61,588 nt of DNA from Clostridia bacterium (GTDB taxonomy: Bacteria > Bacillota > Clostridia > RGIG7378), in the NCBI GenBank assembly GCA_017559445.1, contig JAFYSJ010000008.1, forward strand, positions 1-61,588, read 5' to 3'. How positions within the stretch are numbered: the first letter of the stretch is position 1; each line of letters begins with the position of its first letter. Under the pieces are notes generated by a model that had not been told where the DNA came from, searched no databases, and saw nothing but the letters and a program-made list of their open reading frames with translations. Made by a program: the position numbers and the translations under genes. This document shows, piece by piece, positions 1 through 61,588 of this stretch.

Positions 1-25
1 CAAGCAAATTGATTTCTAGTATTAT

Positions 26-102
26 TAAATTCACGGAGCATATATTTAATCCTTTTAGTTGGTTGTCGTGAATTAAACTTTAAGGTATGTATGCTCCTTT
101 TT
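26..102 (+). promoter_or_regulatory. Interleaved inverted repeats, attenuator- or pseudoknot-like
   Basis: Two inverted repeats are interleaved in the order A-B-A'-B'. A is AATTCACG (28-35) with CGTGAATT (67-74). B is GGAGCATA (35-42) with TATGCTCC (90-97), extendable to about 11 pairs. A T5 run at 98-102 follows B', so the B helix looks like an intrinsic terminator and the A helix could exclude it. No plus-strand gene follows in the window, so this may end a transcript entering from the left. Confidence 0.45.
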
Positions 103-149
103 CAATATCATCATTCCCACAAATTATTAGAAGAGCCAATTTTTCTACA

Positions 150-175
150 ACAAAATAGGAGCCCTAAGGCTCCTA
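150..175 (-). terminator. Intrinsic terminator after the GltS-family gene
   Basis: A perfect 8-bp stem TAGGAGCC/GGCTCCTA with loop CTAA (156-175) is followed on the minus strand by ATTTTG. It lies about 50 bases past the stop of the symporter gene. T-rich sequence on both sides means it could also act on plus-strand transcripts. Confidence 0.75.
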
Positions 176-202
176 AATTTTATTAACCTATACTCCTTCA
201 CA

Positions 203-224
203 AATGAGCTTTGCTCGCGGTTCA
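203..224 (+). repeat. Single hairpin-repeat unit at the symporter stop codon
   Basis: GAGC-TTT-GCTC followed by GCGGTTCACTA is one unit of the triloop hairpin family that forms arrays elsewhere in the window. On the minus strand the TAG stop of the symporter runs straight into TGAACC, the conserved joint of the family. Confidence 0.75.
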
Positions 225-1610
225 CTATTTTTCTTTTCTACGGAAAATCTTTGATCTAAACAAAATCACGTTCAATACCAAGAAGAATGCGAACAGGATA
301 ATTGTTGTTAAAATTGGTCTCTGAGGTGCCAATGTGGCTAACAACATAAGTGGGAAACCAAATACAATAGCTGGGAAGTTCTGGTATACCATGTTATCCG
401 CTGCAGGAGTTTTGAACTCGCTGTCAATCTCTCTCAATAAAATAACACCTGTAGATGCTGTACCTGTGAGCATACCGTACATAGCCATGAACTGCTCTTC
501 CTGATACTCCTTGAACAATGTCTTAGCAACGACTCTGTTGTAAGCGTATGTAATAACAAGGCCAACCACACCGAGGATAAGCATAATTACCCAATACTGC
601 TTGAGAACCTCAACTCTAATAGCTGCAACGCCTGCCACAACCATGATGTCATAGAAGAAGTTACCAATACGTGTCATGAGGAAATCGTTTGTGTACTCAC
701 GGTGAATAACCTGTCTCTTGTTGAGCCACTTAAGAACCTGCTTAACCAATGTGGCAGCCAAAACACCAAGCAAGAAGTTAAATCCGTAAATAACAGATGC
801 GAACTTTGGAATAAGTGTTCCCAATACGAACATGATCAAATATGCCAGGAAGTATGTAGAAATAACAATTGCAATCTGCACTGTCATCTTGTCCATGCTA
901 CCCTGCATAGGGATTTCGTTGGAACCCTGAATCTGGTCCAAGGAAATGTCCTTAGCCTGCTGTGCCTTCTTTTCGGCAACTACACCGCGCTTTCTAAGGA
1001 TGTTAAGGTGAATAACACCACCAATGCTTGCACTCAAGAAACCAAGAGCTGCGATGGTAAGTCCAAAACTACTACCACCTACAAATCCAAACTTTGTCTC
1101 AAAAATATTACCATAGTTAAGTGCCTGGCCTGTGCCCTGACCATAACCGAATGGAAGCAAAATACCTGCCCCCTTAAAGAAGCCTGAAATAAACAAAGCT
1201 GCAACAATGGTAATAATCATACCAATGGTACCCTGCAAAAGGTATGTGGCTACAGTAGTAACGCCTGTGTTGAAAATCTCATTTGTACGCTGGCGAGAAA
1301 GCTTTCCTTTGGATGCCTTAAATGTAGAAGCAACAAAGCCCAATGCCAATGCGTGGTATGTCAAAATCTCGAGATTTTCGATACCCTTGCCACCAAAGAA
1401 TGCAGTCTCAAAGAGAACATCTCCAGTAATAAGCTTATAAGCAGATGTAACAATGAGGATAAGTGCGCCACCCAACACAGAGGTTGGAACCAAAGACTCA
1501 CCCAAAAACTTAATCCTGCGCTTAAGCATGTTTGCAACCAAAAGGCTGAACATGAGAAGTGCTATTAAGTTAAAAAATCCCCAGTTACTAAAGTCCCAAA
1601 AATCTTTCAT
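225..1610 (-). CDS. gltS: Sodium/glutamate symporter family protein (GltS/ESS)
   Basis: A 461-residue polytopic membrane protein with about ten hydrophobic segments. The glycine-rich stretch GYGQGTGQALNYG (about 155-167) followed by GGSSFGLTIAALGFLSASIG, and a second pore-like stretch MYGMLTGTASTGVILLR near residue 380, match the repeated re-entrant loops of the GltS family, which imports glutamate with Na+. It is longer and more divergent than E. coli GltS (about 400), so the substrate may differ. The start has a strong site (GGAGGTAGAGG just before ATG) and overlaps the end of the upstream acyltransferase gene by 23 bases, so the two are probably cotranscribed. Confidence 0.75.
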   Translation of the reverse strand: MKDFWDFSNWGFFNLIALLMFSLLVANMLKRRIKFLGESLVPTSVLGGALILIVTSAYKLITGDVLFETAFFGGKGIENLEILTYHALALGFVASTFKASKGKLSRQRTNEIFNTGVTTVATYLLQGTIGMIITIVAALFISGFFKGAGILLPFGYGQGTGQALNYGNIFETKFGFVGGSSFGLTIAALGFLSASIGGVIHLNILRKRGVVAEKKAQQAKDISLDQIQGSNEIPMQGSMDKMTVQIAIVISTYFLAYLIMFVLGTLIPKFASVIYGFNFLLGVLAATLVKQVLKWLNKRQVIHREYTNDFLMTRIGNFFYDIMVVAGVAAIRVEVLKQYWVIMLILGVVGLVITYAYNRVVAKTLFKEYQEEQFMAMYGMLTGTASTGVILLREIDSEFKTPAADNMVYQNFPAIVFGFPLMLLATLAPQRPILTTIILFAFFLVLNVILFRSKIFRRKEK

Positions 1611-2799
1611 CCTCTACCTCCGAATGTGTATTCTTGTATCTAAAGTAGAAATTCATGTATTTCAACGCATTAAATCTCTTGTCTCCCTTGATCTGGTAAA
1701 CCTTGTCTCCGAAGTAAATATTGAGCTTGTTCTTGCCCAAAATAGTTACTACAGAAGTATCCTCAAAGGTAATATCCAAGGGTTCCTCTGTGCCTGTAAT
1801 GGAAATCCTATCCCCAAAGAGTGCAAGTTCCACATTTTTTGCCACCAAATGCTTGTTTTTATAAAGCTCTACCTCATAAAGGCTTGCCTTATCTACATAT
1901 GCTGGCATGTCCATATACTTGCCCAACTCTAGTTTGTTGATATAGTCACACTGGTAGTCGTACCAATCTGCCACAAATGAGAATGGGAAATCAAATCCCT
2001 TGCCCTTAAGTTCTGTGGTAGGTGCAAACTCAACTGTCCTGCCGCATCTGCCGCATGTTATCTCCGATCCATGGCTCTCATACGTTGTAAGTCCACAGAA
2101 TGGGCACACATACATGGCTCTCTCAAGGTACTCTGCTCTCTTGGAATGGTGGAACTCTGCATCAGCATTACCTTCGTGAACGTAAAGTCCCTGTCTAATC
2201 AAATCCAAAAGCTCATCGTCTGTCATGGATGCATATTCCTCAGGCTCAACAACTCTGGAAACATAGCAATGCATCTTGCCCTTACGAACTACATCACTCC
2301 ATCTTGGATGAACACCATATCCACCCTCAATACGATACAAAAGAAGTGGCAACTTAAGTGTTCTAACAAGTTTAACAACAGCAGGCTTAATATACTCTGT
2401 GTGTCCGCTGTATGTACGATTGCCCTCTGGTGCCAATGCAATATTGCCGCCCTCCCTGGCAACTCTGAGACAGTTCATAACTGCGCCTACATCTGTTGTC
2501 TGCTTTTTGATCGGGATTGGTGCAACCAAGTACTTCAATGCCTTAGAAATAAATCCCTTGGAGAAAAGGTCCTCGGATGCCAAGTAATAAACTGGTGCAT
2601 CAAAGGCCATGCCTACAAAAAACTGGTCAAAAGCTGTCTGGTGGTTAAAGAGGATGACGTACTGACGGCCCTTAAGGTCGAACTTATCAATAGTCATATT
2701 GTAAACAAGCTTGGAATACAAATAAAATCCAGGATACAGCGAATGTCTAACAATGCTGTGCCTTAGACGTATCCACTTGTTCTTCTTTTTCTTAGCCAT
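1588..2799 (-). CDS. PlsC-like acyltransferase with C-terminal zinc ribbon
   Basis: 403 residues. The N-terminal half is a lysophospholipid acyltransferase domain: the HX4D catalytic motif is H53-QTAF-D58 and the substrate motif is APEGNRT (123-129). The N-terminus is basic (MAKKKKNK) with a hydrophobic stretch suited to membrane association. A four-cysteine zinc ribbon follows (C232, C235, C249, C252), then about 140 residues of unrecognised beta-rich sequence. The family transfers acyl groups to lysophosphatidate or related acceptors; the ribbon and C-terminal extension are not typical of housekeeping PlsC, so this may be a second, specialised acyltransferase. Start: GGAGAG four bases before ATG, with a good promoter at 2840-2868. 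Confidence 0.75.
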   Translation of the reverse strand: MAKKKKNKWIRLRHSIVRHSLYPGFYLYSKLVYNMTIDKFDLKGRQYVILFNHQTAFDQFFVGMAFDAPVYYLASEDLFSKGFISKALKYLVAPIPIKKQTTDVGAVMNCLRVAREGGNIALAPEGNRTYSGHTEYIKPAVVKLVRTLKLPLLLYRIEGGYGVHPRWSDVVRKGKMHCYVSRVVEPEEYASMTDDELLDLIRQGLYVHEGNADAEFHHSKRAEYLERAMYVCPFCGLTTYESHGSEITCGRCGRTVEFAPTTELKGKGFDFPFSFVADWYDYQCDYINKLELGKYMDMPAYVDKASLYEVELYKNKHLVAKNVELALFGDRISITGTEEPLDITFEDTSVVTILGKNKLNIYFGDKVYQIKGDKRFNALKYMNFYFRYKNTHSEVEDERFLGL

Positions 2800-2839
2800 C
2801 TTGCTCTCCAGTTTAAATTGTGTTTAAAAAGCTTTTCCT

Positions 2840-2868
2840 ATTATACCTTATATATAAGGTTTTGTCAC
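2840..2868 (-). promoter_or_regulatory. Sigma-A type promoter for the acyltransferase-symporter pair
   Basis: On the minus strand GTGACA (2863-2868) and TATAAT (2840-2845) are separated by 17 bases, an almost perfect vegetative promoter placed about 40 bases upstream of the acyltransferase start. Confidence 0.75.
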
Positions 2869-2870
2869 CA

Positions 2871-2906
2871 AAAGCAAAGCCACCGAGGTGTTCTCCCGAT
2901 GGCTTT
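2871..2906 (-). terminator. Intrinsic terminator after citrate synthase
   Basis: AAAGCCATCGGGAG pairs with CTCGGTGGCTTT (minus strand), followed by GCTTTT. It lies just past the citrate synthase stop and separates that unit from the acyltransferase promoter. Confidence 0.8.
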
Positions 2907-2927
2907 AAATAAGAATCGTTTACGAAT

Positions 2928-4319
2928 TTAGTCTCTATTCTGCATTGCTGTGTACTCACGACGAGGTGCAACACTTCTGTATGCAGGACGGATAATCTTG
3001 GACTGACCTGTAAGCTCCTCAAGTCTATGAGCACTCCATCCAACTACACGAGCTGTAGCGAAAATAGGTGTGTAAAGCTCTACTGGCAAGTTAAGCATAC
3101 GGTAAGCAAATCCGGAGTAGAAGTCAACGTTAGCAGAAACTGCCTTAGTGGAGGATCTGCGCTCCATGATCATCCTGCGAGCCAATCTCTCAACCATGTC
3201 GTAGAGACGGAACTCTGCCTGACAGCCCTTGCTCTCAGAAAGCTCCTGAACCTGCTTCTTGAAAATCTCAGCTCTGGGGTCGCTTACACTGTAAACAGCG
3301 TGGCCCATACCATAGATAAGACCCTTGTTGTCGAATGCCTGCTTATCCAAAATCTTAGCAAGATATGCTTCAACCTCAGCCTCATCCTCCCAGTCCTTGA
3401 TGTTCTGCTTAATATCATCGAACATCTGTACAACCTTAAGGTTAGCACCACCGTGAAGGGGACCCTTAAGGGATGCGAGAGCTGCAGCCATTGCAGAATA
3501 TGTATCAGTACCAGAAGAAGTTACAACTCGAGTTGTGAATGTGGAGTTGTTACCACCACCGTGCTCTGCGTGAAGAACAAGTGCCATATCCAAAACCTTT
3601 GCCTCAAGCTCTGTATACTTCTTATCAGAACGGAGCATACGGAGAATGTTCTCTGCTGTGGAAAGATTTGGCTTAGGGTTGTGAATATAAAGGCTTCGAC
3701 CCTGGATAAAGTGTCTGTAGGATCTGTAGCTGTAACATGCAAGCATTGGGAACTGTGCGATCAACTGAATGGACTGACGCAAAACGTTCTCTACAGAAAT
3801 ATCATCTGGGTTATCATCATAGGAATACATAGTGAGAACAGATCTCTGCATGGAGTTCATGATGTTGTTGCTAGGAGCCTTCATAATAACGTCTCTAACA
3901 AATGTCATGGGGAGCTGTCTGTGCTCAGCCAACATTGCATTGAAGTTCTCAAGTTCCTCTCTATTTGGCTGCTCGCCAAAGAGAAGCAAATATGCTGCCT
4001 CTTCAAATCCGAATCTGCAATCATCCAGGAAACCATCTACAAAGTCGTTAATCTCAATACCGCGATAGTAGAGATGACCATTATCCTCGATAACTCTGCC
4101 ATTCTCATCCAAGATACTGCGACCTTCGTTATCTGTCTTGTTCCATGTAACTTCGGAAATAGCTGTAAGTCCTGTCAAAACACCAACACCGTGGGAGTCT
4201 CTCAAACCACGCTTAACGTCGTACTTGCTGTACAATGCTGGATCAATAGTCTTGCTCTTGCACTTATCTGCCAATCTCTTAATCTCTGGTGTAATTTCTG
4301 TCTTCAAAAAATCGTCCAT
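2928..4319 (-). CDS. gltA: Citrate synthase
   Basis: 463 residues, somewhat longer than the common 370-440. Condenses acetyl-CoA with oxaloacetate to citrate. Diagnostic motifs are LHAEHGGGNNSTF (249-261), GPLHGGAN (286-293) and GMGHAVYSVSDPRA (337-350), the last holding a catalytic His (340); the C-terminal NVDFYSG carries the catalytic Asp. The N-terminal extension (about 1-90) resembles the longer citrate synthases common in Clostridia. It starts 34 bases after the PHP-domain gene on the same strand with no terminator between, so the two are likely cotranscribed. In an anaerobe the likely role is 2-oxoglutarate/glutamate synthesis. Confidence 0.95.
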   Translation of the reverse strand: MDDFLKTEITPEIKRLADKCKSKTIDPALYSKYDVKRGLRDSHGVGVLTGLTAISEVTWNKTDNEGRSILDENGRVIEDNGHLYYRGIEINDFVDGFLDDCRFGFEEAAYLLLFGEQPNREELENFNAMLAEHRQLPMTFVRDVIMKAPSNNIMNSMQRSVLTMYSYDDNPDDISVENVLRQSIQLIAQFPMLACYSYRSYRHFIQGRSLYIHNPKPNLSTAENILRMLRSDKKYTELEAKVLDMALVLHAEHGGGNNSTFTTRVVTSSGTDTYSAMAAALASLKGPLHGGANLKVVQMFDDIKQNIKDWEDEAEVEAYLAKILDKQAFDNKGLIYGMGHAVYSVSDPRAEIFKKQVQELSESKGCQAEFRLYDMVERLARRMIMERRSSTKAVSANVDFYSGFAYRMLNLPVELYTPIFATARVVGWSAHRLEELTGQSKIIRPAYRSVAPRREYTAMQNRD

Positions 4320-4353
4320 TTAATATCTCTCTATCCTTAGTTTATCCCATGCG

Positions 4354-5424
4354 CTATTTATTTCCAAAAATAGGATTGCCAATTGCCATGCGCACACCTG
4401 TTGTAACATCTGTAACTTCAGCTCTATAGAATAAGCAATCTGCATCGAAAGGAATGTTTACATATACAGGCTCATATCCGGAGTAATCACTTGTATACAC
4501 GATTTCAGAATCCTTGTAAATATCGAGTCTGTAAACATGATTGTTTTCGTAAATTTTCCTGTACATATCTCCTACACGGAGCCAGAGCTCTGCTTTTCCG
4601 CCCTTCCACTGGCCTCCCATGGTCACTGTATCCTGACCATCTGTAACACACATCTGCATGCCGATACATCCACAAGTCAAGTCACCATTGTGTGCCACAT
4701 CAACATATGATGCGCTTGTCTTGTTTGTTACATAAACTGTGCTAAGTCCTGTGTTATATGGATGTCCGTGCTCGTCGCCTCCTGCTACTGCATAGATCTT
4801 TTTGCCCAGTTCAATAAGCTTTTTCCAGAGCTGGTAGGCCTTTTCGGAATGCTCGTATGTAGGGTAATAGTAAATAATCTCCATGTGATGGTAGTCGCAG
4901 AAATAGTAGTCCAACGGCTCCTCGGACTGCATTCTTGTGGTAGGGTGGTTGTGTGTGAACATGCCTCCCTTTGCACGAACGTAGTTAACAAGCTCTGCCA
5001 TGCGCTCGTATGTGAAATGAGGGTAGTTGAAGTGGCCCTCGTGGTCATCCTCTTCCTTAGAAACACCCGTATGTGTGTAGCCAAACTCAGGGAAATGATT
5101 AAGTGTGTCCTCAAGTTCTCCCTGTGTGCGGAAAATCATGTTGTAGTGAAGGTCTGTCTTAGTAGCCTTGTCGCTGCAACCTTCCATATATGTACCAGGT
5201 TCTGTTCCACAAACCATGCGGTCGTTGTCCCATTCAGGCAAATACATGTGACGAACCTGTCTGTGGTCCATGATGGCAACGAAATCTGTCTCCTCATTTG
5301 TCATGAACTCAGACCATTCAGTAAGTGTTGCCAATCCATCGCTGGTGCCGCCTGTAGCTGCATGTGCATGGTAATCTCCATATGCAACTTGTCTGCCTAA
5401 ATATGCCTTATCTACTGGATTCAT
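4354..5424 (-). CDS. PHP-domain metal-dependent hydrolase
   Basis: 356 residues, soluble, no signal peptide. Metal-binding motifs of the PHP superfamily are spread along the chain: Y-H-A-H (H19, H21), MDHRQ near 60, FTHNHP near 155 and GGDEHGH near 220. PHP proteins hydrolyse phosphoesters or phosphates with a bi- or trinuclear metal site; the substrate cannot be told from sequence. The C-terminal about 110 residues look like a beta-sandwich. The gene precedes citrate synthase by 34 bases. Start: an AGGGGG site 9-10 bases before ATG; its 5' side abuts the large hairpin-repeat array. Confidence 0.7.
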   Translation of the reverse strand: MNPVDKAYLGRQVAYGDYHAHAATGGTSDGLATLTEWSEFMTNEETDFVAIMDHRQVRHMYLPEWDNDRMVCGTEPGTYMEGCSDKATKTDLHYNMIFRTQGELEDTLNHFPEFGYTHTGVSKEEDDHEGHFNYPHFTYERMAELVNYVRAKGGMFTHNHPTTRMQSEEPLDYYFCDYHHMEIIYYYPTYEHSEKAYQLWKKLIELGKKIYAVAGGDEHGHPYNTGLSTVYVTNKTSASYVDVAHNGDLTCGCIGMQMCVTDGQDTVTMGGQWKGGKAELWLRVGDMYRKIYENNHVYRLDIYKDSEIVYTSDYSGYEPVYVNIPFDADCLFYRAEVTDVTTGVRMAIGNPIFGNK

Positions 5425-5454
5425 GATTTGTTACCCCCTGTTTTTTAGTTATCC

Positions 5455-5638
5455 TCTAGCACAGCGATTCACTAACGAGCTCTGCTCGTAGCTCACTAGG
5501 ACCGAAGGTCCGGTTCACTAGCAACGCAGTTGCGGCTCACTAGCCGAAGGCGGCCTACTAGCGAAGCGGCTCACTAACGAGCTTTGCTCGTGGTTCACTA
5601 GGCGTAGCCGGATCACTAGCGAAGCGGCTCACTCCCAT
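5455..5638 (+). repeat. Triloop-hairpin repeat array (about nine units)
   Basis: Consecutive units of 17-24 nt, each a small palindrome with a three-base loop followed by a GGNTCACTAG-type joint. Examples: CGAGC-TCT-GCTCG, GACC-GAA-GGTC, CAAC-GCA-GTTG, GCC-GAA-GGC, GGC-GTA-GCC. CTAG occurs at seven unit borders. The array fills the gap between two divergent genes (PHP and sugar kinase); the rest of that 350-base gap holds the kinase promoter. Units differ in stem sequence but keep loop size and joint. Confidence 0.85.
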
Positions 5639-5698
5639 TATATTCTCCCTCCCTTATTTTGTCACGCAAAAACAGGACTCTTTTCGTCATATTTTCCT

Positions 5699-5726
5699 TT
5701 GACTGTGCCATATATTATGTTAAAAT
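5699..5726 (+). promoter_or_regulatory. Promoter for the sugar-kinase gene
   Basis: TTGACT (5699-5704) and TAAAAT (5721-5726) with a 16-base spacer, about 50 bases upstream of the kinase start and just outside the hairpin array. Confidence 0.7.
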
Positions 5727-5774
5727 AAAAGGACAAAAATAAGCCAGCTCACGTTGGTAATATGGAGGTGCAAT

Positions 5775-6674
5775 ATGAGGTACATTATTGGTGTAGACGC
5801 AGGCGCTGTTAGAACAACTGCTGCAGCCTTTGACCTTTCTGGCCGCTTGCTTTCCATTGAGAACGGCAAGTCTGGCAACGTATCAGAGAACTTTGATTCT
5901 GGAGTTCGCAACATCCTTGATACCATTGCTATTATTAACGATTCCCTGGAGAACCAGTGCGTTCTCGTCGTAATCGGCGTAGCTGGTATGGAAACATCTG
6001 GTCTTAAGGAGCGTCTCACAGAGGCTTTACAGGCAAAGCTCACATGCCCAGTTCAGGTGTTCAGTGATGCTCAGCTTGCTATGTATGCATATTTCCAGGG
6101 TGGTGACGGAGTTTTGGCCATTGCTGGCACAGGTAGTATTGCATATGCTAAGAGAGGCGACACCTACTACAGGTGCGGCGGTTACGGAACTATTTTAGGT
6201 GATGAGGGTAGTGCATATTACATTGCCATCGAAGGACTCAAGCTTTGTCTTCGTCGCAGTGACATGGGCCTTCCACCAGACAGCTTGACCAATGCCATGG
6301 TAGACGCTGTAGGTGGCGACCTTAAGAGTGTGGTTGATTTTGTTGCCACACATACTAAGCAGGAGATTGCATCCTTGGCTCCCATTGTTTCAGCATTTGC
6401 CGCACGTAATGACAGAGATGCAAGACAGATTCTCGTTAATGCTGGCTCCCTGCTGGCAGATAACGTAAATGTGCTGCTTCGCAGACTTTCTCTCCTGTCA
6501 CCTGCCATTGCCGTTTCCGGTTCCATTTTGCAGAATGTAAACACTGTAACCGATAGCTTCTATCGCAGGGTTTTGGAGCAATTCCCCAATGCTCGTTTCA
6601 TTACTGACGAGGTGGTTATCCCCAAGGGTGCTTACTACAGATATTTAGCTACAGTTAAACCAACAGAAGAATAA
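5775..6674 (+). CDS. BadF/BadG-family sugar kinase, probably GlcNAc (or MurNAc) kinase
   Basis: 299 residues from the ATG at 5775, chosen because GGAGGT sits six bases upstream; a TTG 21 bases earlier has no site. ASKHA-fold ATPase: phosphate-1 loop near the N-terminus (IIGVDAGAVRTTAAAFD), nucleotide loop LAIAGTGSIAYA (about 117-128), then CGGYGTILGDEGSAYYIA. This BadF-type family includes GlcNAc kinases and the clostridial MurNAc/GlcNAc kinase MurK. The window also carries NagB and a GH94/GH18 chitobiose locus, so a GlcNAc-phosphorylating role fits, but the sequence alone does not prove the substrate. Its own promoter and terminator bracket it as a single-gene unit. Confidence 0.75.
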   Translation: MRYIIGVDAGAVRTTAAAFDLSGRLLSIENGKSGNVSENFDSGVRNILDTIAIINDSLENQCVLVVIGVAGMETSGLKERLTEALQAKLTCPVQVFSDAQLAMYAYFQGGDGVLAIAGTGSIAYAKRGDTYYRCGGYGTILGDEGSAYYIAIEGLKLCLRRSDMGLPPDSLTNAMVDAVGGDLKSVVDFVATHTKQEIASLAPIVSAFAARNDRDARQILVNAGSLLADNVNVLLRRLSLLSPAIAVSGSILQNVNTVTDSFYRRVLEQFPNARFITDEVVIPKGAYYRYLATVKPTEE

Positions 6675-6679
6675 ACTTC

Positions 6680-6714
6680 AACTCGCTGTGCTTAAGGCAT
6701 GGCGAGTTTTTTAT
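6680..6714 (+). terminator. Terminator of the sugar-kinase gene
   Basis: AACTCGC pairs with GCGAGTT around a 15-base loop and is followed by a T6 run; it starts six bases after the stop codon. Confidence 0.75.
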
Positions 6715-6823
6715 TTCTTTTGAAATATCTATCATTCTCTCGCATATGCTTTATAGATAGGAGGTTTTATGAGCTATTTTTCATCAATTCCATTAATCCA
6801 CAAAAAGTCATTATTCGCTGCAT

Positions 6824-6855
6824 GAAAAATCGGCCTGCCCGAAAGCAAGCCGACT
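6824..6855 (-). terminator. Terminator of the LRR lipoprotein gene
   Basis: On the minus strand CGGCTTGC-TTTC-GGGCAGGCCG is followed by ATTTTT, about a dozen bases past the lipoprotein stop. Nothing else is seen between the two convergent terminators (6715-6823). Confidence 0.75.
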
Positions 6856-6867
6856 TGTATGTTTTAT

Positions 6868-8076
6868 TTACTTCACAATGAATGAAACCTTTGCGTTAAT
6901 CAGGAAATCATTACCGTCACGGATGGACAAATTCTTCCACTCCCCCTCTGTACCAGAGTATGTAACGTCTATCAAAGAGTCACAGAAGGAGAAAGCTCCT
7001 TCGCCTACGAATGTAACGGCCTTAGGAATGTGAACTTTTTTGAGCTTAAGGTCACCAGCAAAGCATTTAGGACCAATGGACTCCACTCCCTCTGGGAACT
7101 CAAACTCCTCTAAGCTTACGCAGTATGCAAAAGCACCTACGCCTGTAGAAACAAGACTATTGCCTTCGAACACAACCTTTTTAAGAGCATCGCACTCGTA
7201 AAAACAGTTGTTATCCAAAAGCTCCACATTCTTACCTACGATGATCTCCTCAATGGCATGGCAGCCAGCAAAAGCACTTTCCTCAACACTCAAAATATTA
7301 TCTCCAAGAACAACCTTTTTGATAGTTGTATTGTATGCAAAGGAGTCAAGCAATACGGGAGATGTCATATTAAGAGTCAATGTGTGCAAGTTACCGCAAC
7401 CAAGAATCATGGTGTAGTCTGGCTGGGCCTTGCAGTTAAACTCGATTTCGATCAAGTTCTCACAGAAGGCGAAGCACTCCTTGCCAAGGCTCTCTACGTT
7501 AGCGGGAACAGAAACCTTAGTAAGTCCATTGCAATCCTTAAAGGCAGAAGGTCCAATAACCTTGAGGGTTTCGCCCAAGCTTACAGATTTAACAGAAATA
7601 CATTCTGAAAATGCAAACTGCTCAATAGAAATTACTGTATCTGGAATGTTAACTTCGCTAAGGTTTGTGCATCCTGCGAATGCATACTCGGAAATTGTAT
7701 ATAATCCCTTTGGCAAAACAACCTTCTTAAGGTTTGTCTGATTCTCCAAAATTCGAGGAGACAAAACTGTTACCTGGTCACCGTCTGGGCTGTATGATGG
7801 GATAGTCAACTTAGTTGTCTTATCGGAAAGTTCAATGGATACGACTGTGCATGTTCCGTTACCGTTACTTACATATGTGATGCCATTATTGTCCTTGGAC
7901 TCCTGACCCATGGGAGCATATGTGTTCTGATCGCCCATTTCACCAACCTTTGGAGTTGGTGTTGCGAACAAGTCTCCGATGTTCTTGCCCTCGCATGAGG
8001 CAAAGGCAGCCACAACCATAACCAAGGCTAAAACAACTACAATATTACGAATATACTTGTTGATAGATGTGTTCAA
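6868..8076 (-). CDS. BspA-like leucine-rich-repeat lipoprotein
   Basis: About 402 residues from a TTG at 8076. That start has AGGAAGAGG upstream; an in-frame ATG at 8109 coincides with the predicted transcription start, so it is unlikely. The N-terminus is a lipoprotein signal: basic, hydrophobic core, then AFASC lipobox. A Thr/Pro-containing linker follows, then about a dozen LRR_5 (BspA/TpLRR) repeats of ~23 residues with the pattern ...aFagC..L..v.iP..v..Ig..aF.... The family is surface-exposed and often binds proteins or host matrix; the ligand is unknown. It is divergent from the antiporter operon. Confidence 0.75.
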   Translation of the reverse strand: MNTSINKYIRNIVVVLALVMVVAAFASCEGKNIGDLFATPTPKVGEMGDQNTYAPMGQESKDNNGITYVSNGNGTCTVVSIELSDKTTKLTIPSYSPDGDQVTVLSPRILENQTNLKKVVLPKGLYTISEYAFAGCTNLSEVNIPDTVISIEQFAFSECISVKSVSLGETLKVIGPSAFKDCNGLTKVSVPANVESLGKECFAFCENLIEIEFNCKAQPDYTMILGCGNLHTLTLNMTSPVLLDSFAYNTTIKKVVLGDNILSVEESAFAGCHAIEEIIVGKNVELLDNNCFYECDALKKVVFEGNSLVSTGVGAFAYCVSLEEFEFPEGVESIGPKCFAGDLKLKKVHIPKAVTFVGEGAFSFCDSLIDVTYSGTEGEWKNLSIRDGNDFLINAKVSFIVK

Positions 8077-8114
8077 AATTCGTTCCTCTTCCTTACATAT
8101 TATATACATATTTG

Positions 8115-8142
8115 ATTATACATATTTAAAGGTCTAAATCAA
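8115..8142 (-). promoter_or_regulatory. Promoter for the LRR lipoprotein gene
   Basis: TTGATT (8137-8142) and TATAAT (8115-8120) on the minus strand with a 16-base spacer. The predicted start near 8108 supports the downstream TTG rather than ATG 8109 as initiation codon. Confidence 0.7.
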
Positions 8143-8154
8143 AGGTTTTTACTC

Positions 8155-8183
8155 TTTACTATAGTAAGGAAAAGTACTATAGT
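8155..8183 (+). promoter_or_regulatory. Antiporter operon promoter overlapped by paired palindromes
   Basis: TTTACT (8155-8160) and TATAGT (8178-8183) are 17 bases apart. Each overlaps a copy of the palindrome ACTATAGT (8158-8165 and 8176-8183), spaced 18 bases centre to centre. The first extends to a perfect 12-bp palindrome, TTACTATAGTAA. This geometry suggests a dimeric repressor or activator binding across the promoter. The regulator is not identifiable here. Confidence 0.6.
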
Positions 8184-8215
8184 TACCATGATTGTGATTT
8201 TAGAGGTTTGTAAAG

Positions 8216-8680
8216 ATGCTTATTTACTTATTTCTACTTTGGATAATGCTTAGTGGCCGCATAACACTTGAGATTATTGTTATCGGTCTTTTGCTGTGCC
8301 TTGCAATCTCCCTTTTCGCATGGAAGGTTATGGGCTACCACCCTAAGCAAGATTTACGTTTGTTTAAGTTGTCCTTGATGCTGTTTCAGTATGTAGGGCT
8401 TTTGGTTTGGGAAGTTATTAAGGCTAACGTTTACTTGGCTCGCATTATTTTCTCCAAAAAGATAGTTATTGAGCCAGCGCTCTACACATTTACTTGCCCG
8501 CTCCGCACAGGATTTGCCAGAGCTATTTTGGCCAACTCAATTACTCTTACCCCCGGTACTATTACCATTTCTCAGGAAGGAAACAAGTTTACCGTTCACG
8601 GTCTTAGACACGACATGGTTACCAGCATTCCCACCTGTTCATTTGTAAAATTGCTCACTAAGATGGAGGCTCTGTTATGA
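8216..8680 (+). CDS. mrpE: Mrp/Mbh antiporter subunit E (MrpE/MbhA-like)
   Basis: 154 residues: two or three N-terminal membrane helices, then a soluble domain with the MrpE signature LANSITLTPGTITIS (about 100-115). It is the first gene of a tight ten-gene operon; the stop overlaps the next start. MrpE is a structural subunit of multisubunit Na+(or K+)/H+ antiporters and of the antiporter half of membrane-bound hydrogenases. A GAGG site lies upstream of the ATG. Confidence 0.88.
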   Translation: MLIYLFLLWIMLSGRITLEIIVIGLLLCLAISLFAWKVMGYHPKQDLRLFKLSLMLFQYVGLLVWEVIKANVYLARIIFSKKIVIEPALYTFTCPLRTGFARAILANSITLTPGTITISQEGNKFTVHGLRHDMVTSIPTCSFVKLLTKMEALL

Positions 8681-8976
8681 TTGACCGCGCCTACGACATT
8701 TTGTTTACCGTGGCCATATGCGCCATCGGTTTCTGCCTCTTTGCTGGACTTTATCGCAGCATAAAGGGCCCCCGTACCGTAGACCATATTATGGGTGTTA
8801 ACATGACTTGCACTATGACAACCATGTGCATTTCTATTTTGGCACTACTTTTGGATGAGACATACCTTTTGGACGTATGCCTTATATACGTTTTGATTAG
8901 TTTCTTGGCTGTTGTAGTTTTGACAAGAATCTTTATCAACGTAAATATTAACAAGGAGCGTGACCAGCATGATTGA
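8677..8976 (+). CDS. mrpF: Mrp/Mbh antiporter subunit F (MrpF/MbhB-like)
   Basis: 99 residues with three membrane helices; the conserved RSIKGPRTVDHIMGVN loop (about 27-42) is the MrpF hallmark. The ATG overlaps the subunit E stop by four bases (ATGA), indicating translational coupling. The C-terminal tail is charged. Confidence 0.88.
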   Translation: MIDRAYDILFTVAICAIGFCLFAGLYRSIKGPRTVDHIMGVNMTCTMTTMCISILALLLDETYLLDVCLIYVLISFLAVVVLTRIFINVNINKERDQHD

Positions 8977-9316
8977 TTGGATTCAGTTTGGAATTTGCGC
9001 TGCCTTGATTACCTCTGGCATTTTAGTTCTTTTCTTATCCGTTACAGGAGTGTTTAGACTGAAATTCGCCTTAAACCGTATTCACTTTGCAGGTATGACA
9101 GACACCATGGGGCTCTTCTTGATCATTTCGGGCCTTATTGTTGCATCTGGTTTTACATACACATCACTTAAACTTTTGGCAATTTTGTTCTTCCTGTGGT
9201 TCACATCTCCTGTATGCTCCCACTTCCTTGGTAAGTTAGAGTACGAGACTGACCCAACTTTGCCTGAGCAGTGCGAGGTTTTGCCTTCCGAGGAGGATAC
9301 AGATGGAAATATTTAG
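8969..9316 (+). CDS. mrpG: Mrp/Mbh antiporter subunit G (MrpG/MbhC-like)
   Basis: 115 residues from ATG 8969, set by AAGGAG ten bases upstream; an in-frame GTG at 8960 is too close to that site. Three helices with the MrpG pattern RLKFALNRIHFAGMTDTMG (about 29-47) and an acidic C-terminal tail. It overlaps subunit F by 8 bases and the next gene by 14, as usual in these operons. Confidence 0.87.
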   Translation: MIDWIQFGICAALITSGILVLFLSVTGVFRLKFALNRIHFAGMTDTMGLFLIISGLIVASGFTYTSLKLLAILFFLWFTSPVCSHFLGKLEYETDPTLPEQCEVLPSEEDTDGNI

Positions 9317-9566
9317 AGTTATTCTGCTGACCTTCCTCTTGATTTGCGCAATTGCCACCGCATTTTCTAAGAAGTTACTTAATACAATCATTATATTTAT
9401 GTCTTACAGCCTTATTATGTCCATGATTTGGGTGCTCTTGGAGTCCCCTGACTTGGCTATTACAGAGGCTGCTGTAGGTGCTGGTATCACAAGTGTATTG
9501 TTCTTCCTGGCCCTGCGCAAAATTGAAAGAATTAGGAGCGACGAAGAAGATGATCCACAAGACTAA
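9303..9566 (+). CDS. DUF4040/MbhD-like subunit (equivalent to a C-terminal piece of MrpA)
   Basis: 87 residues, three helices, with ESPDLAITEAAVGAGITSVLFFLAL (about 47-71) conserved in DUF4040, MbhD and the C-terminal part of large MrpA proteins. In classical Mrp antiporters this domain is fused to MrpA; here it is separate, as in Mbh-type complexes. An acidic tail ends the protein. It lies between subunit G and the MbhE-MrpB fusion. Confidence 0.82.
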   Translation: MEIFRVILLTFLLICAIATAFSKKLLNTIIIFMSYSLIMSMIWVLLESPDLAITEAAVGAGITSVLFFLALRKIERIRSDEEDDPQD

Positions 9567-10326
9567 CAGATTATCAGCTGCATATCGCAAACTCTTTCGC
9601 AAGACATACTTAGCCTTGTCTATTGTTCTATGCCTTGTTATTAGCGTTATTTTGCTTTGGACAGTTTCTTATTTGCCACCATATGGTTCCACAGACACAC
9701 CTACATACAACGACGTATCCGGCAGATACGTTAATAGCGGTATGACTGAGACTGGTGCAACAAACATCGTTGCAGGTATGATCTTGGATTACAGAGCCTT
9801 TGATACTTTAGGTGAGTCCTTCGTGCTCTTTACTGCACTTTGTTCCTGCTTGATCATTATGTACGGCAGCGAATTTGCTATCCCACCACGCCCTGACAAG
9901 TACTTGACTGAAAAGGACAACATTTTGAAATACACCATGTTCGTGGTTATTCCCATGATCATGCTCTTTGGTATTTACATTTTGCTCAATGGACACCTTT
10001 CTCCCGGAGGTGGTTTCTCTGGCGGTGCTATTTTGGGCGCTGGACTTGTTCTCATGTCCTTAACCTTTGGTCACGACGTCGTGGCTAAATTCCTTACACC
10101 TAAGAGAATTCGAGTAATCTCTTGCTGTGCACTTGGCTTCTACTGCTTAGCTAAGAGCTACTCCTTCTTCACAGGCGCAAACCATCTCCATAGCATTATT
10201 AGTCCTGGCACCCCTGGTAACATCATCAGCGCAGGCCTTATTTTGCCATTGGATATTGCTGTAGGTTGTATTGTAGCTTGCACTATGTACAGTTTCTACT
10301 GTCTGTTCGAAAGAGGTGACATATAA
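9550..10326 (+). CDS. MbhE-MrpB fusion subunit
   Basis: 258 residues from ATG 9550 (AGGAG at 9534-9538). The first about 110 residues resemble MbhE (one helix, then an outside segment rich in Thr/Gly ending in TNIVAGMILDYRAFDTLGE, then a second helix). The rest is an MrpB/MbhF domain with its signature LLNGHLSPGGGFSGGAILGAG and a further set of helices. Two subunits that are separate in archaeal Mbh operons are joined in this one chain. The gene overlaps DUF4040 by 17 bases and touches the subunit C start (ATAATGG). Confidence 0.82.
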   Translation: MIHKTNRLSAAYRKLFRKTYLALSIVLCLVISVILLWTVSYLPPYGSTDTPTYNDVSGRYVNSGMTETGATNIVAGMILDYRAFDTLGESFVLFTALCSCLIIMYGSEFAIPPRPDKYLTEKDNILKYTMFVVIPMIMLFGIYILLNGHLSPGGGFSGGAILGAGLVLMSLTFGHDVVAKFLTPKRIRVISCCALGFYCLAKSYSFFTGANHLHSIISPGTPGNIISAGLILPLDIAVGCIVACTMYSFYCLFERGDI

Positions 10327-10730
10327 TGGCTTTAAGATTTGGCGAAAACCTTGCTATTAACTACGAAGAAGCCGTTGCCATTATCCTGTTCGCTATAGGA
10401 TTTTGCATGCTCCTTTTCCACAACAACTTGCTTAGAAAAATTATCGGATTGAACATCATGGACACTGGTGTTTACCTTTTCTTGGCATCCATGGGTTACA
10501 TTGAGGGACACAAGGCCCCAATTATCACTGACCCAGGCACCACAATTACAGAGACTTTCATTAACCCAATTCCCTCTGGTTTGGTTCTCACAGGTATCGT
10601 TGTTTCCGTTAGCGTTACAGCTCTTATGCTGGCTCTGGCAGTGCGTCTTTACAAGAGATACCACACTCTGGATTTGGACGAAATTTATGAAATCATAGAG
10701 GAGGATGAGGAAAATGACATTCATAACTAA
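10326..10730 (+). CDS. mrpC: Mrp/Mbh antiporter subunit C (MrpC, NuoK-like)
   Basis: 134 residues, three helices typical of NuoK/MrpC, with a long Thr/Pro-containing loop between helices two and three (GHKAPIITDPGTTITETFINPIP split over about 62-84) and an acidic C-terminus. NuoK-like subunits line the antiporter domain. It overlaps the following NuoN-like gene. Confidence 0.86.
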   Translation: MALRFGENLAINYEEAVAIILFAIGFCMLLFHNNLLRKIIGLNIMDTGVYLFLASMGYIEGHKAPIITDPGTTITETFINPIPSGLVLTGIVVSVSVTALMLALAVRLYKRYHTLDLDEIYEIIEEDEENDIHN

Positions 10731-12210
10731 CTTTCCCTTTTTCTCCATAGTTGGCTCACTGTTTTTTGCAGTGCTCATTTTTGCCACACAGAGCAAGCCT
10801 CGTGCTGGCCGCATTTTGGCATACACTTTGATTGTAATAACCATGTGCCTTTCTGCCACAACAGCTTGGTACACATGGTACACAGGCGAAAGCTTTACAT
10901 ACATCATGGGCCATTATCCAGCTCCATGGGGTAACGAAATCCGTGCGGGCGTGCTTGAATCTTTGTTGGCCACATGTTTTGGTGGCATTTTGCTCCTTTC
11001 CATCGTAGGTGGACGAAAGTTCATTATCCACCATTTGGAAGATGCATCTAAGCACTACTTGTACTACATCATGATTGCGTTGATTAACGCTGCCATGTTG
11101 GCTCTTCTCTACACAAACGACTTGTTCACAGCGTACGTTTTCGTTGAGATTACAACTTTGGCTTCCTGTGCTATTTTGATGATTAGACCAGGTGGAAGAC
11201 CTGCAGCTGCTGCAACTAGATACATGATCTTCAGCCTTATGGGTTCCGGTCTTTTCTTGATCGGCATTATCTTGATGTACGATATCACAGGCCACCTCCT
11301 CATGGTTAACATTTGGGAAGCTGTGCAGAATCTTTCTGCAAATGGCTATTACAGAGGTCCGCTCCTTGTTGCAATCTGCCTTATGACTGGTGGTTTAGGT
11401 ATTAAGAGTGGTTTGTTCCCATTCCATTACTGGATGCCTGATACATACGGAGCCGCAACTCCATCTTCATCTTGTATTTTGTCTGGTATCATCTCCAAAA
11501 CATACATTTTCGTGCTCATTAAGATTATCTATAGAGTTGTTGGCGTGGATGTTTACTACTCCACAGGTGCACACAACTTGATGTTCCTCTTGGGCATTAT
11601 CGGCATGATCGTTGGTTCTGTGGCTGCTATTCGCTCACAAAAGCTTAACCGTATGATCGCCAACTCTTCTGCTGCCCAGATTGGCTACATTTACATGGGT
11701 ATTGGACTTGGTGACATCGGTATTGTGGCTGCTGTTTTCCACATGCTTTGCCATGCTATTACCAAGCCTGCTCTTTTCCTCTCCGGCGCAGAAATCATCG
11801 ATGCTTCCGGCGATAAGCAGGACTTTTACTCCATTAGAGGCGCTGCATATAGCAGAAAAATGGCTGGTCTCCTCTTCACAGTAGGTGCCCTCTCCATGAC
11901 AGGCGTTCCACTCTTTATGGGATTTATTTCTAAGATCTTGTTTGCACAGGCCACAATTGGTCACCCTTACAAGATTTTGTTCGCTGTTACAGCATTGGCA
12001 GTAAGTACAGTTCTTAACGCAATGTACTTCTTGAGAACTGTTATTAACCTTTGGGCTCCAGATGTTCACCATCAGGCGCACCAGGGCAGTCTCATGAGTA
12101 GATTCTCATTCAAGGCCACTGCCATTGCATTTATTGTTTTAAACATTTCACTGGGCATTAGTGCTCAGCCTATTATCGACCTGATCCTTAAGGGTCTGGC
12201 TATGTTGTAG
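10714..12210 (+). CDS. mrpD: NuoL/M/N-type proton-translocating subunit 1 (MrpD-like)
   Basis: About 498 residues; ATG 10714 is preferred over 10705 because AGAGGAGG (10697-10704) then has 9-base spacing. About 14 helices. Channel residues of the family are present: the TM5 glutamate in FVEITTLAS (about residue 144) and the TM7 lysine in GIKSGLFPFHYWMPD (about 228-242), with the broken-helix region SSSCILSGIISKTYIF. First of four NuoL/M/N paralogues in this operon. Confidence 0.88.
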   Translation: MTFITNFPFFSIVGSLFFAVLIFATQSKPRAGRILAYTLIVITMCLSATTAWYTWYTGESFTYIMGHYPAPWGNEIRAGVLESLLATCFGGILLLSIVGGRKFIIHHLEDASKHYLYYIMIALINAAMLALLYTNDLFTAYVFVEITTLASCAILMIRPGGRPAAAATRYMIFSLMGSGLFLIGIILMYDITGHLLMVNIWEAVQNLSANGYYRGPLLVAICLMTGGLGIKSGLFPFHYWMPDTYGAATPSSSCILSGIISKTYIFVLIKIIYRVVGVDVYYSTGAHNLMFLLGIIGMIVGSVAAIRSQKLNRMIANSSAAQIGYIYMGIGLGDIGIVAAVFHMLCHAITKPALFLSGAEIIDASGDKQDFYSIRGAAYSRKMAGLLFTVGALSMTGVPLFMGFISKILFAQATIGHPYKILFAVTALAVSTVLNAMYFLRTVINLWAPDVHHQAHQGSLMSRFSFKATAIAFIVLNISLGISAQPIIDLILKGLAML

Positions 12211-12219
12211 GAGGTATAG

Positions 12220-13668
12220 ATGATTCTGGCTATTTCCATGTTTCTACCTGCCCTCTTAGGACTTGCATTGCCCTTCCTGAGCAAAACTTCCAGAGCTTTT
12301 CGCAATGGTCTCAGTCTCGGCATTCAGGGTATTACACTACTGGCAGTAATTTATATTTTCTTTAAGCCACAGGCCCTAGAGCTTTGGACACTTTCTCCCA
12401 TGATGACCATTTCATATGGCACAGACGGCATGGGTAGTTTCTTCGCCTTACTCATTAGCTTGTGCTGGATTCTCGTTAGCGTTTTCTCCATTAGGTATAT
12501 GGACCATTACCATTCATCTAGAGAAAACCTGTTCATGGTGTTCTGTTTGCTGACAGAAAGCGCACTTATTTCCATGTGCTATGCAGACAACTTGTTCTCC
12601 ATGTACCTTTCCTACGAGCTTGTAACACTTTGTTCTTTGCCTTTAGTTCTGCAGGATAGAACTCCCGACGCCATTAAGTTTGGTCTTAAATACTTGTTCT
12701 ACTCCATGGCTGGAGCTTTCATGGCACTTACAGGTATGTTCCTCTTTATTATCGGCGGAAATGAGTCTCTGATGTTCGCAGATCAGCTGTCTTTGGGATT
12801 CTCCTTCTTTGTATGCAACCCTAAGACACTCCTCGGTGTTTTCCTTATGTGCCTTGGTTTTGGTACAAAAGCTGGTCTCTTCCCTATGCAGGGATGGTTG
12901 CCCACAGCTCACCCTGTAGCTCCCGCTCCTGCCAGTGCTCTTCTCTCTGGTTTGGTTGCAAAGGCTGGCGTATTAGGTGTTATCCGCGTGCTTTATTACT
13001 TAGCATCTCCTCGCGCCGTTGCAGGAACTTGGGTACAGACAGTACTCCTTTCCTTGGCTGTATTTACAGTTTTCATGGGCTCCATGATGGCTTACAGAGA
13101 ACAGGGCATCAAAAAGCGCCTTGCTTACTCTACTGTTAGCCAGATTTCATACGCACTTATTGGTATTTTCTTGCTTACTAGTGACGGTTTGCATGGTGCC
13201 ATGCTTCAGGTGGTATTCCACGCTGTAGTTAAGATCTGCTTATTCTTGTCTGCAGGTGCGTTTATTTACACAACAGGTAAAACTGAGGTGAAAGAGTTTA
13301 ATGGCATCGGTAGGACAATGCCTATGACATTGCTTTGCTTCACATTGGCTTCCATTTCCCTTATTGGTATTCCGCCAACAGGTGGCTTTGAGTCCAAGTG
13401 GCAGCTCTGTCTCACAGCCATGGGCCTAGAACTTGGTATTCTTTCTTGGTTGATTCCCGTAGTTTTGTTAGTTAGTGCAGTCCTCACTGCTGGCTATTTG
13501 TTGCCAATCGTAACTAACGGTTTCTTCCCTGGTAAGACTAGCGCCTTTGCTGAAGGTGACTACAAGGAGTCTAAGCTTATGTGGATTCCTATGATTATTT
13601 TAGTAGTAATTGCCTTTGGGTTCGGTATGTTCTCTGACTTCCTCCTTGGCATTATTTCTGGATTGTGA
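12220..13668 (+). CDS. NuoL/M/N-type proton-translocating subunit 2 (MrpD-like)
   Basis: 482 residues, multi-helix. TM5 glutamate within YLSYELVTLCSLPL and TM7 lysine within FGTKAGLFPMQGWLPTAHPVAPAPASALLSG (about 208-238) match the antiporter family. A second Lys lies in the HAVVKICLFLSAGAF stretch. It starts nine bases after the previous stop with GGAGGT upstream and overlaps the next gene's early bases only in an alternative frame. Confidence 0.87.
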   Translation: MILAISMFLPALLGLALPFLSKTSRAFRNGLSLGIQGITLLAVIYIFFKPQALELWTLSPMMTISYGTDGMGSFFALLISLCWILVSVFSIRYMDHYHSSRENLFMVFCLLTESALISMCYADNLFSMYLSYELVTLCSLPLVLQDRTPDAIKFGLKYLFYSMAGAFMALTGMFLFIIGGNESLMFADQLSLGFSFFVCNPKTLLGVFLMCLGFGTKAGLFPMQGWLPTAHPVAPAPASALLSGLVAKAGVLGVIRVLYYLASPRAVAGTWVQTVLLSLAVFTVFMGSMMAYREQGIKKRLAYSTVSQISYALIGIFLLTSDGLHGAMLQVVFHAVVKICLFLSAGAFIYTTGKTEVKEFNGIGRTMPMTLLCFTLASISLIGIPPTGGFESKWQLCLTAMGLELGILSWLIPVVLLVSAVLTAGYLLPIVTNGFFPGKTSAFAEGDYKESKLMWIPMIILVVIAFGFGMFSDFLLGIISGL

Positions 13669-13676
13669 GGTGTAAT

Positions 13677-15137
13677 ATGAATTATTTAATGATTACCTTA
13701 ATTCTTCTCCCAATCCTCACTGGTTGCATTGTCTTCTTTAACAAAAAGATGCCTTTCTCAACCATTAAGGTAGTTTCCATGGTGGGAACATTGCTTACAA
13801 CATGTCTTGCATGGTTCCTAATCCTGCAAAAGGAGCTTCCTACTGTTACTCTCGTAACTTTTACACAGAATTTAACTTTGACACTTAGCCTAGACGGCTG
13901 CGGCAAAATATTTGCCATGATTGCAGCTACTCTCTGGCCTGTAACTTTGCTTTACTCCTACGAGTACATGAAGGGTGAAAAATTCCTCCACATGTTCTAT
14001 GGATTCTTTACAGCTTCCATGGGCGTTACATTGGGAATTGCCTTTGCAGACAACTTAGTTACATTGTATTTGTTCTTTGAGTTGCTCACTTTGACCACTA
14101 TCCCATTGGTATTGCACCACATGACAGATGAAGCCAAGAGAGCTACTCGTTACTACATGTATTTCTCTATGGGCGGCGCTGCCTTTGCATTCATGGGTGT
14201 TATTTGTGTAACTCTCCTTGGTGGTACAGGTGGCCAGTTCGTGTTTGGTGGTTCCATGGTAGCTCTCCGTGACCACTACCCCACACTTATGAGAATCATG
14301 TACGTGTTGGCATTTGTTGGTTTTGGTGTTAAAGCTGCTCTCCTGCCCTGCTCCGCATGGCTTCCTAGAGCTTCCGTTGCTCCAACTCCAGTAACAGCAC
14401 TTTTGCACGCAGTTGCAGTTGTTAAGGCAGGCGCCTTTGCTGTAATCCGTCTTACATATTATGGATATGGTACTGGTTACCTTAGCCACTCTTGGGCACA
14501 GTGGGTTGTAATTGCCCTAGCCTCCGCTACTATTTTGTACGGTTCCTGGCAGGCTGTTCGTCAGCAGCACTTTAAGCGCAGGCTAGCCTACTCCACAGTT
14601 GCAAACATGAGCTACATCCTTTTGGGTGTTGCCTTTATGACTAAGGATGGATTGCTTGCTGCATCCTCCCACATGGTTTTCCACTCTTTGATTAAGATTT
14701 TGGCATTCTTTGTGGCAGGCGCCGTCCAGCACCATGCAAAGTGCAACTATATGGAAGAAATCGAAGGCTGCGGACCTAAAATGCCTGTAACATGGGCCTG
14801 TTTCACTGTGGCCGCTCTTGCCTTAGCTGGTGTTCCACCATTTAACGGATTTGTTTCTAAGTGGTATTTGGGCTTAGCCGGCATTGAACAGGGCACTGTA
14901 TTTGCTTACATTGGAGTTGGCGCCCTTATGATCTCTGCCTTGTTGACTGTAATTTACATGTTCCAGGTTGTAATTAAAGTATGGTTCTACCCTACCACCA
15001 CAGCTTGCGAAAATGCTAAGGAAGCTGGGCTTCGCATGGCAATTCCTATGGTAGTTTTGGCTGTTAGCCTTTTGGTTTCCGGTTTGTACGGTGGACAGAT
15101 CATGTCCATGCTTTCTAAACTGTTAATGGGGGTGTAA
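13677..15137 (+). CDS. NuoL/M/N-type proton-translocating subunit 3 (MrpD-like)
   Basis: 486 residues from ATG 13677 (GAGGTG seven bases upstream). Antiporter-family motifs: LYLFFELLTLTTIPLVL with the TM5 Glu, VGFGVKAALLPCSAWLPRASVAPTPVTALLHA with the TM7 Lys, and HSLIKILAFFVAGAV. It resembles subunit 2 more than the others, which suggests tandem duplication inside the operon. The next gene follows after four bases. Confidence 0.87.
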   Translation: MNYLMITLILLPILTGCIVFFNKKMPFSTIKVVSMVGTLLTTCLAWFLILQKELPTVTLVTFTQNLTLTLSLDGCGKIFAMIAATLWPVTLLYSYEYMKGEKFLHMFYGFFTASMGVTLGIAFADNLVTLYLFFELLTLTTIPLVLHHMTDEAKRATRYYMYFSMGGAAFAFMGVICVTLLGGTGGQFVFGGSMVALRDHYPTLMRIMYVLAFVGFGVKAALLPCSAWLPRASVAPTPVTALLHAVAVVKAGAFAVIRLTYYGYGTGYLSHSWAQWVVIALASATILYGSWQAVRQQHFKRRLAYSTVANMSYILLGVAFMTKDGLLAASSHMVFHSLIKILAFFVAGAVQHHAKCNYMEEIEGCGPKMPVTWACFTVAALALAGVPPFNGFVSKWYLGLAGIEQGTVFAYIGVGALMISALLTVIYMFQVVIKVWFYPTTTACENAKEAGLRMAIPMVVLAVSLLVSGLYGGQIMSMLSKLLMGV

Positions 15138-15141
15138 TGTA

Positions 15142-17181
15142 ATGGGACTTATTCTTGTTTTCGTAGCACTTCTCCCCATTTTGTTGGGAATAATCGCCTA
15201 CCCAGTTGGTAGAAAATCCTCAACTGCAGCACATATCTACACACTTGTAGCATTGGCTGTGCAGTTCGCCTTGGTAATCGTGACTATTTGCCTTTGCTAC
15301 GGCTATATGATGAACTTCACATTACCAGGATGGGACATTTCCTTTGTGCTCAGCGGCGTACATGGTCTCAGCTTCCGTAGCCTCTACTTGTTAGTTGTAA
15401 CGGTAATGTGGCTCGTTGCTGGAGTATTCTCTCCTGAGTATTTCCAAAAGGATCCCAAGGCTCCTAGATACTATTCCTTTATGCTGATCACATTAGGTGG
15501 CATTTCAGGCATGTTTTTGGCAAAAGATTTGCTCACACTCTTTATGTTCTTTGAGGTAATGAGCCTTGCATCCTACGTATTCGTTGCAAATAACGAAACT
15601 GAGGAATCTAACAAGGCCTCTAAGTCTTATCTGACGGTTGGAATTATCGGAGGTATGGTTGCCCTGTACGGACTCATGACCTTGCAGTCACACCTTCCAT
15701 CCCTTGTTATTTCTGAATTGCCTTCTCTCATTTCAGAGTCCGCAATTACTAAAAAGCAGCTTTACACAGCTGTAGGATGTTTGCTCTTTGGCTTTGGTGC
15801 TAAGGCTGGTATGTTCCCCTTGCACTTCTGGTTGCCAAAGTCTCACCCTGTAGCTCCAGCCCCTGCCAGTGCCCTTTTGTCTGGTGCACTTACTAAGGCT
15901 GGTATTTTCGGCGCATTAATCCTTGCATTTAGAGTAGTTCCTGGAGACAACAACATTGCCTCCGTAATCCTGCTTCTTGGTGTAATAACCATGGTGCTTG
16001 GCGCTGTTAAAGCTCTTTTCTCCATTGATATTAAGCAGGTTTTGGCTTGCTCTTCAATGTCACAGATTGGATTTATCCTAGTTGGCGTTGCTATGCAGAT
16101 GTTCACAGACCCCACCTGGGGCGCTGAGGCAGAGAGAGTTGCTTCCTTAGGTATTGGCGGTGCAGTTTTGCACATGACTAACCACTCAATCTTCAAGCTC
16201 GTTCTCTTTATCTGTGCAGGTATCATCTACAAAAACTGTCACACATTGGATTTGAACAAGCTCCGTGGTTACGGTCACAACAAGCCTTGGCTCATGGTTG
16301 TTTTCCTTATTGGCGCACTTGGTATTACAGGTGTTCCCATGTTCTCAGGATACATCTCCAAGTCCATGATTCACGAGGCAATTGTGCACTACGCACACCA
16401 CTCAGAAATGGTAGGCTTGTTCACAGCAGTTGAGTGGGCATTCCTGATCTCAGGTGCTATGACTGTAGCTTACATGACTAAGCTCTTTGTTACTCTCTTT
16501 GTGGAAAAACCAGAGAACGAGGCATATGTGGAAAGAAAGGCTTACGTAAGCTGGGCCACAAAGATTCTCCTCAGCATTCCTGCTGCAGCAATTATTGCAT
16601 TGGGCTCCTGCTCCAAGATTATGGACTCCTTGGCAACTGCAGTTACTATGTCTGCTCCCGTTACATACGGCATTAGACTTTTAGAGTATCCACATTACCT
16701 TACATGGGAGTGTTTATCTGGAGCTGTTATTTCCATTTCCTTGGGCGTTGCAATCTACCTTGGAATTATCCGCGGATTACTTTATAAAAAAGGTCAGCAC
16801 CAGAGCAAATGGCCCCAGTGGTTGGACATCGAGGAAATGTTATACAGACCTCTCCTTGTATTGCTTCCCAACTTACTTGGACTTATTACAAGATCCATTG
16901 CCTTGTTGCCCAGGGATTTGATCACAAAGGTTACTCCTTCTGAAAACCACTCTGAATACGGCAAGCGCGTTAAGTACAAGATTGCTATTTTGATTGGTAA
17001 AATTTTAGATAAGCTGGATCCACAGGAAGAGTCGCACGTTCCCGCTGCCATTGAAGCTGCAAAGGACTTGTCCTGGAACAACAGAGTTGTTACTGACGGA
17101 TTCTCCTTCGCATTGCTTATGGCTTGCTTGGGCGTGACTGTTATTCTTGTATATGTATTGTTGTTAATGATAAAAAACTAG
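15142..17181 (+). CDS. NuoL/MrpA-like proton-translocating subunit 4
   Basis: 679 residues, the longest of the four. The core (1-490) has the NuoL/M/N fold with FFEVMSLASYVF (TM5 Glu) and FGFGAKAGMFPLHFWLPKSHPVAPAPASALLSG (TM7 Lys). About 190 extra C-terminal residues carry further helices and a long charged segment, reminiscent of NuoL/MrpA/HyfB-type extensions. It lacks the DUF4040/MbhE domains of true MrpA, which are encoded upstream. Last gene of the operon; its stop lies inside the terminator stem. Confidence 0.86.
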   Translation: MGLILVFVALLPILLGIIAYPVGRKSSTAAHIYTLVALAVQFALVIVTICLCYGYMMNFTLPGWDISFVLSGVHGLSFRSLYLLVVTVMWLVAGVFSPEYFQKDPKAPRYYSFMLITLGGISGMFLAKDLLTLFMFFEVMSLASYVFVANNETEESNKASKSYLTVGIIGGMVALYGLMTLQSHLPSLVISELPSLISESAITKKQLYTAVGCLLFGFGAKAGMFPLHFWLPKSHPVAPAPASALLSGALTKAGIFGALILAFRVVPGDNNIASVILLLGVITMVLGAVKALFSIDIKQVLACSSMSQIGFILVGVAMQMFTDPTWGAEAERVASLGIGGAVLHMTNHSIFKLVLFICAGIIYKNCHTLDLNKLRGYGHNKPWLMVVFLIGALGITGVPMFSGYISKSMIHEAIVHYAHHSEMVGLFTAVEWAFLISGAMTVAYMTKLFVTLFVEKPENEAYVERKAYVSWATKILLSIPAAAIIALGSCSKIMDSLATAVTMSAPVTYGIRLLEYPHYLTWECLSGAVISISLGVAIYLGIIRGLLYKKGQHQSKWPQWLDIEEMLYRPLLVLLPNLLGLITRSIALLPRDLITKVTPSENHSEYGKRVKYKIAILIGKILDKLDPQEESHVPAAIEAAKDLSWNNRVVTDGFSFALLMACLGVTVILVYVLLLMIKN

Positions 17182-17200
17182 AGCGAAAGCTCTAGTTTTT
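17173..17200 (+). terminator. Terminator of the antiporter operon
   Basis: A 12-bp stem AAAAACTAGAGC / GCTCTAGTTTTT with GAAA tetraloop, followed by GTGTTTGG. The A-rich arm contains the last codons and the TAG stop of the final subunit. The T-rich arm is symmetrical with an A-rich arm, so it could work in both directions. Confidence 0.9.
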
Positions 17201-17204
17201 GTGT

Positions 17205-17386
17205 TTGGTATTGAGTTACTAACAGTCTACCCTTAGTCCCTCGTCGTCGCGGACTACGATAATGCTCGCAACAGCGACTGTAGATGATATCTCTTCGCTA
17301 TTGCATCACACTCTCCGTCGCTCCTCCTCTCCCCAGAAAAGCAAGCATTTCCGGGGTCCCCTATAATTTGTCCCAAATGCCATCAC
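17205..17386. other. Unexplained GC-richer intergenic stretch with hairpins
   Basis: No gene is recognisable. On either strand it holds a 9-bp hairpin CCCCGGAAA/TTTTCTGGGG (about 17333-17358, one arm with wobble) and a GTCGC/GCGAC pair around 17250-17275. Composition is unlike the AT-rich toxin island beside it. It could be a small structured RNA or a degraded toxin-cassette remnant. Confidence 0.3.
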
Positions 17387-17686
17387 TTAATGGATTACCT
17401 GTTTGGCATGGGTGATTGTCTTTCCATCTACAGTTACGGCCTTAATGTTGGGGTTACCATCGAAAGTATAGGCATGATTTTTAGTTGTATTATTATAAGC
17501 TACCTCAGATGTTCTGCCCTGGTCATCGTAAATATAATTTACAGTGGTTTCGTTACCATAGGTCATGCTACTTATAACTCTTTCATAGAGATTGTTGTAA
17601 GTGTAGCTACCCAGAACGTTATCGCCTACAGTAATACCGGTTAAGGTATCAAACTTATCATAGATAAAGTCATATCCCCTATTCTA
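17387..17686 (-). pseudogene. Orphan RHS/YD-repeat fragment
   Basis: The minus strand has a 99-codon open stretch without a start codon, entered after an in-frame TAG and ending at TAA (17387-17389). It reads as YD repeats (YDKFDTLTGITVG, YTYNNLYERVISS, IYDDQGRTSEV). The intact RHS protein contains a clearly related stretch (KFDMLNSITVG, YTYNNLYERYLSA, YDEQGRTTSV) near residues 1420-1470, but the two are not identical. The fragment ends in its own short tail. It lies downstream of the immunity gene, where displaced rhs tips are typically stored. Confidence 0.8.
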
Positions 17687-17748
17687 CCCATATGATATTA
17701 GAAGGGGTGTTACACAATTTCGCCGCAGTCCAATTCTTGTTATTCTAA

Positions 17749-17789
17749 AAAAACGCAAAAAGAAAGCCGACTTCAAAACGAAGTCGGCT
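17749..17789 (-). terminator. Terminator of the RHS-immunity unit
   Basis: A perfect 10-bp stem AGCCGACTTC / GAAGTCGGCT (17765-17789), followed on the minus strand by TTCTTTTTGCGTTTTTTT. It lies about 48 bases past the immunity gene stop. Confidence 0.9.
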
Positions 17790-17836
17790 GGTGAAATTTT
17801 AGAAGAATTTACCATTTACAACCATTATTTTTTCAA

Positions 17837-18808
17837 TTATTTTGGGTGTGAAAATTTAGGCAAATCACTATCTTTAAGATTGTAGTGCCTTTTATTTGTT
17901 ATATAAGCACATTTAGCTTTTCGACAAGGAGTAATATCTCCGTCCAACACATTCATAGCAAGATTAACCATCCTAAGATTATCCATTCCATTCATAAACT
18001 GAATATTAGAAAGCTCATTGCTACCTTGTAAATGAATAATTTGTAAATTCTTCAAGCTAAACAAACATGAAAAATCTTGAATTTTACCACAGCATTCAAT
18101 AGATAACTCCTCTAACGATTCAGCAATCTTGCATAACGCGCTTATATCAGTAAGAACTCTACAATATCCTAGATGCAATTTTTTTAAACCTCTAAACTGT
18201 TCTATTCCATCCAATGTTTTTATTGGACTGAACATAATGGTTAAATCTTGAAGCCCCTTACTTTTACTTATATTCTTTAAGTCTTTATGCTTCTTATTCT
18301 CTCTAATCCACAAATTCTCAAGAGTATCTATCTGCTCAAAATTATTATGTCCTTTACCACATATAACTACCTCTTTTATTCCATTAATTTGAGAGTAATC
18401 AATACTAGCTTTTATTTTATACGGGGCCAATTCCTCTGCATCAGTCATACAACTTAGCATTTCAAATGTTCTACCATACAAAGGAGAATAATCAAATTTT
18501 TCTCCAAATTCAGCAGATGGACGAATTGATAATCTTGTTAATGAAGGGCATTCTTTTACAAACGAAATGTCATCCGCCACTATAGTAGCTTTCTTAATCT
18601 TATAATCGTTAATCAATTTAATATGCTCATCTAAAGACCTTGTAGAAATACGCTCTCCTTTTAAATAAGGATTCACACATTGCTCATTCCTTACTTCAAT
18701 AATATTGTATGGTCTTTCACCTATCTTAGGGAGAGCAAAGAAAATAAAACCATCCCTATTTATCCACAATTCGTCTGCTTCTATAGGTTTATCTATATCA
18801 TTTAGCAT
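17837..18808 (-). CDS. Leucine-rich-repeat protein, candidate immunity protein for the RHS toxin
   Basis: 323 residues, cytoplasmic, no signal peptide. Residues about 165-290 form internalin-like leucine-rich repeats of 22-24 residues (LENLWI, LQDLTI, LKKLHLGYCRVLTDIS, LEELSIECC, LQIIHLQGSNELSNI, LRMVNLAMN). The ATG overlaps the RHS stop by 11 bases, so it is translated together with the toxin, the usual arrangement for a cognate immunity gene. The N-terminal 110 residues are unrecognised. LRR immunity proteins to polymorphic toxins are known in other systems, but this assignment rests on position and lack of export signal. Base composition is AT-rich like the toxin tip. Confidence 0.6.
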   Translation of the reverse strand: MLNDIDKPIEADELWINRDGFIFFALPKIGERPYNIIEVRNEQCVNPYLKGERISTRSLDEHIKLINDYKIKKATIVADDISFVKECPSLTRLSIRPSAEFGEKFDYSPLYGRTFEMLSCMTDAEELAPYKIKASIDYSQINGIKEVVICGKGHNNFEQIDTLENLWIRENKKHKDLKNISKSKGLQDLTIMFSPIKTLDGIEQFRGLKKLHLGYCRVLTDISALCKIAESLEELSIECCGKIQDFSCLFSLKNLQIIHLQGSNELSNIQFMNGMDNLRMVNLAMNVLDGDITPCRKAKCAYITNKRHYNLKDSDLPKFSHPK

Positions 18809-21800
18809 GTAAATAACCCCTTCCTGGACTCCAATATTTATTATAAGTATTTATCCATTTACCATCAATATTATTGCTATTATAATGTTCTAATTGCAAG
18901 AAGTATTCATCGATATACGCTTGTCTATTATTTAGAGACTCAGACCATTCCAAGCTTTTTACGAAATCTCCTTGATTATTATTTGTATTATTTGGTTTGC
19001 ACTTTTCCAATGCGGAACGTATAGCCCTACTAAGAAACCCTTTTCCGTCATACTCCTTTCCTGAATTAAATTTAATCCTATATGATCCCGGTTTTTGGTT
19101 TTTGGGTTCTTTTGCTGCCTTTTTAGCATCTTCTATTACTTTTTCATGACTTCCACTAGATGAAAAAGTAGCTTTGCTATTTTGCGTGCCTGCCCCTCCA
19201 CCTGTCTTTGATGATCCTCCACCAGTATTACTTGGGCCTTCATCGTCAATTGGAGTATCAGCCTCTCCATCAGCAATTTCCTCGTCATAAGTGCCACTTA
19301 CATCTATACGATTAACAGGATTATTACGACAGTAGGCAAACATGTTTTCGCCTAAAATGCCCTGTCCTGTGGATACATAAATATCAGCATTAAGAAATCT
19401 ACCAAAATCAGGATTATAATATCTTGAATTTAAGAAATACAGCTGTGTCTCTGTGTCGTAAACATATCCTCTGTAGCGGATTGGGTTATACTGTCCAAGG
19501 GTATTTGCCTTAGATCCTGTAATTCCTCTTAAGTTGCCCCATGCATCATAAGTGTAATTTACAACTGCTGTACCTGTTCCATCTACTAGAGCCACAATGT
19601 CTCTTTGAGCATTATTTACAGCATAGTATGTATCTACCAAACTACTACTTACATAGTGTATAGCCACCAAACCTGTCTGTCCATACTCGAAGTACATCTC
19701 ACAGATTGTAGTTTCTATTGTTGTGGTAATATCAGCTATTCTTAAGTACTTTAGCGTTATTCCATCATAAATATAGTAATAACTTACCTGCCCATTAGAC
19801 CTAGAGGTTCTTTGGCTACTTGCATCATAAGTATAAGTCCATGTAGTTGTTCCATCGCTCTGCTCTGCAAGCTGTCTACCATGTTCCCACTCATAAGTCC
19901 ATAATCCATCACTTACTGGATTGCCTATCTCATCATAGGTAATAGCATTACCATTGTAACTTGTAAGCAAATCTCCCCAGCTGTTATTTGTATAACCATA
20001 TGTAACGGTCTCTAAAGCTGCACCTAAGTCACCTTGAGTGTAAACATATCTGCTCTTAGAGAGGATATTACCACCTAAATCATAGGTATAAATCCAGGTA
20101 TCTCCATTAGTTACATCATCTACTCGAATCAACTGATCAAGCGAATCATAACTATACCTAACTCCATTTGAATCATTAAAGACATTGTCTGGAGAAATTT
20201 CTGTTATATTACCATTCCTGTCAAACTTATAATAATAACCTGTGCATGTTTCTCCATAAGAATTAATCCACTGTGACAAAATTGCTGTAGTAGATACTCC
20301 ATAATCCATTGCATAATCGCCATTTGGATTTTTATATGTCTTTGTTCTTGTCAAAACAACATTGTTATTTTCTTTAGTAACAACATTTGTAAGCCTACCA
20401 AGACTATCAAAGCCGTAGCTTTGCTTAACAATATTATCATTAATTACGTTTGATCTATTAAATTCTGTTAACCAATTATCTTGATCATAAACATAATTTG
20501 TATGGAAGGACTGATTATTTACTACTTCCTTTAAACATTCAAGATTGTTAATTTGATTGTAAGTATATTCTGTACCATAAAGGATAGTTTCTGTTGTCTT
20601 ATCCTTTACCTCGTATTTCATAAGCCTACTTGTCAAGTCATAGCTATATTGAGTTATAGTATTTGCATCTAAATCCTCAATCTTAATTAGCCTACCAGCT
20701 TGATCATAAGTATACTTAAGACTTGGCTCTGAAGCAGAATCCTCTAGAGAAGTATAGGTTACACTTGTTGTTCTTCCCTGTTCATCGTAAGAGTATTTGA
20801 TACCGTCACCATTTCCGTATGTAATGGCGCTCAAATATCTCTCATAAAGATTGTTATAGGTATAATTTACTAGAACTTCTCCACCTACAGTAATACTATT
20901 AAGCATATCGAATTTGCCATATGTAAAAGCATATGCCGTAGTATCTTCTTCTGAATTGTTTTTGTGTGTTAGCACACTTAATAAATCTACTGTAAATGTG
21001 CTTCCTACAATAGCAGTGTCTTGTCCAACTTTTTTTGAAGTTGCAATTACCCTATACTGTTCATCGTAAATATATTCTGTTCTTGTCTCTTCTGTATCCT
21101 CTGGATTCTTTATCCACAGTAGCAAGGATTCTTCTGTGTCATAACCATATTCTGTCTTATTGCCAGTTGTATCTGTAATGGATGTTAAGAAGGCGCCATT
21201 AAGAGAACCACTATCTTTTGTATATGTGGCCACAACACCCATTTGCTTTTCATTTCCATCTACGCCAACATATACAGCTGTGTTATTGCCGTATACATCG
21301 TATTCAAATGAATACTTAATACCAGTAGGAATTTTAGCAGTCTTTACGTTGTGATGAATGTCATATTCGTAAGTGTATGTGGTGTTGTCAGGAAGCACCT
21401 GCTTTGTGAGGTCGTTGTTCTCATACTCATAAGTTGTTTTACCACCTTGAATATCAACAACAGACTTAACATTACCATTACTATCATAAGTAAAAGAGCT
21501 TCCAAAGGTTTCTTTATAGAGCTGAATACCATCAAAATATGCTGTGTTTACATTGTAGTCATAAAGAAGATAAATCTTTATGCTAGTATAGTTTCCCTTA
21601 GCAACTGCAGCACCAGCTGCATACTGCCATGTGTTAGTAGAATCCATATCTGGGTTAAAGGATATAGAAGCACTATTAACAACAGTTGTTCCATTTAAGA
21701 ACTCAACCTTAATTCCAAAGGTTCTGCTAGTTTCTTCTGTTAGTGGTGCAGAATCACCCTTAGCCCATCCTGAGAATACATAGCAGTCACCGGATTGACC

Positions 21801-24800
21801 TGAAATAGCTATTGTTTGAGAAGAATTAACTTCAGATGTTGGATTACCTGTCATTTTTATAACATAGTTATCCAGAGAATCTGTAGCTGGTGTTCCATTA
21901 GTTATAGCAGTGGTAATATTTGCACGTTGTACATTAGAAGTGGAACTCCTTGACCAGTTAGTTAAACTAGTTCCAGTTCCATAATAAGATATGTCATTAT
22001 TTACAACTAAATTAAGTCTGCTTGCAGAATTTCCTTCTTCTATCTGGAGAGAATCTACATAAATTGTTCCTACACCATCGAAGACAATATATGGCTCAAC
22101 TCTAGTAGTAGTTGTGCCTGTATATTTAAATGTAACTTCTACTCTCTGCCATTCATCCTCTGGAGTATCTATATATAAATACTCACTGTGATTTGCTGTT
22201 TGGAAGTTAAGTCCCAAAGCAAGATAGAATCTACTGTTTGTATTCTCTGTTACGTCCTTTGTATTAACATATGCAGAGAATGTATATGTTTCTCCTGGAG
22301 ATAGGATTAGATCATCCTCATAATTTCTTAGAACACAGGGAGTATCTGCTGGTGAAGATATGGTCATAGCCATTGAACTAGATCTCATATGGCTAATGCC
22401 ATTGGTATAGGTTACAGACCCAGTTGTATAGCCAGAGAGCTTCCACCAATAGTCATCCCAAGACGAACCAGGGCTATAATATCTAAGTCTATTGCCCACT
22501 GTATTCTGCAACTGAGAAGATACCATGAGCTGATTCTTTTTCTCATTAGAGCCTGTATTTGTTAAATTGTCATAGTAGTTATTAGCAAAGCTTGCAAATG
22601 CAGCATTACCCTGGTCATCCTGAATGCATATTGTATTACCCCAGTAATTAAACTGGTAGATATTTGTATGACCAGATCTATCTTGGATAGTGGTCTGATT
22701 ATGGGCATATGTAAATGTAATTCTTCCACCACTGGAAGTATTATTATTTAAATCTGCCTCTTCCTCTATTCTTTTTACCCTGTTAGTAAGTCCTACATTC
22801 CTTGTTGTGTAGTCAAAATTCAATAGATAATCTAACTCTTGACTTGCTCTAGTCATTAGGTGCTTGCTATAAACATCAGAACTTGAATAGGAATAACTAA
22901 ACCAAGTCTCCTTGTTACCATCGTTATACGTAATCTTAGTAAGATTTTGGTTGGAGTCGTAGGTATAGTTAACTCTCTTGTGTGTGGTCTCTGTTGCACC
23001 TCTATATCCAATATAACTTAATAGATTTGTGGAACTATTGTAGTAAAATCTGTATTCTCTAACACTACCATCATCAACATAATAAATTCTGTTGGTGTTG
23101 CCATTGTATCCAATATAAATATACTTCTTATGTTGCTGATTATTCTCAATTTTATAAAGTCTACCTAAACTATCAAAATAACTCTTGTTTTCTTGCTTAT
23201 CTGTAATAATAGCACTCTTTAGTGTTCCATCTGTATTCTTCGTTACAGTCATCTCAAGGCTAGTATTAGCCTCATCCACATATGTGTTTGTTGTTGTGTT
23301 AGCTTTCTTTTCAAAGTAATGGCGTGTACCATCCTCATCTTCCCAAACATAGATGTCATAGAGATAGTTACCATCTGTATACTGGTAAACAAGCTGGTTA
23401 TAGTTAGTTCTCCAACCATATCCCATGCCGAACTGGTTACTTGCTGCATCGTTTGAGTTATATACATGGTAAATGTTAACTGGCATTGTATTTGTTGCAT
23501 AGCCAAGGTCCTCATGTACCCAAACCAGGTTACCTGAGAAGTTATTAACATATCCAACACCTGCTCTATTAGCAGATACAGTTGTATAGTCCCAATATCC
23601 CTCTAAACCACTTGTGTTAATGTGATATACAAACAACATTGGGAGAGGATTAGATCCATCGTTGTCAGATGAATAGAACTTCTTAACATCTGAAGAAGAT
23701 TCGTTGTATGCTGTAAGAGCAATACCATTGTTAATTCCTGTCTGGTACCACTCTCTAGCAATATCTGTAACATCCCATCTGTATTCACCTTGTCCTGTTA
23801 CTACTTGGTAGTCCTCTATTGTGCTAGAGATACTTGGCTGGTTAGCCCATGTAAGAGTTGTTCCATTGGTATGGGAATTCCAGCTAGATGTAACCTTAGA
23901 TGCACTAACTACCATAGATGTGGTGGAAGTATTAGCAGGTGTAACAAGTCTTAAGGCTGCATATGTAACTACATCTCCAGATGTAAGTTCTGGCAATGCT
24001 AAGAACTTAACAAAGGATCTCATCCTTCCATACCAGGAGTCCTTACCAACTCTCATATACATTACGTTATATGCAAAAGTATCTAGGTCGCTATTCTTTT
24101 CTGCTACAGATATATCCTCGATAGACCTAATTGTAGATACTGCCTGTACAATTGGATCTAATGCTACTGGATATGTAGCATTGTCCATCCAGTTAGATGG
24201 AAGGTTATATGTAATTGTCCAATTGCTTGTTTCCTTAGAGGACAGAGCTAACTCTTTAGTAAGGATAACTTCAATATCTTTAGAAATATCTTCGTTAGCA
24301 TCCATAAGGTAAGGAGCCTGGAAAACATAGATTTCCGCTCCTGTTTTACTATCCAAAAGAGATATACTGCCATCCTCTAACAGAGTTGGAGATAGACTGC
24401 CTGCATTTAATGTAAAGGTATAGCTTCTAGCAGCTACATCCTTAGAATCTATAACGATTGTTTCTTTGAGTGTGTATGGGCTTAAGTCATACTTAAGGCT
24501 TACGCCAGAGAATACGTTAGTATATGTAAGACCGGAATATGTCTTGGTTGGTGTTGCAACTTCGTTAACTGTATCACCCTTGATAGGCTGGTTATTTCTT
24601 ACAACTGCAAGGCTAGTATTTACCTTGCTTGTAGATAATACCTTCTCTTCTCCTGCAACAATTGTTGTGGCTCTTGTTTCAAGAATATTCCTTGCAACTA
24701 AATTCTGCTGTGTTTGGAGTGCAAAGGAGATTGTGTAGCTATTATATGTTACGGATATTTCTTTACCATTTCCTGTGTTAGTAGGTAGCTCAACCTTAAA

Positions 24801-25175
24801 GGGAGAATTGCTTGTAGAGAGCACATTTTCTAGGGATCTTGTGGAAGCGTACAATGTATTATCTATTTCTTCCCAGATGTTATTAACTTCAAAGTGAACT
24901 GGTTCTGGGTATACTACAGTTACATGGTGACCATTTTCTAAGATATATTCCTTAGAAACCTCTGTTCTCTTGTCTATAAGCTCGCAAAGAATCCTCTCAT
25001 TGGACAACTCCTCAGGAGATATGTTTTGGGTTATGTCTTGTGTAATTTCCTGTAGATCTGAACTGCCAAGTTCAATAGAAGACAATGCATATACAGCATT
25101 AGGAATAGCTGTAAATACAACTGTAAGTACTAAAATCGATGCAATTATCTTGGCAAATGTGTTTGTTTTGGCCAT
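18798..25175 (-). CDS. Secreted RHS-repeat polymorphic toxin with GIY-YIG-like C-terminal tip
   Basis: 2125 residues. Signal peptide (MAKTNTFAKIIASILVL..., cleavage near AVYALSS, about 25-32). Residues about 360-560 form a WapA-type DNRLRE-like region (MRSFVKFLALPEL, WDVTDIAREWYQTG). Two jelly-roll, CBM-like stretches follow (about 960-1190), then dozens of YD repeats, then the RHS core motif YDTETQLYFLNSRYYNPDFG (about 1890-1910) and NPVNRIDVSGTY. The variable tip starts near residue 1961. Its last 95 residues have G-S-Y (2030-2032), Y-D-G (2042-2044), R2050/R2053, E2090 and N2109, the order and spacing of a GIY-YIG nuclease (Tox-URI-like). Start: AAGGAGG eight bases before ATG. Confidence 0.85.
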   Translation of the reverse strand: MAKTNTFAKIIASILVLTVVFTAIPNAVYALSSIELGSSDLQEITQDITQNISPEELSNERILCELIDKRTEVSKEYILENGHHVTVVYPEPVHFEVNNIWEEIDNTLYASTRSLENVLSTSNSPFKVELPTNTGNGKEISVTYNSYTISFALQTQQNLVARNILETRATTIVAGEEKVLSTSKVNTSLAVVRNNQPIKGDTVNEVATPTKTYSGLTYTNVFSGVSLKYDLSPYTLKETIVIDSKDVAARSYTFTLNAGSLSPTLLEDGSISLLDSKTGAEIYVFQAPYLMDANEDISKDIEVILTKELALSSKETSNWTITYNLPSNWMDNATYPVALDPIVQAVSTIRSIEDISVAEKNSDLDTFAYNVMYMRVGKDSWYGRMRSFVKFLALPELTSGDVVTYAALRLVTPANTSTTSMVVSASKVTSSWNSHTNGTTLTWANQPSISSTIEDYQVVTGQGEYRWDVTDIAREWYQTGINNGIALTAYNESSSDVKKFYSSDNDGSNPLPMLFVYHINTSGLEGYWDYTTVSANRAGVGYVNNFSGNLVWVHEDLGYATNTMPVNIYHVYNSNDAASNQFGMGYGWRTNYNQLVYQYTDGNYLYDIYVWEDEDGTRHYFEKKANTTTNTYVDEANTSLEMTVTKNTDGTLKSAIITDKQENKSYFDSLGRLYKIENNQQHKKYIYIGYNGNTNRIYYVDDGSVREYRFYYNSSTNLLSYIGYRGATETTHKRVNYTYDSNQNLTKITYNDGNKETWFSYSYSSSDVYSKHLMTRASQELDYLLNFDYTTRNVGLTNRVKRIEEEADLNNNTSSGGRITFTYAHNQTTIQDRSGHTNIYQFNYWGNTICIQDDQGNAAFASFANNYYDNLTNTGSNEKKNQLMVSSQLQNTVGNRLRYYSPGSSWDDYWWKLSGYTTGSVTYTNGISHMRSSSMAMTISSPADTPCVLRNYEDDLILSPGETYTFSAYVNTKDVTENTNSRFYLALGLNFQTANHSEYLYIDTPEDEWQRVEVTFKYTGTTTTRVEPYIVFDGVGTIYVDSLQIEEGNSASRLNLVVNNDISYYGTGTSLTNWSRSSTSNVQRANITTAITNGTPATDSLDNYVIKMTGNPTSEVNSSQTIAISGQSGDCYVFSGWAKGDSAPLTEETSRTFGIKVEFLNGTTVVNSASISFNPDMDSTNTWQYAAGAAVAKGNYTSIKIYLLYDYNVNTAYFDGIQLYKETFGSSFTYDSNGNVKSVVDIQGGKTTYEYENNDLTKQVLPDNTTYTYEYDIHHNVKTAKIPTGIKYSFEYDVYGNNTAVYVGVDGNEKQMGVVATYTKDSGSLNGAFLTSITDTTGNKTEYGYDTEESLLLWIKNPEDTEETRTEYIYDEQYRVIATSKKVGQDTAIVGSTFTVDLLSVLTHKNNSEEDTTAYAFTYGKFDMLNSITVGGEVLVNYTYNNLYERYLSAITYGNGDGIKYSYDEQGRTTSVTYTSLEDSASEPSLKYTYDQAGRLIKIEDLDANTITQYSYDLTSRLMKYEVKDKTTETILYGTEYTYNQINNLECLKEVVNNQSFHTNYVYDQDNWLTEFNRSNVINDNIVKQSYGFDSLGRLTNVVTKENNNVVLTRTKTYKNPNGDYAMDYGVSTTAILSQWINSYGETCTGYYYKFDRNGNITEISPDNVFNDSNGVRYSYDSLDQLIRVDDVTNGDTWIYTYDLGGNILSKSRYVYTQGDLGAALETVTYGYTNNSWGDLLTSYNGNAITYDEIGNPVSDGLWTYEWEHGRQLAEQSDGTTTWTYTYDASSQRTSRSNGQVSYYYIYDGITLKYLRIADITTTIETTICEMYFEYGQTGLVAIHYVSSSLVDTYYAVNNAQRDIVALVDGTGTAVVNYTYDAWGNLRGITGSKANTLGQYNPIRYRGYVYDTETQLYFLNSRYYNPDFGRFLNADIYVSTGQGILGENMFAYCRNNPVNRIDVSGTYDEEIADGEADTPIDDEGPSNTGGGSSKTGGGAGTQNSKATFSSSGSHEKVIEDAKKAAKEPKNQKPGSYRIKFNSGKEYDGKGFLSRAIRSALEKCKPNNTNNNQGDFVKSLEWSESLNNRQAYIDEYFLQLEHYNSNNIDGKWINTYNKYWSPGRGYLHAK

Positions 25176-25197
25176 ACTATTCCTCCTTAAGTCTCTA

Positions 25198-25271
25198 GAC
25201 TACAAGGAATAGCGGACATGAAATATGGACTAACAAAACAGTAACCATGTTTCCAAGCTAAGCTTGTAGTC
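25198..25271 (-). promoter_or_regulatory. Inverted repeat in the RHS 5' untranslated region
   Basis: GACTACAAG (25198-25206) and CTTGTAGTC (25263-25271) can close a 74-base stem-loop in the leader, with an inner CAAGC-TTA-GCTTG hairpin. It stops about 15 bases short of the AAGGAGG site. It matches no riboswitch class I recognise. Confidence 0.4.
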
Positions 25272-25322
25272 CCAAATATGATGAAATTTAAATAACATGT
25301 TGTTTATGCAACTTATGAATGT

Positions 25323-25351
25323 ATATTAGCGCTCAAAATAAACTTTGTCAA
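25323..25351 (-). promoter_or_regulatory. Promoter for the RHS toxin gene
   Basis: TTGACA (25346-25351) and TAATAT (25323-25328) on the minus strand, spacer 17. A second TTGACA lies ten bases further upstream. The predicted leader is about 140 bases. Confidence 0.75.
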
Positions 25352-25396
25352 AATTTGTCAAACAAATGAATCTTCAGATTAACTAATATCTTTATA

Positions 25397-25437
25397 ATTT
25401 TAAAAAGCTCCTGCTTGACCACTCAAACAGGAGCTTT
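25397..25437 (-). terminator. Terminator of the proBAC operon
   Basis: AAAGCTCCTG pairs with CAGGAGCTTT (25404-25413/25428-25437) and is followed on the minus strand by TTAAAATT. It lies about 185 bases after proC, on the far side of a repeat block. Confidence 0.75.
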
Positions 25438-25454
25438 ACTTTTATCTTCAAATT

Positions 25455-25615
25455 ATTCCGCTACTAGCGAATCCGATTACCAGAATCTTGCTGACGTGGA
25501 GCGCACGATGTGCGTGAGATATTCGCTGCTCGAATGTGAAATGATCTCTGGAACATAGGAGCATTCACTAAACACTAAACACCAAACACCAAACACTAGA
25601 TGCGCAGCAAAGTAA
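25455..25615 (+). repeat. Composite repeat block: hairpin units plus heptamer minisatellite
   Basis: It begins with CTACTAGCGAATCC, contains a triloop palindrome CGCAC-GAT-GTGCG (about 25501-25513), and then GGAACATAGGAGCATTCACTAAAC. This runs into five to six heptamers (CACTAAA/CACCAAA, about 25564-25600) and a closing CTAGATGC-GCA-GC. The same parts recur at 31.6, 44.1 and 46.8 kb. It fills the 3' side of proC. Confidence 0.75.
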
Positions 25616-25623
25616 TAATAAAT

Positions 25624-26391
25624 TTAGCTTTTGTTTGCCAACACTGCGCTGATTACTGCGCCACGCATGCCGCCCTTTTCTAAGGCGTATATTCCCTTAA
25701 TTGTTGCTCCACCTGGGCTTGCAACCTCATCCTTAAGAGTTCCAGGATGCTTTCCTGTCTGTATGGCTAATTCTGCTGCACCTAAGATAGTCTCAGCTGC
25801 ATAGGCCATGGCCTTGTCCCTTGGTAATCCGCTTGCTACAGCACCATCTGCCAAAGCCTCCATAAACATATATACATATGCTGGGCCACAACCTGTCAAA
25901 GCCATGCCTGCGTTCATCAAGTTTTCGGGAAGGGCGTCTACCTTACCTGCAAATGCTAGGCTATCTAATACTCCCTTAAGCTTATCCTCTGTGAGAGTTG
26001 CACCTGCACAATAGAGGATAATTCCCTTGCCCACTGCAACAGGTGTATTTGGCATGATCCTCAAAACAGCTGCCTTGCCAGCCTTTGCTGTAAGTTCATC
26101 CACTGTAATGCCAGCAGCCATGGAAACAACCACCTGATCCTCTGTCAGTACATTGGATATTTCATCCAATATAACAGAAATAAGCTTTGGTTTTACACCC
26201 AAGAAAATATAGTCACATGTCTTTGCAATTTCCATATTTGTGGAACTATTTGCTCCCAGCTCCAGGGCCAAAAGCTGTGCCTTGTTGGAACTGCCACCTG
26301 ACAAATAGATTTCCTCTGGATTAACAGCCTTTGCCACTGCTCTAGCAAGGGCGCTACCCATGTTTCCACAACCAATAAAACCGATTTTCAT
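25624..26391 (-). CDS. proC: Pyrroline-5-carboxylate reductase
   Basis: 255 residues. NAD(P)H-dependent reduction of pyrroline-5-carboxylate to proline. N-terminal Rossmann motif IGFIGCGNMGSALA (3-16); the family motif MPNTPVAVGKG (about 117-127) and the C-terminal GGATIKGIYALEKGGMRGAV, which holds the substrate site, are intact. The ATG overlaps the proA stop (TAATG). Final gene of proB-proA-proC. Confidence 0.95.
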   Translation of the reverse strand: MKIGFIGCGNMGSALARAVAKAVNPEEIYLSGGSSNKAQLLALELGANSSTNMEIAKTCDYIFLGVKPKLISVILDEISNVLTEDQVVVSMAAGITVDELTAKAGKAAVLRIMPNTPVAVGKGIILYCAGATLTEDKLKGVLDSLAFAGKVDALPENLMNAGMALTGCGPAYVYMFMEALADGAVASGLPRDKAMAYAAETILGAAELAIQTGKHPGTLKDEVASPGGATIKGIYALEKGGMRGAVISAVLANKS

Positions 26392-27647
26392 TATCTCACC
26401 TGTCCCTCTCCACGGACCACGTACTTGTAGGTTGTAAGTTCCTTAAGTCCCATGGGGCCTCTAGCGTGCATTTTCTGAGTGGAAATGCCCATTTCGCAAC
26501 CGAGACCAAACTCGCCGCCATCCGTAAATCTAGTAGATGCATTTACATATACGGAGGAACTGTCAACGCCCATAATGAACTGCTGAGCCACTTCCTCATT
26601 TGTTGTTACGATACCATCGCTGTGATGTGTAGAGTGCTTTCCAATATGCATAACCGCCTCTTCTACACCATCCACAACCTTAACAGCCATGATGTAATCA
26701 AGAAATTCTGTGTCAAAATCTGTTTCGCCAGCCGGTGTCATGTCGACAATACTTCTTGCAACCTCGTCACCACGGAGCTCCACTGGCTTCAAGCCCTTCG
26801 CTGCTCTATTTGTAACAAGTCTTTCATAAAGCTTAGGCAAAAACTCCTGCACCACAGCCTTATCCACTACGCAAACCTCCATGGCATTGCATACAGAAGG
26901 TCTGCTAGTCTTAGCATTTTCGATAATGTTAAGCGCCATGTCCAAATCTGCCTGACTATGAACATAAATATGGCAAATACCTGTACCTGTCTGGATACAT
27001 GGAACCAGCGCCTCACGGACACATGTGGAAATAAGTCCTGGGCCACCTCTTGGGATAAGCAAGTCGATGTAGTCCACAGCTGTCATAAGCTCCTTAGCTC
27101 CCTGACGAGTTCTGTCCTCCACGATTCCAATTACGTCCTCTGGAAGGCCTACCTCCTTAAGTCCCTGGCGAAGTGCATCTACAATAGCCTTTGCAGAAGC
27201 CCATGCCTCCTTACCACATCTGAGAATACAGCAGTTACCGCTCATTATGGCCAAAGCTGCTGCATCGGAGGTTACGTTAGGTCTACTCTCATAAATAATG
27301 GCTAAAACACCAAATGGCACTGCCATCTTAGTAATTTCCAAACCATTCGGTCTATTTACTACTTCCAAAACCCTACCAACTGGATCTGGCAACTGCGCTA
27401 CCTGCAAAATGCCATCTGCCATGGCCTTAATTCTCTGCTCGGATAGATAAAGTCTGTCTAACATTACCTCGCCAATGTAGCTTTTAGCCTCTTCCACGTC
27501 CTTGGCATTTGCCTCCAAAATGGACTGAGTGTTATCTACAAGGGCCTTTGCCATTGCCTGTAAAGCCTGTCGCTTTTTGTCGGTTGACTGCATTGCCACA
27601 ACGCCCTTTACGGCAGCTGTCCTCTGCATTACTTCCAATGTTGTCAT
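26391..27647 (-). CDS. proA: Glutamate-5-semialdehyde dehydrogenase (gamma-glutamyl phosphate reductase)
   Basis: 418 residues from ATG 27647, one base after the proB stop; longer in-frame starts would lie inside proB. Reduces gamma-glutamyl phosphate with NADPH. Aldehyde-dehydrogenase-like fold with FGVLAIIYESRPNVTSD (about 105-121), the catalytic-cysteine region TSRPSVCNAMEVCVVD and the C-terminal GEFGLGCEMGISTQKMHARGPMG (split over about 375-400). The ribosome site is weak, consistent with translational coupling to proB. Confidence 0.95.
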   Translation of the reverse strand: MTTLEVMQRTAAVKGVVAMQSTDKKRQALQAMAKALVDNTQSILEANAKDVEEAKSYIGEVMLDRLYLSEQRIKAMADGILQVAQLPDPVGRVLEVVNRPNGLEITKMAVPFGVLAIIYESRPNVTSDAAALAIMSGNCCILRCGKEAWASAKAIVDALRQGLKEVGLPEDVIGIVEDRTRQGAKELMTAVDYIDLLIPRGGPGLISTCVREALVPCIQTGTGICHIYVHSQADLDMALNIIENAKTSRPSVCNAMEVCVVDKAVVQEFLPKLYERLVTNRAAKGLKPVELRGDEVARSIVDMTPAGETDFDTEFLDYIMAVKVVDGVEEAVMHIGKHSTHHSDGIVTTNEEVAQQFIMGVDSSSVYVNASTRFTDGGEFGLGCEMGISTQKMHARGPMGLKELTTYKYVVRGEGQVR

Positions 27648-27648
27648 A

Positions 27649-28425
27649 TTACTTACCAGCCTTTCCTGCGTAGAAACGAGTTCCAATGGCCTGTCCCTCT
27701 ACAATATCGTAAAGGATATCTGGATTAGAACCCTGGGCGATAATCATGTCGCAGCCCGCATTTGTAACAATCTTAGCTGCAGAAAGCTTTGTCTGCATGC
27801 CACCTGTACCACGACCTGTACCTGCGCCGCCTGCCACGCTCAAAATCTCTGGAGTTAATTCGTATACCTCTGGAATAAGCTTTGCGTTTTCATCCTTTCT
27901 GGGGTCGCCAGAATAAAGTCCGTCAATATCCGACAGCAACACCAAAAGATCTGCCTTAATAGCAGATGCAACAATAGCGGAGAGTGTGTCATTATCTCCC
28001 ACTGTAATTTCTTCAGTTTCTACGGTGTCGTTCTCGTTGATAATGGGGAGAACACCCATTTCCAAAAGTCTGTTGACTGTGTTGTTAAAATTCTCAAGTC
28101 TAACGCTATTTTCTACATCTGCGCCAGTTAACAGAATCTGTGCAACTGTTCTGCCAAACTCGCCAAATGTTCTGTCGTATGAATCCATAAGAACGCACTG
28201 TCCAACTGCAGCAACTGCCTGCTTAGTTGGCATATCCTCTGGCCTTTTTGTCAAACCAAGCTTTGCAACGCCCATGGCAATGGCACCAGAAGATACCAAC
28301 ACCACCTGATTGCCTGCGTTCATAAGGTCAGCCACTACCTGACACAACTTATGAAATCTACGTATATTAATGCCTCCGCCCTCATGGGTCAGAGTAGAAC
28401 TGCCAAGTTTAATAACCAGTTTCAT
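27649..28425 (-). CDS. proB: Glutamate 5-kinase, short form without PUA domain
   Basis: 258 residues from ATG 28425 (AGAGG five bases upstream; a GTG two codons earlier overlaps that site). Phosphorylates glutamate, the first step of proline synthesis and the feedback-controlled one. Amino-acid kinase fold: VIKLGSSTLT at the N-terminus, VSSGAIAMG, INENDTV and the GGMQTKLSAAKI motif near 210. Many ProB proteins (about 370) carry a C-terminal PUA domain; this one ends after the kinase domain. First gene of the operon. Confidence 0.94.
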   Translation of the reverse strand: MKLVIKLGSSTLTHEGGGINIRRFHKLCQVVADLMNAGNQVVLVSSGAIAMGVAKLGLTKRPEDMPTKQAVAAVGQCVLMDSYDRTFGEFGRTVAQILLTGADVENSVRLENFNNTVNRLLEMGVLPIINENDTVETEEITVGDNDTLSAIVASAIKADLLVLLSDIDGLYSGDPRKDENAKLIPEVYELTPEILSVAGGAGTGRGTGGMQTKLSAAKIVTNAGCDMIIAQGSNPDILYDIVEGQAIGTRFYAGKAGK

Positions 28426-28449
28426 GTGCACCTCTAAAATTGACTATTT

Positions 28450-28493
28450 CGCTAAATATATATCCTCTAATATAAATAGGCAATGATTTAGCG
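28450..28493. promoter_or_regulatory. Inverted repeat upstream of proB
   Basis: CGCTAAAT (28450-28457) and ATTTAGCG (28486-28493) are an 8-bp inverted repeat 28 bases apart, in the AT-rich gap between the CotH-like gene and proB. No T run follows, so an operator is more likely than a terminator. Confidence 0.35.
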
Positions 28494-28552
28494 TAGTAAA
28501 GTCTCAAGTGGACAAAATAGGAAACGATTATTTAACACTATTTGCTGTGCTA

Positions 28553-30310
28553 TTAGAAATCCGTCAGAGGCATGTTCCAATCCTGGCCATCCAACCAATT
28601 CCATCTGTCGATGATGTAATCTCTCAATCTCTTTACTTGAGCATCATATGTCTTATAATTCACTGTAGAATATGGCTGGCCGAAAAGTCGTGTTCCAAGG
28701 ACATCCCACTTTTGGAAATTGAGCGTGGCTGAAGGTTTAGTTACCTGGTATGTGTAGTCTACTTCTGCCAACATGTCTGCCAATAACTGGTCCTTGATTT
28801 CATCCCACCTAGCTCTCAAGCGATCCATGAATTCTGGGTCTGCTACTAGGCAGTTCACCCAGTTGAGCTTAACATATGTATCGTCTGCAGCTGAACCAAG
28901 AGTTGCCCATGTGCCCTCTGTGTATCTATGGAAGTTACCAAACGCAAGGTCAAAGTCCCAAATTGGACCCATCTTAAGCTTTCCGCCTGGCTCCAAAACC
29001 ATGTAGCAGCTACGTCTCATACAACCGTCCAAGTTATATGTCATTTCGTAGCAAATAATCCAGTCGATAAGGGAATCCACGTCAATATATTCCTCGTAAT
29101 CCTGGAGGTACTTAACTGCATTGTCGCACTGACGAAGGTAATTCTTAATCCTACTTACGTCATTTGAGGAGATAACCTCTTCCTCAGGATAATGGATTGT
29201 GAAATTGCGCAAATATCCAACTGTGTAGTACTTTGGTGGATTCAAAGCATCGTCATCTCTTCCACCAAGTTCGATGAGGAAAGCAAGACTTTCGTCGCCC
29301 TCTTCTGGCTCGATATCTACTCTGCCGTTCTTTACTTCAAGCTGCTCACCAATTGTGTAAACCCCAAGATATTCGCCGTTAAAGAAAACATCTACCAAAT
29401 ACTGGTGTGGAGTAAATGCCAAGTTATCCAAAACGGAACCCATTGTCATGGCAATATGGTTCTGCATAAGGGTTTTGTCTGGGTGGTTTGCAATGAGGAC
29501 CCACTTTTTGTTGGGAGTCATTCCCAAAACCTCTGTCTTGGTATCAAACTTAATCTTGTAAGACTTCTTGTCAAACTGCTCCCAGGAGGACTGGCCTCTA
29601 CCTCTAATCTGAATTACCTTGCCGTTAATGTTCAAGTACTGTGACATGAAGGAATCTGTGCAATCCAAAGAGAAAGTACCAGTTACGTACTGCTCCTTAG
29701 ATGTAACTGCCAATCCAGAATCTGTGGTCAAGTATACGATGGGAAGCTCATTCTTAAGATAAATAACCTCAACCTCGTAATCTCTAGTCTGTCCATCCTT
29801 ATCTGTAACTGTGCAAATACATGGAGCGGAAAGGTTCAAGGAGCCGTCGCTATTAACTGCCTCGCTGTTAAATGTAACCTTACCATTACCTGCGTCGATG
29901 GTTGGGCGTGCACTTGTCAAAACATTTCGGTTAACCAGGTAGCTAACTGTAGCTGTAATCTTGGTGCCGTTAACTTGGAAAACAACCTCTGACTTAAGGC
30001 CTGTGTTGTCCTTGGCTGTAAGGCGGAAACTCTTGATTGTTTCCTTACAAACAGGAGCTGGTGTCACTGTAGCCTCTGGAGTTGGTGTTGGTGTAGCAAT
30101 AGGTGTTGCTGTTGGAGTTGGTGAAACCTCTGGTGTAGCTGTAGGGGTACTAACTGGAGTCTCAGATACAAAAGGTGTTGCAGTTGAATCCTGTGTTACG
30201 TCATGAGTAGCATCTGGAACATCTGTAAGCAAGGCCACTGCCACTGCAATGCCCACACAAGCTACGATGGTTGCGATATATATAATGCGAATTAGTTTCT
30301 GCTTATTCAA
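28553..30310 (-). CDS. CotH-family kinase-like protein with membrane anchor and Pro/Thr linker
   Basis: 585 residues from a TTG start (AAGGA ten bases upstream). An N-terminal helix (about 8-28) acts as signal anchor. It is followed by a Thr/Pro/Ala-rich linker (about 40-88), a beta-rich domain (about 90-185) and the CotH domain. Conserved CotH motifs are QIRGRGQSSWEQFDKKSYKIKF (split about 235-256), YLGVYTIGEQLEVKNGRVDIE and the metal-binding GPIWDFDLAFGNF (about 452-464). CotH proteins are atypical protein kinases, first known from spore coats; here the extracellular anchored form suggests a surface role rather than a coat role. Confidence 0.8.
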   Translation of the reverse strand: MNKQKLIRIIYIATIVACVGIAVAVALLTDVPDATHDVTQDSTATPFVSETPVSTPTATPEVSPTPTATPIATPTPTPEATVTPAPVCKETIKSFRLTAKDNTGLKSEVVFQVNGTKITATVSYLVNRNVLTSARPTIDAGNGKVTFNSEAVNSDGSLNLSAPCICTVTDKDGQTRDYEVEVIYLKNELPIVYLTTDSGLAVTSKEQYVTGTFSLDCTDSFMSQYLNINGKVIQIRGRGQSSWEQFDKKSYKIKFDTKTEVLGMTPNKKWVLIANHPDKTLMQNHIAMTMGSVLDNLAFTPHQYLVDVFFNGEYLGVYTIGEQLEVKNGRVDIEPEEGDESLAFLIELGGRDDDALNPPKYYTVGYLRNFTIHYPEEEVISSNDVSRIKNYLRQCDNAVKYLQDYEEYIDVDSLIDWIICYEMTYNLDGCMRRSCYMVLEPGGKLKMGPIWDFDLAFGNFHRYTEGTWATLGSAADDTYVKLNWVNCLVADPEFMDRLRARWDEIKDQLLADMLAEVDYTYQVTKPSATLNFQKWDVLGTRLFGQPYSTVNYKTYDAQVKRLRDYIIDRWNWLDGQDWNMPLTDF

Positions 30311-30401
30311 CGATTTTGTTTCCTTCTATTTTTTACTAATAATACCATTCTATATAACGTGGATTCAACGACATTGTTCGAAAAGAAATCTGTCACCCGT
30401 C

Positions 30402-30432
30402 TTGACTTACATTACCTTCCCTTTGATATACT
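30402..30432 (+). promoter_or_regulatory. Extended -10 promoter placed to give a leaderless mRNA
   Basis: TTGACT (30402-30407), then TGATATACT with TATACT at 30427-30432. Transcription would start about seven bases downstream, at the ATG (30439). No Shine-Dalgarno sequence lies between. The -35 spacing is long (19), but the TGN extension compensates. Confidence 0.5.
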
Positions 30433-30438
30433 AATCCT

Positions 30439-30984
30439 ATGAAAAAATTAGCTCTATTTATTTTAATCATGGCGATGTTTTGCTGTGTGTTCACCAGCTG
30501 TGGCACTCAGGTAGATATTCCGCGCCTTACATCCCCCCAGGCTGCTAACAAGGTTCTTTCCTGCCCACTGCCCGAGGACTGTGAGATAAGAGATATTTCA
30601 GATCAGTTCGGCCTAGACAGCCGCTTTGCCGTATACGGCGTATATTCCGACACAGGTGTTAGATGCGCCTACGTCACCCTTTATTCAAACGACAATTCAA
30701 CCCTTGTTATGGCCACCATTAAAGTAAATCTTTTCTGCGAAGAAAAGTATTCCGAAATGGGGCTTGAATGGGCCAACAATTTATTAGACAGACTTTACCC
30801 CAATTTGCAGGGAAAACTCATGGAAAAATTAACAGAGGATTGCCCTTGGACAATCTCCGATTTGAAAACACTCTCTTTAGGCGAAACATATACCAACACC
30901 ATCTCTGGAGATAGCCAAAAGCTAGTTTACGACGTAATGGGTAGCCAGTATGGCTCTATCCAGTTGTGGTACGCGGAGGAGTAA
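30439..30984 (+). CDS. Small lipoprotein of unknown function
   Basis: 181 residues. Lipoprotein signal MKKLALFILIMAMFCC... with lipobox FTSC at about 18-21. The mature part (about 160 residues) is a mixed alpha/beta domain with no motif I recognise. The gene appears leaderless: the predicted promoter would start transcripts at or beside the ATG and there is no ribosome site. It overlaps the pseudouridine synthase start by one base (TAATG), so the two are in one transcript although their products seem unrelated. Confidence 0.65.
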   Translation: MKKLALFILIMAMFCCVFTSCGTQVDIPRLTSPQAANKVLSCPLPEDCEIRDISDQFGLDSRFAVYGVYSDTGVRCAYVTLYSNDNSTLVMATIKVNLFCEEKYSEMGLEWANNLLDRLYPNLQGKLMEKLTEDCPWTISDLKTLSLGETYTNTISGDSQKLVYDVMGSQYGSIQLWYAEE

Positions 30985-31604
30985 TGAGATATTACATGCT
31001 CAACAAGCCTCTTGGGCAGATTTCGGCAGTTTCCGACGCAAATCGACCCACTGTAATGGACAATTTTCCCGACGAAATTCGACTAGGTCTTTCCCCTGTT
31101 GGCAGATTAGACGCCGACACATCCGGACTTTTGATAATAACCGATGATGGACTACTTAATCACAGGTTAACTAGCCCTGATTTTTGTGTAGAAAAAGAGT
31201 ACTTTTTCATGGCATTTGGAGAGATTTCCCCAGAAAAATTAGAAGAACTTAAGACAGGAACAACACTTCCTGGAAACGGCTTCCATACATCACCAGCGAG
31301 ATTGGAGATTATTGATACAACTACTGTTGCAAATGTTGAGCAGCATCTGCCCGACAAAATCCATGATTCTGTTATGAAAAACCCAAAGGGAGCGGTTACC
31401 ATTGGTCGAATGTGGCTCACTCAAGGGCACAAGCACCAGGTTAGACTCATGCTTAAGTCTGCTGGTTGCCACGTCTTTGTGCTAAGACGAGATTCAGTAA
31501 GCGGAGTGCGCCTTGATCCATCACTAAAACCAGGCGAATTTAGGGAATTAAGCAGGGAAGAACTTGATTTGTTTAGTGTTTGGTGGTTAGTGTTTGGTGG
31601 TTAG
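30984..31604 (+). CDS. RsuA/RluB-family pseudouridine synthase without S4 domain
   Basis: 206 residues from ATG 30984, preceded by GGAGGAG and overlapping the upstream stop. Catalytic motif SPVGRLDADTSGLLIITDDG (about 38-57) with the Asp nucleophile, and the family's C-terminal LTQGHKHQVRLML. The S4 RNA-binding domain usual in RsuA/RluB is absent, so it resembles the RluE-like short forms; the RNA target is not certain. The last about 10 residues (FSVWWLVFGG) are encoded by the heptamer repeat TTTAGTG/TTTGGTG, so the natural C-terminus has been replaced or extended by repeat DNA. Confidence 0.85.
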   Translation: MRYYMLNKPLGQISAVSDANRPTVMDNFPDEIRLGLSPVGRLDADTSGLLIITDDGLLNHRLTSPDFCVEKEYFFMAFGEISPEKLEELKTGTTLPGNGFHTSPARLEIIDTTTVANVEQHLPDKIHDSVMKNPKGAVTIGRMWLTQGHKHQVRLMLKSAGCHVFVLRRDSVSGVRLDPSLKPGEFRELSREELDLFSVWWLVFGG

Positions 31605-31760
31605 TGCTGGTACCTATGTTCCAAAGATGCTGCGCATCTAGTGTTTAGTGTTGAGTGTTTGGTGTTTAGTGCTGGTTTCTTTGTTCCTATGATCTATTTT
31701 TAAAAGGAACATGTTTCATTCGCTAAACACTAATAACTAATCACTAAGCACTGCAAAGCA
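31573..31760 (-). repeat. Heptamer minisatellite and composite repeat
   Basis: On the minus strand: heptamers CACTAAA/CACCAAA (plus strand TTTAGTG/TTTGGTG) at 31573-31604 and 31645-31672, the triloop hairpin AGATGC-TGC-GCATCT at about 31626-31640, and GGAACATAGG. Further degenerate CACTAA units lie at 31720-31752. The first heptamers are inside the pseudouridine synthase frame. Together with the next two entries this fills the 312-base gap before the thioredoxin gene. Confidence 0.75.
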
Positions 31761-31787
31761 TAGCTTTGCAAACCGTGCCTCCCGCGC

Positions 31788-31850
31788 TTCGGAAGTAGCG
31801 GGCGACTTTTGGTTACTTTGGGTCGTTCCAAAGTAATGGATATTCACTAG
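31788..31850 (+). repeat. 63-bp core repeat, copy 1
   Basis: It begins TTCGGAAGTAGCGGGCGAC and ends GGATATTCACTAG, leading directly into a triloop-hairpin array. Inside is a perfect 9-bp stem TTACTTTGG/CCAAAGTAA with loop GTCGTT. Copies 2 (46.6 kb, inverted) and 3 (48.4 kb) differ at about three and four positions. Confidence 0.85.
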
Positions 31851-31919
31851 CCGAAGGCGGTTCACTAGCAACGCAGTTGCGGCCTACTAGCGCAGCGGCT
31901 CACTAGCCGAAGTGGTTCA
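31846..31919 (+). repeat. Triloop-hairpin repeat array (about five units) at the thioredoxin stop
   Basis: Units GCC-GAA-GGC, CAAC-GCA-GTTG, GC-GCA-GC and GCC-GAA-GT, joined by TCACTAG or CTACTAG. The last joint, read on the minus strand, supplies the TGA stop codon of thioredoxin (CAGTGAACC). Confidence 0.85.
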
Positions 31920-32222
31920 CTGACAAAAATACGGTTCAATTTCTTCTCTTTCCCTGTACCCCACAGCCTTTTTTACAGGAACGCCATCCTTAAACAGCAT
32001 GAGCGTAGGCAAATCCAGGGCCCTGTACTTAAATCCAAGTTCCAAACATTCATCCACATTACACCTTACAAAAAGCATTTCTGGATGGTCCTCTGCCATG
32101 GCTTCCACAGTTGGGGCAAGCATTGCACATGGTGCGCACCACTCAGCATAAAAGTCCACGAGCACAGGCTTTGTGCTTTCTAAAACTACCTGTTCAAAAT
32201 TTTCTTTATTTACCTCAAACAT
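31917..32222 (-). CDS. trxA: Thioredoxin
   Basis: 101 residues from ATG 32222 (AAGGA about nine bases upstream). Dithiol-disulfide oxidoreductase of the cytoplasm. Active site WCAPC (about 28-32) with FYAEW before it, and the cis-proline region LDLPTLMLFKDG. WCAPC replaces the common WCGPC, which can shift redox potential. The stop codon lies in the repeat array, so the C-terminal codon (Gln) abuts repeat DNA. Divergent from the ABC exporter gene. Confidence 0.88.
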   Translation of the reverse strand: MFEVNKENFEQVVLESTKPVLVDFYAEWCAPCAMLAPTVEAMAEDHPEMLFVRCNVDECLELGFKYRALDLPTLMLFKDGVPVKKAVGYREREEIEPYFCQ

Positions 32223-32346
32223 AGTTTGTATATCCTTACTAATTGTTTCCAAATTGTTACGAAAAAGCCCCTTTATTCAAGGTTTTTCTATTTACAATGT
32301 AATATAAAAGTGATAGTTTGACAATGTATGCGATTATGGAGGAAAT

Positions 32347-34680
32347 ATGAGTATCAACAAACTTTACAGTGATTTGCCAGCCGACCTTTTGAAGGCGCTG
32401 AACAACAATTCCATACCTTGTCAGGACCCAATTATCTGGGCAAATGCTGACATGGACACAGACTGCACTTTTAGAATACATGTCCTTGTTTTGACACGCA
32501 CTACTTTGATCCACGGCTCCGCTCCCGAGCACACAACCCGTCGTACAATGACAGGTTTCGGCAAGCCAGAGGCCATAGATTACAGCACATTTACATGGGA
32601 AACATTTGAGCTTTCCACTCTTTCTAACCCCACCGTAGACAACTTGGTTGTTGGTGGACTTTTCCATGTAGTAATTAACGATGTAGATACCCCCATCGCT
32701 GCATACACAAATAGCTACAATCCTCGCATGCACAAGTTCAAGGATTTGTTCAACAAGCTTCTTGAGGGCAAGGAGATTACAGAGGATCAGCTCATCGAGA
32801 GAGACAGAGAGCAGATTTGTCCCAAGTGTGGCTCTCCATACCCAGATAAGCACCGCAAGATTTGCCCTAAGTGTATCGACAGAAGATCTATTTTCTTTAG
32901 ATTGTTCGCTTATTTTAAGCCCTACTGGGGTCTCTTGGTTGTAGTTTCACTACTTTCTATCCTGAACTCCCTTTGCAACTCCATTTGGCCTTACCTTAAC
33001 GGTACAATTTTGTACGATAACGTATTGTCCAAGAACATGGGCAAAATTGGTGAATACTTCCCATCTGTTACAGACTTTTTCCAGTGGATTTTGATCTTGG
33101 CACTTACAATGGCAGGACTTAAAGTCTTGCAGCAGCTCTTTGGTATTATTCAGGGCCGCATTATCGCAAACATTGTTCCAAACGTTGTTTCCAAGGTTAA
33201 GTCTCAGGTTTTCGAGTCCATTCAGTCCCTTTCTGTTTCCTTCTTCTCCAAGAGACAGACCGGTTCTCTTATGACTCGAATCGTGGACGATGCAGGCAGC
33301 ATTTCCGAATTGTTTATCGACGGTTTGCCATACCTGCTCCCCAACGTTCTCACAGTTATTTTCTCTTGCTACGTTATGTACAGCACAAACTGGCTCCTTG
33401 CACTTGTTGCAACACTTGTTTTGCCACCTGCATTCATTTTCGTAGGCAAGTTGGAGCCCCTTTTCTGGCACTACTGGAGCAAACAGCACCAGACCAACCG
33501 TAACTTGCGCGCTAGAGTTAACGATAACTTGGTGGGCGCCAGAGTTGTTAAAGCCTTTGGCCAGCAGGATCAGGAAATGGCTCGTTTCTCCAAGGCAAAC
33601 AACAGAGTTTTAGACGCTCAGATGGACACAGTTAAGTTCGACACTAAGTTCCACGCAATTTTCTGGATTGCCAAGAACGCTTCCATCATGTTGGTATGGG
33701 CAATCGGCGCCATGATCGTACTTAACTTAACTGGTTCCTCCATGACATACGGAACTTTGATCACTTTCGTTGGATATGTTGGACTTTTAGCTGGACCTTT
33801 GGACTTCTTCTCCTACATATTCCGTTGGTGGGCTCACTCCATGAACTCCGCACAGCGTATTTTTGAGATCATCGACTCCCAGCCCGACGTTGTTGAGACT
33901 CTTAACCCCATTCCAGTGGACACACTTAAGGGTGACATCCGTTTGGAAAACGTTTCCTTCTCTTATGAAGCAAACAAAAAGGTTCTTAAGGGCATCAACC
34001 TCCACGTGGAGCCAGGCAAAATGCTTGGTATCGTTGGTAAGTCAGGTGCAGGTAAGTCCACTTTGGTTAACCTTATCACACGTCTTTACGACCCAACTGA
34101 GGGCAACATTTACTTGGATGGCATTAACGTAAGAGATATGTCCTTTGCCGACGTTCGCAGAAACATTGCATTCGTTAGCCAGGAAACATACATTTTCCGT
34201 GGCACTATTTTTGAAAACATTGCCTACGGTAAACCAGATGCAACTAAGGAAGAGGTTCTTCAGGCAGCAATCGCAGCCAGTGCACATAACTTCATCTGCA
34301 AGTTGCCCGACGGCTACGACACCATGGTTGGTTCTGGTGGACGAAGCCTTTCTGGTGGTGAGAGACAGCGTATCTCCATTGCCAGAGCCATTTTGGCCAA
34401 CCCACGTATCTTGATTTTGGACGAGGCAACAGCCGCTGTTGATACTGAGACAGAAAAGAACATTCAGGCTGCCCTTTCCAAGTTAATCGTTGGCAGAACT
34501 ACACTTTCCATCGCACATAGACTTTCCACTCTTCGAGATGCTGACAGCCTCATCGTTTTGGAAGATGGCAAGATCATCGAAAGCGGCGAGCATGGCCAGT
34601 TGGTACGTCAGAAGGGCGCATACTTTAAGCTGCTGCAGATTCAGAGCAAGGCTTTGGCAATGCGCGGTATTGAGGATTAA
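32347..34680 (+). CDS. ABC exporter with N-terminal accessory domain and zinc ribbon (first of a DUF1854-linked pair)
   Basis: 777 residues. The first about 150 form a soluble beta-rich domain, then a four-Cys zinc ribbon (CPKCG...CPKC, about 157-176), then six transmembrane helices (about 185-470) and an ATPase domain: Walker A GKSGAGKST, signature LSGGERQR, Walker B ILILDEATAAVD, H-loop AHRLS. It is a full half-transporter of the type-IV exporter class. A GGAGG site precedes the ATG. With the DUF1854 gene and the second exporter it forms a probable heterodimer unit; this gene set has been noted near cyanophycin genes in other bacteria, but none are seen here. Confidence 0.85.
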   Translation: MSINKLYSDLPADLLKALNNNSIPCQDPIIWANADMDTDCTFRIHVLVLTRTTLIHGSAPEHTTRRTMTGFGKPEAIDYSTFTWETFELSTLSNPTVDNLVVGGLFHVVINDVDTPIAAYTNSYNPRMHKFKDLFNKLLEGKEITEDQLIERDREQICPKCGSPYPDKHRKICPKCIDRRSIFFRLFAYFKPYWGLLVVVSLLSILNSLCNSIWPYLNGTILYDNVLSKNMGKIGEYFPSVTDFFQWILILALTMAGLKVLQQLFGIIQGRIIANIVPNVVSKVKSQVFESIQSLSVSFFSKRQTGSLMTRIVDDAGSISELFIDGLPYLLPNVLTVIFSCYVMYSTNWLLALVATLVLPPAFIFVGKLEPLFWHYWSKQHQTNRNLRARVNDNLVGARVVKAFGQQDQEMARFSKANNRVLDAQMDTVKFDTKFHAIFWIAKNASIMLVWAIGAMIVLNLTGSSMTYGTLITFVGYVGLLAGPLDFFSYIFRWWAHSMNSAQRIFEIIDSQPDVVETLNPIPVDTLKGDIRLENVSFSYEANKKVLKGINLHVEPGKMLGIVGKSGAGKSTLVNLITRLYDPTEGNIYLDGINVRDMSFADVRRNIAFVSQETYIFRGTIFENIAYGKPDATKEEVLQAAIAASAHNFICKLPDGYDTMVGSGGRSLSGGERQRISIARAILANPRILILDEATAAVDTETEKNIQAALSKLIVGRTTLSIAHRLSTLRDADSLIVLEDGKIIESGEHGQLVRQKGAYFKLLQIQSKALAMRGIED

Positions 34681-34707
34681 ATTACTACCTACTAAAACGA
34701 GGTTATT

Positions 34708-35271
34708 ATGAGTACAGAGAATTTGAACACAGAAAACTTGGATATCTTAGAGCAAGAAAAGAAAAATGTAGACCGCTTGCTCAGCATGAATTACTTGACT
34801 CCTGACAATGCAACTTTTGCAGCTACTCCAGGTGGCTTTGTTTCCCTGACTACTGCTGAGAAGAATTGGCCAAGAGTTACAATCTACAGAGCTTTCCCAT
34901 TCACACAGCCAGGCCAGTACTTATCCGTACGCGAGCCCGATGACAAGGCAAAGGAAATCGGCATTATCCAGGACCTTAGCCAGTGGGACGAAGCAACCCA
35001 GAGCCTTATTGAGAGACAGTTGGCACTTAGATACTACATGCCCACTATCCTTAGAGTGCATTCCATTAAGGAAGAGTACGGCTATGCTTACTGGTCCGTT
35101 CTCACAGACAGAGGACCATGCCGCTTCACTATCTCCTCTGGTTCTAGCAGCGTAGTTAGACTTAGCGACAGCCACGTAATCGTAAAGGATATCGACGAGA
35201 ACCGTTACGAGATCCCAGACCTTACAAAGCTCACTCCCAAGGAGTTAAAGCGCGTTGACCTTTACATCTAA
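34708..35271 (+). CDS. DUF1854 protein
   Basis: 187 residues, soluble, no signal peptide. The DUF1854 pattern is present: WPRVTIYRAFPF (about 52-63), YLSVREPDDKAKEIGIIQDL (about 71-90), LRYYMPTILRVHSIKEEYG and a C-terminal LTPKELKRVDLYI. Function is unknown; homologues sit beside ABC exporters, some in gene sets annotated as cyanophycin-associated. It lies 27 bases after the first exporter and 19 before the second, so it is cotranscribed and may be a partner of the pair. Confidence 0.8.
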   Translation: MSTENLNTENLDILEQEKKNVDRLLSMNYLTPDNATFAATPGGFVSLTTAEKNWPRVTIYRAFPFTQPGQYLSVREPDDKAKEIGIIQDLSQWDEATQSLIERQLALRYYMPTILRVHSIKEEYGYAYWSVLTDRGPCRFTISSGSSSVVRLSDSHVIVKDIDENRYEIPDLTKLTPKELKRVDLYI

Positions 35272-35290
35272 GGCCACTTTTGGAGGAAAA

Positions 35291-37486
35291 ATGAAACTTA
35301 ATCGCAAAATGCCAAAGGCCTTGGCCGAGATTTTGGCAACACGCACAAATGAGCCCCAGATTTATGGCGCATATACAGACCTGAATCTGGATGGTCAGAT
35401 GTGCAACAACATTTACATAGGCGCAACTAAGTCCCTTCTCTATATCTACGATGGTACAGAGACTACTTTCTATGAGCTCAAGGACCTTGAGAAGGTATTT
35501 AACATCAACCAGGTAAACTCCGGCGTATTCGTTATTACTAAGGACGGCGTAGATTACTTGCTGGCACGCTACAGCATGAAGCATTTGACCACCTTTGCAT
35601 ATATTGCAAGAGGTGTGGACCTTTTGCGCAGAGGTGTTGATACAGTTCTTGAAAGCACCGAAAAAGAAAAGGTTTGCCCAAAGTGTGGACGCGCATTGCC
35701 TGGCACTCAGTCCTGCCCCAAGTGTGACAAGTCCCACCGCAACATCCAGAGACTTATGGTTCTCTGCAAACCTTATGTTGGCGTAATTATCGCCGTTCTC
35801 CTGCTTATGATGGCATCCACTGCCTTGAACCTTGGCAAGGAATTCGTATTCCAGGACTTCATCGACAACCACTTGGTTCCTCAGCAAGGTGGAATGAGCG
35901 ACGTTATGATCTTCTTGATCGCAGTTTGCTCCATCATCCTCATTGATATCGTATTCTACTTGACTCGTTTCTATCTCTGTAACATGTTGGGTTCCAAGAT
36001 CAGCTTGGATCTCCGTCAAAAGATGATGAACAAGCTTCAGGATTTGTCCCTTTCTTTCATCAACAAGAGAGATGCTGGTGCACTTATCCACCGTATTTCC
36101 GGCGACACAAACAGAGTTAACGAGTTCTTTAGAGACTGTTTCTGCAACATGTTTGGTCAGATTATCACTTTGATCGCCCTTGTTGTAGTTATGCTTTGGC
36201 TTAACTGGAAGCTAGCTTTGGCTGCATTCTTCTTTGCCCCCTTTATCTTTATGTTTGCTAGAGGCTTCTGGCCCTACATCCATAGAATTTTCCACAACCA
36301 GTGGCGTAAGGAAGACAAGATTAGCAACAAGCTTCAAGACGTTTTGTCTGGTATCCGTATCGTTAAGGTTTTCGGCAAGGAAAAGACAGAGGTTGAAATC
36401 TTCCGCACACTTAACGAGGAGTACGCACAGATTCAGTCCAAGAACGAAAAGTTCTTTACAACTATTTTCCCATTCATGTCCCTTATGATGTCCTTCGGTT
36501 CCTACCTTGTTGTATACCTTGGTGGTTTGGACGTTCTCAAGGGTTCCATGACAACTGGTGAGCTTGTTCAGTTCGTTTCCTACTCAGGCATGCTCTTGGG
36601 TCCACTTAGCTGGATGTCCTTCTTGCCTCGTCGTCTCGTTCACCTTACAACAAGTATGGAACGTATTTACGACATCCTTGACGAACAGCCCGAGATTCAG
36701 GCCAGCGCACAGGCCGTTGACCAGGAAATTCAGGGCAACATTACCCTCGATAACGTTGTTTTCGGCTACAGAAGCTACGAGCCTGTATTGGACGGCATCT
36801 CCCTTGACGTAAAGAAGGGAGAGATGATCGGTCTCGTTGGTGCAACTGGCTGCGGTAAGTCCACTCTCATTAACCTTATTATGAGACTGTACGATGCAGA
36901 CGGCGGTAACATCACCATCGACGGCATAAATATCAAGGACTTTGACATGGCTTCCTACCATAGACAGATTGGTGTTGTTTTGCAGGAAACTTTCCTCTTT
37001 GCAGGTACAGTTTTGGACAATATTAGATTCTCCAAGCCCACCGCAACCATGGAAGAAATCATCCAGGCTGCAAAGCGCGCAAATGCTCACGAATTCATCT
37101 GCAAATTGCCAGATGGTTACAATACATACGTTGGCGAAAAGGGACATACATTGTCCGGTGGTGAAAAGCAGCGTATTTCCATTGCAAGAGCTATCCTCAA
37201 TGACCCCAAGATCCTTATTTTGGACGAGGCCACATCTGCTTTGGACACAGAGAGCGAGTACCAGATTCAGGAGGCTTTGGATCGTCTCCGTCAGGGACGT
37301 ACCACTTTTGCCATTGCTCACCGTCTCTCCACTCTTCGCAGCGCAGACCGCATCATGGTTATCGACGATCACAAGTGTGCTGAGATCGGTTCCCATGACG
37401 AGCTCCTTAGAAAGAAGGGCATTTACTACGGCCTCGTAATGGCACAGCTCCAGATGAGCAAGGCTAAGGCAGAGGATGAAGACTAA
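35291..37486 (+). CDS. ABC exporter with N-terminal PH-like domain and zinc ribbon (second of the pair)
   Basis: 731 residues from ATG 35291 (GGAGG four bases upstream). Residues about 1-120 look like a PH-type beta domain (YIGATKSLLYIYDG), a zinc ribbon follows (CPKCGRALPGTQSCPKC, about 133-149), then six helices and an ATPase with Walker A GATGCGKST, signature LSGGEKQR and Walker B ILILDEATSALD. The same architecture as the first exporter supports a heterodimer. Its stop overlaps the start of the next gene (TAATG). Confidence 0.85.
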   Translation: MKLNRKMPKALAEILATRTNEPQIYGAYTDLNLDGQMCNNIYIGATKSLLYIYDGTETTFYELKDLEKVFNINQVNSGVFVITKDGVDYLLARYSMKHLTTFAYIARGVDLLRRGVDTVLESTEKEKVCPKCGRALPGTQSCPKCDKSHRNIQRLMVLCKPYVGVIIAVLLLMMASTALNLGKEFVFQDFIDNHLVPQQGGMSDVMIFLIAVCSIILIDIVFYLTRFYLCNMLGSKISLDLRQKMMNKLQDLSLSFINKRDAGALIHRISGDTNRVNEFFRDCFCNMFGQIITLIALVVVMLWLNWKLALAAFFFAPFIFMFARGFWPYIHRIFHNQWRKEDKISNKLQDVLSGIRIVKVFGKEKTEVEIFRTLNEEYAQIQSKNEKFFTTIFPFMSLMMSFGSYLVVYLGGLDVLKGSMTTGELVQFVSYSGMLLGPLSWMSFLPRRLVHLTTSMERIYDILDEQPEIQASAQAVDQEIQGNITLDNVVFGYRSYEPVLDGISLDVKKGEMIGLVGATGCGKSTLINLIMRLYDADGGNITIDGINIKDFDMASYHRQIGVVLQETFLFAGTVLDNIRFSKPTATMEEIIQAAKRANAHEFICKLPDGYNTYVGEKGHTLSGGEKQRISIARAILNDPKILILDEATSALDTESEYQIQEALDRLRQGRTTFAIAHRLSTLRSADRIMVIDDHKCAEIGSHDELLRKKGIYYGLVMAQLQMSKAKAEDED

Positions 37487-38184
37487 TGCGTTTAGACAAA
37501 TTCTTTTCTGAGCAGAAAATCCTTTCCCGCAAAGAAGTTGGCGAAAAGCTTAAGCGTGGACTTATTACAGTCAACGGCCAGGTGGTCAAAAAGGGCGATA
37601 TAAAGATTGACGAGTACAAGGACCAGATTACCTTGGAAGGTCAGCTTATTACTTACAAAAAGTACACCTACATCTTGGTCAACAAGCCTCAGGGGTACGT
37701 TTGTTCCACGGACGACCCTAGGGATATGATCGTCACAGAGCTTTTGCCTCCGGAACTCCAGAAATTGGATCTTTTCCCATGCGGAAGATTGGATAAAGAC
37801 ACAACCGGCCTAGTCATCCTGACAAACGATGGCATCTCATCCCACAGGAACTTATCTCCTAAGCATCACGTGGCTAAGAAGTATGCCTTTGAGACAGCTG
37901 ACCCATACTCTGACAAGGATATTCAGGCTATCCAAAATGGCATTACCTTGGCAGACGGCTACACCACTAAGCCCTGTGAAATCGAGAGACATAGCCAGAC
38001 AACTGGTTACATAACTCTCACCGAGGGCAAGTATCACGAGATCAAGAGACTCTTTGGTGCTAGAGGTAACAAGATTGTGGGGCTTAACCGAGTTTCCTTC
38101 TCCGAAATAGTCCTTGGCGATTTGCCTTTGGGACAATGGCGAGAGCTGACACCTAGTGAAGTGGAAGTATTTACAAGAGAATAA
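37486..38184 (+). CDS. rsuA: Ribosomal small-subunit pseudouridine synthase, RsuA type
   Basis: 232 residues. N-terminal S4 domain (MRLDKFFSEQKILSRKEVGEKL..., about 1-60), then the synthase domain with PCGRLDKDTTGLVILTNDG (about 98-116, catalytic Asp) and GKYHEIKRLFGARGNKIVGL. The length matches RsuA, which modifies U516 (E. coli numbering) of 16S rRNA. The ATG overlaps the ABC exporter stop, so it is translated from the same transcript, and a terminator follows immediately. Confidence 0.9.
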   Translation: MRLDKFFSEQKILSRKEVGEKLKRGLITVNGQVVKKGDIKIDEYKDQITLEGQLITYKKYTYILVNKPQGYVCSTDDPRDMIVTELLPPELQKLDLFPCGRLDKDTTGLVILTNDGISSHRNLSPKHHVAKKYAFETADPYSDKDIQAIQNGITLADGYTTKPCEIERHSQTTGYITLTEGKYHEIKRLFGARGNKIVGLNRVSFSEIVLGDLPLGQWRELTPSEVEVFTRE

Positions 38185-38186
38185 TA

Positions 38187-38224
38187 AAAGGCTGTGTAGA
38201 AAATACTCTGCACAGCTTTTTTTG
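38187..38224 (+). terminator. Terminator of the exporter-rsuA operon
   Basis: AAGGCTGTG pairs with CACAGCTTT around an inner AGA/TCT extension and is followed by T7. It begins two bases after the stop codon. Confidence 0.88.
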
Positions 38225-38344
38225 TTTTCATACTACTTGAAGTCGTCGAGGAAACACTTTTACAACCAGAAAAGTACTACCAAAAACGTGGTTTTCAAGA
38301 AAAATTATCTATGATATAAGTATATTATAGATAAGGGCATAACG

Positions 38345-38460
38345 ATAGCTATTTTGCTATACAGAGGCATAGCCTCTACCACCCAAGTCATGAATAATAT
38401 TAGATAGACTTATGTGGGAGCGTCTGTACTCTGGAGAAGGGTATAGGCGCTCTTTGTGCT
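38345..38460 (+). ncRNA. Possible structured leader or small RNA with three hairpins
   Basis: Three stems stand in a row in the otherwise gene-free stretch 38225-38502. They are ATAGC-TATTTT-GCTAT (about 38348-38363), AGAGGC-ATA-GCCTCT (about 38363-38377), and a 13-pair stem starting GAGCGTCTGTAC and ending GTATAGGCGCTC (about 38428-38455), followed by TTTGTGCTTTTA. The last could terminate weakly or form part of the lipoprotein leader. No known RNA class is recognised. Confidence 0.35.
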
Positions 38461-38502
38461 TTTAGGTCCTAAGCATTTAAGATGATAAGAATTGGAGGAA
38501 CC

Positions 38503-40059
38503 ATGAAAAAAACAAAAGTTTTTGTTTTATCAATATTCTGTTTTGTTATATGTTTAGTATTTTTGGTTGGTTGCACAATAAAAGATACAACTGACAGCAC
38601 ATTAGCAACTGATAATAAAACTTCAGATCTTGATAAAACCGGTGATGTAATTGGTAGTGGCACAAACACCGATTGTCTTCCAGACGATTACGCTCCAGGT
38701 ATGCATACTAGCAACTTTGAAAATATTAAAACATACATTGAAGATGAATACTTTGGCGTATATATAAAAAGTCAATTTTCTGAACAAAAAAGAATTTATC
38801 AAGCTATGTATGATTCGTTCAATGCCATTGGATATTTTTACTCTTTTAAAACTGTTCCAGAAAATGCGGCAATAACTTTAGTTGACAAAGGAGAATACAG
38901 TATATATATTTTCCCTTATTTTGTTTTTGAGTCTGCAGGAATAAGAACATTAATTTATTATAAAGAACAAGTTTATCATGTCATGATTTATCAAGTGGAT
39001 AAAACCTATGTTGAGGAAAATCAAACTCTTTCAGATTACATAAGTAAAAAAGCAGGAATTGAAACATATGGGGAAACTGTAATCGGCGATAATGTTGTTT
39101 ATTATGCAGACTATAACAACAAATGTGGTGGATTGTCGTATATTGATGAAAACTACTTTTATCATATACGTCCTGATTTAACAACAGTACCTATTGACGA
39201 ATTAAATGAGCTACTAAGCATAATTGAATTTGAAAAAATAGAGCTGTCACCGCCAGTAAAATATAACAGCATAGATTATTCACAATATGATTTAGAGGAT
39301 TATATTGTGATAGATAGTGTATATGATGAGAACTTGTATAAGGATATCGTTCCAGAAGAGGAAAAGACAGTTGTAATTGATGGAGAAGAAATAACAGGAC
39401 ACTACGAGCTTACAACTTCCGTAGCATTTGATTATTTCCCTTCGTATATCTACCATTTTTCTGATAATTCAGGTTGTTTTTACGTAGATGAGACAGGAAA
39501 AATTACTGCATATTTTGTGTATCAAAATGGAGTGGATAAAACTGAAGCCCTATCAGAAAGCACGTATATTTCTATAGCTAAGGACTTTGTCAATGGCATT
39601 TTAAATGAAGACACCATAGACTGGTCACAAGTTAAGGTTGAGAAAGATGGATTTTATATTTACGTTGTTTTTGAGAGATATCTTAATGAAATAAAAACGG
39701 CAGAAAGATTTTTCGTAGAGATGACTCGTTCTGGTGATGTTTGTTGGTTTACTACTCATATGTTAGGAAGGATTCCCGACGATATTGATTTGTCCGCAAT
39801 AGAATCTCCAAATACAGAGATTGTTGTGTATAGAAGATTAGATGAAATAAACGATGGTCTGAGCAAGGAAACACGAGAAAACTACAAGATAACATATTGT
39901 TTGCCTGAACCAGTATTATCTGTATTAGCAGACGGAACACCATGCTTTATTTATGATGCTCGTATAAATTTTACTCCTGTTGTTAGTGATGTAAAAGAGT
40001 ATTTTGAAATTGAAAGAATTATAGTAACGCTAAGCCAATCTTTACAACAAGAGGTGTAA
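38503..40059 (+). CDS. AT-rich lipoprotein of unknown function
   Basis: 518 residues from ATG 38503 (GGAGG four bases upstream). Lipoprotein signal with lipobox FLVGC (about 23-27), then a Thr/Asp/Ser-rich spacer (about 28-60). The mature part is acidic and rich in Tyr, Glu and Ile, with no domain I recognise; two portions (about 110-240 and 300-470) may be repeated alpha/beta domains. Codon use is clearly more AT-rich than neighbours such as the ABC exporters, suggesting acquisition. A short decayed continuation lies just downstream. Confidence 0.65.
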   Translation: MKKTKVFVLSIFCFVICLVFLVGCTIKDTTDSTLATDNKTSDLDKTGDVIGSGTNTDCLPDDYAPGMHTSNFENIKTYIEDEYFGVYIKSQFSEQKRIYQAMYDSFNAIGYFYSFKTVPENAAITLVDKGEYSIYIFPYFVFESAGIRTLIYYKEQVYHVMIYQVDKTYVEENQTLSDYISKKAGIETYGETVIGDNVVYYADYNNKCGGLSYIDENYFYHIRPDLTTVPIDELNELLSIIEFEKIELSPPVKYNSIDYSQYDLEDYIVIDSVYDENLYKDIVPEEEKTVVIDGEEITGHYELTTSVAFDYFPSYIYHFSDNSGCFYVDETGKITAYFVYQNGVDKTEALSESTYISIAKDFVNGILNEDTIDWSQVKVEKDGFYIYVVFERYLNEIKTAERFFVEMTRSGDVCWFTTHMLGRIPDDIDLSAIESPNTEIVVYRRLDEINDGLSKETRENYKITYCLPEPVLSVLADGTPCFIYDARINFTPVVSDVKEYFEIERIIVTLSQSLQQEV

Positions 40060-40072
40060 CAGCAAGTTAAAA

Positions 40073-40167
40073 GGATATTTTGAAGCAGTATTTCAAATTG
40101 GCGAAGAACTATATCTTGTAGAAATGACTGCCTCAGACAACGGAAAACCTACAGTTCTCTTATAGAA
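40073..40167 (+). pseudogene. Decayed C-terminal coding fragment
   Basis: In the frame one base off the lipoprotein an uninterrupted stretch reads LKGYFEAVFQIGEELYLVEM and continues TASDNGKPTVLL to a stop at about 40167. It looks like the C-terminus of a secreted protein and follows the sequence VKEYFEIERI of the intact lipoprotein after 35-40 residues. A frameshifted tail or the end of a lost paralogue are both possible. Confidence 0.4.
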
Positions 40168-40197
40168 ATAGCAACTCTTGAATAACTTTACTGTACG

Positions 40198-40232
40198 AAA
40201 AAAGAGCTATCGCATTTGCGGTAGCTCTTATA
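40198..40232. terminator. Bidirectional terminator between lipoprotein and nagB
   Basis: AAGAGCTATCGC (40202-40213) pairs with GCGGTAGCTCTT (40218-40229) around ATTT. It is flanked by an A run on the left and TATATTTT on the right, so it can serve both convergent genes. Confidence 0.85.
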
Positions 40233-40254
40233 TTTTGCTGTTATTAACTAGCTA

Positions 40255-40968
40255 TTAGCCCTCTGTGTAGATAGCAACTACGTCAGGGTGGAACTGCAAG
40301 ATAGATGCAGGAACCTCAGGAGTAACTGGACCGAAGAATGTCTTCTCGAAGATCTCCTTCTTGTTCTTACCAGATGCAATCAAAAGAATCTTCTTAGCCT
40401 TCATGATTGTACCGATACCCATTGTGATAGCTGTTGTTGGAACGTCATCCTTGGAAGCAAAGAATCTAGCATTTGCCTCGATTGTAGAAGGATCAAGCTC
40501 AACCTCGTGTGTAGGTCCAATGAACTCTGGGCATGGCTCGTTGAAACCGATGTGACCGTCAAGACCAAGACCAAGGAGCTGAATGTCCTGTCCACCAAGA
40601 GAAGCTACGAGAGCATCATACTCTGCGCCTTCCTTAGCGAAGTCCTCTGCCTTACCGTTTGGAACGTATGTGTTTGCCTTGTCGATGTTTACGTGATTGA
40701 ACAAGTTGTCGTTCATGAAGTAACGGTAGCTCTGATCGTTAGAACCGTCCAAACCACAGTACTCATCAAGGTTAACTGTCTTGATAGGAGCAAAGTCGAT
40801 CTCGCCAGCCTTGTTCTTCTCAATAAGCTTCTTGTATGTGCCAATGGGTGTGCTGCCGGTAGCAAGACCGAGTACAGAATCGGGCTTAAGTGTCATCTGA
40901 GCTGCAATAATATTAGCTGCCATTGCACTCATGTGGTCGTAGTTGTTAGCGTAAAGCACTCTAACCAT
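40255..40968 (-). CDS. nagB: Glucosamine-6-phosphate deaminase
   Basis: 237 residues. Converts glucosamine-6-phosphate to fructose-6-phosphate and ammonia. Motifs: GLATGSTPIGTY (about 34-45), VNLDEYCGL with the catalytic Asp (about 66-74), LGLGLDGHIGFNEP (about 131-144, catalytic His). It lacks the allosteric C-terminal extension of E. coli NagB (266), like the short Bacillus type. Start: AAAGGCGG upstream of the ATG. No nagA is adjacent; the gene stands alone but matches the amino-sugar enzymes elsewhere in the window. Confidence 0.94.
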   Translation of the reverse strand: MVRVLYANNYDHMSAMAANIIAAQMTLKPDSVLGLATGSTPIGTYKKLIEKNKAGEIDFAPIKTVNLDEYCGLDGSNDQSYRYFMNDNLFNHVNIDKANTYVPNGKAEDFAKEGAEYDALVASLGGQDIQLLGLGLDGHIGFNEPCPEFIGPTHEVELDPSTIEANARFFASKDDVPTTAITMGIGTIMKAKKILLIASGKNKKEIFEKTFFGPVTPEVPASILQFHPDVVAIYTEG

Positions 40969-41019
40969 GATAAAATCCGCCTTTCAGTGTATAAAATATA
41001 AACTTTTGTTATTATATCT

Positions 41020-41086
41020 CACTAAAAGTGCTGTCGCAAGGGTTAAAAAACCCAAGAAACTACCAGTATTTTCAGCTCTTTTAGTG
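41020..41086. promoter_or_regulatory. Nested inverted repeats between nagB and copZ
   Basis: CACTAAAAG (41020-41028) and CTTTTAGTG (41078-41086) enclose a smaller GGGTT-AAAA-AACCC hairpin (about 41040-41053). This lies in the divergent control region and could be an operator or transcript-end structure; no function can be assigned. Confidence 0.3.
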
Positions 41087-41116
41087 CTAATTCATATTAC
41101 CCATGCATTTTTTGTC

Positions 41117-41145
41117 TTGGATTACAAAAAATATGCTGATATACT
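41117..41145 (+). promoter_or_regulatory. Promoter for copZ-copA
   Basis: TTGGAT (41117-41122) and TATACT (41140-41145) with a 17-base spacer, about 40 bases before the copZ AGGAGG site. Confidence 0.75.
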
Positions 41146-41190
41146 GAATACATAAGAAGTTTGTTAAGGCTAACATCATTAGGAGGGCTT

Positions 41191-41397
41191 ATGATTATAG
41201 ACGTTGTTGTACCAGGAATCCATTGCACTGGCTGCACTGGCCGTATTGAGAGAATTTTGAACAAGCAGGAAGGCGTTACTTCCGCAAAAGCAGACGTAAA
41301 CACTAAGCTTGTTACTGTAGATTTCGACCCTGCTGTAATCGACACCGCCGCAATCCGCTCCGCTATCGAAAGGTTGGGCTTCACCTGTGAAATCTAA
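41191..41397 (+). CDS. copZ: Heavy-metal-associated domain protein (CopZ-like copper chaperone)
   Basis: 68 residues from ATG 41191 (AGGAGG five bases upstream). A single HMA ferredoxin-like domain with the metal motif IHCTGCTGR (CXXC, about 11-19). It probably delivers Cu(I) to the ATPase encoded next. The two genes overlap by 11 bases, supporting joint expression. Confidence 0.85.
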   Translation: MIIDVVVPGIHCTGCTGRIERILNKQEGVTSAKADVNTKLVTVDFDPAVIDTAAIRSAIERLGFTCEI

Positions 41398-43642
41398 ACA
41401 GTTTACTGTAAATGGTATGACCTGCTCCGTTTGTAGCGGGTCCGTTGAACGCGCCGTCCTTGCACTGGATGGCGTTGATTCTGCTCAGGTTAATTTGCTA
41501 ACTGCCACCATGACCGTCACATACGACGAGTCAAAGGTTTCCCCTGAACAAATCTGCAACGAGGTAGAAGATATTGGTTTCGAAGCCTTTGTGCGACAGG
41601 AAACCACAGCTTCCAACATCAAACCCACAATTCCCGACGATGGCTTTGTGCCTCGCCTTATTTGGTCCTGGTCCTTGCTCATTCCCCTTATGGTTCTTTC
41701 CATGGGACCAATGTGGGGCCTGAACCTAGATTGGTTCCCTGGCGGCACTTTGGGACAAGGCTGGGTTCAACTTGCCCTTTGCCTCCCCATTTTGTGGGTT
41801 AACCGCAGTTTCTTTATTCGTGGATTTTCCACTTTGATCAAATTAGACCCTACCATGGACTCCTTGGTTGCCATTGGCTCCTTGGCCTCCGTAATTTCCG
41901 GTCTCATATCCCTTTTCACATATTCTGGGGAACATCACCTGCCACTTTACTTTGAGTCCGCAGCCATGATCCTCACCCTTGTTACTTTGGGAAAATACCT
42001 GGAACACCGTGCAAAGGGCAAAACAAGCAAGGCTTTAGACATGTTGAGGAATTTGATCCCCGACACCATTACTCTGGTTGACGAAAATGGCAATGAAACT
42101 CAGGTAGACACCAGCTCCGTGCAGGTAGGACAGCTTATTCGCATTTTGCCTGGACAGCGCATCCCCTTGGACGGCGAAATTTACCAGGGCATCACATCCG
42201 TTGACGAAAGCTCCATTACTGGCGAAAGCCTTCCCGTGGACAAAAATCCTGGTGACCCCGTAACTTCTGGCACCATGAACTGCAGCGGCTCCATAATCGT
42301 GCGAGCAAAGAAGGTTGGTGCAGATACAACCATTAGTCAGATGATCCAAATGGTAGAAAACGCCGCTGGTTCCAAGGCTCCAATTGCCCGCATTGCCGAC
42401 AAAGTAAGCCGCTTCTTCGTGCCAAGTGTCATGGCAATTGCCCTTATTACTTTTGCTTTGTGGCTCCTTCTCTACAAAGACTTGTCCGTTGCCACAAACA
42501 TGGGTATTTCTGTTTTGGTTATTTCCTGTCCCTGTGCTTTGGGCCTAGCAACTCCAACTGCCATAATGGTAGCCACTGGAAAAGGTGCAAACCTTGGACT
42601 TTTGTTCCGCTCCGCCGAAAGCTTGGAACTTACACATACCATCGACACAGTTTTACTGGACAAAACGGGTACTATCACATCCGGCACTCCCTCCGTTAAC
42701 AGTGTTTATCTGTTACAAGAGGGTACGTACCTGGCTGTAGATCAGCTTTTGTCAGAAGAAAACCACGTTCCCTCCACTCTTTCTCTGGCCATGGGTCTTG
42801 AGAAAATGGTAAACCACCCACTAGCAAATGCCATTGTTAACTACTGCGCAATGCTTGAGGTTTCACCAAGCCCCATTTCATCCTGCGAGAATTTGCCAGG
42901 CATGGGAATCACAGCTCAAGTGGAAGGTTCCACCGTCTCCATGGGAAATGCAAATCTCATGGAAATGCAAAACATTATAATCCCTGCTCTCCCTGCTCTC
43001 CCTGCCCCAAAGGCACCAGGCGCTAGAGTTTACATGAGTCGTGACAAAGAAATACTTGCAGTTTTCGACATTTCTGACTCCGTAAGAGCAGACAGCATCC
43101 AAGCCATTGCCGAGCTCCACGCCCGTGGCCTTAAGGTATATATGGTTACTGGAGATAGCCAAGAAGCTGGCGAATATATTGGAAAACAAGTTAATGTGGA
43201 TAAGGTATATGCTCAGGTTCTGCCTGCCAACAAGGAGCGCATCGTATCCCAGTTGGTACAGGAAGGTCACCGCGTTGCCATGGTTGGGGACGGCATCAAC
43301 GACAGCCCTGCCCTTTCCTCCGCAACTGTAGGCGTGGCCATCGGCGGTGGCGCAGACATTGCTGTGGAAGCCGCAGACGTAGTCCTCATGCACAGCACCA
43401 TTGCAGATTTAGTTAAAGCTTACGATTTAAGTGGCAAAACTGTTAGAACTATTCGACGTGGCCTGTTCTGGGCACTATTCTATAACTCAATTTGCATTCC
43501 GCTAGCAGCTGGCGTTTTGTACCTGCCCCTTGGCATTGCACTTAACCCCATGATCGCAGCAGGTGCCATGAGCCTTAGCTCCGTTTCTGTAGTCCTGAAT
43601 GCACTAAGCCTCCGAGGATTTTCCCCAGAGGCTCGTAAGTAG
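41387..43642 (+). CDS. copA: Copper-translocating P1B-type ATPase
   Basis: 751 residues from a GTG start inside the end of copZ. One N-terminal HMA domain with GMTCSVCSGS (about 10-19), eight predicted helices, actuator TGES motif (SITGESLPV), CPC metal site in ISCPCALGLATP (about 382-393), phosphorylation motif DKTGT, the HP motif near 480 and hinge GDGINDSPAL. These define a Cu(I)/Ag(I) exporter. It ends three bases before the convergent SecB-like gene, with no terminator between, so the 3' ends of the two transcripts must overlap. Confidence 0.94.
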   Translation: MKSKQFTVNGMTCSVCSGSVERAVLALDGVDSAQVNLLTATMTVTYDESKVSPEQICNEVEDIGFEAFVRQETTASNIKPTIPDDGFVPRLIWSWSLLIPLMVLSMGPMWGLNLDWFPGGTLGQGWVQLALCLPILWVNRSFFIRGFSTLIKLDPTMDSLVAIGSLASVISGLISLFTYSGEHHLPLYFESAAMILTLVTLGKYLEHRAKGKTSKALDMLRNLIPDTITLVDENGNETQVDTSSVQVGQLIRILPGQRIPLDGEIYQGITSVDESSITGESLPVDKNPGDPVTSGTMNCSGSIIVRAKKVGADTTISQMIQMVENAAGSKAPIARIADKVSRFFVPSVMAIALITFALWLLLYKDLSVATNMGISVLVISCPCALGLATPTAIMVATGKGANLGLLFRSAESLELTHTIDTVLLDKTGTITSGTPSVNSVYLLQEGTYLAVDQLLSEENHVPSTLSLAMGLEKMVNHPLANAIVNYCAMLEVSPSPISSCENLPGMGITAQVEGSTVSMGNANLMEMQNIIIPALPALPAPKAPGARVYMSRDKEILAVFDISDSVRADSIQAIAELHARGLKVYMVTGDSQEAGEYIGKQVNVDKVYAQVLPANKERIVSQLVQEGHRVAMVGDGINDSPALSSATVGVAIGGGADIAVEAADVVLMHSTIADLVKAYDLSGKTVRTIRRGLFWALFYNSICIPLAAGVLYLPLGIALNPMIAAGAMSLSSVSVVLNALSLRGFSPEARK

Positions 43643-43645
43643 CAA

Positions 43646-44041
43646 TTATTCTTTTATCAAAACATCGCTTGGGTTGATGTTAAGTGGCTGTAAAACCACT
43701 GGCGGCGCACCCACTGTTGTAAGAACGTTTCCTAATACTGTATTCCAGAAGGGGTACAGTATTTTTGCTGTCTCCACGTGGATAATTTTCTTAGCGGCGT
43801 TGTTCATCTCGGGGTAATCGTGGGCGAAAATGCCGATCATGTGAAGCTCCAAGGTGAAAACATCCTTGTGCTCAGGGTCCTGCATAACAATAATGGCATC
43901 TCCAAGGCACTTGTTCTGGCTGGAAATAAACTTCACGTTATAGCTAATGCTAGTCATAACATTGAGCTTAACTCCCGGCTGGGGATTCTTGGTAAAGTTA
44001 ATGGAAACTACGTCGTTTTTGACCAGTCTAAGTTCTGCCAC
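43646..44041 (-). CDS. SecB-like protein-export chaperone
   Basis: 131 residues from a GTG at 44041, chosen because GGAGG lies about seven bases upstream; an upstream ATG frame runs through the promoter. The C-terminal half has the SecB pattern LELHMIGIFAHD (about 80-91) and ILYPFWNTVLGNVLTTVG followed by PPVVLQPLNI. SecB binds unfolded preproteins and passes them to SecA. It is widespread in Proteobacteria but unusual in Firmicutes, where SecB-like proteins may serve other roles such as toxin-antitoxin chaperones. No toxin gene is adjacent. Confidence 0.75.
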   Translation of the reverse strand: MAELRLVKNDVVSINFTKNPQPGVKLNVMTSISYNVKFISSQNKCLGDAIIVMQDPEHKDVFTLELHMIGIFAHDYPEMNNAAKKIIHVETAKILYPFWNTVLGNVLTTVGAPPVVLQPLNINPSDVLIKE

Positions 44042-44071
44042 GGGGCACCTCCACAAAGCGCATTTGTTATA

Positions 44072-44082
44072 GTATAACACAA
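44072..44082 (-). promoter_or_regulatory. Extended -10 promoter for the SecB-like gene
   Basis: On the minus strand TGTTATACT (TGN plus TATACT) lies about 30 bases upstream of the GTG start, at the edge of a repeat block. No clear -35 is seen. Confidence 0.5.
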
Positions 44083-44095
44083 AATGAACCACTTC

Positions 44096-44292
44096 GTTGC
44101 ATCTAGTATTGGGTGTTTAGTGTTTGGTGTTTAGTGTTTAGTGAATGTCCCTATGATCCTATGGTCTTTTTTATGGGCATAGCCATTTCACGCAGATTAG
44201 TGCATTATTACGCTAATATGGTAATATATTAACCGATTGCTGGTTTATAGATACCAGCATTAAACACTAAATATTCAAAACTAAACACCAAA
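44096..44292. repeat. Heptamer minisatellite and degenerate repeat between the SecB-like gene and sfsA
   Basis: GCATCTAGTATTGGG is followed by TTTAGTG/TTTGGTG heptamers (44114-44142) and ATGTCCCTATGATCC. After a spacer with a 7-bp hairpin TGCTGGT/ACCAGCA (about 44238-44260), degenerate copies in the other orientation (TAAACACTAAATATT, CTAAACACC, 44262-44290) run into the sfsA start codon. The two heptamer blocks are therefore inverted with respect to each other. Confidence 0.65.
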
Positions 44293-44293
44293 T

Positions 44294-44971
44294 ATGCTTT
44301 ATTCTAATATTACAGAGGGAGTTTTCGTCTCCCGTCCAAACAGATTCATCGCCCACGTTCTCATAGACGGAGAACCTGTTATTGCCCATGTCAAAAACAC
44401 AGGCCGATGCAAGGAACTTTTGCTACCAGGCGCTCGAATTTGGCTCAACAAGGGCGATACTCCAGGTCGCAAAACAGATTGGGACCTTATTTCCGTAGAA
44501 TCCAACGGTCAAATCGTAAATATCGACAGTCAGGTGCCTAACCAGGTTGCCAAGGAATATTTACAACACCTTTTTCCTGACGCTCACATTCGTCGCGAGG
44601 TCACCTTTGGAGATTCCCGTTTCGACTTGGTTTTAGAAAGAGACGGCCAAAAACCCACATACGTGGAAGTAAAAGGCGTTACCCTAAAGGTAGGTAATGA
44701 GGCCCGTTTCCCTGACGCTCCCACAGAGCGAGGCGCCAAACATTTAAGAGGTCTCATCCACGCCAAAGAGCAAGGTTACGGAGCAATGTTATTATTTGTA
44801 GTAGCCATGGGCCAGGTAAATGTGGTAAAACCAAACTATGCCACAGATCCAGTCTTCGCCAGCACCATTAGGGATGCGCATTTAGCTGGAGTAGAGATTA
44901 TGGCTGTTGACTGCCAAGTCACGGAGAACGAAATTAAATTCAGAAACAAACTCGCAGTTAACGTTAACTAG
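44294..44971 (+). CDS. sfsA: SfsA family protein (sugar fermentation stimulation protein homologue)
   Basis: 225 residues. Family signatures: VKNTGRCKELLLPG (about 34-47), the nuclease-like core FDLVLERDGQKPTYVEVKGVTL (split about 112-133) and FPDAPTERGAKHLRGL (about 139-154). The D...E-x-K arrangement resembles PD-(D/E)XK nucleases; the cell role is not settled. The ATG lies inside degenerate repeat sequence with no Shine-Dalgarno site, so its upstream control may have been displaced by repeat DNA. The M32 peptidase gene follows after 33 bases. Confidence 0.88.
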   Translation: MLYSNITEGVFVSRPNRFIAHVLIDGEPVIAHVKNTGRCKELLLPGARIWLNKGDTPGRKTDWDLISVESNGQIVNIDSQVPNQVAKEYLQHLFPDAHIRREVTFGDSRFDLVLERDGQKPTYVEVKGVTLKVGNEARFPDAPTERGAKHLRGLIHAKEQGYGAMLLFVVAMGQVNVVKPNYATDPVFASTIRDAHLAGVEIMAVDCQVTENEIKFRNKLAVNVN

Positions 44972-45004
44972 CAATTGATACAAATATAAAAACAGGGGGA
45001 ACAC

Positions 45005-46504
45005 ATGAATTACCAGGAAGCAATCAAAATTTTCAGAACAATGCACGACAAACTTCACGCCATCCATCACGCACTTGGCGTAGTGCATTACGACGCAGCA
45101 ACAGTGGCTCCGAAAGCCTCTGCCGAAGGCCGTGGCAAAACCATGGGCATCATGACAGAAATGTCCTACAACATCCAGACGGCCCCAGAAGTAAAAGAGG
45201 CTGTAGAATGGCTCCTTTCCAACAAGGACCAGCTCACACCTGCCGAGTATCGCGAAGTTACTGAGTTCAACAAGTCCAATGAGTTCATCTCCTCTATCCC
45301 CATGCAGGAGTACGTAGACTACACCATCCTCATTAACGAGGCGGAAGACGTTTGGCACAGAGCCAAAAACGAAAGCGATGCAGATGCATTCCTTCCATAT
45401 TTGGAAAAGATTTTCGAGACTAACAAAAAGTTTGCTCTCTACTATAAGCCTGACCAGAAGCCATATGACACCATGCTTAGCATGTACGAAAAGGGTCTTA
45501 CAATGGAGCAGGCAGATAAATTCTTTGCCGTTCTTCGCAGCAAAATCGTTCCACTTTTGGAAAAGTGTATGAGCGTTCCTCAGGTTAGATGCGATTTCCT
45601 TTCTCGCACTGCCGCTATTCCTACTCAGAGAATTTTCTCCGATTACCTCATGGAAGTTCTCACTATTAACAGAGACAACTGTGGAATCGGCGAAACAGAG
45701 CACCCCTTCACAACAAATTTCAACAAAAAGGACGTTCGTATTACAACACACTACCACGAGGACGCACTTGTTAGCTCCATGTACTCTGTAATCCACGAGG
45801 GTGGCCATGCAATGTACGAGCTTCACAGCGGCGACGACTTGGAAGGCACTTTCCTTTCTGGTGGCGTTAGCATGGGCATCCACGAAAGCCAGAGTCGTTT
45901 CTTCGAAAACATTATTGGCAGAAGCCGTGGCTTTACTGCCCTCATTTTCCCAAAGTGTCAGGAGCTTTTCCCCGACGTATTTGGCGATGTAACTGCCGAG
46001 GAATTCTACAAAGCTGTTAACAAAGCCGAGCCTTCCCTCATAAGAACCGAAGCAGACGAACTCACTTACGCTTTGCACGTATTAGTTCGCTACGAAATCG
46101 AAAAGGCCGTTATCTCTGGCGATTTGGCAGTAAAGGACATCCCTACTGCATGGAACAACAAGTACAAGGAGTATTTGGGCGTGGACGTTCCTGACCATGG
46201 TCACGGATTCCTTCAGGATTCTCACTGGAGCGGTGGTTCTATCGGCTACTTCCCATCTTACGCTTTGGGCTCCGCATACGGCGCACAGATGTTGGCAAAA
46301 ATGAAGGAAACCATCGACGTTGACAAGTGCATCGCAACAGGCGATTTAGCCCCAATTACTGCTTGGTTGGAGGAGAAAATCTGGAGACATGGTTGCATGT
46401 ATGACCCAGGCCAGCTTTTGGAAATGGCAGTTGGCGCACCTTTTGACCCTGCATATTTCACAGATTATTTAGAGGCGAAATTCAAGGAAATCTACAATGT
46501 ATAA
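45005..46504 (+). CDS. M32-family metallocarboxypeptidase (thermostable carboxypeptidase 1 type)
   Basis: 499 residues, cytosolic. Zinc motif H264-E-G-G-H268 within VIHEGGHAMYE and the third-ligand motif GIHESQSRFFEN (about 291-302), both diagnostic of family M32, which removes C-terminal residues from peptides. The length equals the family norm. AGGGGG lies seven bases before ATG. It probably shares a transcript with sfsA and takes part in peptide turnover. Confidence 0.93.
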   Translation: MNYQEAIKIFRTMHDKLHAIHHALGVVHYDAATVAPKASAEGRGKTMGIMTEMSYNIQTAPEVKEAVEWLLSNKDQLTPAEYREVTEFNKSNEFISSIPMQEYVDYTILINEAEDVWHRAKNESDADAFLPYLEKIFETNKKFALYYKPDQKPYDTMLSMYEKGLTMEQADKFFAVLRSKIVPLLEKCMSVPQVRCDFLSRTAAIPTQRIFSDYLMEVLTINRDNCGIGETEHPFTTNFNKKDVRITTHYHEDALVSSMYSVIHEGGHAMYELHSGDDLEGTFLSGGVSMGIHESQSRFFENIIGRSRGFTALIFPKCQELFPDVFGDVTAEEFYKAVNKAEPSLIRTEADELTYALHVLVRYEIEKAVISGDLAVKDIPTAWNNKYKEYLGVDVPDHGHGFLQDSHWSGGSIGYFPSYALGSAYGAQMLAKMKETIDVDKCIATGDLAPITAWLEEKIWRHGCMYDPGQLLEMAVGAPFDPAYFTDYLEAKFKEIYNV

Positions 46505-46578
46505 ATTTGTAGACACAAAAAAATAAATGAAATATTTATTTGAAATTTCCTAATATATTTAGACATATTCACTATAGC

Positions 46579-46625
46579 AAAGTCCACTTTACTGCAATAT
46601 AATTTGTAGCCGGGTGGGCTTTTTT
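46579..46625 (+). terminator. Probable terminator after the M32 peptidase
   Basis: AAAGTCCAC (46579-46587) can pair with GTGGGCTTT across a 26-base loop, followed by T6. An alternative short AGCC/GGCT stem uses the same T run. It lies 75 bases beyond the stop. Confidence 0.55.
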
Positions 46626-46638
46626 GCCTAGTGTTTAA

Positions 46639-46697
46639 CGAATTTCCATTACTTTGGAACGACCCAACGTAACCAAAAGTCGCCCGCTACTTCCGAA
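46639..46697 (-). repeat. 63-bp core repeat, copy 2 (inverted)
   Basis: Read on the minus strand it starts TTCGGAAGTAGCGGGCGAC and runs to GTAATGGAAATTCG, with about three differences from copy 1. Unlike the other copies, the hairpin array lies on its 5' side in this reading, as the element and its flank are rearranged. Confidence 0.8.
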
Positions 46698-46805
46698 TGC
46701 ACGAAGTGAAGAGTGGTCCGCTACGCTAGTAGGCCGCAAGCAAAGATTGCTAGTAACCGCAACTGCGTTGCTAGTGAAACGAACGCGTTGCGTTCTAGTG
46801 AAATG
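46698..46805 (-). repeat. Triloop-hairpin repeat array (about four units)
   Basis: On the plus strand units read GCAA...TTGC-TAGTAACC, GCAAC-TGC-GTTGC-TAGTGAAAC and GAACGC-GTT-GCGTTC-TAGTGAAATGG. They are the reverse orientation of the arrays at 5.5, 31.9, 48.5 and 49.7 kb. That matches the plus-strand direction of the gene it follows (M32 peptidase). Confidence 0.8.
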
Positions 46806-46908
46806 GCCATAGGAACACAGATGCATTCACTAAACACCAAACACTAAACACTAGATGCGTAGCATCTTTGGACCAACACTCAACACCAAACACTCAACAC
46901 TAACTTGG
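46806..46908 (+). repeat. Heptamer minisatellite upstream of pyruvate kinase
   Basis: CATAGGAACACAGATGCATTCACTAAACACC, split here by description only, is followed by CACTAAA/CACCAAA heptamers and the triloop hairpin AGATGC-GTA-GCATCT (about 46852-46866). A second series CACTCAA/CACCAAA then ends at CACTAACTTGGAG, directly before the pyk ribosome site. The whole gap 46505-46918 is repeat apart from the terminator; no separate pyk promoter is evident. Confidence 0.75.
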
Positions 46909-46918
46909 AGATAAACAT

Positions 46919-48331
46919 ATGCGTAAAACAAAGATCATTTGCACACTTGGCCCCGCTTGCATGAACGAAGCTACTCTTACAGCTATGTGCAAGGCAGGCA
47001 TGAACGTTGCACGTTTGAACTTTTCCCACGGCGACCACGAAGAGCAGACCCGTAAGGTTACTTTAGTTAAAACTGTTAGAGAAAAACTTAACTTGCCAAT
47101 CGCCATCATGCTGGACACAAAAGGTCCCGAGTATCGCATTAAGACCTTTGCTAACCACAAGATTTACCTTAACGAGGGCGACAAGTTCACATTCACAACA
47201 GACGACGTAGAGGGCGATCAGACTCGCGTTTCTGTAACATACAAGAGACTTGCTGAGGAACTCCACCCCGGTGATGTAGTTATGGTATGTAACGGACTTG
47301 TTCAGCTCGTTGTAGACACCATTGAGGGCAATAACGTTAACTGCACAGTTACTGCAGGTGGCGAAGTTTCTGATCGCAAGAGCATGAACTTCCCTAACAA
47401 GATTTTGCAGCACGACTACCTTAGCGAAACAGACAAGGCAGACTTGCTTTTCGGTATCGAGAACGACGTTGATTTCGTTGCAGCATCCTTCGTTTCCACA
47501 AAGGCAGACGCTCAAGCTCTCAGAGATTTCCTTGACGCAAACGGTGGCGCAGACATTAGCATCATCGCAAAGATTGAGAACCGTGCCGGTGTAGACAACA
47601 TCGACGAAATTTGCGAAGTTGCGGATGGCATCATGGTTGCTAGAGGCGACTTGGGTGTAGAAATTCCTTTCATCGAGGTTCCTTCCGTACAGAAGCAGCT
47701 CATTAACCGTTGCCGCTTGCTTGGTAAGAGAGTTATTACTGCTACAGAAATGTTGGAGTCCATGATCCACAACGTAAGACCTACACGTGCTGAGATTTCC
47801 GACGTAGCTAACGCGGTTTACGACGGCTCCTCCGCAATCATGCTTTCTGGCGAAACAGCTGCTGGTAAGTATCCCGTAGAGTCCGTTAAGTACATGTCCG
47901 AGATCGCTGAGTACACAGAAAATCAGATTGACTACAGCGCATGGTTCCGTAAGACAGATTACAAGATTAAGAACACATTGGATGCTATTTCCCACTCCTG
48001 CTGTTCCATGTCCATTGACGTAGGAGCAAAGTGCATCGTAGTTAACTCCTTGTCTGGCCGCACAGTTCGCATGGTTAGCCGTTTCCGCAGCCCTGCTGAC
48101 ATCATCGGCATCACCACTGAGCGCAAGGCATGGCGTCAGCTCGGTATGAGTTGGGGTGTTATTCCAGTTCTCTCTGAGGAGTACAGCTCCTTGGACATCG
48201 TTTTCTACCAGGCTTTGTCTAAGGCAAAAAAGATTCTTTCTTTGGAAAAGGGCGATCTTGTTGTTATGACAGGTGGTATGATAAACGGAAAGACAGGAAA
48301 CACAAATACAATTAAGGTTGAGACTGTATAA
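46919..48331 (+). CDS. pyk: Pyruvate kinase
   Basis: 470 residues. Transfers phosphate from phosphoenolpyruvate to ADP, the last ATP-forming step of glycolysis. Motifs: TKIICTLGPAC (4-14), NVARLNFSHGD (about 29-39), DTKGPEYR, IAKIENRAGVDNIDEI (about 216-231), VARGDLGVEIP (about 240-250) and the active-site TATEMLESMI (about 275-284). The extra C-terminal PEP-utiliser domain of Bacillus enzymes is absent. The GGAGAT site abuts a repeat block. Confidence 0.96.
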   Translation: MRKTKIICTLGPACMNEATLTAMCKAGMNVARLNFSHGDHEEQTRKVTLVKTVREKLNLPIAIMLDTKGPEYRIKTFANHKIYLNEGDKFTFTTDDVEGDQTRVSVTYKRLAEELHPGDVVMVCNGLVQLVVDTIEGNNVNCTVTAGGEVSDRKSMNFPNKILQHDYLSETDKADLLFGIENDVDFVAASFVSTKADAQALRDFLDANGGADISIIAKIENRAGVDNIDEICEVADGIMVARGDLGVEIPFIEVPSVQKQLINRCRLLGKRVITATEMLESMIHNVRPTRAEISDVANAVYDGSSAIMLSGETAAGKYPVESVKYMSEIAEYTENQIDYSAWFRKTDYKIKNTLDAISHSCCSMSIDVGAKCIVVNSLSGRTVRMVSRFRSPADIIGITTERKAWRQLGMSWGVIPVLSEEYSSLDIVFYQALSKAKKILSLEKGDLVVMTGGMINGKTGNTNTIKVETV

Positions 48332-48334
48332 GAT

Positions 48335-48362
48335 AAAGCAGGGCATAATGCTCTGCTTTTTT
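48335..48362 (+). terminator. Terminator of pyk
   Basis: AAAGCAGGGCAT pairs with ATGCTCTGCTTT and is followed by a T run, three bases after the stop codon. Confidence 0.88.
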
Positions 48363-48372
48363 AGTGTTTAGT

Positions 48373-48436
48373 ATTCGGAAGTAGCGGGCGACTTTGGGTT
48401 GCTTTGGGTCGATCCAATGTAATGGATATTCACTAG
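48373..48436 (+). repeat. 63-bp core repeat, copy 3
   Basis: It matches copy 1 with four substitutions over 63 bases, including one that disrupts the inner 9-bp stem (CCAATGTAA). It is again followed directly by a triloop-hairpin array. Confidence 0.85.
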
Positions 48437-48531
48437 GCGTAGCCGGTTCACTAGCACCAACGGTGAGGCACACTAGCAACGCAGTTGCGGCTCACTAGCG
48501 AAGCGGTTCACTAGCCGAAAGCGGTTCATTA
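48430..48531 (+). repeat. Triloop-hairpin repeat array (about six units) at the tspO stop
   Basis: Units GGC-GTA-GCC, CACC-AAC-GGTG, CAAC-GCA-GTTG, GC-GAA-GC and GCC-GAAA-GC are joined by GGTTCACTAG-type sequences. On the minus strand the tspO stop TAA is followed at once by TGAACCGC, the unit joint. Confidence 0.85.
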
Positions 48532-48999
48532 ATTCAACATCGCTATTCCCAGATTTAAATATCCAGCAAACGTGACCCACAGCAAATATGGCACCATGAG
48601 CCAAGCAGCTGCTGTCGAAATTCGTCGAAACTGCAAAATAGTCACCAAAATCAGCACCCACAGCATGACTAGCCATCCAAATGCCAAATAATATAATTCT
48701 AAATTAAAAAACAATATGCTCCACACAAAGTTAAACACCAGCTGCACACCATAGATTTTTAGAGCATTAGCCACTTCTTCTGAATCAGGATTCTGCTTCA
48801 AAACCAAAAAGGACGCAATTCCAATTAAAACAAACAAAATCGTCCAAACTACGGGAAACAACCATCCAGGAGGAGCCAAGGCCGGCTTTACCAATTCCTG
48901 AAATTTATCCATGGAGCCACTGCTAACCAAGGCAGAAAGTCCTCCCACCAAAAGCGGAATAGCCAAGCACACAAAAAAGCTTAACTTCTTATGTTTCAT
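48529..48999 (-). CDS. tspO: TspO/MBR family membrane protein
   Basis: 156 residues with five membrane helices. Family motifs: LAPPGWLFPVVWTILFVLIGIA (split about 42-63), QLVFNFVWSILFF (about 86-98) and the C-terminal PYLLWVTFAGYLNLGI. TspO proteins bind porphyrins or other hydrophobic ligands and are linked to stress responses; ligand unknown here. Divergent from the HEPN-like gene. The 3' end abuts a repeat array. Confidence 0.92.
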   Translation of the reverse strand: MKHKKLSFFVCLAIPLLVGGLSALVSSGSMDKFQELVKPALAPPGWLFPVVWTILFVLIGIASFLVLKQNPDSEEVANALKIYGVQLVFNFVWSILFFNLELYYLAFGWLVMLWVLILVTILQFRRISTAAAWLMVPYLLWVTFAGYLNLGIAMLN

Positions 49000-49034
49000 A
49001 TGCCCTCGACATAATTATTTTAAATTAGTATATG

Positions 49035-49063
49035 CAAAAGGCGTGCTTTTTATGAACACGCCT
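49035..49063. terminator. Hairpin between divergent tspO and HEPN-like genes
   Basis: AGGCGTG (49039-49045) pairs with CACGCCT (49057-49063). On the minus strand TTTTG follows, which would make a terminator in the tspO leader; on the plus strand the T run comes later. It may limit read-through or attenuate tspO. Confidence 0.5.
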
Positions 49064-49084
49064 CTTCTCTATTTTTCGACAACA

Positions 49085-49113
49085 ATTGGAATCTCCTGCA
49101 TTTCCTTGTATAC
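49085..49113 (+). promoter_or_regulatory. Promoter for the HEPN-like gene
   Basis: TTGGAA (49085-49090) and TATACT (49108-49113) with a 17-base spacer. Transcription would begin about 25 bases before the ATG. Confidence 0.75.
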
Positions 49114-49143
49114 TTATTTTGAAATTCGTCCCGAGGTATTGTT

Positions 49144-49587
49144 ATGGGTTTTATCGATTCTTTCAAAAAGCTTGAAAAACTGTGCAGTGAGCTTTATGAC
49201 ACAAATCACGGAGTTTCAACATATATCGACGAAATGACAAACACCCCAAAGGGTTCTCTTTGTGTGCCTGGATGGGACGATGACTTAAAGTTGCTAAAGC
49301 ACTATCGTTGGATGCGCAACAAGATTGCTCACGAGCCCGATTGCACAGAAGAAAATATGTGCGCACCTAAGGACGAAAAGTGGCTTGACGATTTTTTCTC
49401 TCGCATCATGACTTCTAACGATCCCCTTGCCCTTTACCATAAGGCTAAGCAGCCCAAGAAGGTAAAGTCTCCCAAGAAAGAAGATCCTGAGAAACCAAAT
49501 TTCATGGCTGTATTCTTTAGTATTCTTCTCTTTTTGTTCGCCTTTGGCTTATTTTTGACTTTTATTATTCTTCTTTTCTTCAAATAA
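49144..49587 (+). CDS. HEPN-like domain protein with C-terminal membrane anchor
   Basis: 147 residues. The N-terminal about 85 residues are helical and contain HYRWMRNKIAHEPD (about 53-66). R58-N-K-I-A-H63 fits the R-x4-6-H motif of HEPN ribonucleases and DUF4145-like proteins. A Lys/Pro-rich linker (about 101-116) leads to one strongly hydrophobic helix (about 120-146) ending in Phe-Lys, a tail anchor with the domain in the cytoplasm. No MNT partner or toxin-antitoxin gene is adjacent. Function is unknown; the HEPN call rests on this motif and helical content. Confidence 0.5.
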   Translation: MGFIDSFKKLEKLCSELYDTNHGVSTYIDEMTNTPKGSLCVPGWDDDLKLLKHYRWMRNKIAHEPDCTEENMCAPKDEKWLDDFFSRIMTSNDPLALYHKAKQPKKVKSPKKEDPEKPNFMAVFFSILLFLFAFGLFLTFIILLFFK

Positions 49588-49596
49588 TTACTCCCT

Positions 49597-49719
49597 AGCG
49601 CGACAGCGCGGCCTACTAGCGCAGCGGATCACTAGCGAACGAAGTGAGCGATCACTAGCGCGATAGCGCGGCCACTAGCCGCTTGCGGTTCACTAACGAG
49701 CTTTGCTCGTGGTTCACTA
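49597..49719 (+). repeat. Triloop-hairpin repeat array (about seven units) at the cotJC stop
   Basis: Units CGC-GAC-AGCG, GC-GCA-GC, CGAACGAAGTGAGCG, CGC-GAT-AGCG, CCGC-TTG-CGG and CGAGC-TTT-GCTCG, joined by CACTAG or CTACTAG. On the minus strand cotJC ends GAT TAG, and this TAG is the start of the joint TAGTGAACC. Confidence 0.85.
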
Positions 49720-50310
49720 ATCAAAAGCTGGATTTATCGCATAGTAGTTGTTGGAATCCAAATGCTCCCTAATATCCGTCAGCATTTCGCCAAATCTCTG
49801 GAAATGCACAACCTCACGAGCCCTAAGGAAACGAATTGCATCCTTTACATCCGGATCATCCACCAAACGCAAAATATTGTCGTATGTCAATCTGGCCTTT
49901 TGCTCAGCTGCCATGTCCTCAAATGCATCCGCAATTGGATCTCCTGTGGACTGAATTGCCGCCGCTGTAAATGGCTCGCCCGATGCCGACTGCGGGTAAA
50001 CGCCCGTGGTATGATCCACAAAGTAAGCGTCAAAACCACTTGCCTTTATCTGCTCCAACGAAAGATTCCTTGTTAACTGATAAATAATAGATCCAATCAT
50101 TTCTTCATGATTAAGCTCCTCAGTACCGACGTCCGTTAAAACGGCAATTCCCTTTTTGTACGGCATAGCAAATCTCTGATTTAAATAGCGTGCCGCAGCA
50201 CCTGCCTCGCCATCTGGTCCTCCAAGCTGTGCAATGATTATCTTTGCCGCAGCAGGGTTGGGTGTCTTTATATTAATTGGATATTGTAATGCTTTCTGGT
50301 AATAAAACAT
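49717..50310 (-). CDS. cotJC: Spore coat protein CotJC (manganese catalase family)
   Basis: 197 residues from ATG 50310. Ferritin-like, di-manganese catalase fold with metal-ligand regions RYLNQRFAMPY, GTEELNHEEMIG (about 62-73) and FLRAREVVHFQRFGE (about 164-178). In spore formers CotJC is packed in the coat and may break down peroxide. Last gene of cotJABC. Its stop codon is part of a repeat joint. Confidence 0.92.
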   Translation of the reverse strand: MFYYQKALQYPINIKTPNPAAAKIIIAQLGGPDGEAGAAARYLNQRFAMPYKKGIAVLTDVGTEELNHEEMIGSIIYQLTRNLSLEQIKASGFDAYFVDHTTGVYPQSASGEPFTAAAIQSTGDPIADAFEDMAAEQKARLTYDNILRLVDDPDVKDAIRFLRAREVVHFQRFGEMLTDIREHLDSNNYYAINPAFD

Positions 50311-50311
50311 G

Positions 50312-50563
50312 TTATACCTGCCTTTCCCATGGCCATGGCGACTCAATCCACTGCCAACTGTCTGTACAATAATTTCCCGACGTGGTCAAAGGGCCAAATC
50401 TCATTTCGTATGTGTTAATCAAACCTGCCAACTCTTCCCTAGTTGACGTGTACTTTGCCATGGCGTCTGCGTCGCATGGATGCGTATCCAAGAAAAGGGC
50501 CGTATCCAACATGCTAAAGCTCTGAACCTGTATACTTTTAATCAATTGCTTTTGTTCTTTCAT
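50312..50563 (-). CDS. cotJB: Spore coat protein CotJB
   Basis: 83 residues from ATG 50563 (AAGGAGG nine bases upstream, inside the end of cotJA). Conserved features are MLDTALFLDTHPCDADAM (about 18-35) and a C-terminal W-x-W-x-E-S-P-W-P-W segment. It overlaps cotJA by four bases and ends one base before cotJC, so the three genes form one unit needed for coat assembly. Function at the molecular level is not known. Confidence 0.92.
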   Translation of the reverse strand: MKEQKQLIKSIQVQSFSMLDTALFLDTHPCDADAMAKYTSTREELAGLINTYEMRFGPLTTSGNYCTDSWQWIESPWPWERQV

Positions 50564-50850
50564 TTGCAACAGCCTCCTTGTCTACCCTCAAAAGGCTTAT
50601 ACAATGCAGCAAAAATAGTTCCCCTCTCAAGGCCTTCTTCTGGACAATAGATATCAGCCCAAACCTGGGTTGGAACGTATGCCATGGCTGGCACCATGCC
50701 CTTAATGTAGCCCGCTAAAGTTCCCAATGCATCACAAGCAACCGTTGCTGAAACTGTGTTCTCGCTGGGCATATTTTGACACGGACAAGATCTCATGGGC
50801 TCTCTTTGGTACTGATTGTTATAATTATTTCTACTTCTATTCTGTACCAT
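50560..50850 (-). CDS. cotJA: Spore coat protein CotJA
   Basis: 96 residues from ATG 50850 (AGGAG ten bases upstream; ATG 50868 has only a weak site). The family signature is YVPTQVWADIYCPEEGLERG followed by TIFAALYKPF (about 58-87). The Asn/Arg-rich N-terminus and Cys-rich tail (GGCCK) suit coat cross-linking. First gene of cotJABC; no SigE-type promoter could be assigned with confidence in the 240-base gap upstream. Confidence 0.88.
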   Translation of the reverse strand: MVQNRSRNNYNNQYQREPMRSCPCQNMPSENTVSATVACDALGTLAGYIKGMVPAMAYVPTQVWADIYCPEEGLERGTIFAALYKPFEGRQGGCCK

Positions 50851-50992
50851 CACTCTCAAACTCCTCATTTGTTTCTTTACTTCAAACTATGCAAAATTCT
50901 CGCTTTTGTGCATGGAAAAGCTAGCCCAAAAATTATTTCGGGAAATTATAAGGTATTTTAGGGAAAAAGCTTAGTTGCATACGTTATTTACC

Positions 50993-51022
50993 TTGACAAT
51001 TTGGCTGTGTAGTAAGTAAAAT
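50993..51022 (+). promoter_or_regulatory. Promoter for the GH94 gene
   Basis: TTGACA (50993-50998) and TAAAAT (51017-51022) with an 18-base spacer. The predicted leader is about 80 bases and ends in AGGAGG nine bases before ATG. Confidence 0.72.
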
Positions 51023-51110
51023 GGACGATGTAGAATCGGCTTTAGGCTGGGGTTTATCTTGCCCTTTTTGATTAAGCCGCAGCTACTAATATATCAGGAG
51101 GAATCTCAAG

Positions 51111-53492
51111 ATGAAATACGGTTATTTTGATAACAAAAATCGTGAGTATGTTATCGAAAAGGTTGACCTTCCTATGTCTTGGACCAACTACCTTGGTACT
51201 GAGGATCTCGTAGGTGTTGTTAACCACACTGCTGGCGGCTACCTTTTCTACAAGTCCGCTGAACATCATAGAATTACTCGTTTCCACGCTAACGCTGTTC
51301 CAATGGACAGACCTGGACATTATGTTTACTTGCGTGATGACGAGACAGGAGAGTACTGGTCCATTTCTTGGCAGCCTGTTGGCCTTCCTTTGGATAAGGC
51401 AAACTATCAGTGCCGTCATGGTCAGTCCTACACAATTTATAGCTGCGAATACAACGGCATTTATGCAGAGCAGAAGCTGTTTATTCCAAGAGGCAATCCA
51501 GTAGAGCTCTGGGACGTTAAGATTGTTAACAAGAGCGGTAGAGATCGTAAGATTTCCGTATTCAGCTATGCTGAGTTCTCCTACCACGACATCCCAGCTG
51601 ATAACGCAAACTTCCAGGCAACACTTTACTGCGCTGGTGGTAGCTACAAGGATGGCATCATCGAGCAGGATATGTACTATCTTGACGATGTATATGAGTA
51701 TTTTGCATCTGACTTTGATCCCGACAGCTTTGACTGTGTTCGTGAGGACTTCATCGGTGATTACAGAACAGAGGATAACCCAATCGGCGTAGAGCGCGGC
51801 GTTCTCTCCGGTTCCGAGGAGCTCGGTGGTAACCAGGCAGCTTCTCTCCACAAGAGATTTGAGATCGCAGCAGACGCAGAGCAGAGATGCTGCTTCATGT
51901 TGGGTCATGGTCGCAGAGAGGTTGGCGCAGAGGTTAAGGCTAAGTACTTGACACCTGAGTCCAGAGATAAGGCTCTTCAGGACCTTAAGGACTTCTGGGA
52001 GGAGAAGAGACAGAAGCTTCAGATCAACACTCCCAACGAGGACATGAACACAATGATCAACATCTGGAACCTTTACCAGGCAGAAGTTAACATCATGTTC
52101 TCCAGATTCGCTTCCTTCATCGAGGTAGGCGGACGTACAGGTCTCGGTTACAGAGATACAGCACAGGATGCTATGACAGTTCTCCACTCCAACGTTACAA
52201 AGTGTAAGCAGCGTATCGAGGAGTTGCTTCGTGGTCTTACAGCTGAGGGTTATGGACTTCACTTGTTCACACCTGAGTGGTTGACAGGCGATGAGGGTAT
52301 GGGCTTCGATGCTTACAACGTAAGCAAGGAAGATCGTACACTTCTTCACGATGCTGAGTGGGCTTGCTCCGATGACGCTCTCTGGTTGGTAACAACAATC
52401 GTTGAGTACATCAAGGAGACAGGTGACATCGAATTCGTAAACAAGGATCTTCGTTATGCAGACTGGGGCAAGGGTTCCGTTTATGAGCATATGACAAAGA
52501 TTTTGGACTTCTCCGACAAGTACGTTGGTATCCACGGCGTATGTCAGGGTCTTAGAGCAGACTGGAATGACTGCTTGAACCTTGGTGGTGGTGAGTCCGC
52601 AATGGTAAGCTTCTTGCATTACTGGGCATTGGACAACTTCCTTGAGTTGGCTGCTCGCCTTGGTAAGACTGAGGATGTTGAGAAGTACACAGCTATGAAG
52701 GCTAAGGTTAAGAAGGTTTGCGATGAGCAGCTTTGGGACGGTGCTTGGTATCTTCGTGGCTTCACAAAGGCTGGTCTTCCAATCGGTACAGATGCTGAGG
52801 AAGAGGGCAAGGTACACATGGAGTGTAACACATGGGCTGTATTGTCTGGTGTTGCTGACTACGACAAGGGTGTACAGACAATGGATAGCGTTTACAAGTG
52901 GCTCCGCACAAAGTACGGTCTCCAGTTGAACGCTCCTGCATATACAAAGTGCAACTATGGTATTGGATTCGTAACAAGAGTTTACCCCGGTCTCAAGGAG
53001 AACGGCGCTATCTTCTCTCATCCAAACCCATGGGCATGGTGCGCAGAGGCTATTTTGGGCCGTGGCGACAGAGCAGAAGAGCTTTACAACGATCTTTGCC
53101 CTGCACGTCAGAACGATATCATCGAGATTCGTCAGGCTGAGCCTTACAGCTACTGCCAGTTCATCTATGGTCCTGACCATAAGTATCATGGTAGAGCTCG
53201 TCACCCATTCATGACAGGTTCCGGCGGATGGTCCTACATCGCTGTAACACGTTACATGCTTGGTATGCACCCCAACTTTGATTCTTTGGATATCAATCCA
53301 TGTATCCCATCTAAGTGGGATGGCTTCACAGCTCGCAGAGAGTGGAGAGGTGCTGTTTACAACATTACTGTTGAGAACCCCAACCACGTATGCAAGGGCG
53401 TTAAGGAGCTTTATGTTAACGGTGAGGCTGTAGAGGCTGTTAAGCAGTTCCCTGCAGGCACAACTGTTGAAGTTAAGGTAGTTTTGGGTTAA
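51111..53492 (+). CDS. GH94 glycoside phosphorylase, probably N,N'-diacetylchitobiose phosphorylase
   Basis: 793 residues, no signal peptide, so cytosolic. GH94 fold: N-terminal beta-sandwich (MKYGYFDNKNREYVIEK..., GHYVYLRDDETGEYWSISWQ at about 67-86), then an (alpha/alpha)6 barrel with GLGYRDTAQD and LRADWNDCLNLGGGES, in which D484 is the likely proton donor. From memory of family sequences, the GHYVYLRDD and YWSISWQPV segments resemble Vibrio chitobiose phosphorylase more than clostridial cellobiose phosphorylase. It would split (GlcNAc)2 with phosphate into GlcNAc-1-P and GlcNAc. The flanking phosphohexomutase and GH18 genes fit this; cellobiose remains the alternative. Confidence 0.8.
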   Translation: MKYGYFDNKNREYVIEKVDLPMSWTNYLGTEDLVGVVNHTAGGYLFYKSAEHHRITRFHANAVPMDRPGHYVYLRDDETGEYWSISWQPVGLPLDKANYQCRHGQSYTIYSCEYNGIYAEQKLFIPRGNPVELWDVKIVNKSGRDRKISVFSYAEFSYHDIPADNANFQATLYCAGGSYKDGIIEQDMYYLDDVYEYFASDFDPDSFDCVREDFIGDYRTEDNPIGVERGVLSGSEELGGNQAASLHKRFEIAADAEQRCCFMLGHGRREVGAEVKAKYLTPESRDKALQDLKDFWEEKRQKLQINTPNEDMNTMINIWNLYQAEVNIMFSRFASFIEVGGRTGLGYRDTAQDAMTVLHSNVTKCKQRIEELLRGLTAEGYGLHLFTPEWLTGDEGMGFDAYNVSKEDRTLLHDAEWACSDDALWLVTTIVEYIKETGDIEFVNKDLRYADWGKGSVYEHMTKILDFSDKYVGIHGVCQGLRADWNDCLNLGGGESAMVSFLHYWALDNFLELAARLGKTEDVEKYTAMKAKVKKVCDEQLWDGAWYLRGFTKAGLPIGTDAEEEGKVHMECNTWAVLSGVADYDKGVQTMDSVYKWLRTKYGLQLNAPAYTKCNYGIGFVTRVYPGLKENGAIFSHPNPWAWCAEAILGRGDRAEELYNDLCPARQNDIIEIRQAEPYSYCQFIYGPDHKYHGRARHPFMTGSGGWSYIAVTRYMLGMHPNFDSLDINPCIPSKWDGFTARREWRGAVYNITVENPNHVCKGVKELYVNGEAVEAVKQFPAGTTVEVKVVLG

Positions 53493-53507
53493 TCCCCTTT
53501 TGGAAGT

Positions 53508-53566
53508 GCCGCAGCACGTAACAGTGCTGCGGCGGTTTCCGTTAGAGAGTTTTAGCTATACTCTCT
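53508..53566 (+). terminator. Two hairpins between the GH94 and phosphohexomutase genes
   Basis: GCCGCAGCAC (53508-53517) pairs perfectly with GTGCTGCGGC (53524-53533), and AGAGAGT (53544-53550) with ACTCTCT (53560-53566). The T tracts are weak, so partial termination or mRNA stabilisation between the two genes is more likely than a full stop. Confidence 0.55.
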
Positions 53567-53639
53567 CCCATTAAATTTGAAAATTCGCCATTTTGGCTTT
53601 GAATTATATTTAAATGTTTATATATAGGAGGGTTTATTC

Positions 53640-55058
53640 GTGATTAAATTTGGTACAGGCGGCTGGCGCGCTATTATCGGAGATGATTTCACAAGAGAGA
53701 ACATTCAGATTCTCGCTGCAGCTATGGCTGCTAAGATTAAGGCTGAGGGCGTTCAGGATACACCTGTTTGCATCGGCTACGACAGACGTTTCCTTTCCAA
53801 GGAGACTGTATATTGGGTATGTGAGGTTCTCGCAGCTGAGAACATTCCAGTTCTCTTCGTTAACCGTTCCGTTCCATCTCCAATGGTTATGTACTATGTA
53901 GAGAAGCATGACTTGGCATATGGTATGATGGTTACTGCATCCCATAACCCCTCCCTTTACAATGGTATTAAGGTATTTACTCGTGGCGGTAGAGACGCTG
54001 ATGAGGTTCAGACAAAGGATATCGAGCGTTACATTGCTCAGGTAAATCCTGCTGAGATCAAGCGTATGGACTATGCTGAGGCTAAGGCTTCTGGCTTCGT
54101 TAAGGAGTTCTATCCTCTCAACGAGTATGTTGACAACATCATTAACTGCATCAACATGACAGCTATCCGTGACGCAGGCCTTAAGGTTGTTATGGATCCT
54201 ATGTACGGTGTTGGTGAGCCAGCTCTTGGTGCTATCCTTCACACAGCACGTTGCGATGTTGATGTTATCCACGGTAACCACGATACATTGTTCGGCCGTA
54301 AGCTTCCCGCTCCTACAGCTGAGGGTCTTAAGGAGTTGTCCGTAGCAGTTGTTGACAATGGTTTCGATGTAGGTATCGCTATGGACGGCGACGCTGACAG
54401 ACTTGGTATCATCGATGAGAAGGGTCGTTACCTTCACCCCAACGAGATCCTTTGCTTGCTTTACTACTATCTTGTAAAGTTCAAGGGTTGGAATGGTCCT
54501 GCAGTACGTAACCTTGCTACATCTCACAGACTTGACAGAATTGCTGAGAGCTTCGGCGAGGTATGCTACGAGGTACCAGTAGGTTTCAAGCACATTTCTG
54601 CTAAGATTACAGAGCAGGACGCAGTTCTTGGTGGCGAGTCTTCTGGTGGTCTTACAGTTCGTGGTCACATTAAGGGTAAGGACGGCGTTTACGCTGCATC
54701 TCTTATCGTTGAGATGATTGCAGTTATCGGTAAGCCTCTTTCCGAGATCGTTAAGGATTTGGACGAGCTTTATGGTCCTGTTTCCGAGATGGTAGAGCTT
54801 GGCTTCAAGTTCAGCCAGGCTAAGAAGGATGAGCTTTATGACCTCCTCTTCGTTCAGAAGAAGCTTCCTGATCTCACAGGTTTCGAGGTTGACCACACAA
54901 GCTACTTCGATGGCTGCAAGGTTTACTTCAAGAACGGTGGTTGGATTATCGCTAGATTCTCTGGTACTGAGCCATTGATCCGCGTATTCTGCGAGATGCC
55001 TTCTGATGAGGACGCTAAGGAAGTTTCCAACAGATTCGTTTCCTTCTTGGGTCTCTAA
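53640..55058 (+). CDS. Alpha-D-phosphohexomutase (phosphoglucomutase/phosphomannomutase family)
   Basis: 472 residues from a GTG (GGAGGG seven bases upstream). Four-domain mutase: phosphoserine loop VTASHNPS with S101, metal loop DGDADRLG (D249, D251, D253), sugar loop GGESSGGL (about 332-339) and phosphate loop RFSGTEPLIRVF (about 440-451). It interconverts hexose 1- and 6-phosphates. Next to a presumed chitobiose phosphorylase it could act as GlcNAc-1-P mutase giving GlcNAc-6-P; family membership does not settle the sugar. Confidence 0.88.
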   Translation: MIKFGTGGWRAIIGDDFTRENIQILAAAMAAKIKAEGVQDTPVCIGYDRRFLSKETVYWVCEVLAAENIPVLFVNRSVPSPMVMYYVEKHDLAYGMMVTASHNPSLYNGIKVFTRGGRDADEVQTKDIERYIAQVNPAEIKRMDYAEAKASGFVKEFYPLNEYVDNIINCINMTAIRDAGLKVVMDPMYGVGEPALGAILHTARCDVDVIHGNHDTLFGRKLPAPTAEGLKELSVAVVDNGFDVGIAMDGDADRLGIIDEKGRYLHPNEILCLLYYYLVKFKGWNGPAVRNLATSHRLDRIAESFGEVCYEVPVGFKHISAKITEQDAVLGGESSGGLTVRGHIKGKDGVYAASLIVEMIAVIGKPLSEIVKDLDELYGPVSEMVELGFKFSQAKKDELYDLLFVQKKLPDLTGFEVDHTSYFDGCKVYFKNGGWIIARFSGTEPLIRVFCEMPSDEDAKEVSNRFVSFLGL

Positions 55059-55078
55059 TTCTTAAACTCATAAACACT

Positions 55079-55106
55079 AAGGCGACCAAAAGGTCGCCTT
55101 TTTTAT
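55079..55106 (+). terminator. Terminator after the phosphohexomutase gene
   Basis: AAGGCGACC-AAAA-GGTCGCC followed by T6, about 20 bases after the stop. It separates the phosphorolysis genes from the GH18 pair. Confidence 0.92.
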
Positions 55107-55174
55107 TGCCATTTAATTGAACATTAACCGTTCATATGTTACATTTAAATTATCTATGTAAACATGGAGGAATC

Positions 55175-56614
55175 ATGAATAAGAATCGCATTATTACAAT
55201 CATTTTGACTGTGGCTTTGCTCGTTTCTGCAATCATTACACCTATGATGGCCACAGCAGACGTTACTGAGAACACATTGGTTCGCAACGTTGTTTATATC
55301 TACAACATGTCCGTTGATGAGATTAAGAATATTGACGTTGAGGGACTCAAACTCACTCACATCAACTACTCCTTCGTATACGTTTCTGAGGATTATGAGG
55401 GTAACCTTGGCTATATTACAACAGACAAGGGCCAGACAGACCTCTTTAACTCCAGCTACTACATGGGCTATAAGGCAAAGCAGCAGCTTAAGGCTCTCGT
55501 AGAGCTTAAGGATAAGTACCCCTGGCTCTCCATTTGCGTATCCATCGGTGGTGGTGACATGGAGCAGAAGGCAGCTTTCGCTAAACTTGCCACAGATGAG
55601 GTTGCAATTGAAAGATTTGCAGCAAACGTTCGCAAGCTTTTGGTAGACTACAAGCTTGACGGCGTTGACCTTGACTGGGAAGTACCAGAAGATCGTAAAG
55701 AAATGAAGGCTTACGTAAAGATGGCTCAGGCTTTGCGTGCACAGCTTGGACCTGATGCAGTTATTACTTCTGCTGTTCCCTGTGACACAACATTTACAGA
55801 ACTCTTTACTAAGGCAATGGCTAGAGACTTCAACGAGGCTCTTTCCTTCTGGAATATCATGACATATGACCTTGGTAACGTTGGTAAATGGGAATTTATC
55901 GCTCCATTGGATTTCATCGTTCAGGAAGGTGAGACATACGCAGAACACATCAAGCTCGGTTGGGGCAGTGTAAGAGATGGTATCAAGAACATTGCTGACC
56001 TTGGTGTTCCTTATGAAAACATGGTTATCGGTCTTGCTTACTTTGGTCTTGTTAACACAGATATTACTTCTGGTCACACAGAAATTCCTCACGGCCAGTA
56101 TGTAGATGGTAATGGCACCAAGCCTTACTACGAGACAATTGCTGAGTATCTCAAGGATCCCACATGGGTTCGCCTTTGGAACGATGTAGCTCAGTGCCCT
56201 TACCTCATTCAGAAGAATAGCCAGGGCCAGATTACAGGTTACATTACATATGACGACGCAGATGCTATTAAGGCTAAGTTGGACTTCGCTAAGGAGCTTG
56301 GTATCAGCGGTGCTATGTGCTGGACTCTCAACGGTGACGACGACAATTACACACTTGCAAAGGCTACAGCTAGCCACATCAGCGACGCAGCTCTCGAGCA
56401 GGAGCGCGGTAAGATTTCTGAATCTGCACCTACTCCAACTCCAGAGGCAACAGCTACTCCTGAACCACAGGCAACAGCAGAGCCAACAGCTACTCCTTCT
56501 GCAAATACAAACAACGAGCCTGCAAAGTTCAACGCTCTCCCACTTATTATCGGTGGCGTTACAGTTGTAGCTATCGCAGTTGTTTTGGTAGTTGTTCTTA
56601 AAAAGAAGAAGTAA
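55175..56614 (+). CDS. Surface-anchored GH18 glycosidase
   Basis: 479 residues from ATG 55175 (GGAGG four bases upstream). Signal peptide MNKNRIITIILTVALLVSA... with cleavage near MATA-DV (about 28). GH18 barrel with SIGGGD (about 123-128) and catalytic motif D162-G-V-D-L-D-W-E169, all acidic residues intact, and WNIMTYDLG (about 230). A Thr/Pro/Ala linker (about 411-445) leads to a C-terminal helix and four lysines, a membrane anchor. Likely an extracellular chitinase-type enzyme; an endo-N-acetylglucosaminidase acting on glycans or peptidoglycan is possible. Confidence 0.85.
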   Translation: MNKNRIITIILTVALLVSAIITPMMATADVTENTLVRNVVYIYNMSVDEIKNIDVEGLKLTHINYSFVYVSEDYEGNLGYITTDKGQTDLFNSSYYMGYKAKQQLKALVELKDKYPWLSICVSIGGGDMEQKAAFAKLATDEVAIERFAANVRKLLVDYKLDGVDLDWEVPEDRKEMKAYVKMAQALRAQLGPDAVITSAVPCDTTFTELFTKAMARDFNEALSFWNIMTYDLGNVGKWEFIAPLDFIVQEGETYAEHIKLGWGSVRDGIKNIADLGVPYENMVIGLAYFGLVNTDITSGHTEIPHGQYVDGNGTKPYYETIAEYLKDPTWVRLWNDVAQCPYLIQKNSQGQITGYITYDDADAIKAKLDFAKELGISGAMCWTLNGDDDNYTLAKATASHISDAALEQERGKISESAPTPTPEATATPEPQATAEPTATPSANTNNEPAKFNALPLIIGGVTVVAIAVVLVVVLKKKK

Positions 56615-56637
56615 ATCAACCAAAAAGGGGGCATACT

Positions 56638-57714
56638 ATGAATAACATTCAATACATGTTTAGATTTGGTCTCACTCCTGAGAGAATTCTCTCTATGGAT
56701 GTTGAGGGATTAAAGATTTCCCACTTGGACTATGCCTTCATTTACTTAACCGAAGATGGTGCTCTTACCTCCACTAAGGAGCAAGAGCCCACCGATGGTG
56801 ATATTTTAGTAGACGGTGAGGCTTTGCCTATTTTTGAGGCCCTGTCTCAGCTTCGCAAGGAGCATCCTACTGTTTCCATCATGCTCTCCTTGGGTGGTGG
56901 AGATAGACAACAATCCACATGTTTCCGCACTGTGGCAGCAGATCCTGCTAAGATACAGCGTCTAGGCCGCGCCTGCGCTCAATATTTAGACAGATTTGGC
57001 TTTGACGGCATTGATGTGGACTGGGAGTACCCAGAAAATCAAGAGGAAATTAAGCAGTATATTTATCTCCTGAAGGTTATTCGTGAAAATATTGGAGATA
57101 CGAGACTTTTGTCCTCTGCCCTTCCCGTTGGCCATATTTTGGAGAACTTCACAGCAACTCAAGTTGCAGAGATTAACGAAATCATGGACTTCTGGAACTT
57201 GATGACATATGACCTTGGCTTGTTCCACAACTACTCTTTTGTTGCACCTTACAAGACACGTTCCGACACAGAGGTTTACGGCTATTCCTCCCTGGCAGAT
57301 GGCATGGAGCAGTTCCACAAAATTGGCGTTCCATACGACCACATGAACGTTGGAGTTCCATCCTATGGAAAGTACTGGAAGGAAATCACCGACCTTACCT
57401 TAGATGATATTGGCACATTTTTTGGACGCAAGTTCGAAGGTCCTAGACCTAAGACTTTGCACCTTAACAGATTACAGCCTGTTTTACAGGAAGAGGGTTG
57501 GAACGAAGTTTGGGTGAATGAGGCCGAATGTCCTATTTACTATCGCGCTGAGGGTAACAACATTACTGAACTCATTGCCATGGACGACCCTAGATCTATT
57601 GACAAAAAATGTCAGCTCATTGCTTCTAAGCATTGCCTTGGATTCATGATGTGGTGTCTTAACGGCGATACTGAGGATAGGGTTTTACTCAAGACTATCG
57701 CTAAGCACTGCTAA
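56638..57714 (+). CDS. Cytosolic GH18 glycosidase, paralogue of the preceding gene
   Basis: 358 residues without signal peptide, linker or anchor. GH18 barrel: SLGGGDRQQ (about 84-92), catalytic D123-G-I-D-V-D-W-E130 and FWNLMTYDLG (about 184-193). The shared VEGLK.(S/T)H and GGGD motifs show it is a duplicate of the upstream gene that lost export. It starts 23 bases after that gene behind AAAGGGGG. In the cytosol it could trim imported oligosaccharides before phosphorolysis by the GH94 enzyme. Confidence 0.85.
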   Translation: MNNIQYMFRFGLTPERILSMDVEGLKISHLDYAFIYLTEDGALTSTKEQEPTDGDILVDGEALPIFEALSQLRKEHPTVSIMLSLGGGDRQQSTCFRTVAADPAKIQRLGRACAQYLDRFGFDGIDVDWEYPENQEEIKQYIYLLKVIRENIGDTRLLSSALPVGHILENFTATQVAEINEIMDFWNLMTYDLGLFHNYSFVAPYKTRSDTEVYGYSSLADGMEQFHKIGVPYDHMNVGVPSYGKYWKEITDLTLDDIGTFFGRKFEGPRPKTLHLNRLQPVLQEEGWNEVWVNEAECPIYYRAEGNNITELIAMDDPRSIDKKCQLIASKHCLGFMMWCLNGDTEDRVLLKTIAKHC

Positions 57715-57732
57715 TACAATTTAATAGCACTT

Positions 57733-57770
57733 AAAAAGCACTTGCTCCCATGAACAAGTGCTTTATTTTT
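57733..57770. terminator. Bidirectional terminator between GH18 and ribU
   Basis: AAAGCACTTG pairs with CAAGTGCTTT around CTCCCATGAA, with A-rich sequence left and ATTTTTA right. It serves both convergent genes. Confidence 0.85.
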
Positions 57771-57783
57771 ACGTATCTACTAA

Positions 57784-58377
57784 TTAAATCTTTTTCACCT
57801 TAGAAGGAAGATACTTAAAGAGGAGAACTCCCAAGATTGCGGAAATAACACCCTTTGAGAAGTTAAATGTCAGTACGCATGTAAGTACAAATGACAAAAG
57901 TCCGTCTACAGATGAGAAAATTGCAGATCCCATGCCAATAATTACAGACATTGGAATTCCAAAGACCTTGGCATATGTGGGAATAAGCAAGAAATAATTC
58001 AAGACGCAGCTAACGAAGATTAAGGATCCCGTTCCTATAGCAACACCTGCGATTGCACTCTGAATAGTTCTCTTGCGACGGAAAATAATAGTTGCCGGAA
58101 CTACAAAGGAACATCCCATAAGAAAGTTGGAAATCTCACCAATACCTGCTGTTGTGGTTCCGTCCAAAAGGAAGTTTACCATTATCTTAACAAACTCGAT
58201 TGCAATTGCTGCCGGTGCTCCCAAAATAAATCCGCCGATCAAACAAATAACCTCAGAAAACTCCATTTTGTAAAAAGCTGGGGCCCACGGAACTGGGAAC
58301 TTAATAACCATAGCTACTGCGGCCAATGCGGACAACACGCCAATGTATGCGATTTTTCTAATGCTGTGATTTTTCAT
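57784..58377 (-). CDS. ribU: ECF transporter S component for riboflavin
   Basis: 197 residues from ATG 58377 (GGAGAG four bases upstream; earlier in-frame codons lie in the riboswitch terminator). Six membrane helices with the ECF S-component pattern: a basic N-terminus followed by AYIGVLSALAAVAMVIKFPVPWAPAFYKMEFSE (segment split about 9-41) and FILGAPAAIAIEFVKI. It would bind riboflavin and work with a shared EcfAA'T module encoded elsewhere. The FMN riboswitch directly upstream makes the substrate assignment strong. Confidence 0.92.
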   Translation of the reverse strand: MKNHSIRKIAYIGVLSALAAVAMVIKFPVPWAPAFYKMEFSEVICLIGGFILGAPAAIAIEFVKIMVNFLLDGTTTAGIGEISNFLMGCSFVVPATIIFRRKRTIQSAIAGVAIGTGSLIFVSCVLNYFLLIPTYAKVFGIPMSVIIGMGSAIFSSVDGLLSFVLTCVLTFNFSKGVISAILGVLLFKYLPSKVKKI

Positions 58378-58386
58378 ACAACTCTC

Positions 58387-58423
58387 CAAAAAATTAGCCC
58401 GCATACAAATATAGTATACGGGC
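58387..58423 (-). terminator. Riboswitch-controlled terminator upstream of ribU
   Basis: On the minus strand GCCCGTATAC (58414-58423) pairs with GTATGCGGGC (58397-58406), followed by TAATTTTTT. It stands between the aptamer and the ribU ribosome site, so FMN binding probably ends transcription here. Confidence 0.88.
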
Positions 58424-58441
58424 ATAGTTTGCGAAAATATA

Positions 58442-58543
58442 ACCTCTTCCATCCAGACTATACTGTCGGTACCGGAATCTAACCGGTTCAGCTAACGCTC
58501 GCGGACTATACCGCCGGTCGGGAATTACGCCCTGCCCTGAAGT
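58442..58543 (-). promoter_or_regulatory. FMN riboswitch (RFN element)
   Basis: The minus strand reads CTTCAGGGCAGGG near its 5' end, then ATTCCCGACCGGCGGTATAG, TCCGCGAGC, GATTCCGGTACCGAC and AGTCTGGATGGAAGAGG, the conserved segments of the six-helix RFN aptamer in order. It begins only about 17 bases after the upp stop, leaving no room for a separate promoter outside upp. Confidence 0.95.
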
Positions 58544-58559
58544 ATTTAATTAATTAAGA

Positions 58560-59952
<1,393 letters not shown>

Positions 59953-60009
59953 CTTAAATAATTGCAGCCTTGTGCTGTTGTTATAATAAATAAATATTTG
60001 GAGGAAGAT

Positions 60010-61392
60010 ATGAATCTTACTTATGGCATTAAGGACAAGCCACAGTTTAAGCACATGCTTGTCTTTGCTTTCCAGCAGGTTTTGGCTATTTTGGCTGCAA
60101 CAATTCTTGTTCCTGCTCTTATTAACGGCGCTTGCCCAGGTGCAAACATGTCTCAGGCAGCAGCTTTGTTCGGCGCTGGTGTTGGTACAATCATTTATCA
60201 GCTCTTCACAAAGTTCCGTAGCCCCGTATTCCTTGGTAGCTCCTTTGCTTTCATTGGCTCTATGATCGTAACATTTGCAGGTGCTGCTTCCGTTGCTCTT
60301 GGTTACCTTGGTCTCGTTATAGGTGCTGTGCTCGCAGGTCTCGTATACGTTGTAATTTCTTGCGTAGTTCGCGTAGCTGGCACAGGTTGGGTTTCCAAGA
60401 TCATGCCCGCTGTTGTTATTGGACCTACAGTTGCTATCATCGGTTTGTCTCTTGCAGGCAACGCTATTGGTAACCTTGTTTCTGGTACATACAGCGCAGA
60501 TGCTTCTGCATACGTATTTGACCTTACAACTGCTCTACACATCCTTTGCGGTCTCGTAGCTTTGGCAGTTGTTATGCTCTGCTCCGTATTCGGCAAGAAG
60601 ATGGCTAAGCTCATTCCTTTCATTATCGGTATCCTTTCCGGTTATGTTTTGGCTTCTCTTATCACTCTTATTGGTAAGGTTGCAGGCGTTGAGGCTATGG
60701 TTATCATGGACTACTCCGCTTTCACAAGCCTCTTCAAGGAAATTACACTTTCTTCCTTCGTTCAGATTCCTGAGTTCACATTCATCAAGGCACTCGGCGG
60801 ATTCAGCGATTTCAACCTTGCTTATGTAGGTACAGTTGCTATCGCATACGTTCCTGTTGCTTTCGTAGTATTTGCTGAGCACATTGCTGACCACAAGAAC
60901 CTTTCCACAATCATCGGTCAGGACCTTATTTCTGATCCTGGTCTCAACAACACACTTCTCGGTGACGGTGTTGGTTCCATGGCTGGCGCATTCTTCGGTG
61001 GTTGCCCCAACACAACATACGGTGAGTCCGTTGCTTGCGTTGCTATTACTAAGAACGCTTCCGTTGCTACAATTACAACAGCTGCTGTAATGTGCATGCT
61101 CATGTCATTCTTCAGCCCATTCGTAGCATTCTTGTCCACAATCCCAACTTACGTAATGGGTGGTATCTGCGTATCCCTTTATGGTTTCATCGCAGTATCA
61201 GGTCTTAAGATGCTTCAGCCTGTTGACCTCAACGACAACAGAAACTTGTTCGTTGCTGCAGTTATCCTCGTTTCCGGTGTAGGCGGTCTCGCAATCACAT
61301 TCGGTCAGGTTACTCTTACAACAGCTGCTTGCTCCCTTATCCTTGGTATCTTGGCAAACACAATGCTTTCCAAGAAGAAGGCTGCTGAGTAA
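60010..61392 (+). CDS. uraA: Uracil permease (NCS2 family)
   Basis: 460 residues from ATG 60010 (GGAGGAAG two bases upstream). About 14 helices; NCS2 motifs include FAFQQVLAILAATILVPAL (about 18-36), the substrate-site motif VAYVPVAFVVFAEHIADHKN (about 277-296) with its conserved Glu, and GGCPNTTYGESVACVAITKN (about 330-349). Imports uracil with protons. It is cotranscribed with pyrR and complements upp. Confidence 0.94.
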   Translation: MNLTYGIKDKPQFKHMLVFAFQQVLAILAATILVPALINGACPGANMSQAAALFGAGVGTIIYQLFTKFRSPVFLGSSFAFIGSMIVTFAGAASVALGYLGLVIGAVLAGLVYVVISCVVRVAGTGWVSKIMPAVVIGPTVAIIGLSLAGNAIGNLVSGTYSADASAYVFDLTTALHILCGLVALAVVMLCSVFGKKMAKLIPFIIGILSGYVLASLITLIGKVAGVEAMVIMDYSAFTSLFKEITLSSFVQIPEFTFIKALGGFSDFNLAYVGTVAIAYVPVAFVVFAEHIADHKNLSTIIGQDLISDPGLNNTLLGDGVGSMAGAFFGGCPNTTYGESVACVAITKNASVATITTAAVMCMLMSFFSPFVAFLSTIPTYVMGGICVSLYGFIAVSGLKMLQPVDLNDNRNLFVAAVILVSGVGGLAITFGQVTLTTAACSLILGILANTMLSKKKAAE

Positions 61393-61410
61393 TTAAAACT
61401 TAGATTTTCT

Positions 61411-61442
61411 AAGGCATCTGGCAAAAGTCAGGTGCCTTTTTT
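61411..61442 (+). terminator. Terminator of pyrR-uraA
   Basis: AAGGCATCTGGC-AAAA-GTCAGGTGCCTT followed by T6, about 20 bases after the stop. Confidence 0.9.
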
Positions 61443-61504
61443 ATTGTCTTGAATTTACAATCTAAGTGCAACACCTAGAAAATTAAAATGACTCATACTC
61501 CTGA

Positions 61505-61510
61505 TATAAT
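61505..61510 (+). promoter_or_regulatory. -10 element in the presumed IS30-type left end
   Basis: TATAAT preceded by a weak TTAAAA at 61483-61488. It lies 38 bases before the transposase ATG, in sequence with no relation to uraA; the IS left end is probably near 61460-61475, but its inverted repeat cannot be fixed without the right end. Confidence 0.4.
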
Positions 61511-61547
61511 AGTGTTTGCGAAGACAATTTAATATCGGGAGAATAAT

Positions 61548-61588
61548 ATGAGTCATTACAAACATCTTACACTAATAGAAAGAGAAAA
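61548..61588 (+). CDS. IS30-family transposase, N-terminal part only
   Basis: The first 13 codons read MSHYKHLTLIERE, the characteristic start of IS30-family DDE transposases, whose N-terminus carries a helix-turn-helix. GGGAG lies about seven bases upstream. The gene runs off the right edge, so completeness cannot be judged. Confidence 0.75.
   Translation, partial: MSHYKHLTLIERE

Follow-up and report, generated by a model that had tools for sequence, protein, structure and literature searches.

The window analysed here is a 61,588-nt stretch of contig JAFYSJ010000008.1 from a Clostridia bacterium (hereafter the host). It contains five tandem arrays of very small hairpins and one isolated unit of the same kind. 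These features and the repeats adjoining them are as follows.

197..228, + strand, single degenerate unit TTCACAAATGAGC(TTT)GCTCGCGGTTCACTA
5456..5636, + strand, nine-unit array with 9-nt linkers ending in ACTA
31773..31839, - strand, element D, a 67-nt dispersed repeat abutting an array
31844..31924, + strand, four-unit array with element D ahead of it
46646..46697, + strand, partial element D adjoining an array
46712..46802, - strand, four-unit array within a composite element also present in L015, L021, L049 and partly in L012
46835..46876, + strand, degenerate heptamer stretch (CACCAAACACTAAACACTAG) and a GATGC(GTA)GCATC hairpin, adjoining an array
48374..48425, - strand, partial element D abutting an array
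48430..48527, + strand, five-unit array with its 3' end directly against the stop codon of the convergent TspO-family gene (48529-48999, - strand)
49595..49716, + strand, six-unit array ending at the stop codon of a convergent gene (49717-50346, - strand)

A first-pass annotation of this DNA had suggested about nine units at one site and some thirty in the window. We found the nine-unit array at 5456-5636 and counted about 29 units in the five arrays together with the single degenerate one. The units at 5456-5636 are, in order, GCACAGC, ACGAGC(TCT)GCTCGT, GGACC(GAA)GGTCC, GCAAC(GCA)GTTGC, GCC(GAA)GGC, GC(GAA)GC, ACGAGC(TTT)GCTCGT, GGC(GTA)GCC and GC(GAA)GC. The array at 49595-49716 includes two tetraloop units of the c(GNNA)g form as well as a unit with tandem G-A pairs, GCGA-AC(GAA)GT-GAGC.

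Element D (CCATTACTTTGGAACGACCCAAAGTAACCAAAAGTCGCCCGCTACTTCCGAAGCGCGGGAGGCACGG, 67 nt) was seen at about 15 places in the sampled host sequence, often directly beside a mini-hairpin array; outside the window it occurs in L032, L048, L062, L021, L027, L012, L016, L029 and L009. Degenerate heptamer tandems (AACACTA/AACACCA/AACACTC) adjoin arrays at 31613-31652, 46835-46876 and 25580-25609 of the window. A 2125-aa ORF in the window (18798-25175, - strand) contains RHS repeats and a stretch resembling DUF6531; the ORF that follows it (17837-18808) encodes leucine-rich repeats. An FMN riboswitch (58437-58548, - strand) lies ahead of a gene for the substrate-binding component of an ECF transporter; this was the sole Rfam match in the window, and the arrays gave none. 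In gene content the host resembles Bacillota, as seen in this riboswitch ahead of an ECF transporter gene and in PyrR.

Within the window by itself, the pattern YCACTAG is not strikingly frequent (21 occurrences vs. 14.9 expected from dinucleotide shuffles); what is striking is its clustering. A search of the host genome (1.68 Mb, 96% complete) revealed a family present throughout: the joint GGNTCACTAG occurs 334 times vs. 3 times for the reversed control, YCACTAG 612 times vs. 170 for the reversed pattern, and ACYAGCGNAGCGG 182 times vs. 0 in the control. With an array defined as at least three joints, 57 arrays making up 1.3% of the DNA were found in 0.94 Mb of host genome sampled as stretches, and none with the reversed control. 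Among 543 putative units, the hairpin starts straight after the joint in 454, and stems of at least 4 bp directly follow the joint in 269, compared with about 12 after shuffling. The proposal of a repeat family marked by its structure together with a short conserved tag thus holds genome-wide. A published account of such a mini-hairpin array family was not found in text searches of open-access papers, so that, as far as open-access text shows, the tandem mini-hairpin arrays are a real and undescribed family. Phage and plasmid collections gave no match to them, and viral contigs contained no array, the one match there being isolated.

Several features of the units are strict. All units in one array face the same way, and the linkers between them are 8 or 9 nt long in 407 of 408 cases in the host arrays. 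Arrays reach 20 units in the host genome, with only weakly structured unit order. The linker ends in ACTA in 347 of 395 scored cases, and most of the others come from reading these palindromes on the other strand. The first-pass annotation had taken CTAG as the unit border and conserved tag. This does not stand: the true border is ACTA|hairpin, stems that start with A read CTAA, and outside the host genome CTAG is not kept, but ACYA is. CTAG is a by-product, because ACTA precedes a stem beginning with G. Linkers are tied more closely to the hairpin upstream of them (z 19.6) than to the one downstream (z 12.3), and thus what is copied is a hairpin with its 3' linker.

The hairpins fall into about 13 discrete types with stems of 2-6 bp, each copied many times. 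They comprise GC(GNA)GC, GCC(GAA)GGC, GGC(GYA)GCC, GCAAC(GNA)GTTGC, GCACC(AAC)GGTGC, GGACC(GAA)GGTCC, GCAAGC(TYY)GCTTGC, ACGAGC(TYT)GCTCGT, GCGC(GNNA)GCGC, GAACGC(AAC)GCGTTC and GCTCCGC, as well as GCGA-GT(GAA)AC-GAGC and GCGA-AT(GCA)AT-GAGC, which fold only with tandem sheared G-A pairs. The commonest units are GCGCAGC, GCGTAGC and GCGAAGC. It had been claimed that stem sequences vary while pairing is kept. Between unit types this is correct; as a description of drift it fails, since the types are discrete copied sets. Otherwise alike composites exchange whole paired units, with GCAAGC(TTT)GCTTGC in L015 and L049 replaced by ACGAGC(TTT)GCTCGT in L021. Re-dealing of distinct units, a weak test confounded by the mixing of unit types of equal length, likewise gave little sign of the expected covariation, i.e., of compensatory drift within types.

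The loops are more uniform than the stems. Triloops closed by C-G (types GC, GCC, GGC, GCAAC and GGACC) are GNA in 262 of 276 units, the middle base being free. Such loops form the extraordinarily stable d(GCGNAGC) DNA mini-hairpins, with a sheared G-A pair (Yoshizawa 1997, as cited in PMC6479982). The tetraloops of the 4-bp type are GNNA in 27 of 36 units; their third base is always a pyrimidine (GNYA), and GNRA never occurs. d(cGNNAg) is also a stable DNA tetraloop. The absence of GNRA suggests that the loops are selected or recognised as DNA rather than as RNA. Nearest-neighbour folding with standard DNA parameters, which give no bonus for GNA, indicated no clear strand preference.

To investigate where the arrays lie, we compared them with the neighbouring genes. 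None of the 57 is inside an ORF, and they occupy dozens of scattered intergenic sites. Of 46 cases that could be scored, 31 have the gene at the array 3' end pointing towards the array, so that the array is antisense to this gene, and the median gap between the array 3' end and the stop codon of the convergent gene is 2 nt. Where the 5' end of an array is next to the 3' end of a gene, the gap is about 100 nt. On the reverse strand the linkers read CTAGTGARCC or CTAGTAGGCC, which contain tandem stop codons (TAG-TGA). By supplying these stops, the reverse linkers probably make insertions at gene ends tolerable.

Comparison with a congener (G001), which has no arrays, located two sites where the neighbours are orthologous and in the same order. 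The host carries 368 nt with about 10 joints at L038, compared with 95 nt without an array in G001 (L247), and 312 nt at L049, compared with 85 nt without an array (L278). Two orthologous sites are without an array in the congener, each a single pairwise comparison that fits gain and loss alike. Synteny with pyruvate kinase in G001 gave no match.

The arrays also move with, and multiply within, larger segments. A 47-nt terminator segment together with an array is found behind two unrelated genes (L014 and L058). L054 contains three copies of another terminator cassette, two of them with an array and one without. The positions of the terminator cassettes behind unrelated genes are L054 190-238, 2961-2994 and 3802-3851, L014 18819-18880 and L058 1285-1331. 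Many arrays (L063, L049, L015, L022) contain repeated blocks of 2-4 units; in L063 a two-unit block recurs about 7 times, and L049 has three copies of a 72-nt block. Thus, arrays also grow through duplication of multi-unit blocks.

An exact-pattern scan of 85k species genomes yielded one rumen Muribaculaceae genome with the same design (L089, G060). Its linker is GGTCTACCA, the pattern CTACYAGCGNAGCG has 25 matches vs. 0 in the control, and its hairpins include GCGNAGC, GTGAAAC, ATGCAAT, GCCGAAGGC and GCGCGAAGCGC. Two further Muribaculaceae genomes contain related arrays: G369 has one array of the G060 GGTCTACCA design, and G486 has a 13-unit array of GCGAAGC with linker GACAAAACCA. Just 5' of the hairpin, ACCA is found in 39 of 43 G060 units, and ACCA or ACTA in 12 of 12 G486 units. 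What the host and these three genomes have in common is ACYA followed by a c(GNA)g hairpin at a spacing of 16-24 nt; the linkers differ. The design is missing from most relatives: nearly all other matches are isolated singles (in 295 Bacteroidales, 247 Muribaculaceae and 398 own-phylum genomes), and in the Bacteroidales and the host's own phylum, apart from G060 and the host itself, these scattered singles are at about control level. The single matches inspected in Bacteroidales look coding, e.g., in thymidylate synthase.

Some additional repeats were observed in these genomes. In G060, heptamer tandems (ATGCACA, TTAATTC) adjoin hairpin arrays at loci L125-L142, so both lineages have heptamers. 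In G486, a GCGAAGC/GCGGAGC array with a GACAACACCA linker (L166:7348-7470) apparently lies within the start of a lipoprotein-like ORF. Short tandem arrays in Muribaculaceae, at L168:9346-9443 of G486 (CTAGAAGTTCTAG, TTTA joints) and at L171:399-578 (AAAGACCGTAAGGACAT), may be further mini-repeat designs.

The first-pass annotation drew a parallel with REP elements mobilised by RAYT transposases and suggested that a Y1 gene might be flanked by the units. No such gene was detected in the readable assembly of the host, either with PF01797 or with a profile of 21 Muribaculaceae Y1 proteins (none at E<=10); contigs C12 (65.6 kb) and C16, together 68 kb, read as N and might hide one. Y1 genes are present in G060, G369 and G486. 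The five of these that were scanned scored best as IS200-type and fell below the cut-off for REP_Tyr_transpos, and the small Muribaculaceae Y1 proteins carry YxxxQxxHH, the motif of TnpA-Y1 subclass 1.2. Members of this subclass have been described as lacking, in general, both REPs and terminal IS200 secondary structures (PMC6006769).

We then analysed the flanks of Muribaculaceae Y1 genes, counting c(GNA)g hairpins with a stem of at least 4 bp within 500 nt at 30 loci and in control windows. Such hairpins are present on at least one side of 22 of the 30 loci and on both sides of 16 (controls, 17% and 1.3%, respectively), and their density is 0.93/kb compared with 0.17-0.23/kb. Their layout is inverted (25:9 upstream, 31:7 downstream). 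At the Y1_Tnp loci L187-L223, the flanking inverted c(GNA)g hairpins often take the form of REPIN-like repeats some 70-90 nt long. One Y1 gene of G369 has an array on either side, with about 13 units in one and about 25 in the other; these units are composed of CTAC(T/A)GTGG and GTCGAAGAC, and arrays of this kind, whose linker is not GGTCTACCA, were found nowhere else in that genome. The Y1 genes of G060 and G369 are not directly beside the GGTCTACCA arrays. The concentration of c(GNA)g hairpins at Y1 genes indicates that hairpins of this class are part of Y1 biology in the Bacteroidota, and the host arrays may have been made by a Y1 enzyme of that kind. Thus, the parallel with REP/RAYT systems is supported by the shared design and the Y1-flanking hairpins in Muribaculaceae, and is not supported by any RAYT-like gene in the host.

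Considering these observations, we favour, with a probability of about 0.5, the hypothesis that the mini-hairpin arrays are REP-like single-strand elements spread by a Y1/HUH enzyme that is absent from or unseen in the host, and that they have been further multiplied by block duplication. The unit would be a mini-hairpin, usually c(GNA)g with a 2-6 bp stem and ACYA at its 5' foot, joined head to tail by 8-9 nt linkers. Like the enzymes of IS200/IS605 and TnpA-REP systems, a Y1 (HUH) transposase would read the hairpin together with the guide tetranucleotide 5' of it, and would cut and join single-stranded copies into new sites. A guide tetranucleotide 5' of the hairpin and a single-strand mechanism are known from Y1 systems (PMC6006769, PMC8266576). 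Arrays would then grow by slippage or unequal recombination between hairpins and would survive mainly where they do no harm, in intergenic regions and often with their 3' ends placed at convergent stop codons. If the enzyme has been lost from the host or is unseen there, the host arrays may be passive leftovers that still recombine. Some features speak against transposition: the stems are shorter than those of published REPs, one array contains many hairpin types, inverted pairs are missing, and two units, GCGAGTGAAACGAGC and GCGAATGCAATGAGC, fold only with tandem sheared G-A pairs.

The absence of a Y1 gene from the readable host assembly also fits a different explanation, in which replication spreads the arrays without a dedicated enzyme, through template switching, slippage and ectopic gene conversion at stall sites formed by the stable hairpins. 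The block duplications in L063 and L049, the degenerate heptamer stretches that adjoin arrays in the two lineages and the copying of an array with its terminator behind unrelated genes are all consistent with it. However, replication by itself leaves unexplained why the same 13 types and strict 8-9 nt linkers are found at dozens of unrelated sites, why ACYA and c(GNA)g recur in Bacteroidota and why hairpins cluster at Y1 genes, and we consider this explanation doubtful, with an appreciable but minority chance of being right. An RNA function, as transcribed 3'-UTR structures (stabilisers, attenuators or terminators) under RNA selection, might be suggested by the position near gene 3' ends, a median of 2 nt from the convergent stop, and by the RNA-level action proposed for some REPs (PMC3733652). 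On the other hand, GNYA tetraloops to the exclusion of GNRA and GNA triloops are stable loops of the DNA type, no U-run follows the units, a separate terminator precedes the array in L014, L058 and L054, arrays run in either direction relative to flanking genes (antisense to the gene at their 3' end in 31 of 46 cases), and Rfam gives no match; such a function is improbable. Intrinsic terminators were rejected as an identity for the units, which are followed by ACTA-ending linkers and not by a T-run, with real terminators standing beside some arrays.

Mosaic arrays of up to 20 units at many chromosomal places, built from a limited set of modules, also recall a system of site-specific cassettes resembling attC or CRISPR, with a recombinase that captures units, e.g., for defence. 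The units contain no unique spacers or genes, and the dozens of scattered loci have no leader, no fixed neighbour gene and only a weakly structured order, which makes such a system very improbable. A CRISPR array, which would have cas genes and identical repeats separated by unique spacers, was rejected because both hairpins and linkers recur across loci, and attC-like cassettes because the units lack genes and the scattered loci have no fixed neighbour gene. It is also possible, though on the whole unlikely, that the arrays represent a new class of mobile DNA, assembled in varying combinations from about 12 extraordinarily stable single-strand mini-hairpins and placed in unrelated gut-bacterial genomes by a single-strand enzyme that reads ACYA and the c(GNA)g loop rather than the stem. 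That enzyme might be TnpA-Y1 subclass 1.2 or one still to be recognised.

Compared with known systems, the arrays resemble REP, BIME and REPIN elements in forming hundreds of short extragenic palindromes, mostly downstream of genes and clustered, with a tetranucleotide beside the hairpin. However, their stems are 2-6 bp rather than 6-13 or 7-20 bp, each array mixes many stem types where a REP family has a single stem sequence, all its units lie in one orientation with no inverted pairs and with linkers of 8-9 nt, and, unlike in TnpA-REP (RAYT) systems, a cognate RAYT/Y1 gene was not found in the readable host assembly. A REP-like GTAG is present in the reverse linkers TAGTAGGCC (host, 76 of 408) and TGGTAGACC (G060). 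It lies 3 nt from the stem both in the host, where it is confined to GGCCTACTA-type linkers, and in G060, where almost every linker has it; in GTAG-type REPs the GTAG/GTGG tetranucleotide is 0-2 nt away. The arrays share with GTAG-type REPs an extragenic location (0 of 57 in an ORF), a high copy number (334 joints) and a bias to positions downstream of genes. As in IS200/IS605 elements, a putative guide tetranucleotide stands directly 5' of the hairpin foot; unlike those elements, the arrays have neither a gene nor matching left and right ends. With moderate probability they work like a REP/IS200 substrate, and we do not class them as REP. In cyanobacteria, small dispersed repeats, mobile-looking hairpins of 20-odd nt beside degenerate heptamer tandems (STRR), were reportedly described by Elhai in 2008. 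The host arrays are like them in having hairpins beside heptamers and probably differ in sequences and layout. The d(GCGNAGC) mini-hairpins have the same sequences as units of the arrays and are familiar from oligonucleotide work rather than as repeats in genomes.

If the preferred reading of Y1-spread, REP-like arrays is true, these would be the smallest REP-like design known to us, with hairpins of 7 nt, chosen by loop chemistry and not by the stem, across unrelated lineages. A c(GNA)g hairpin with a 5' tetranucleotide would be a candidate substrate for TnpA-Y1 subclass 1.2, whose activity on it is directly testable; we propose (GCGAAGCGGTCTACCA)3 as single-stranded assay material and GCGAGTGAAACGAGC and GCGCGATAGCGC as folding units. 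It would also give a natural genomic role to the d(GCGNAGC) mini-hairpins, which have hitherto been mostly an oligonucleotide curiosity.
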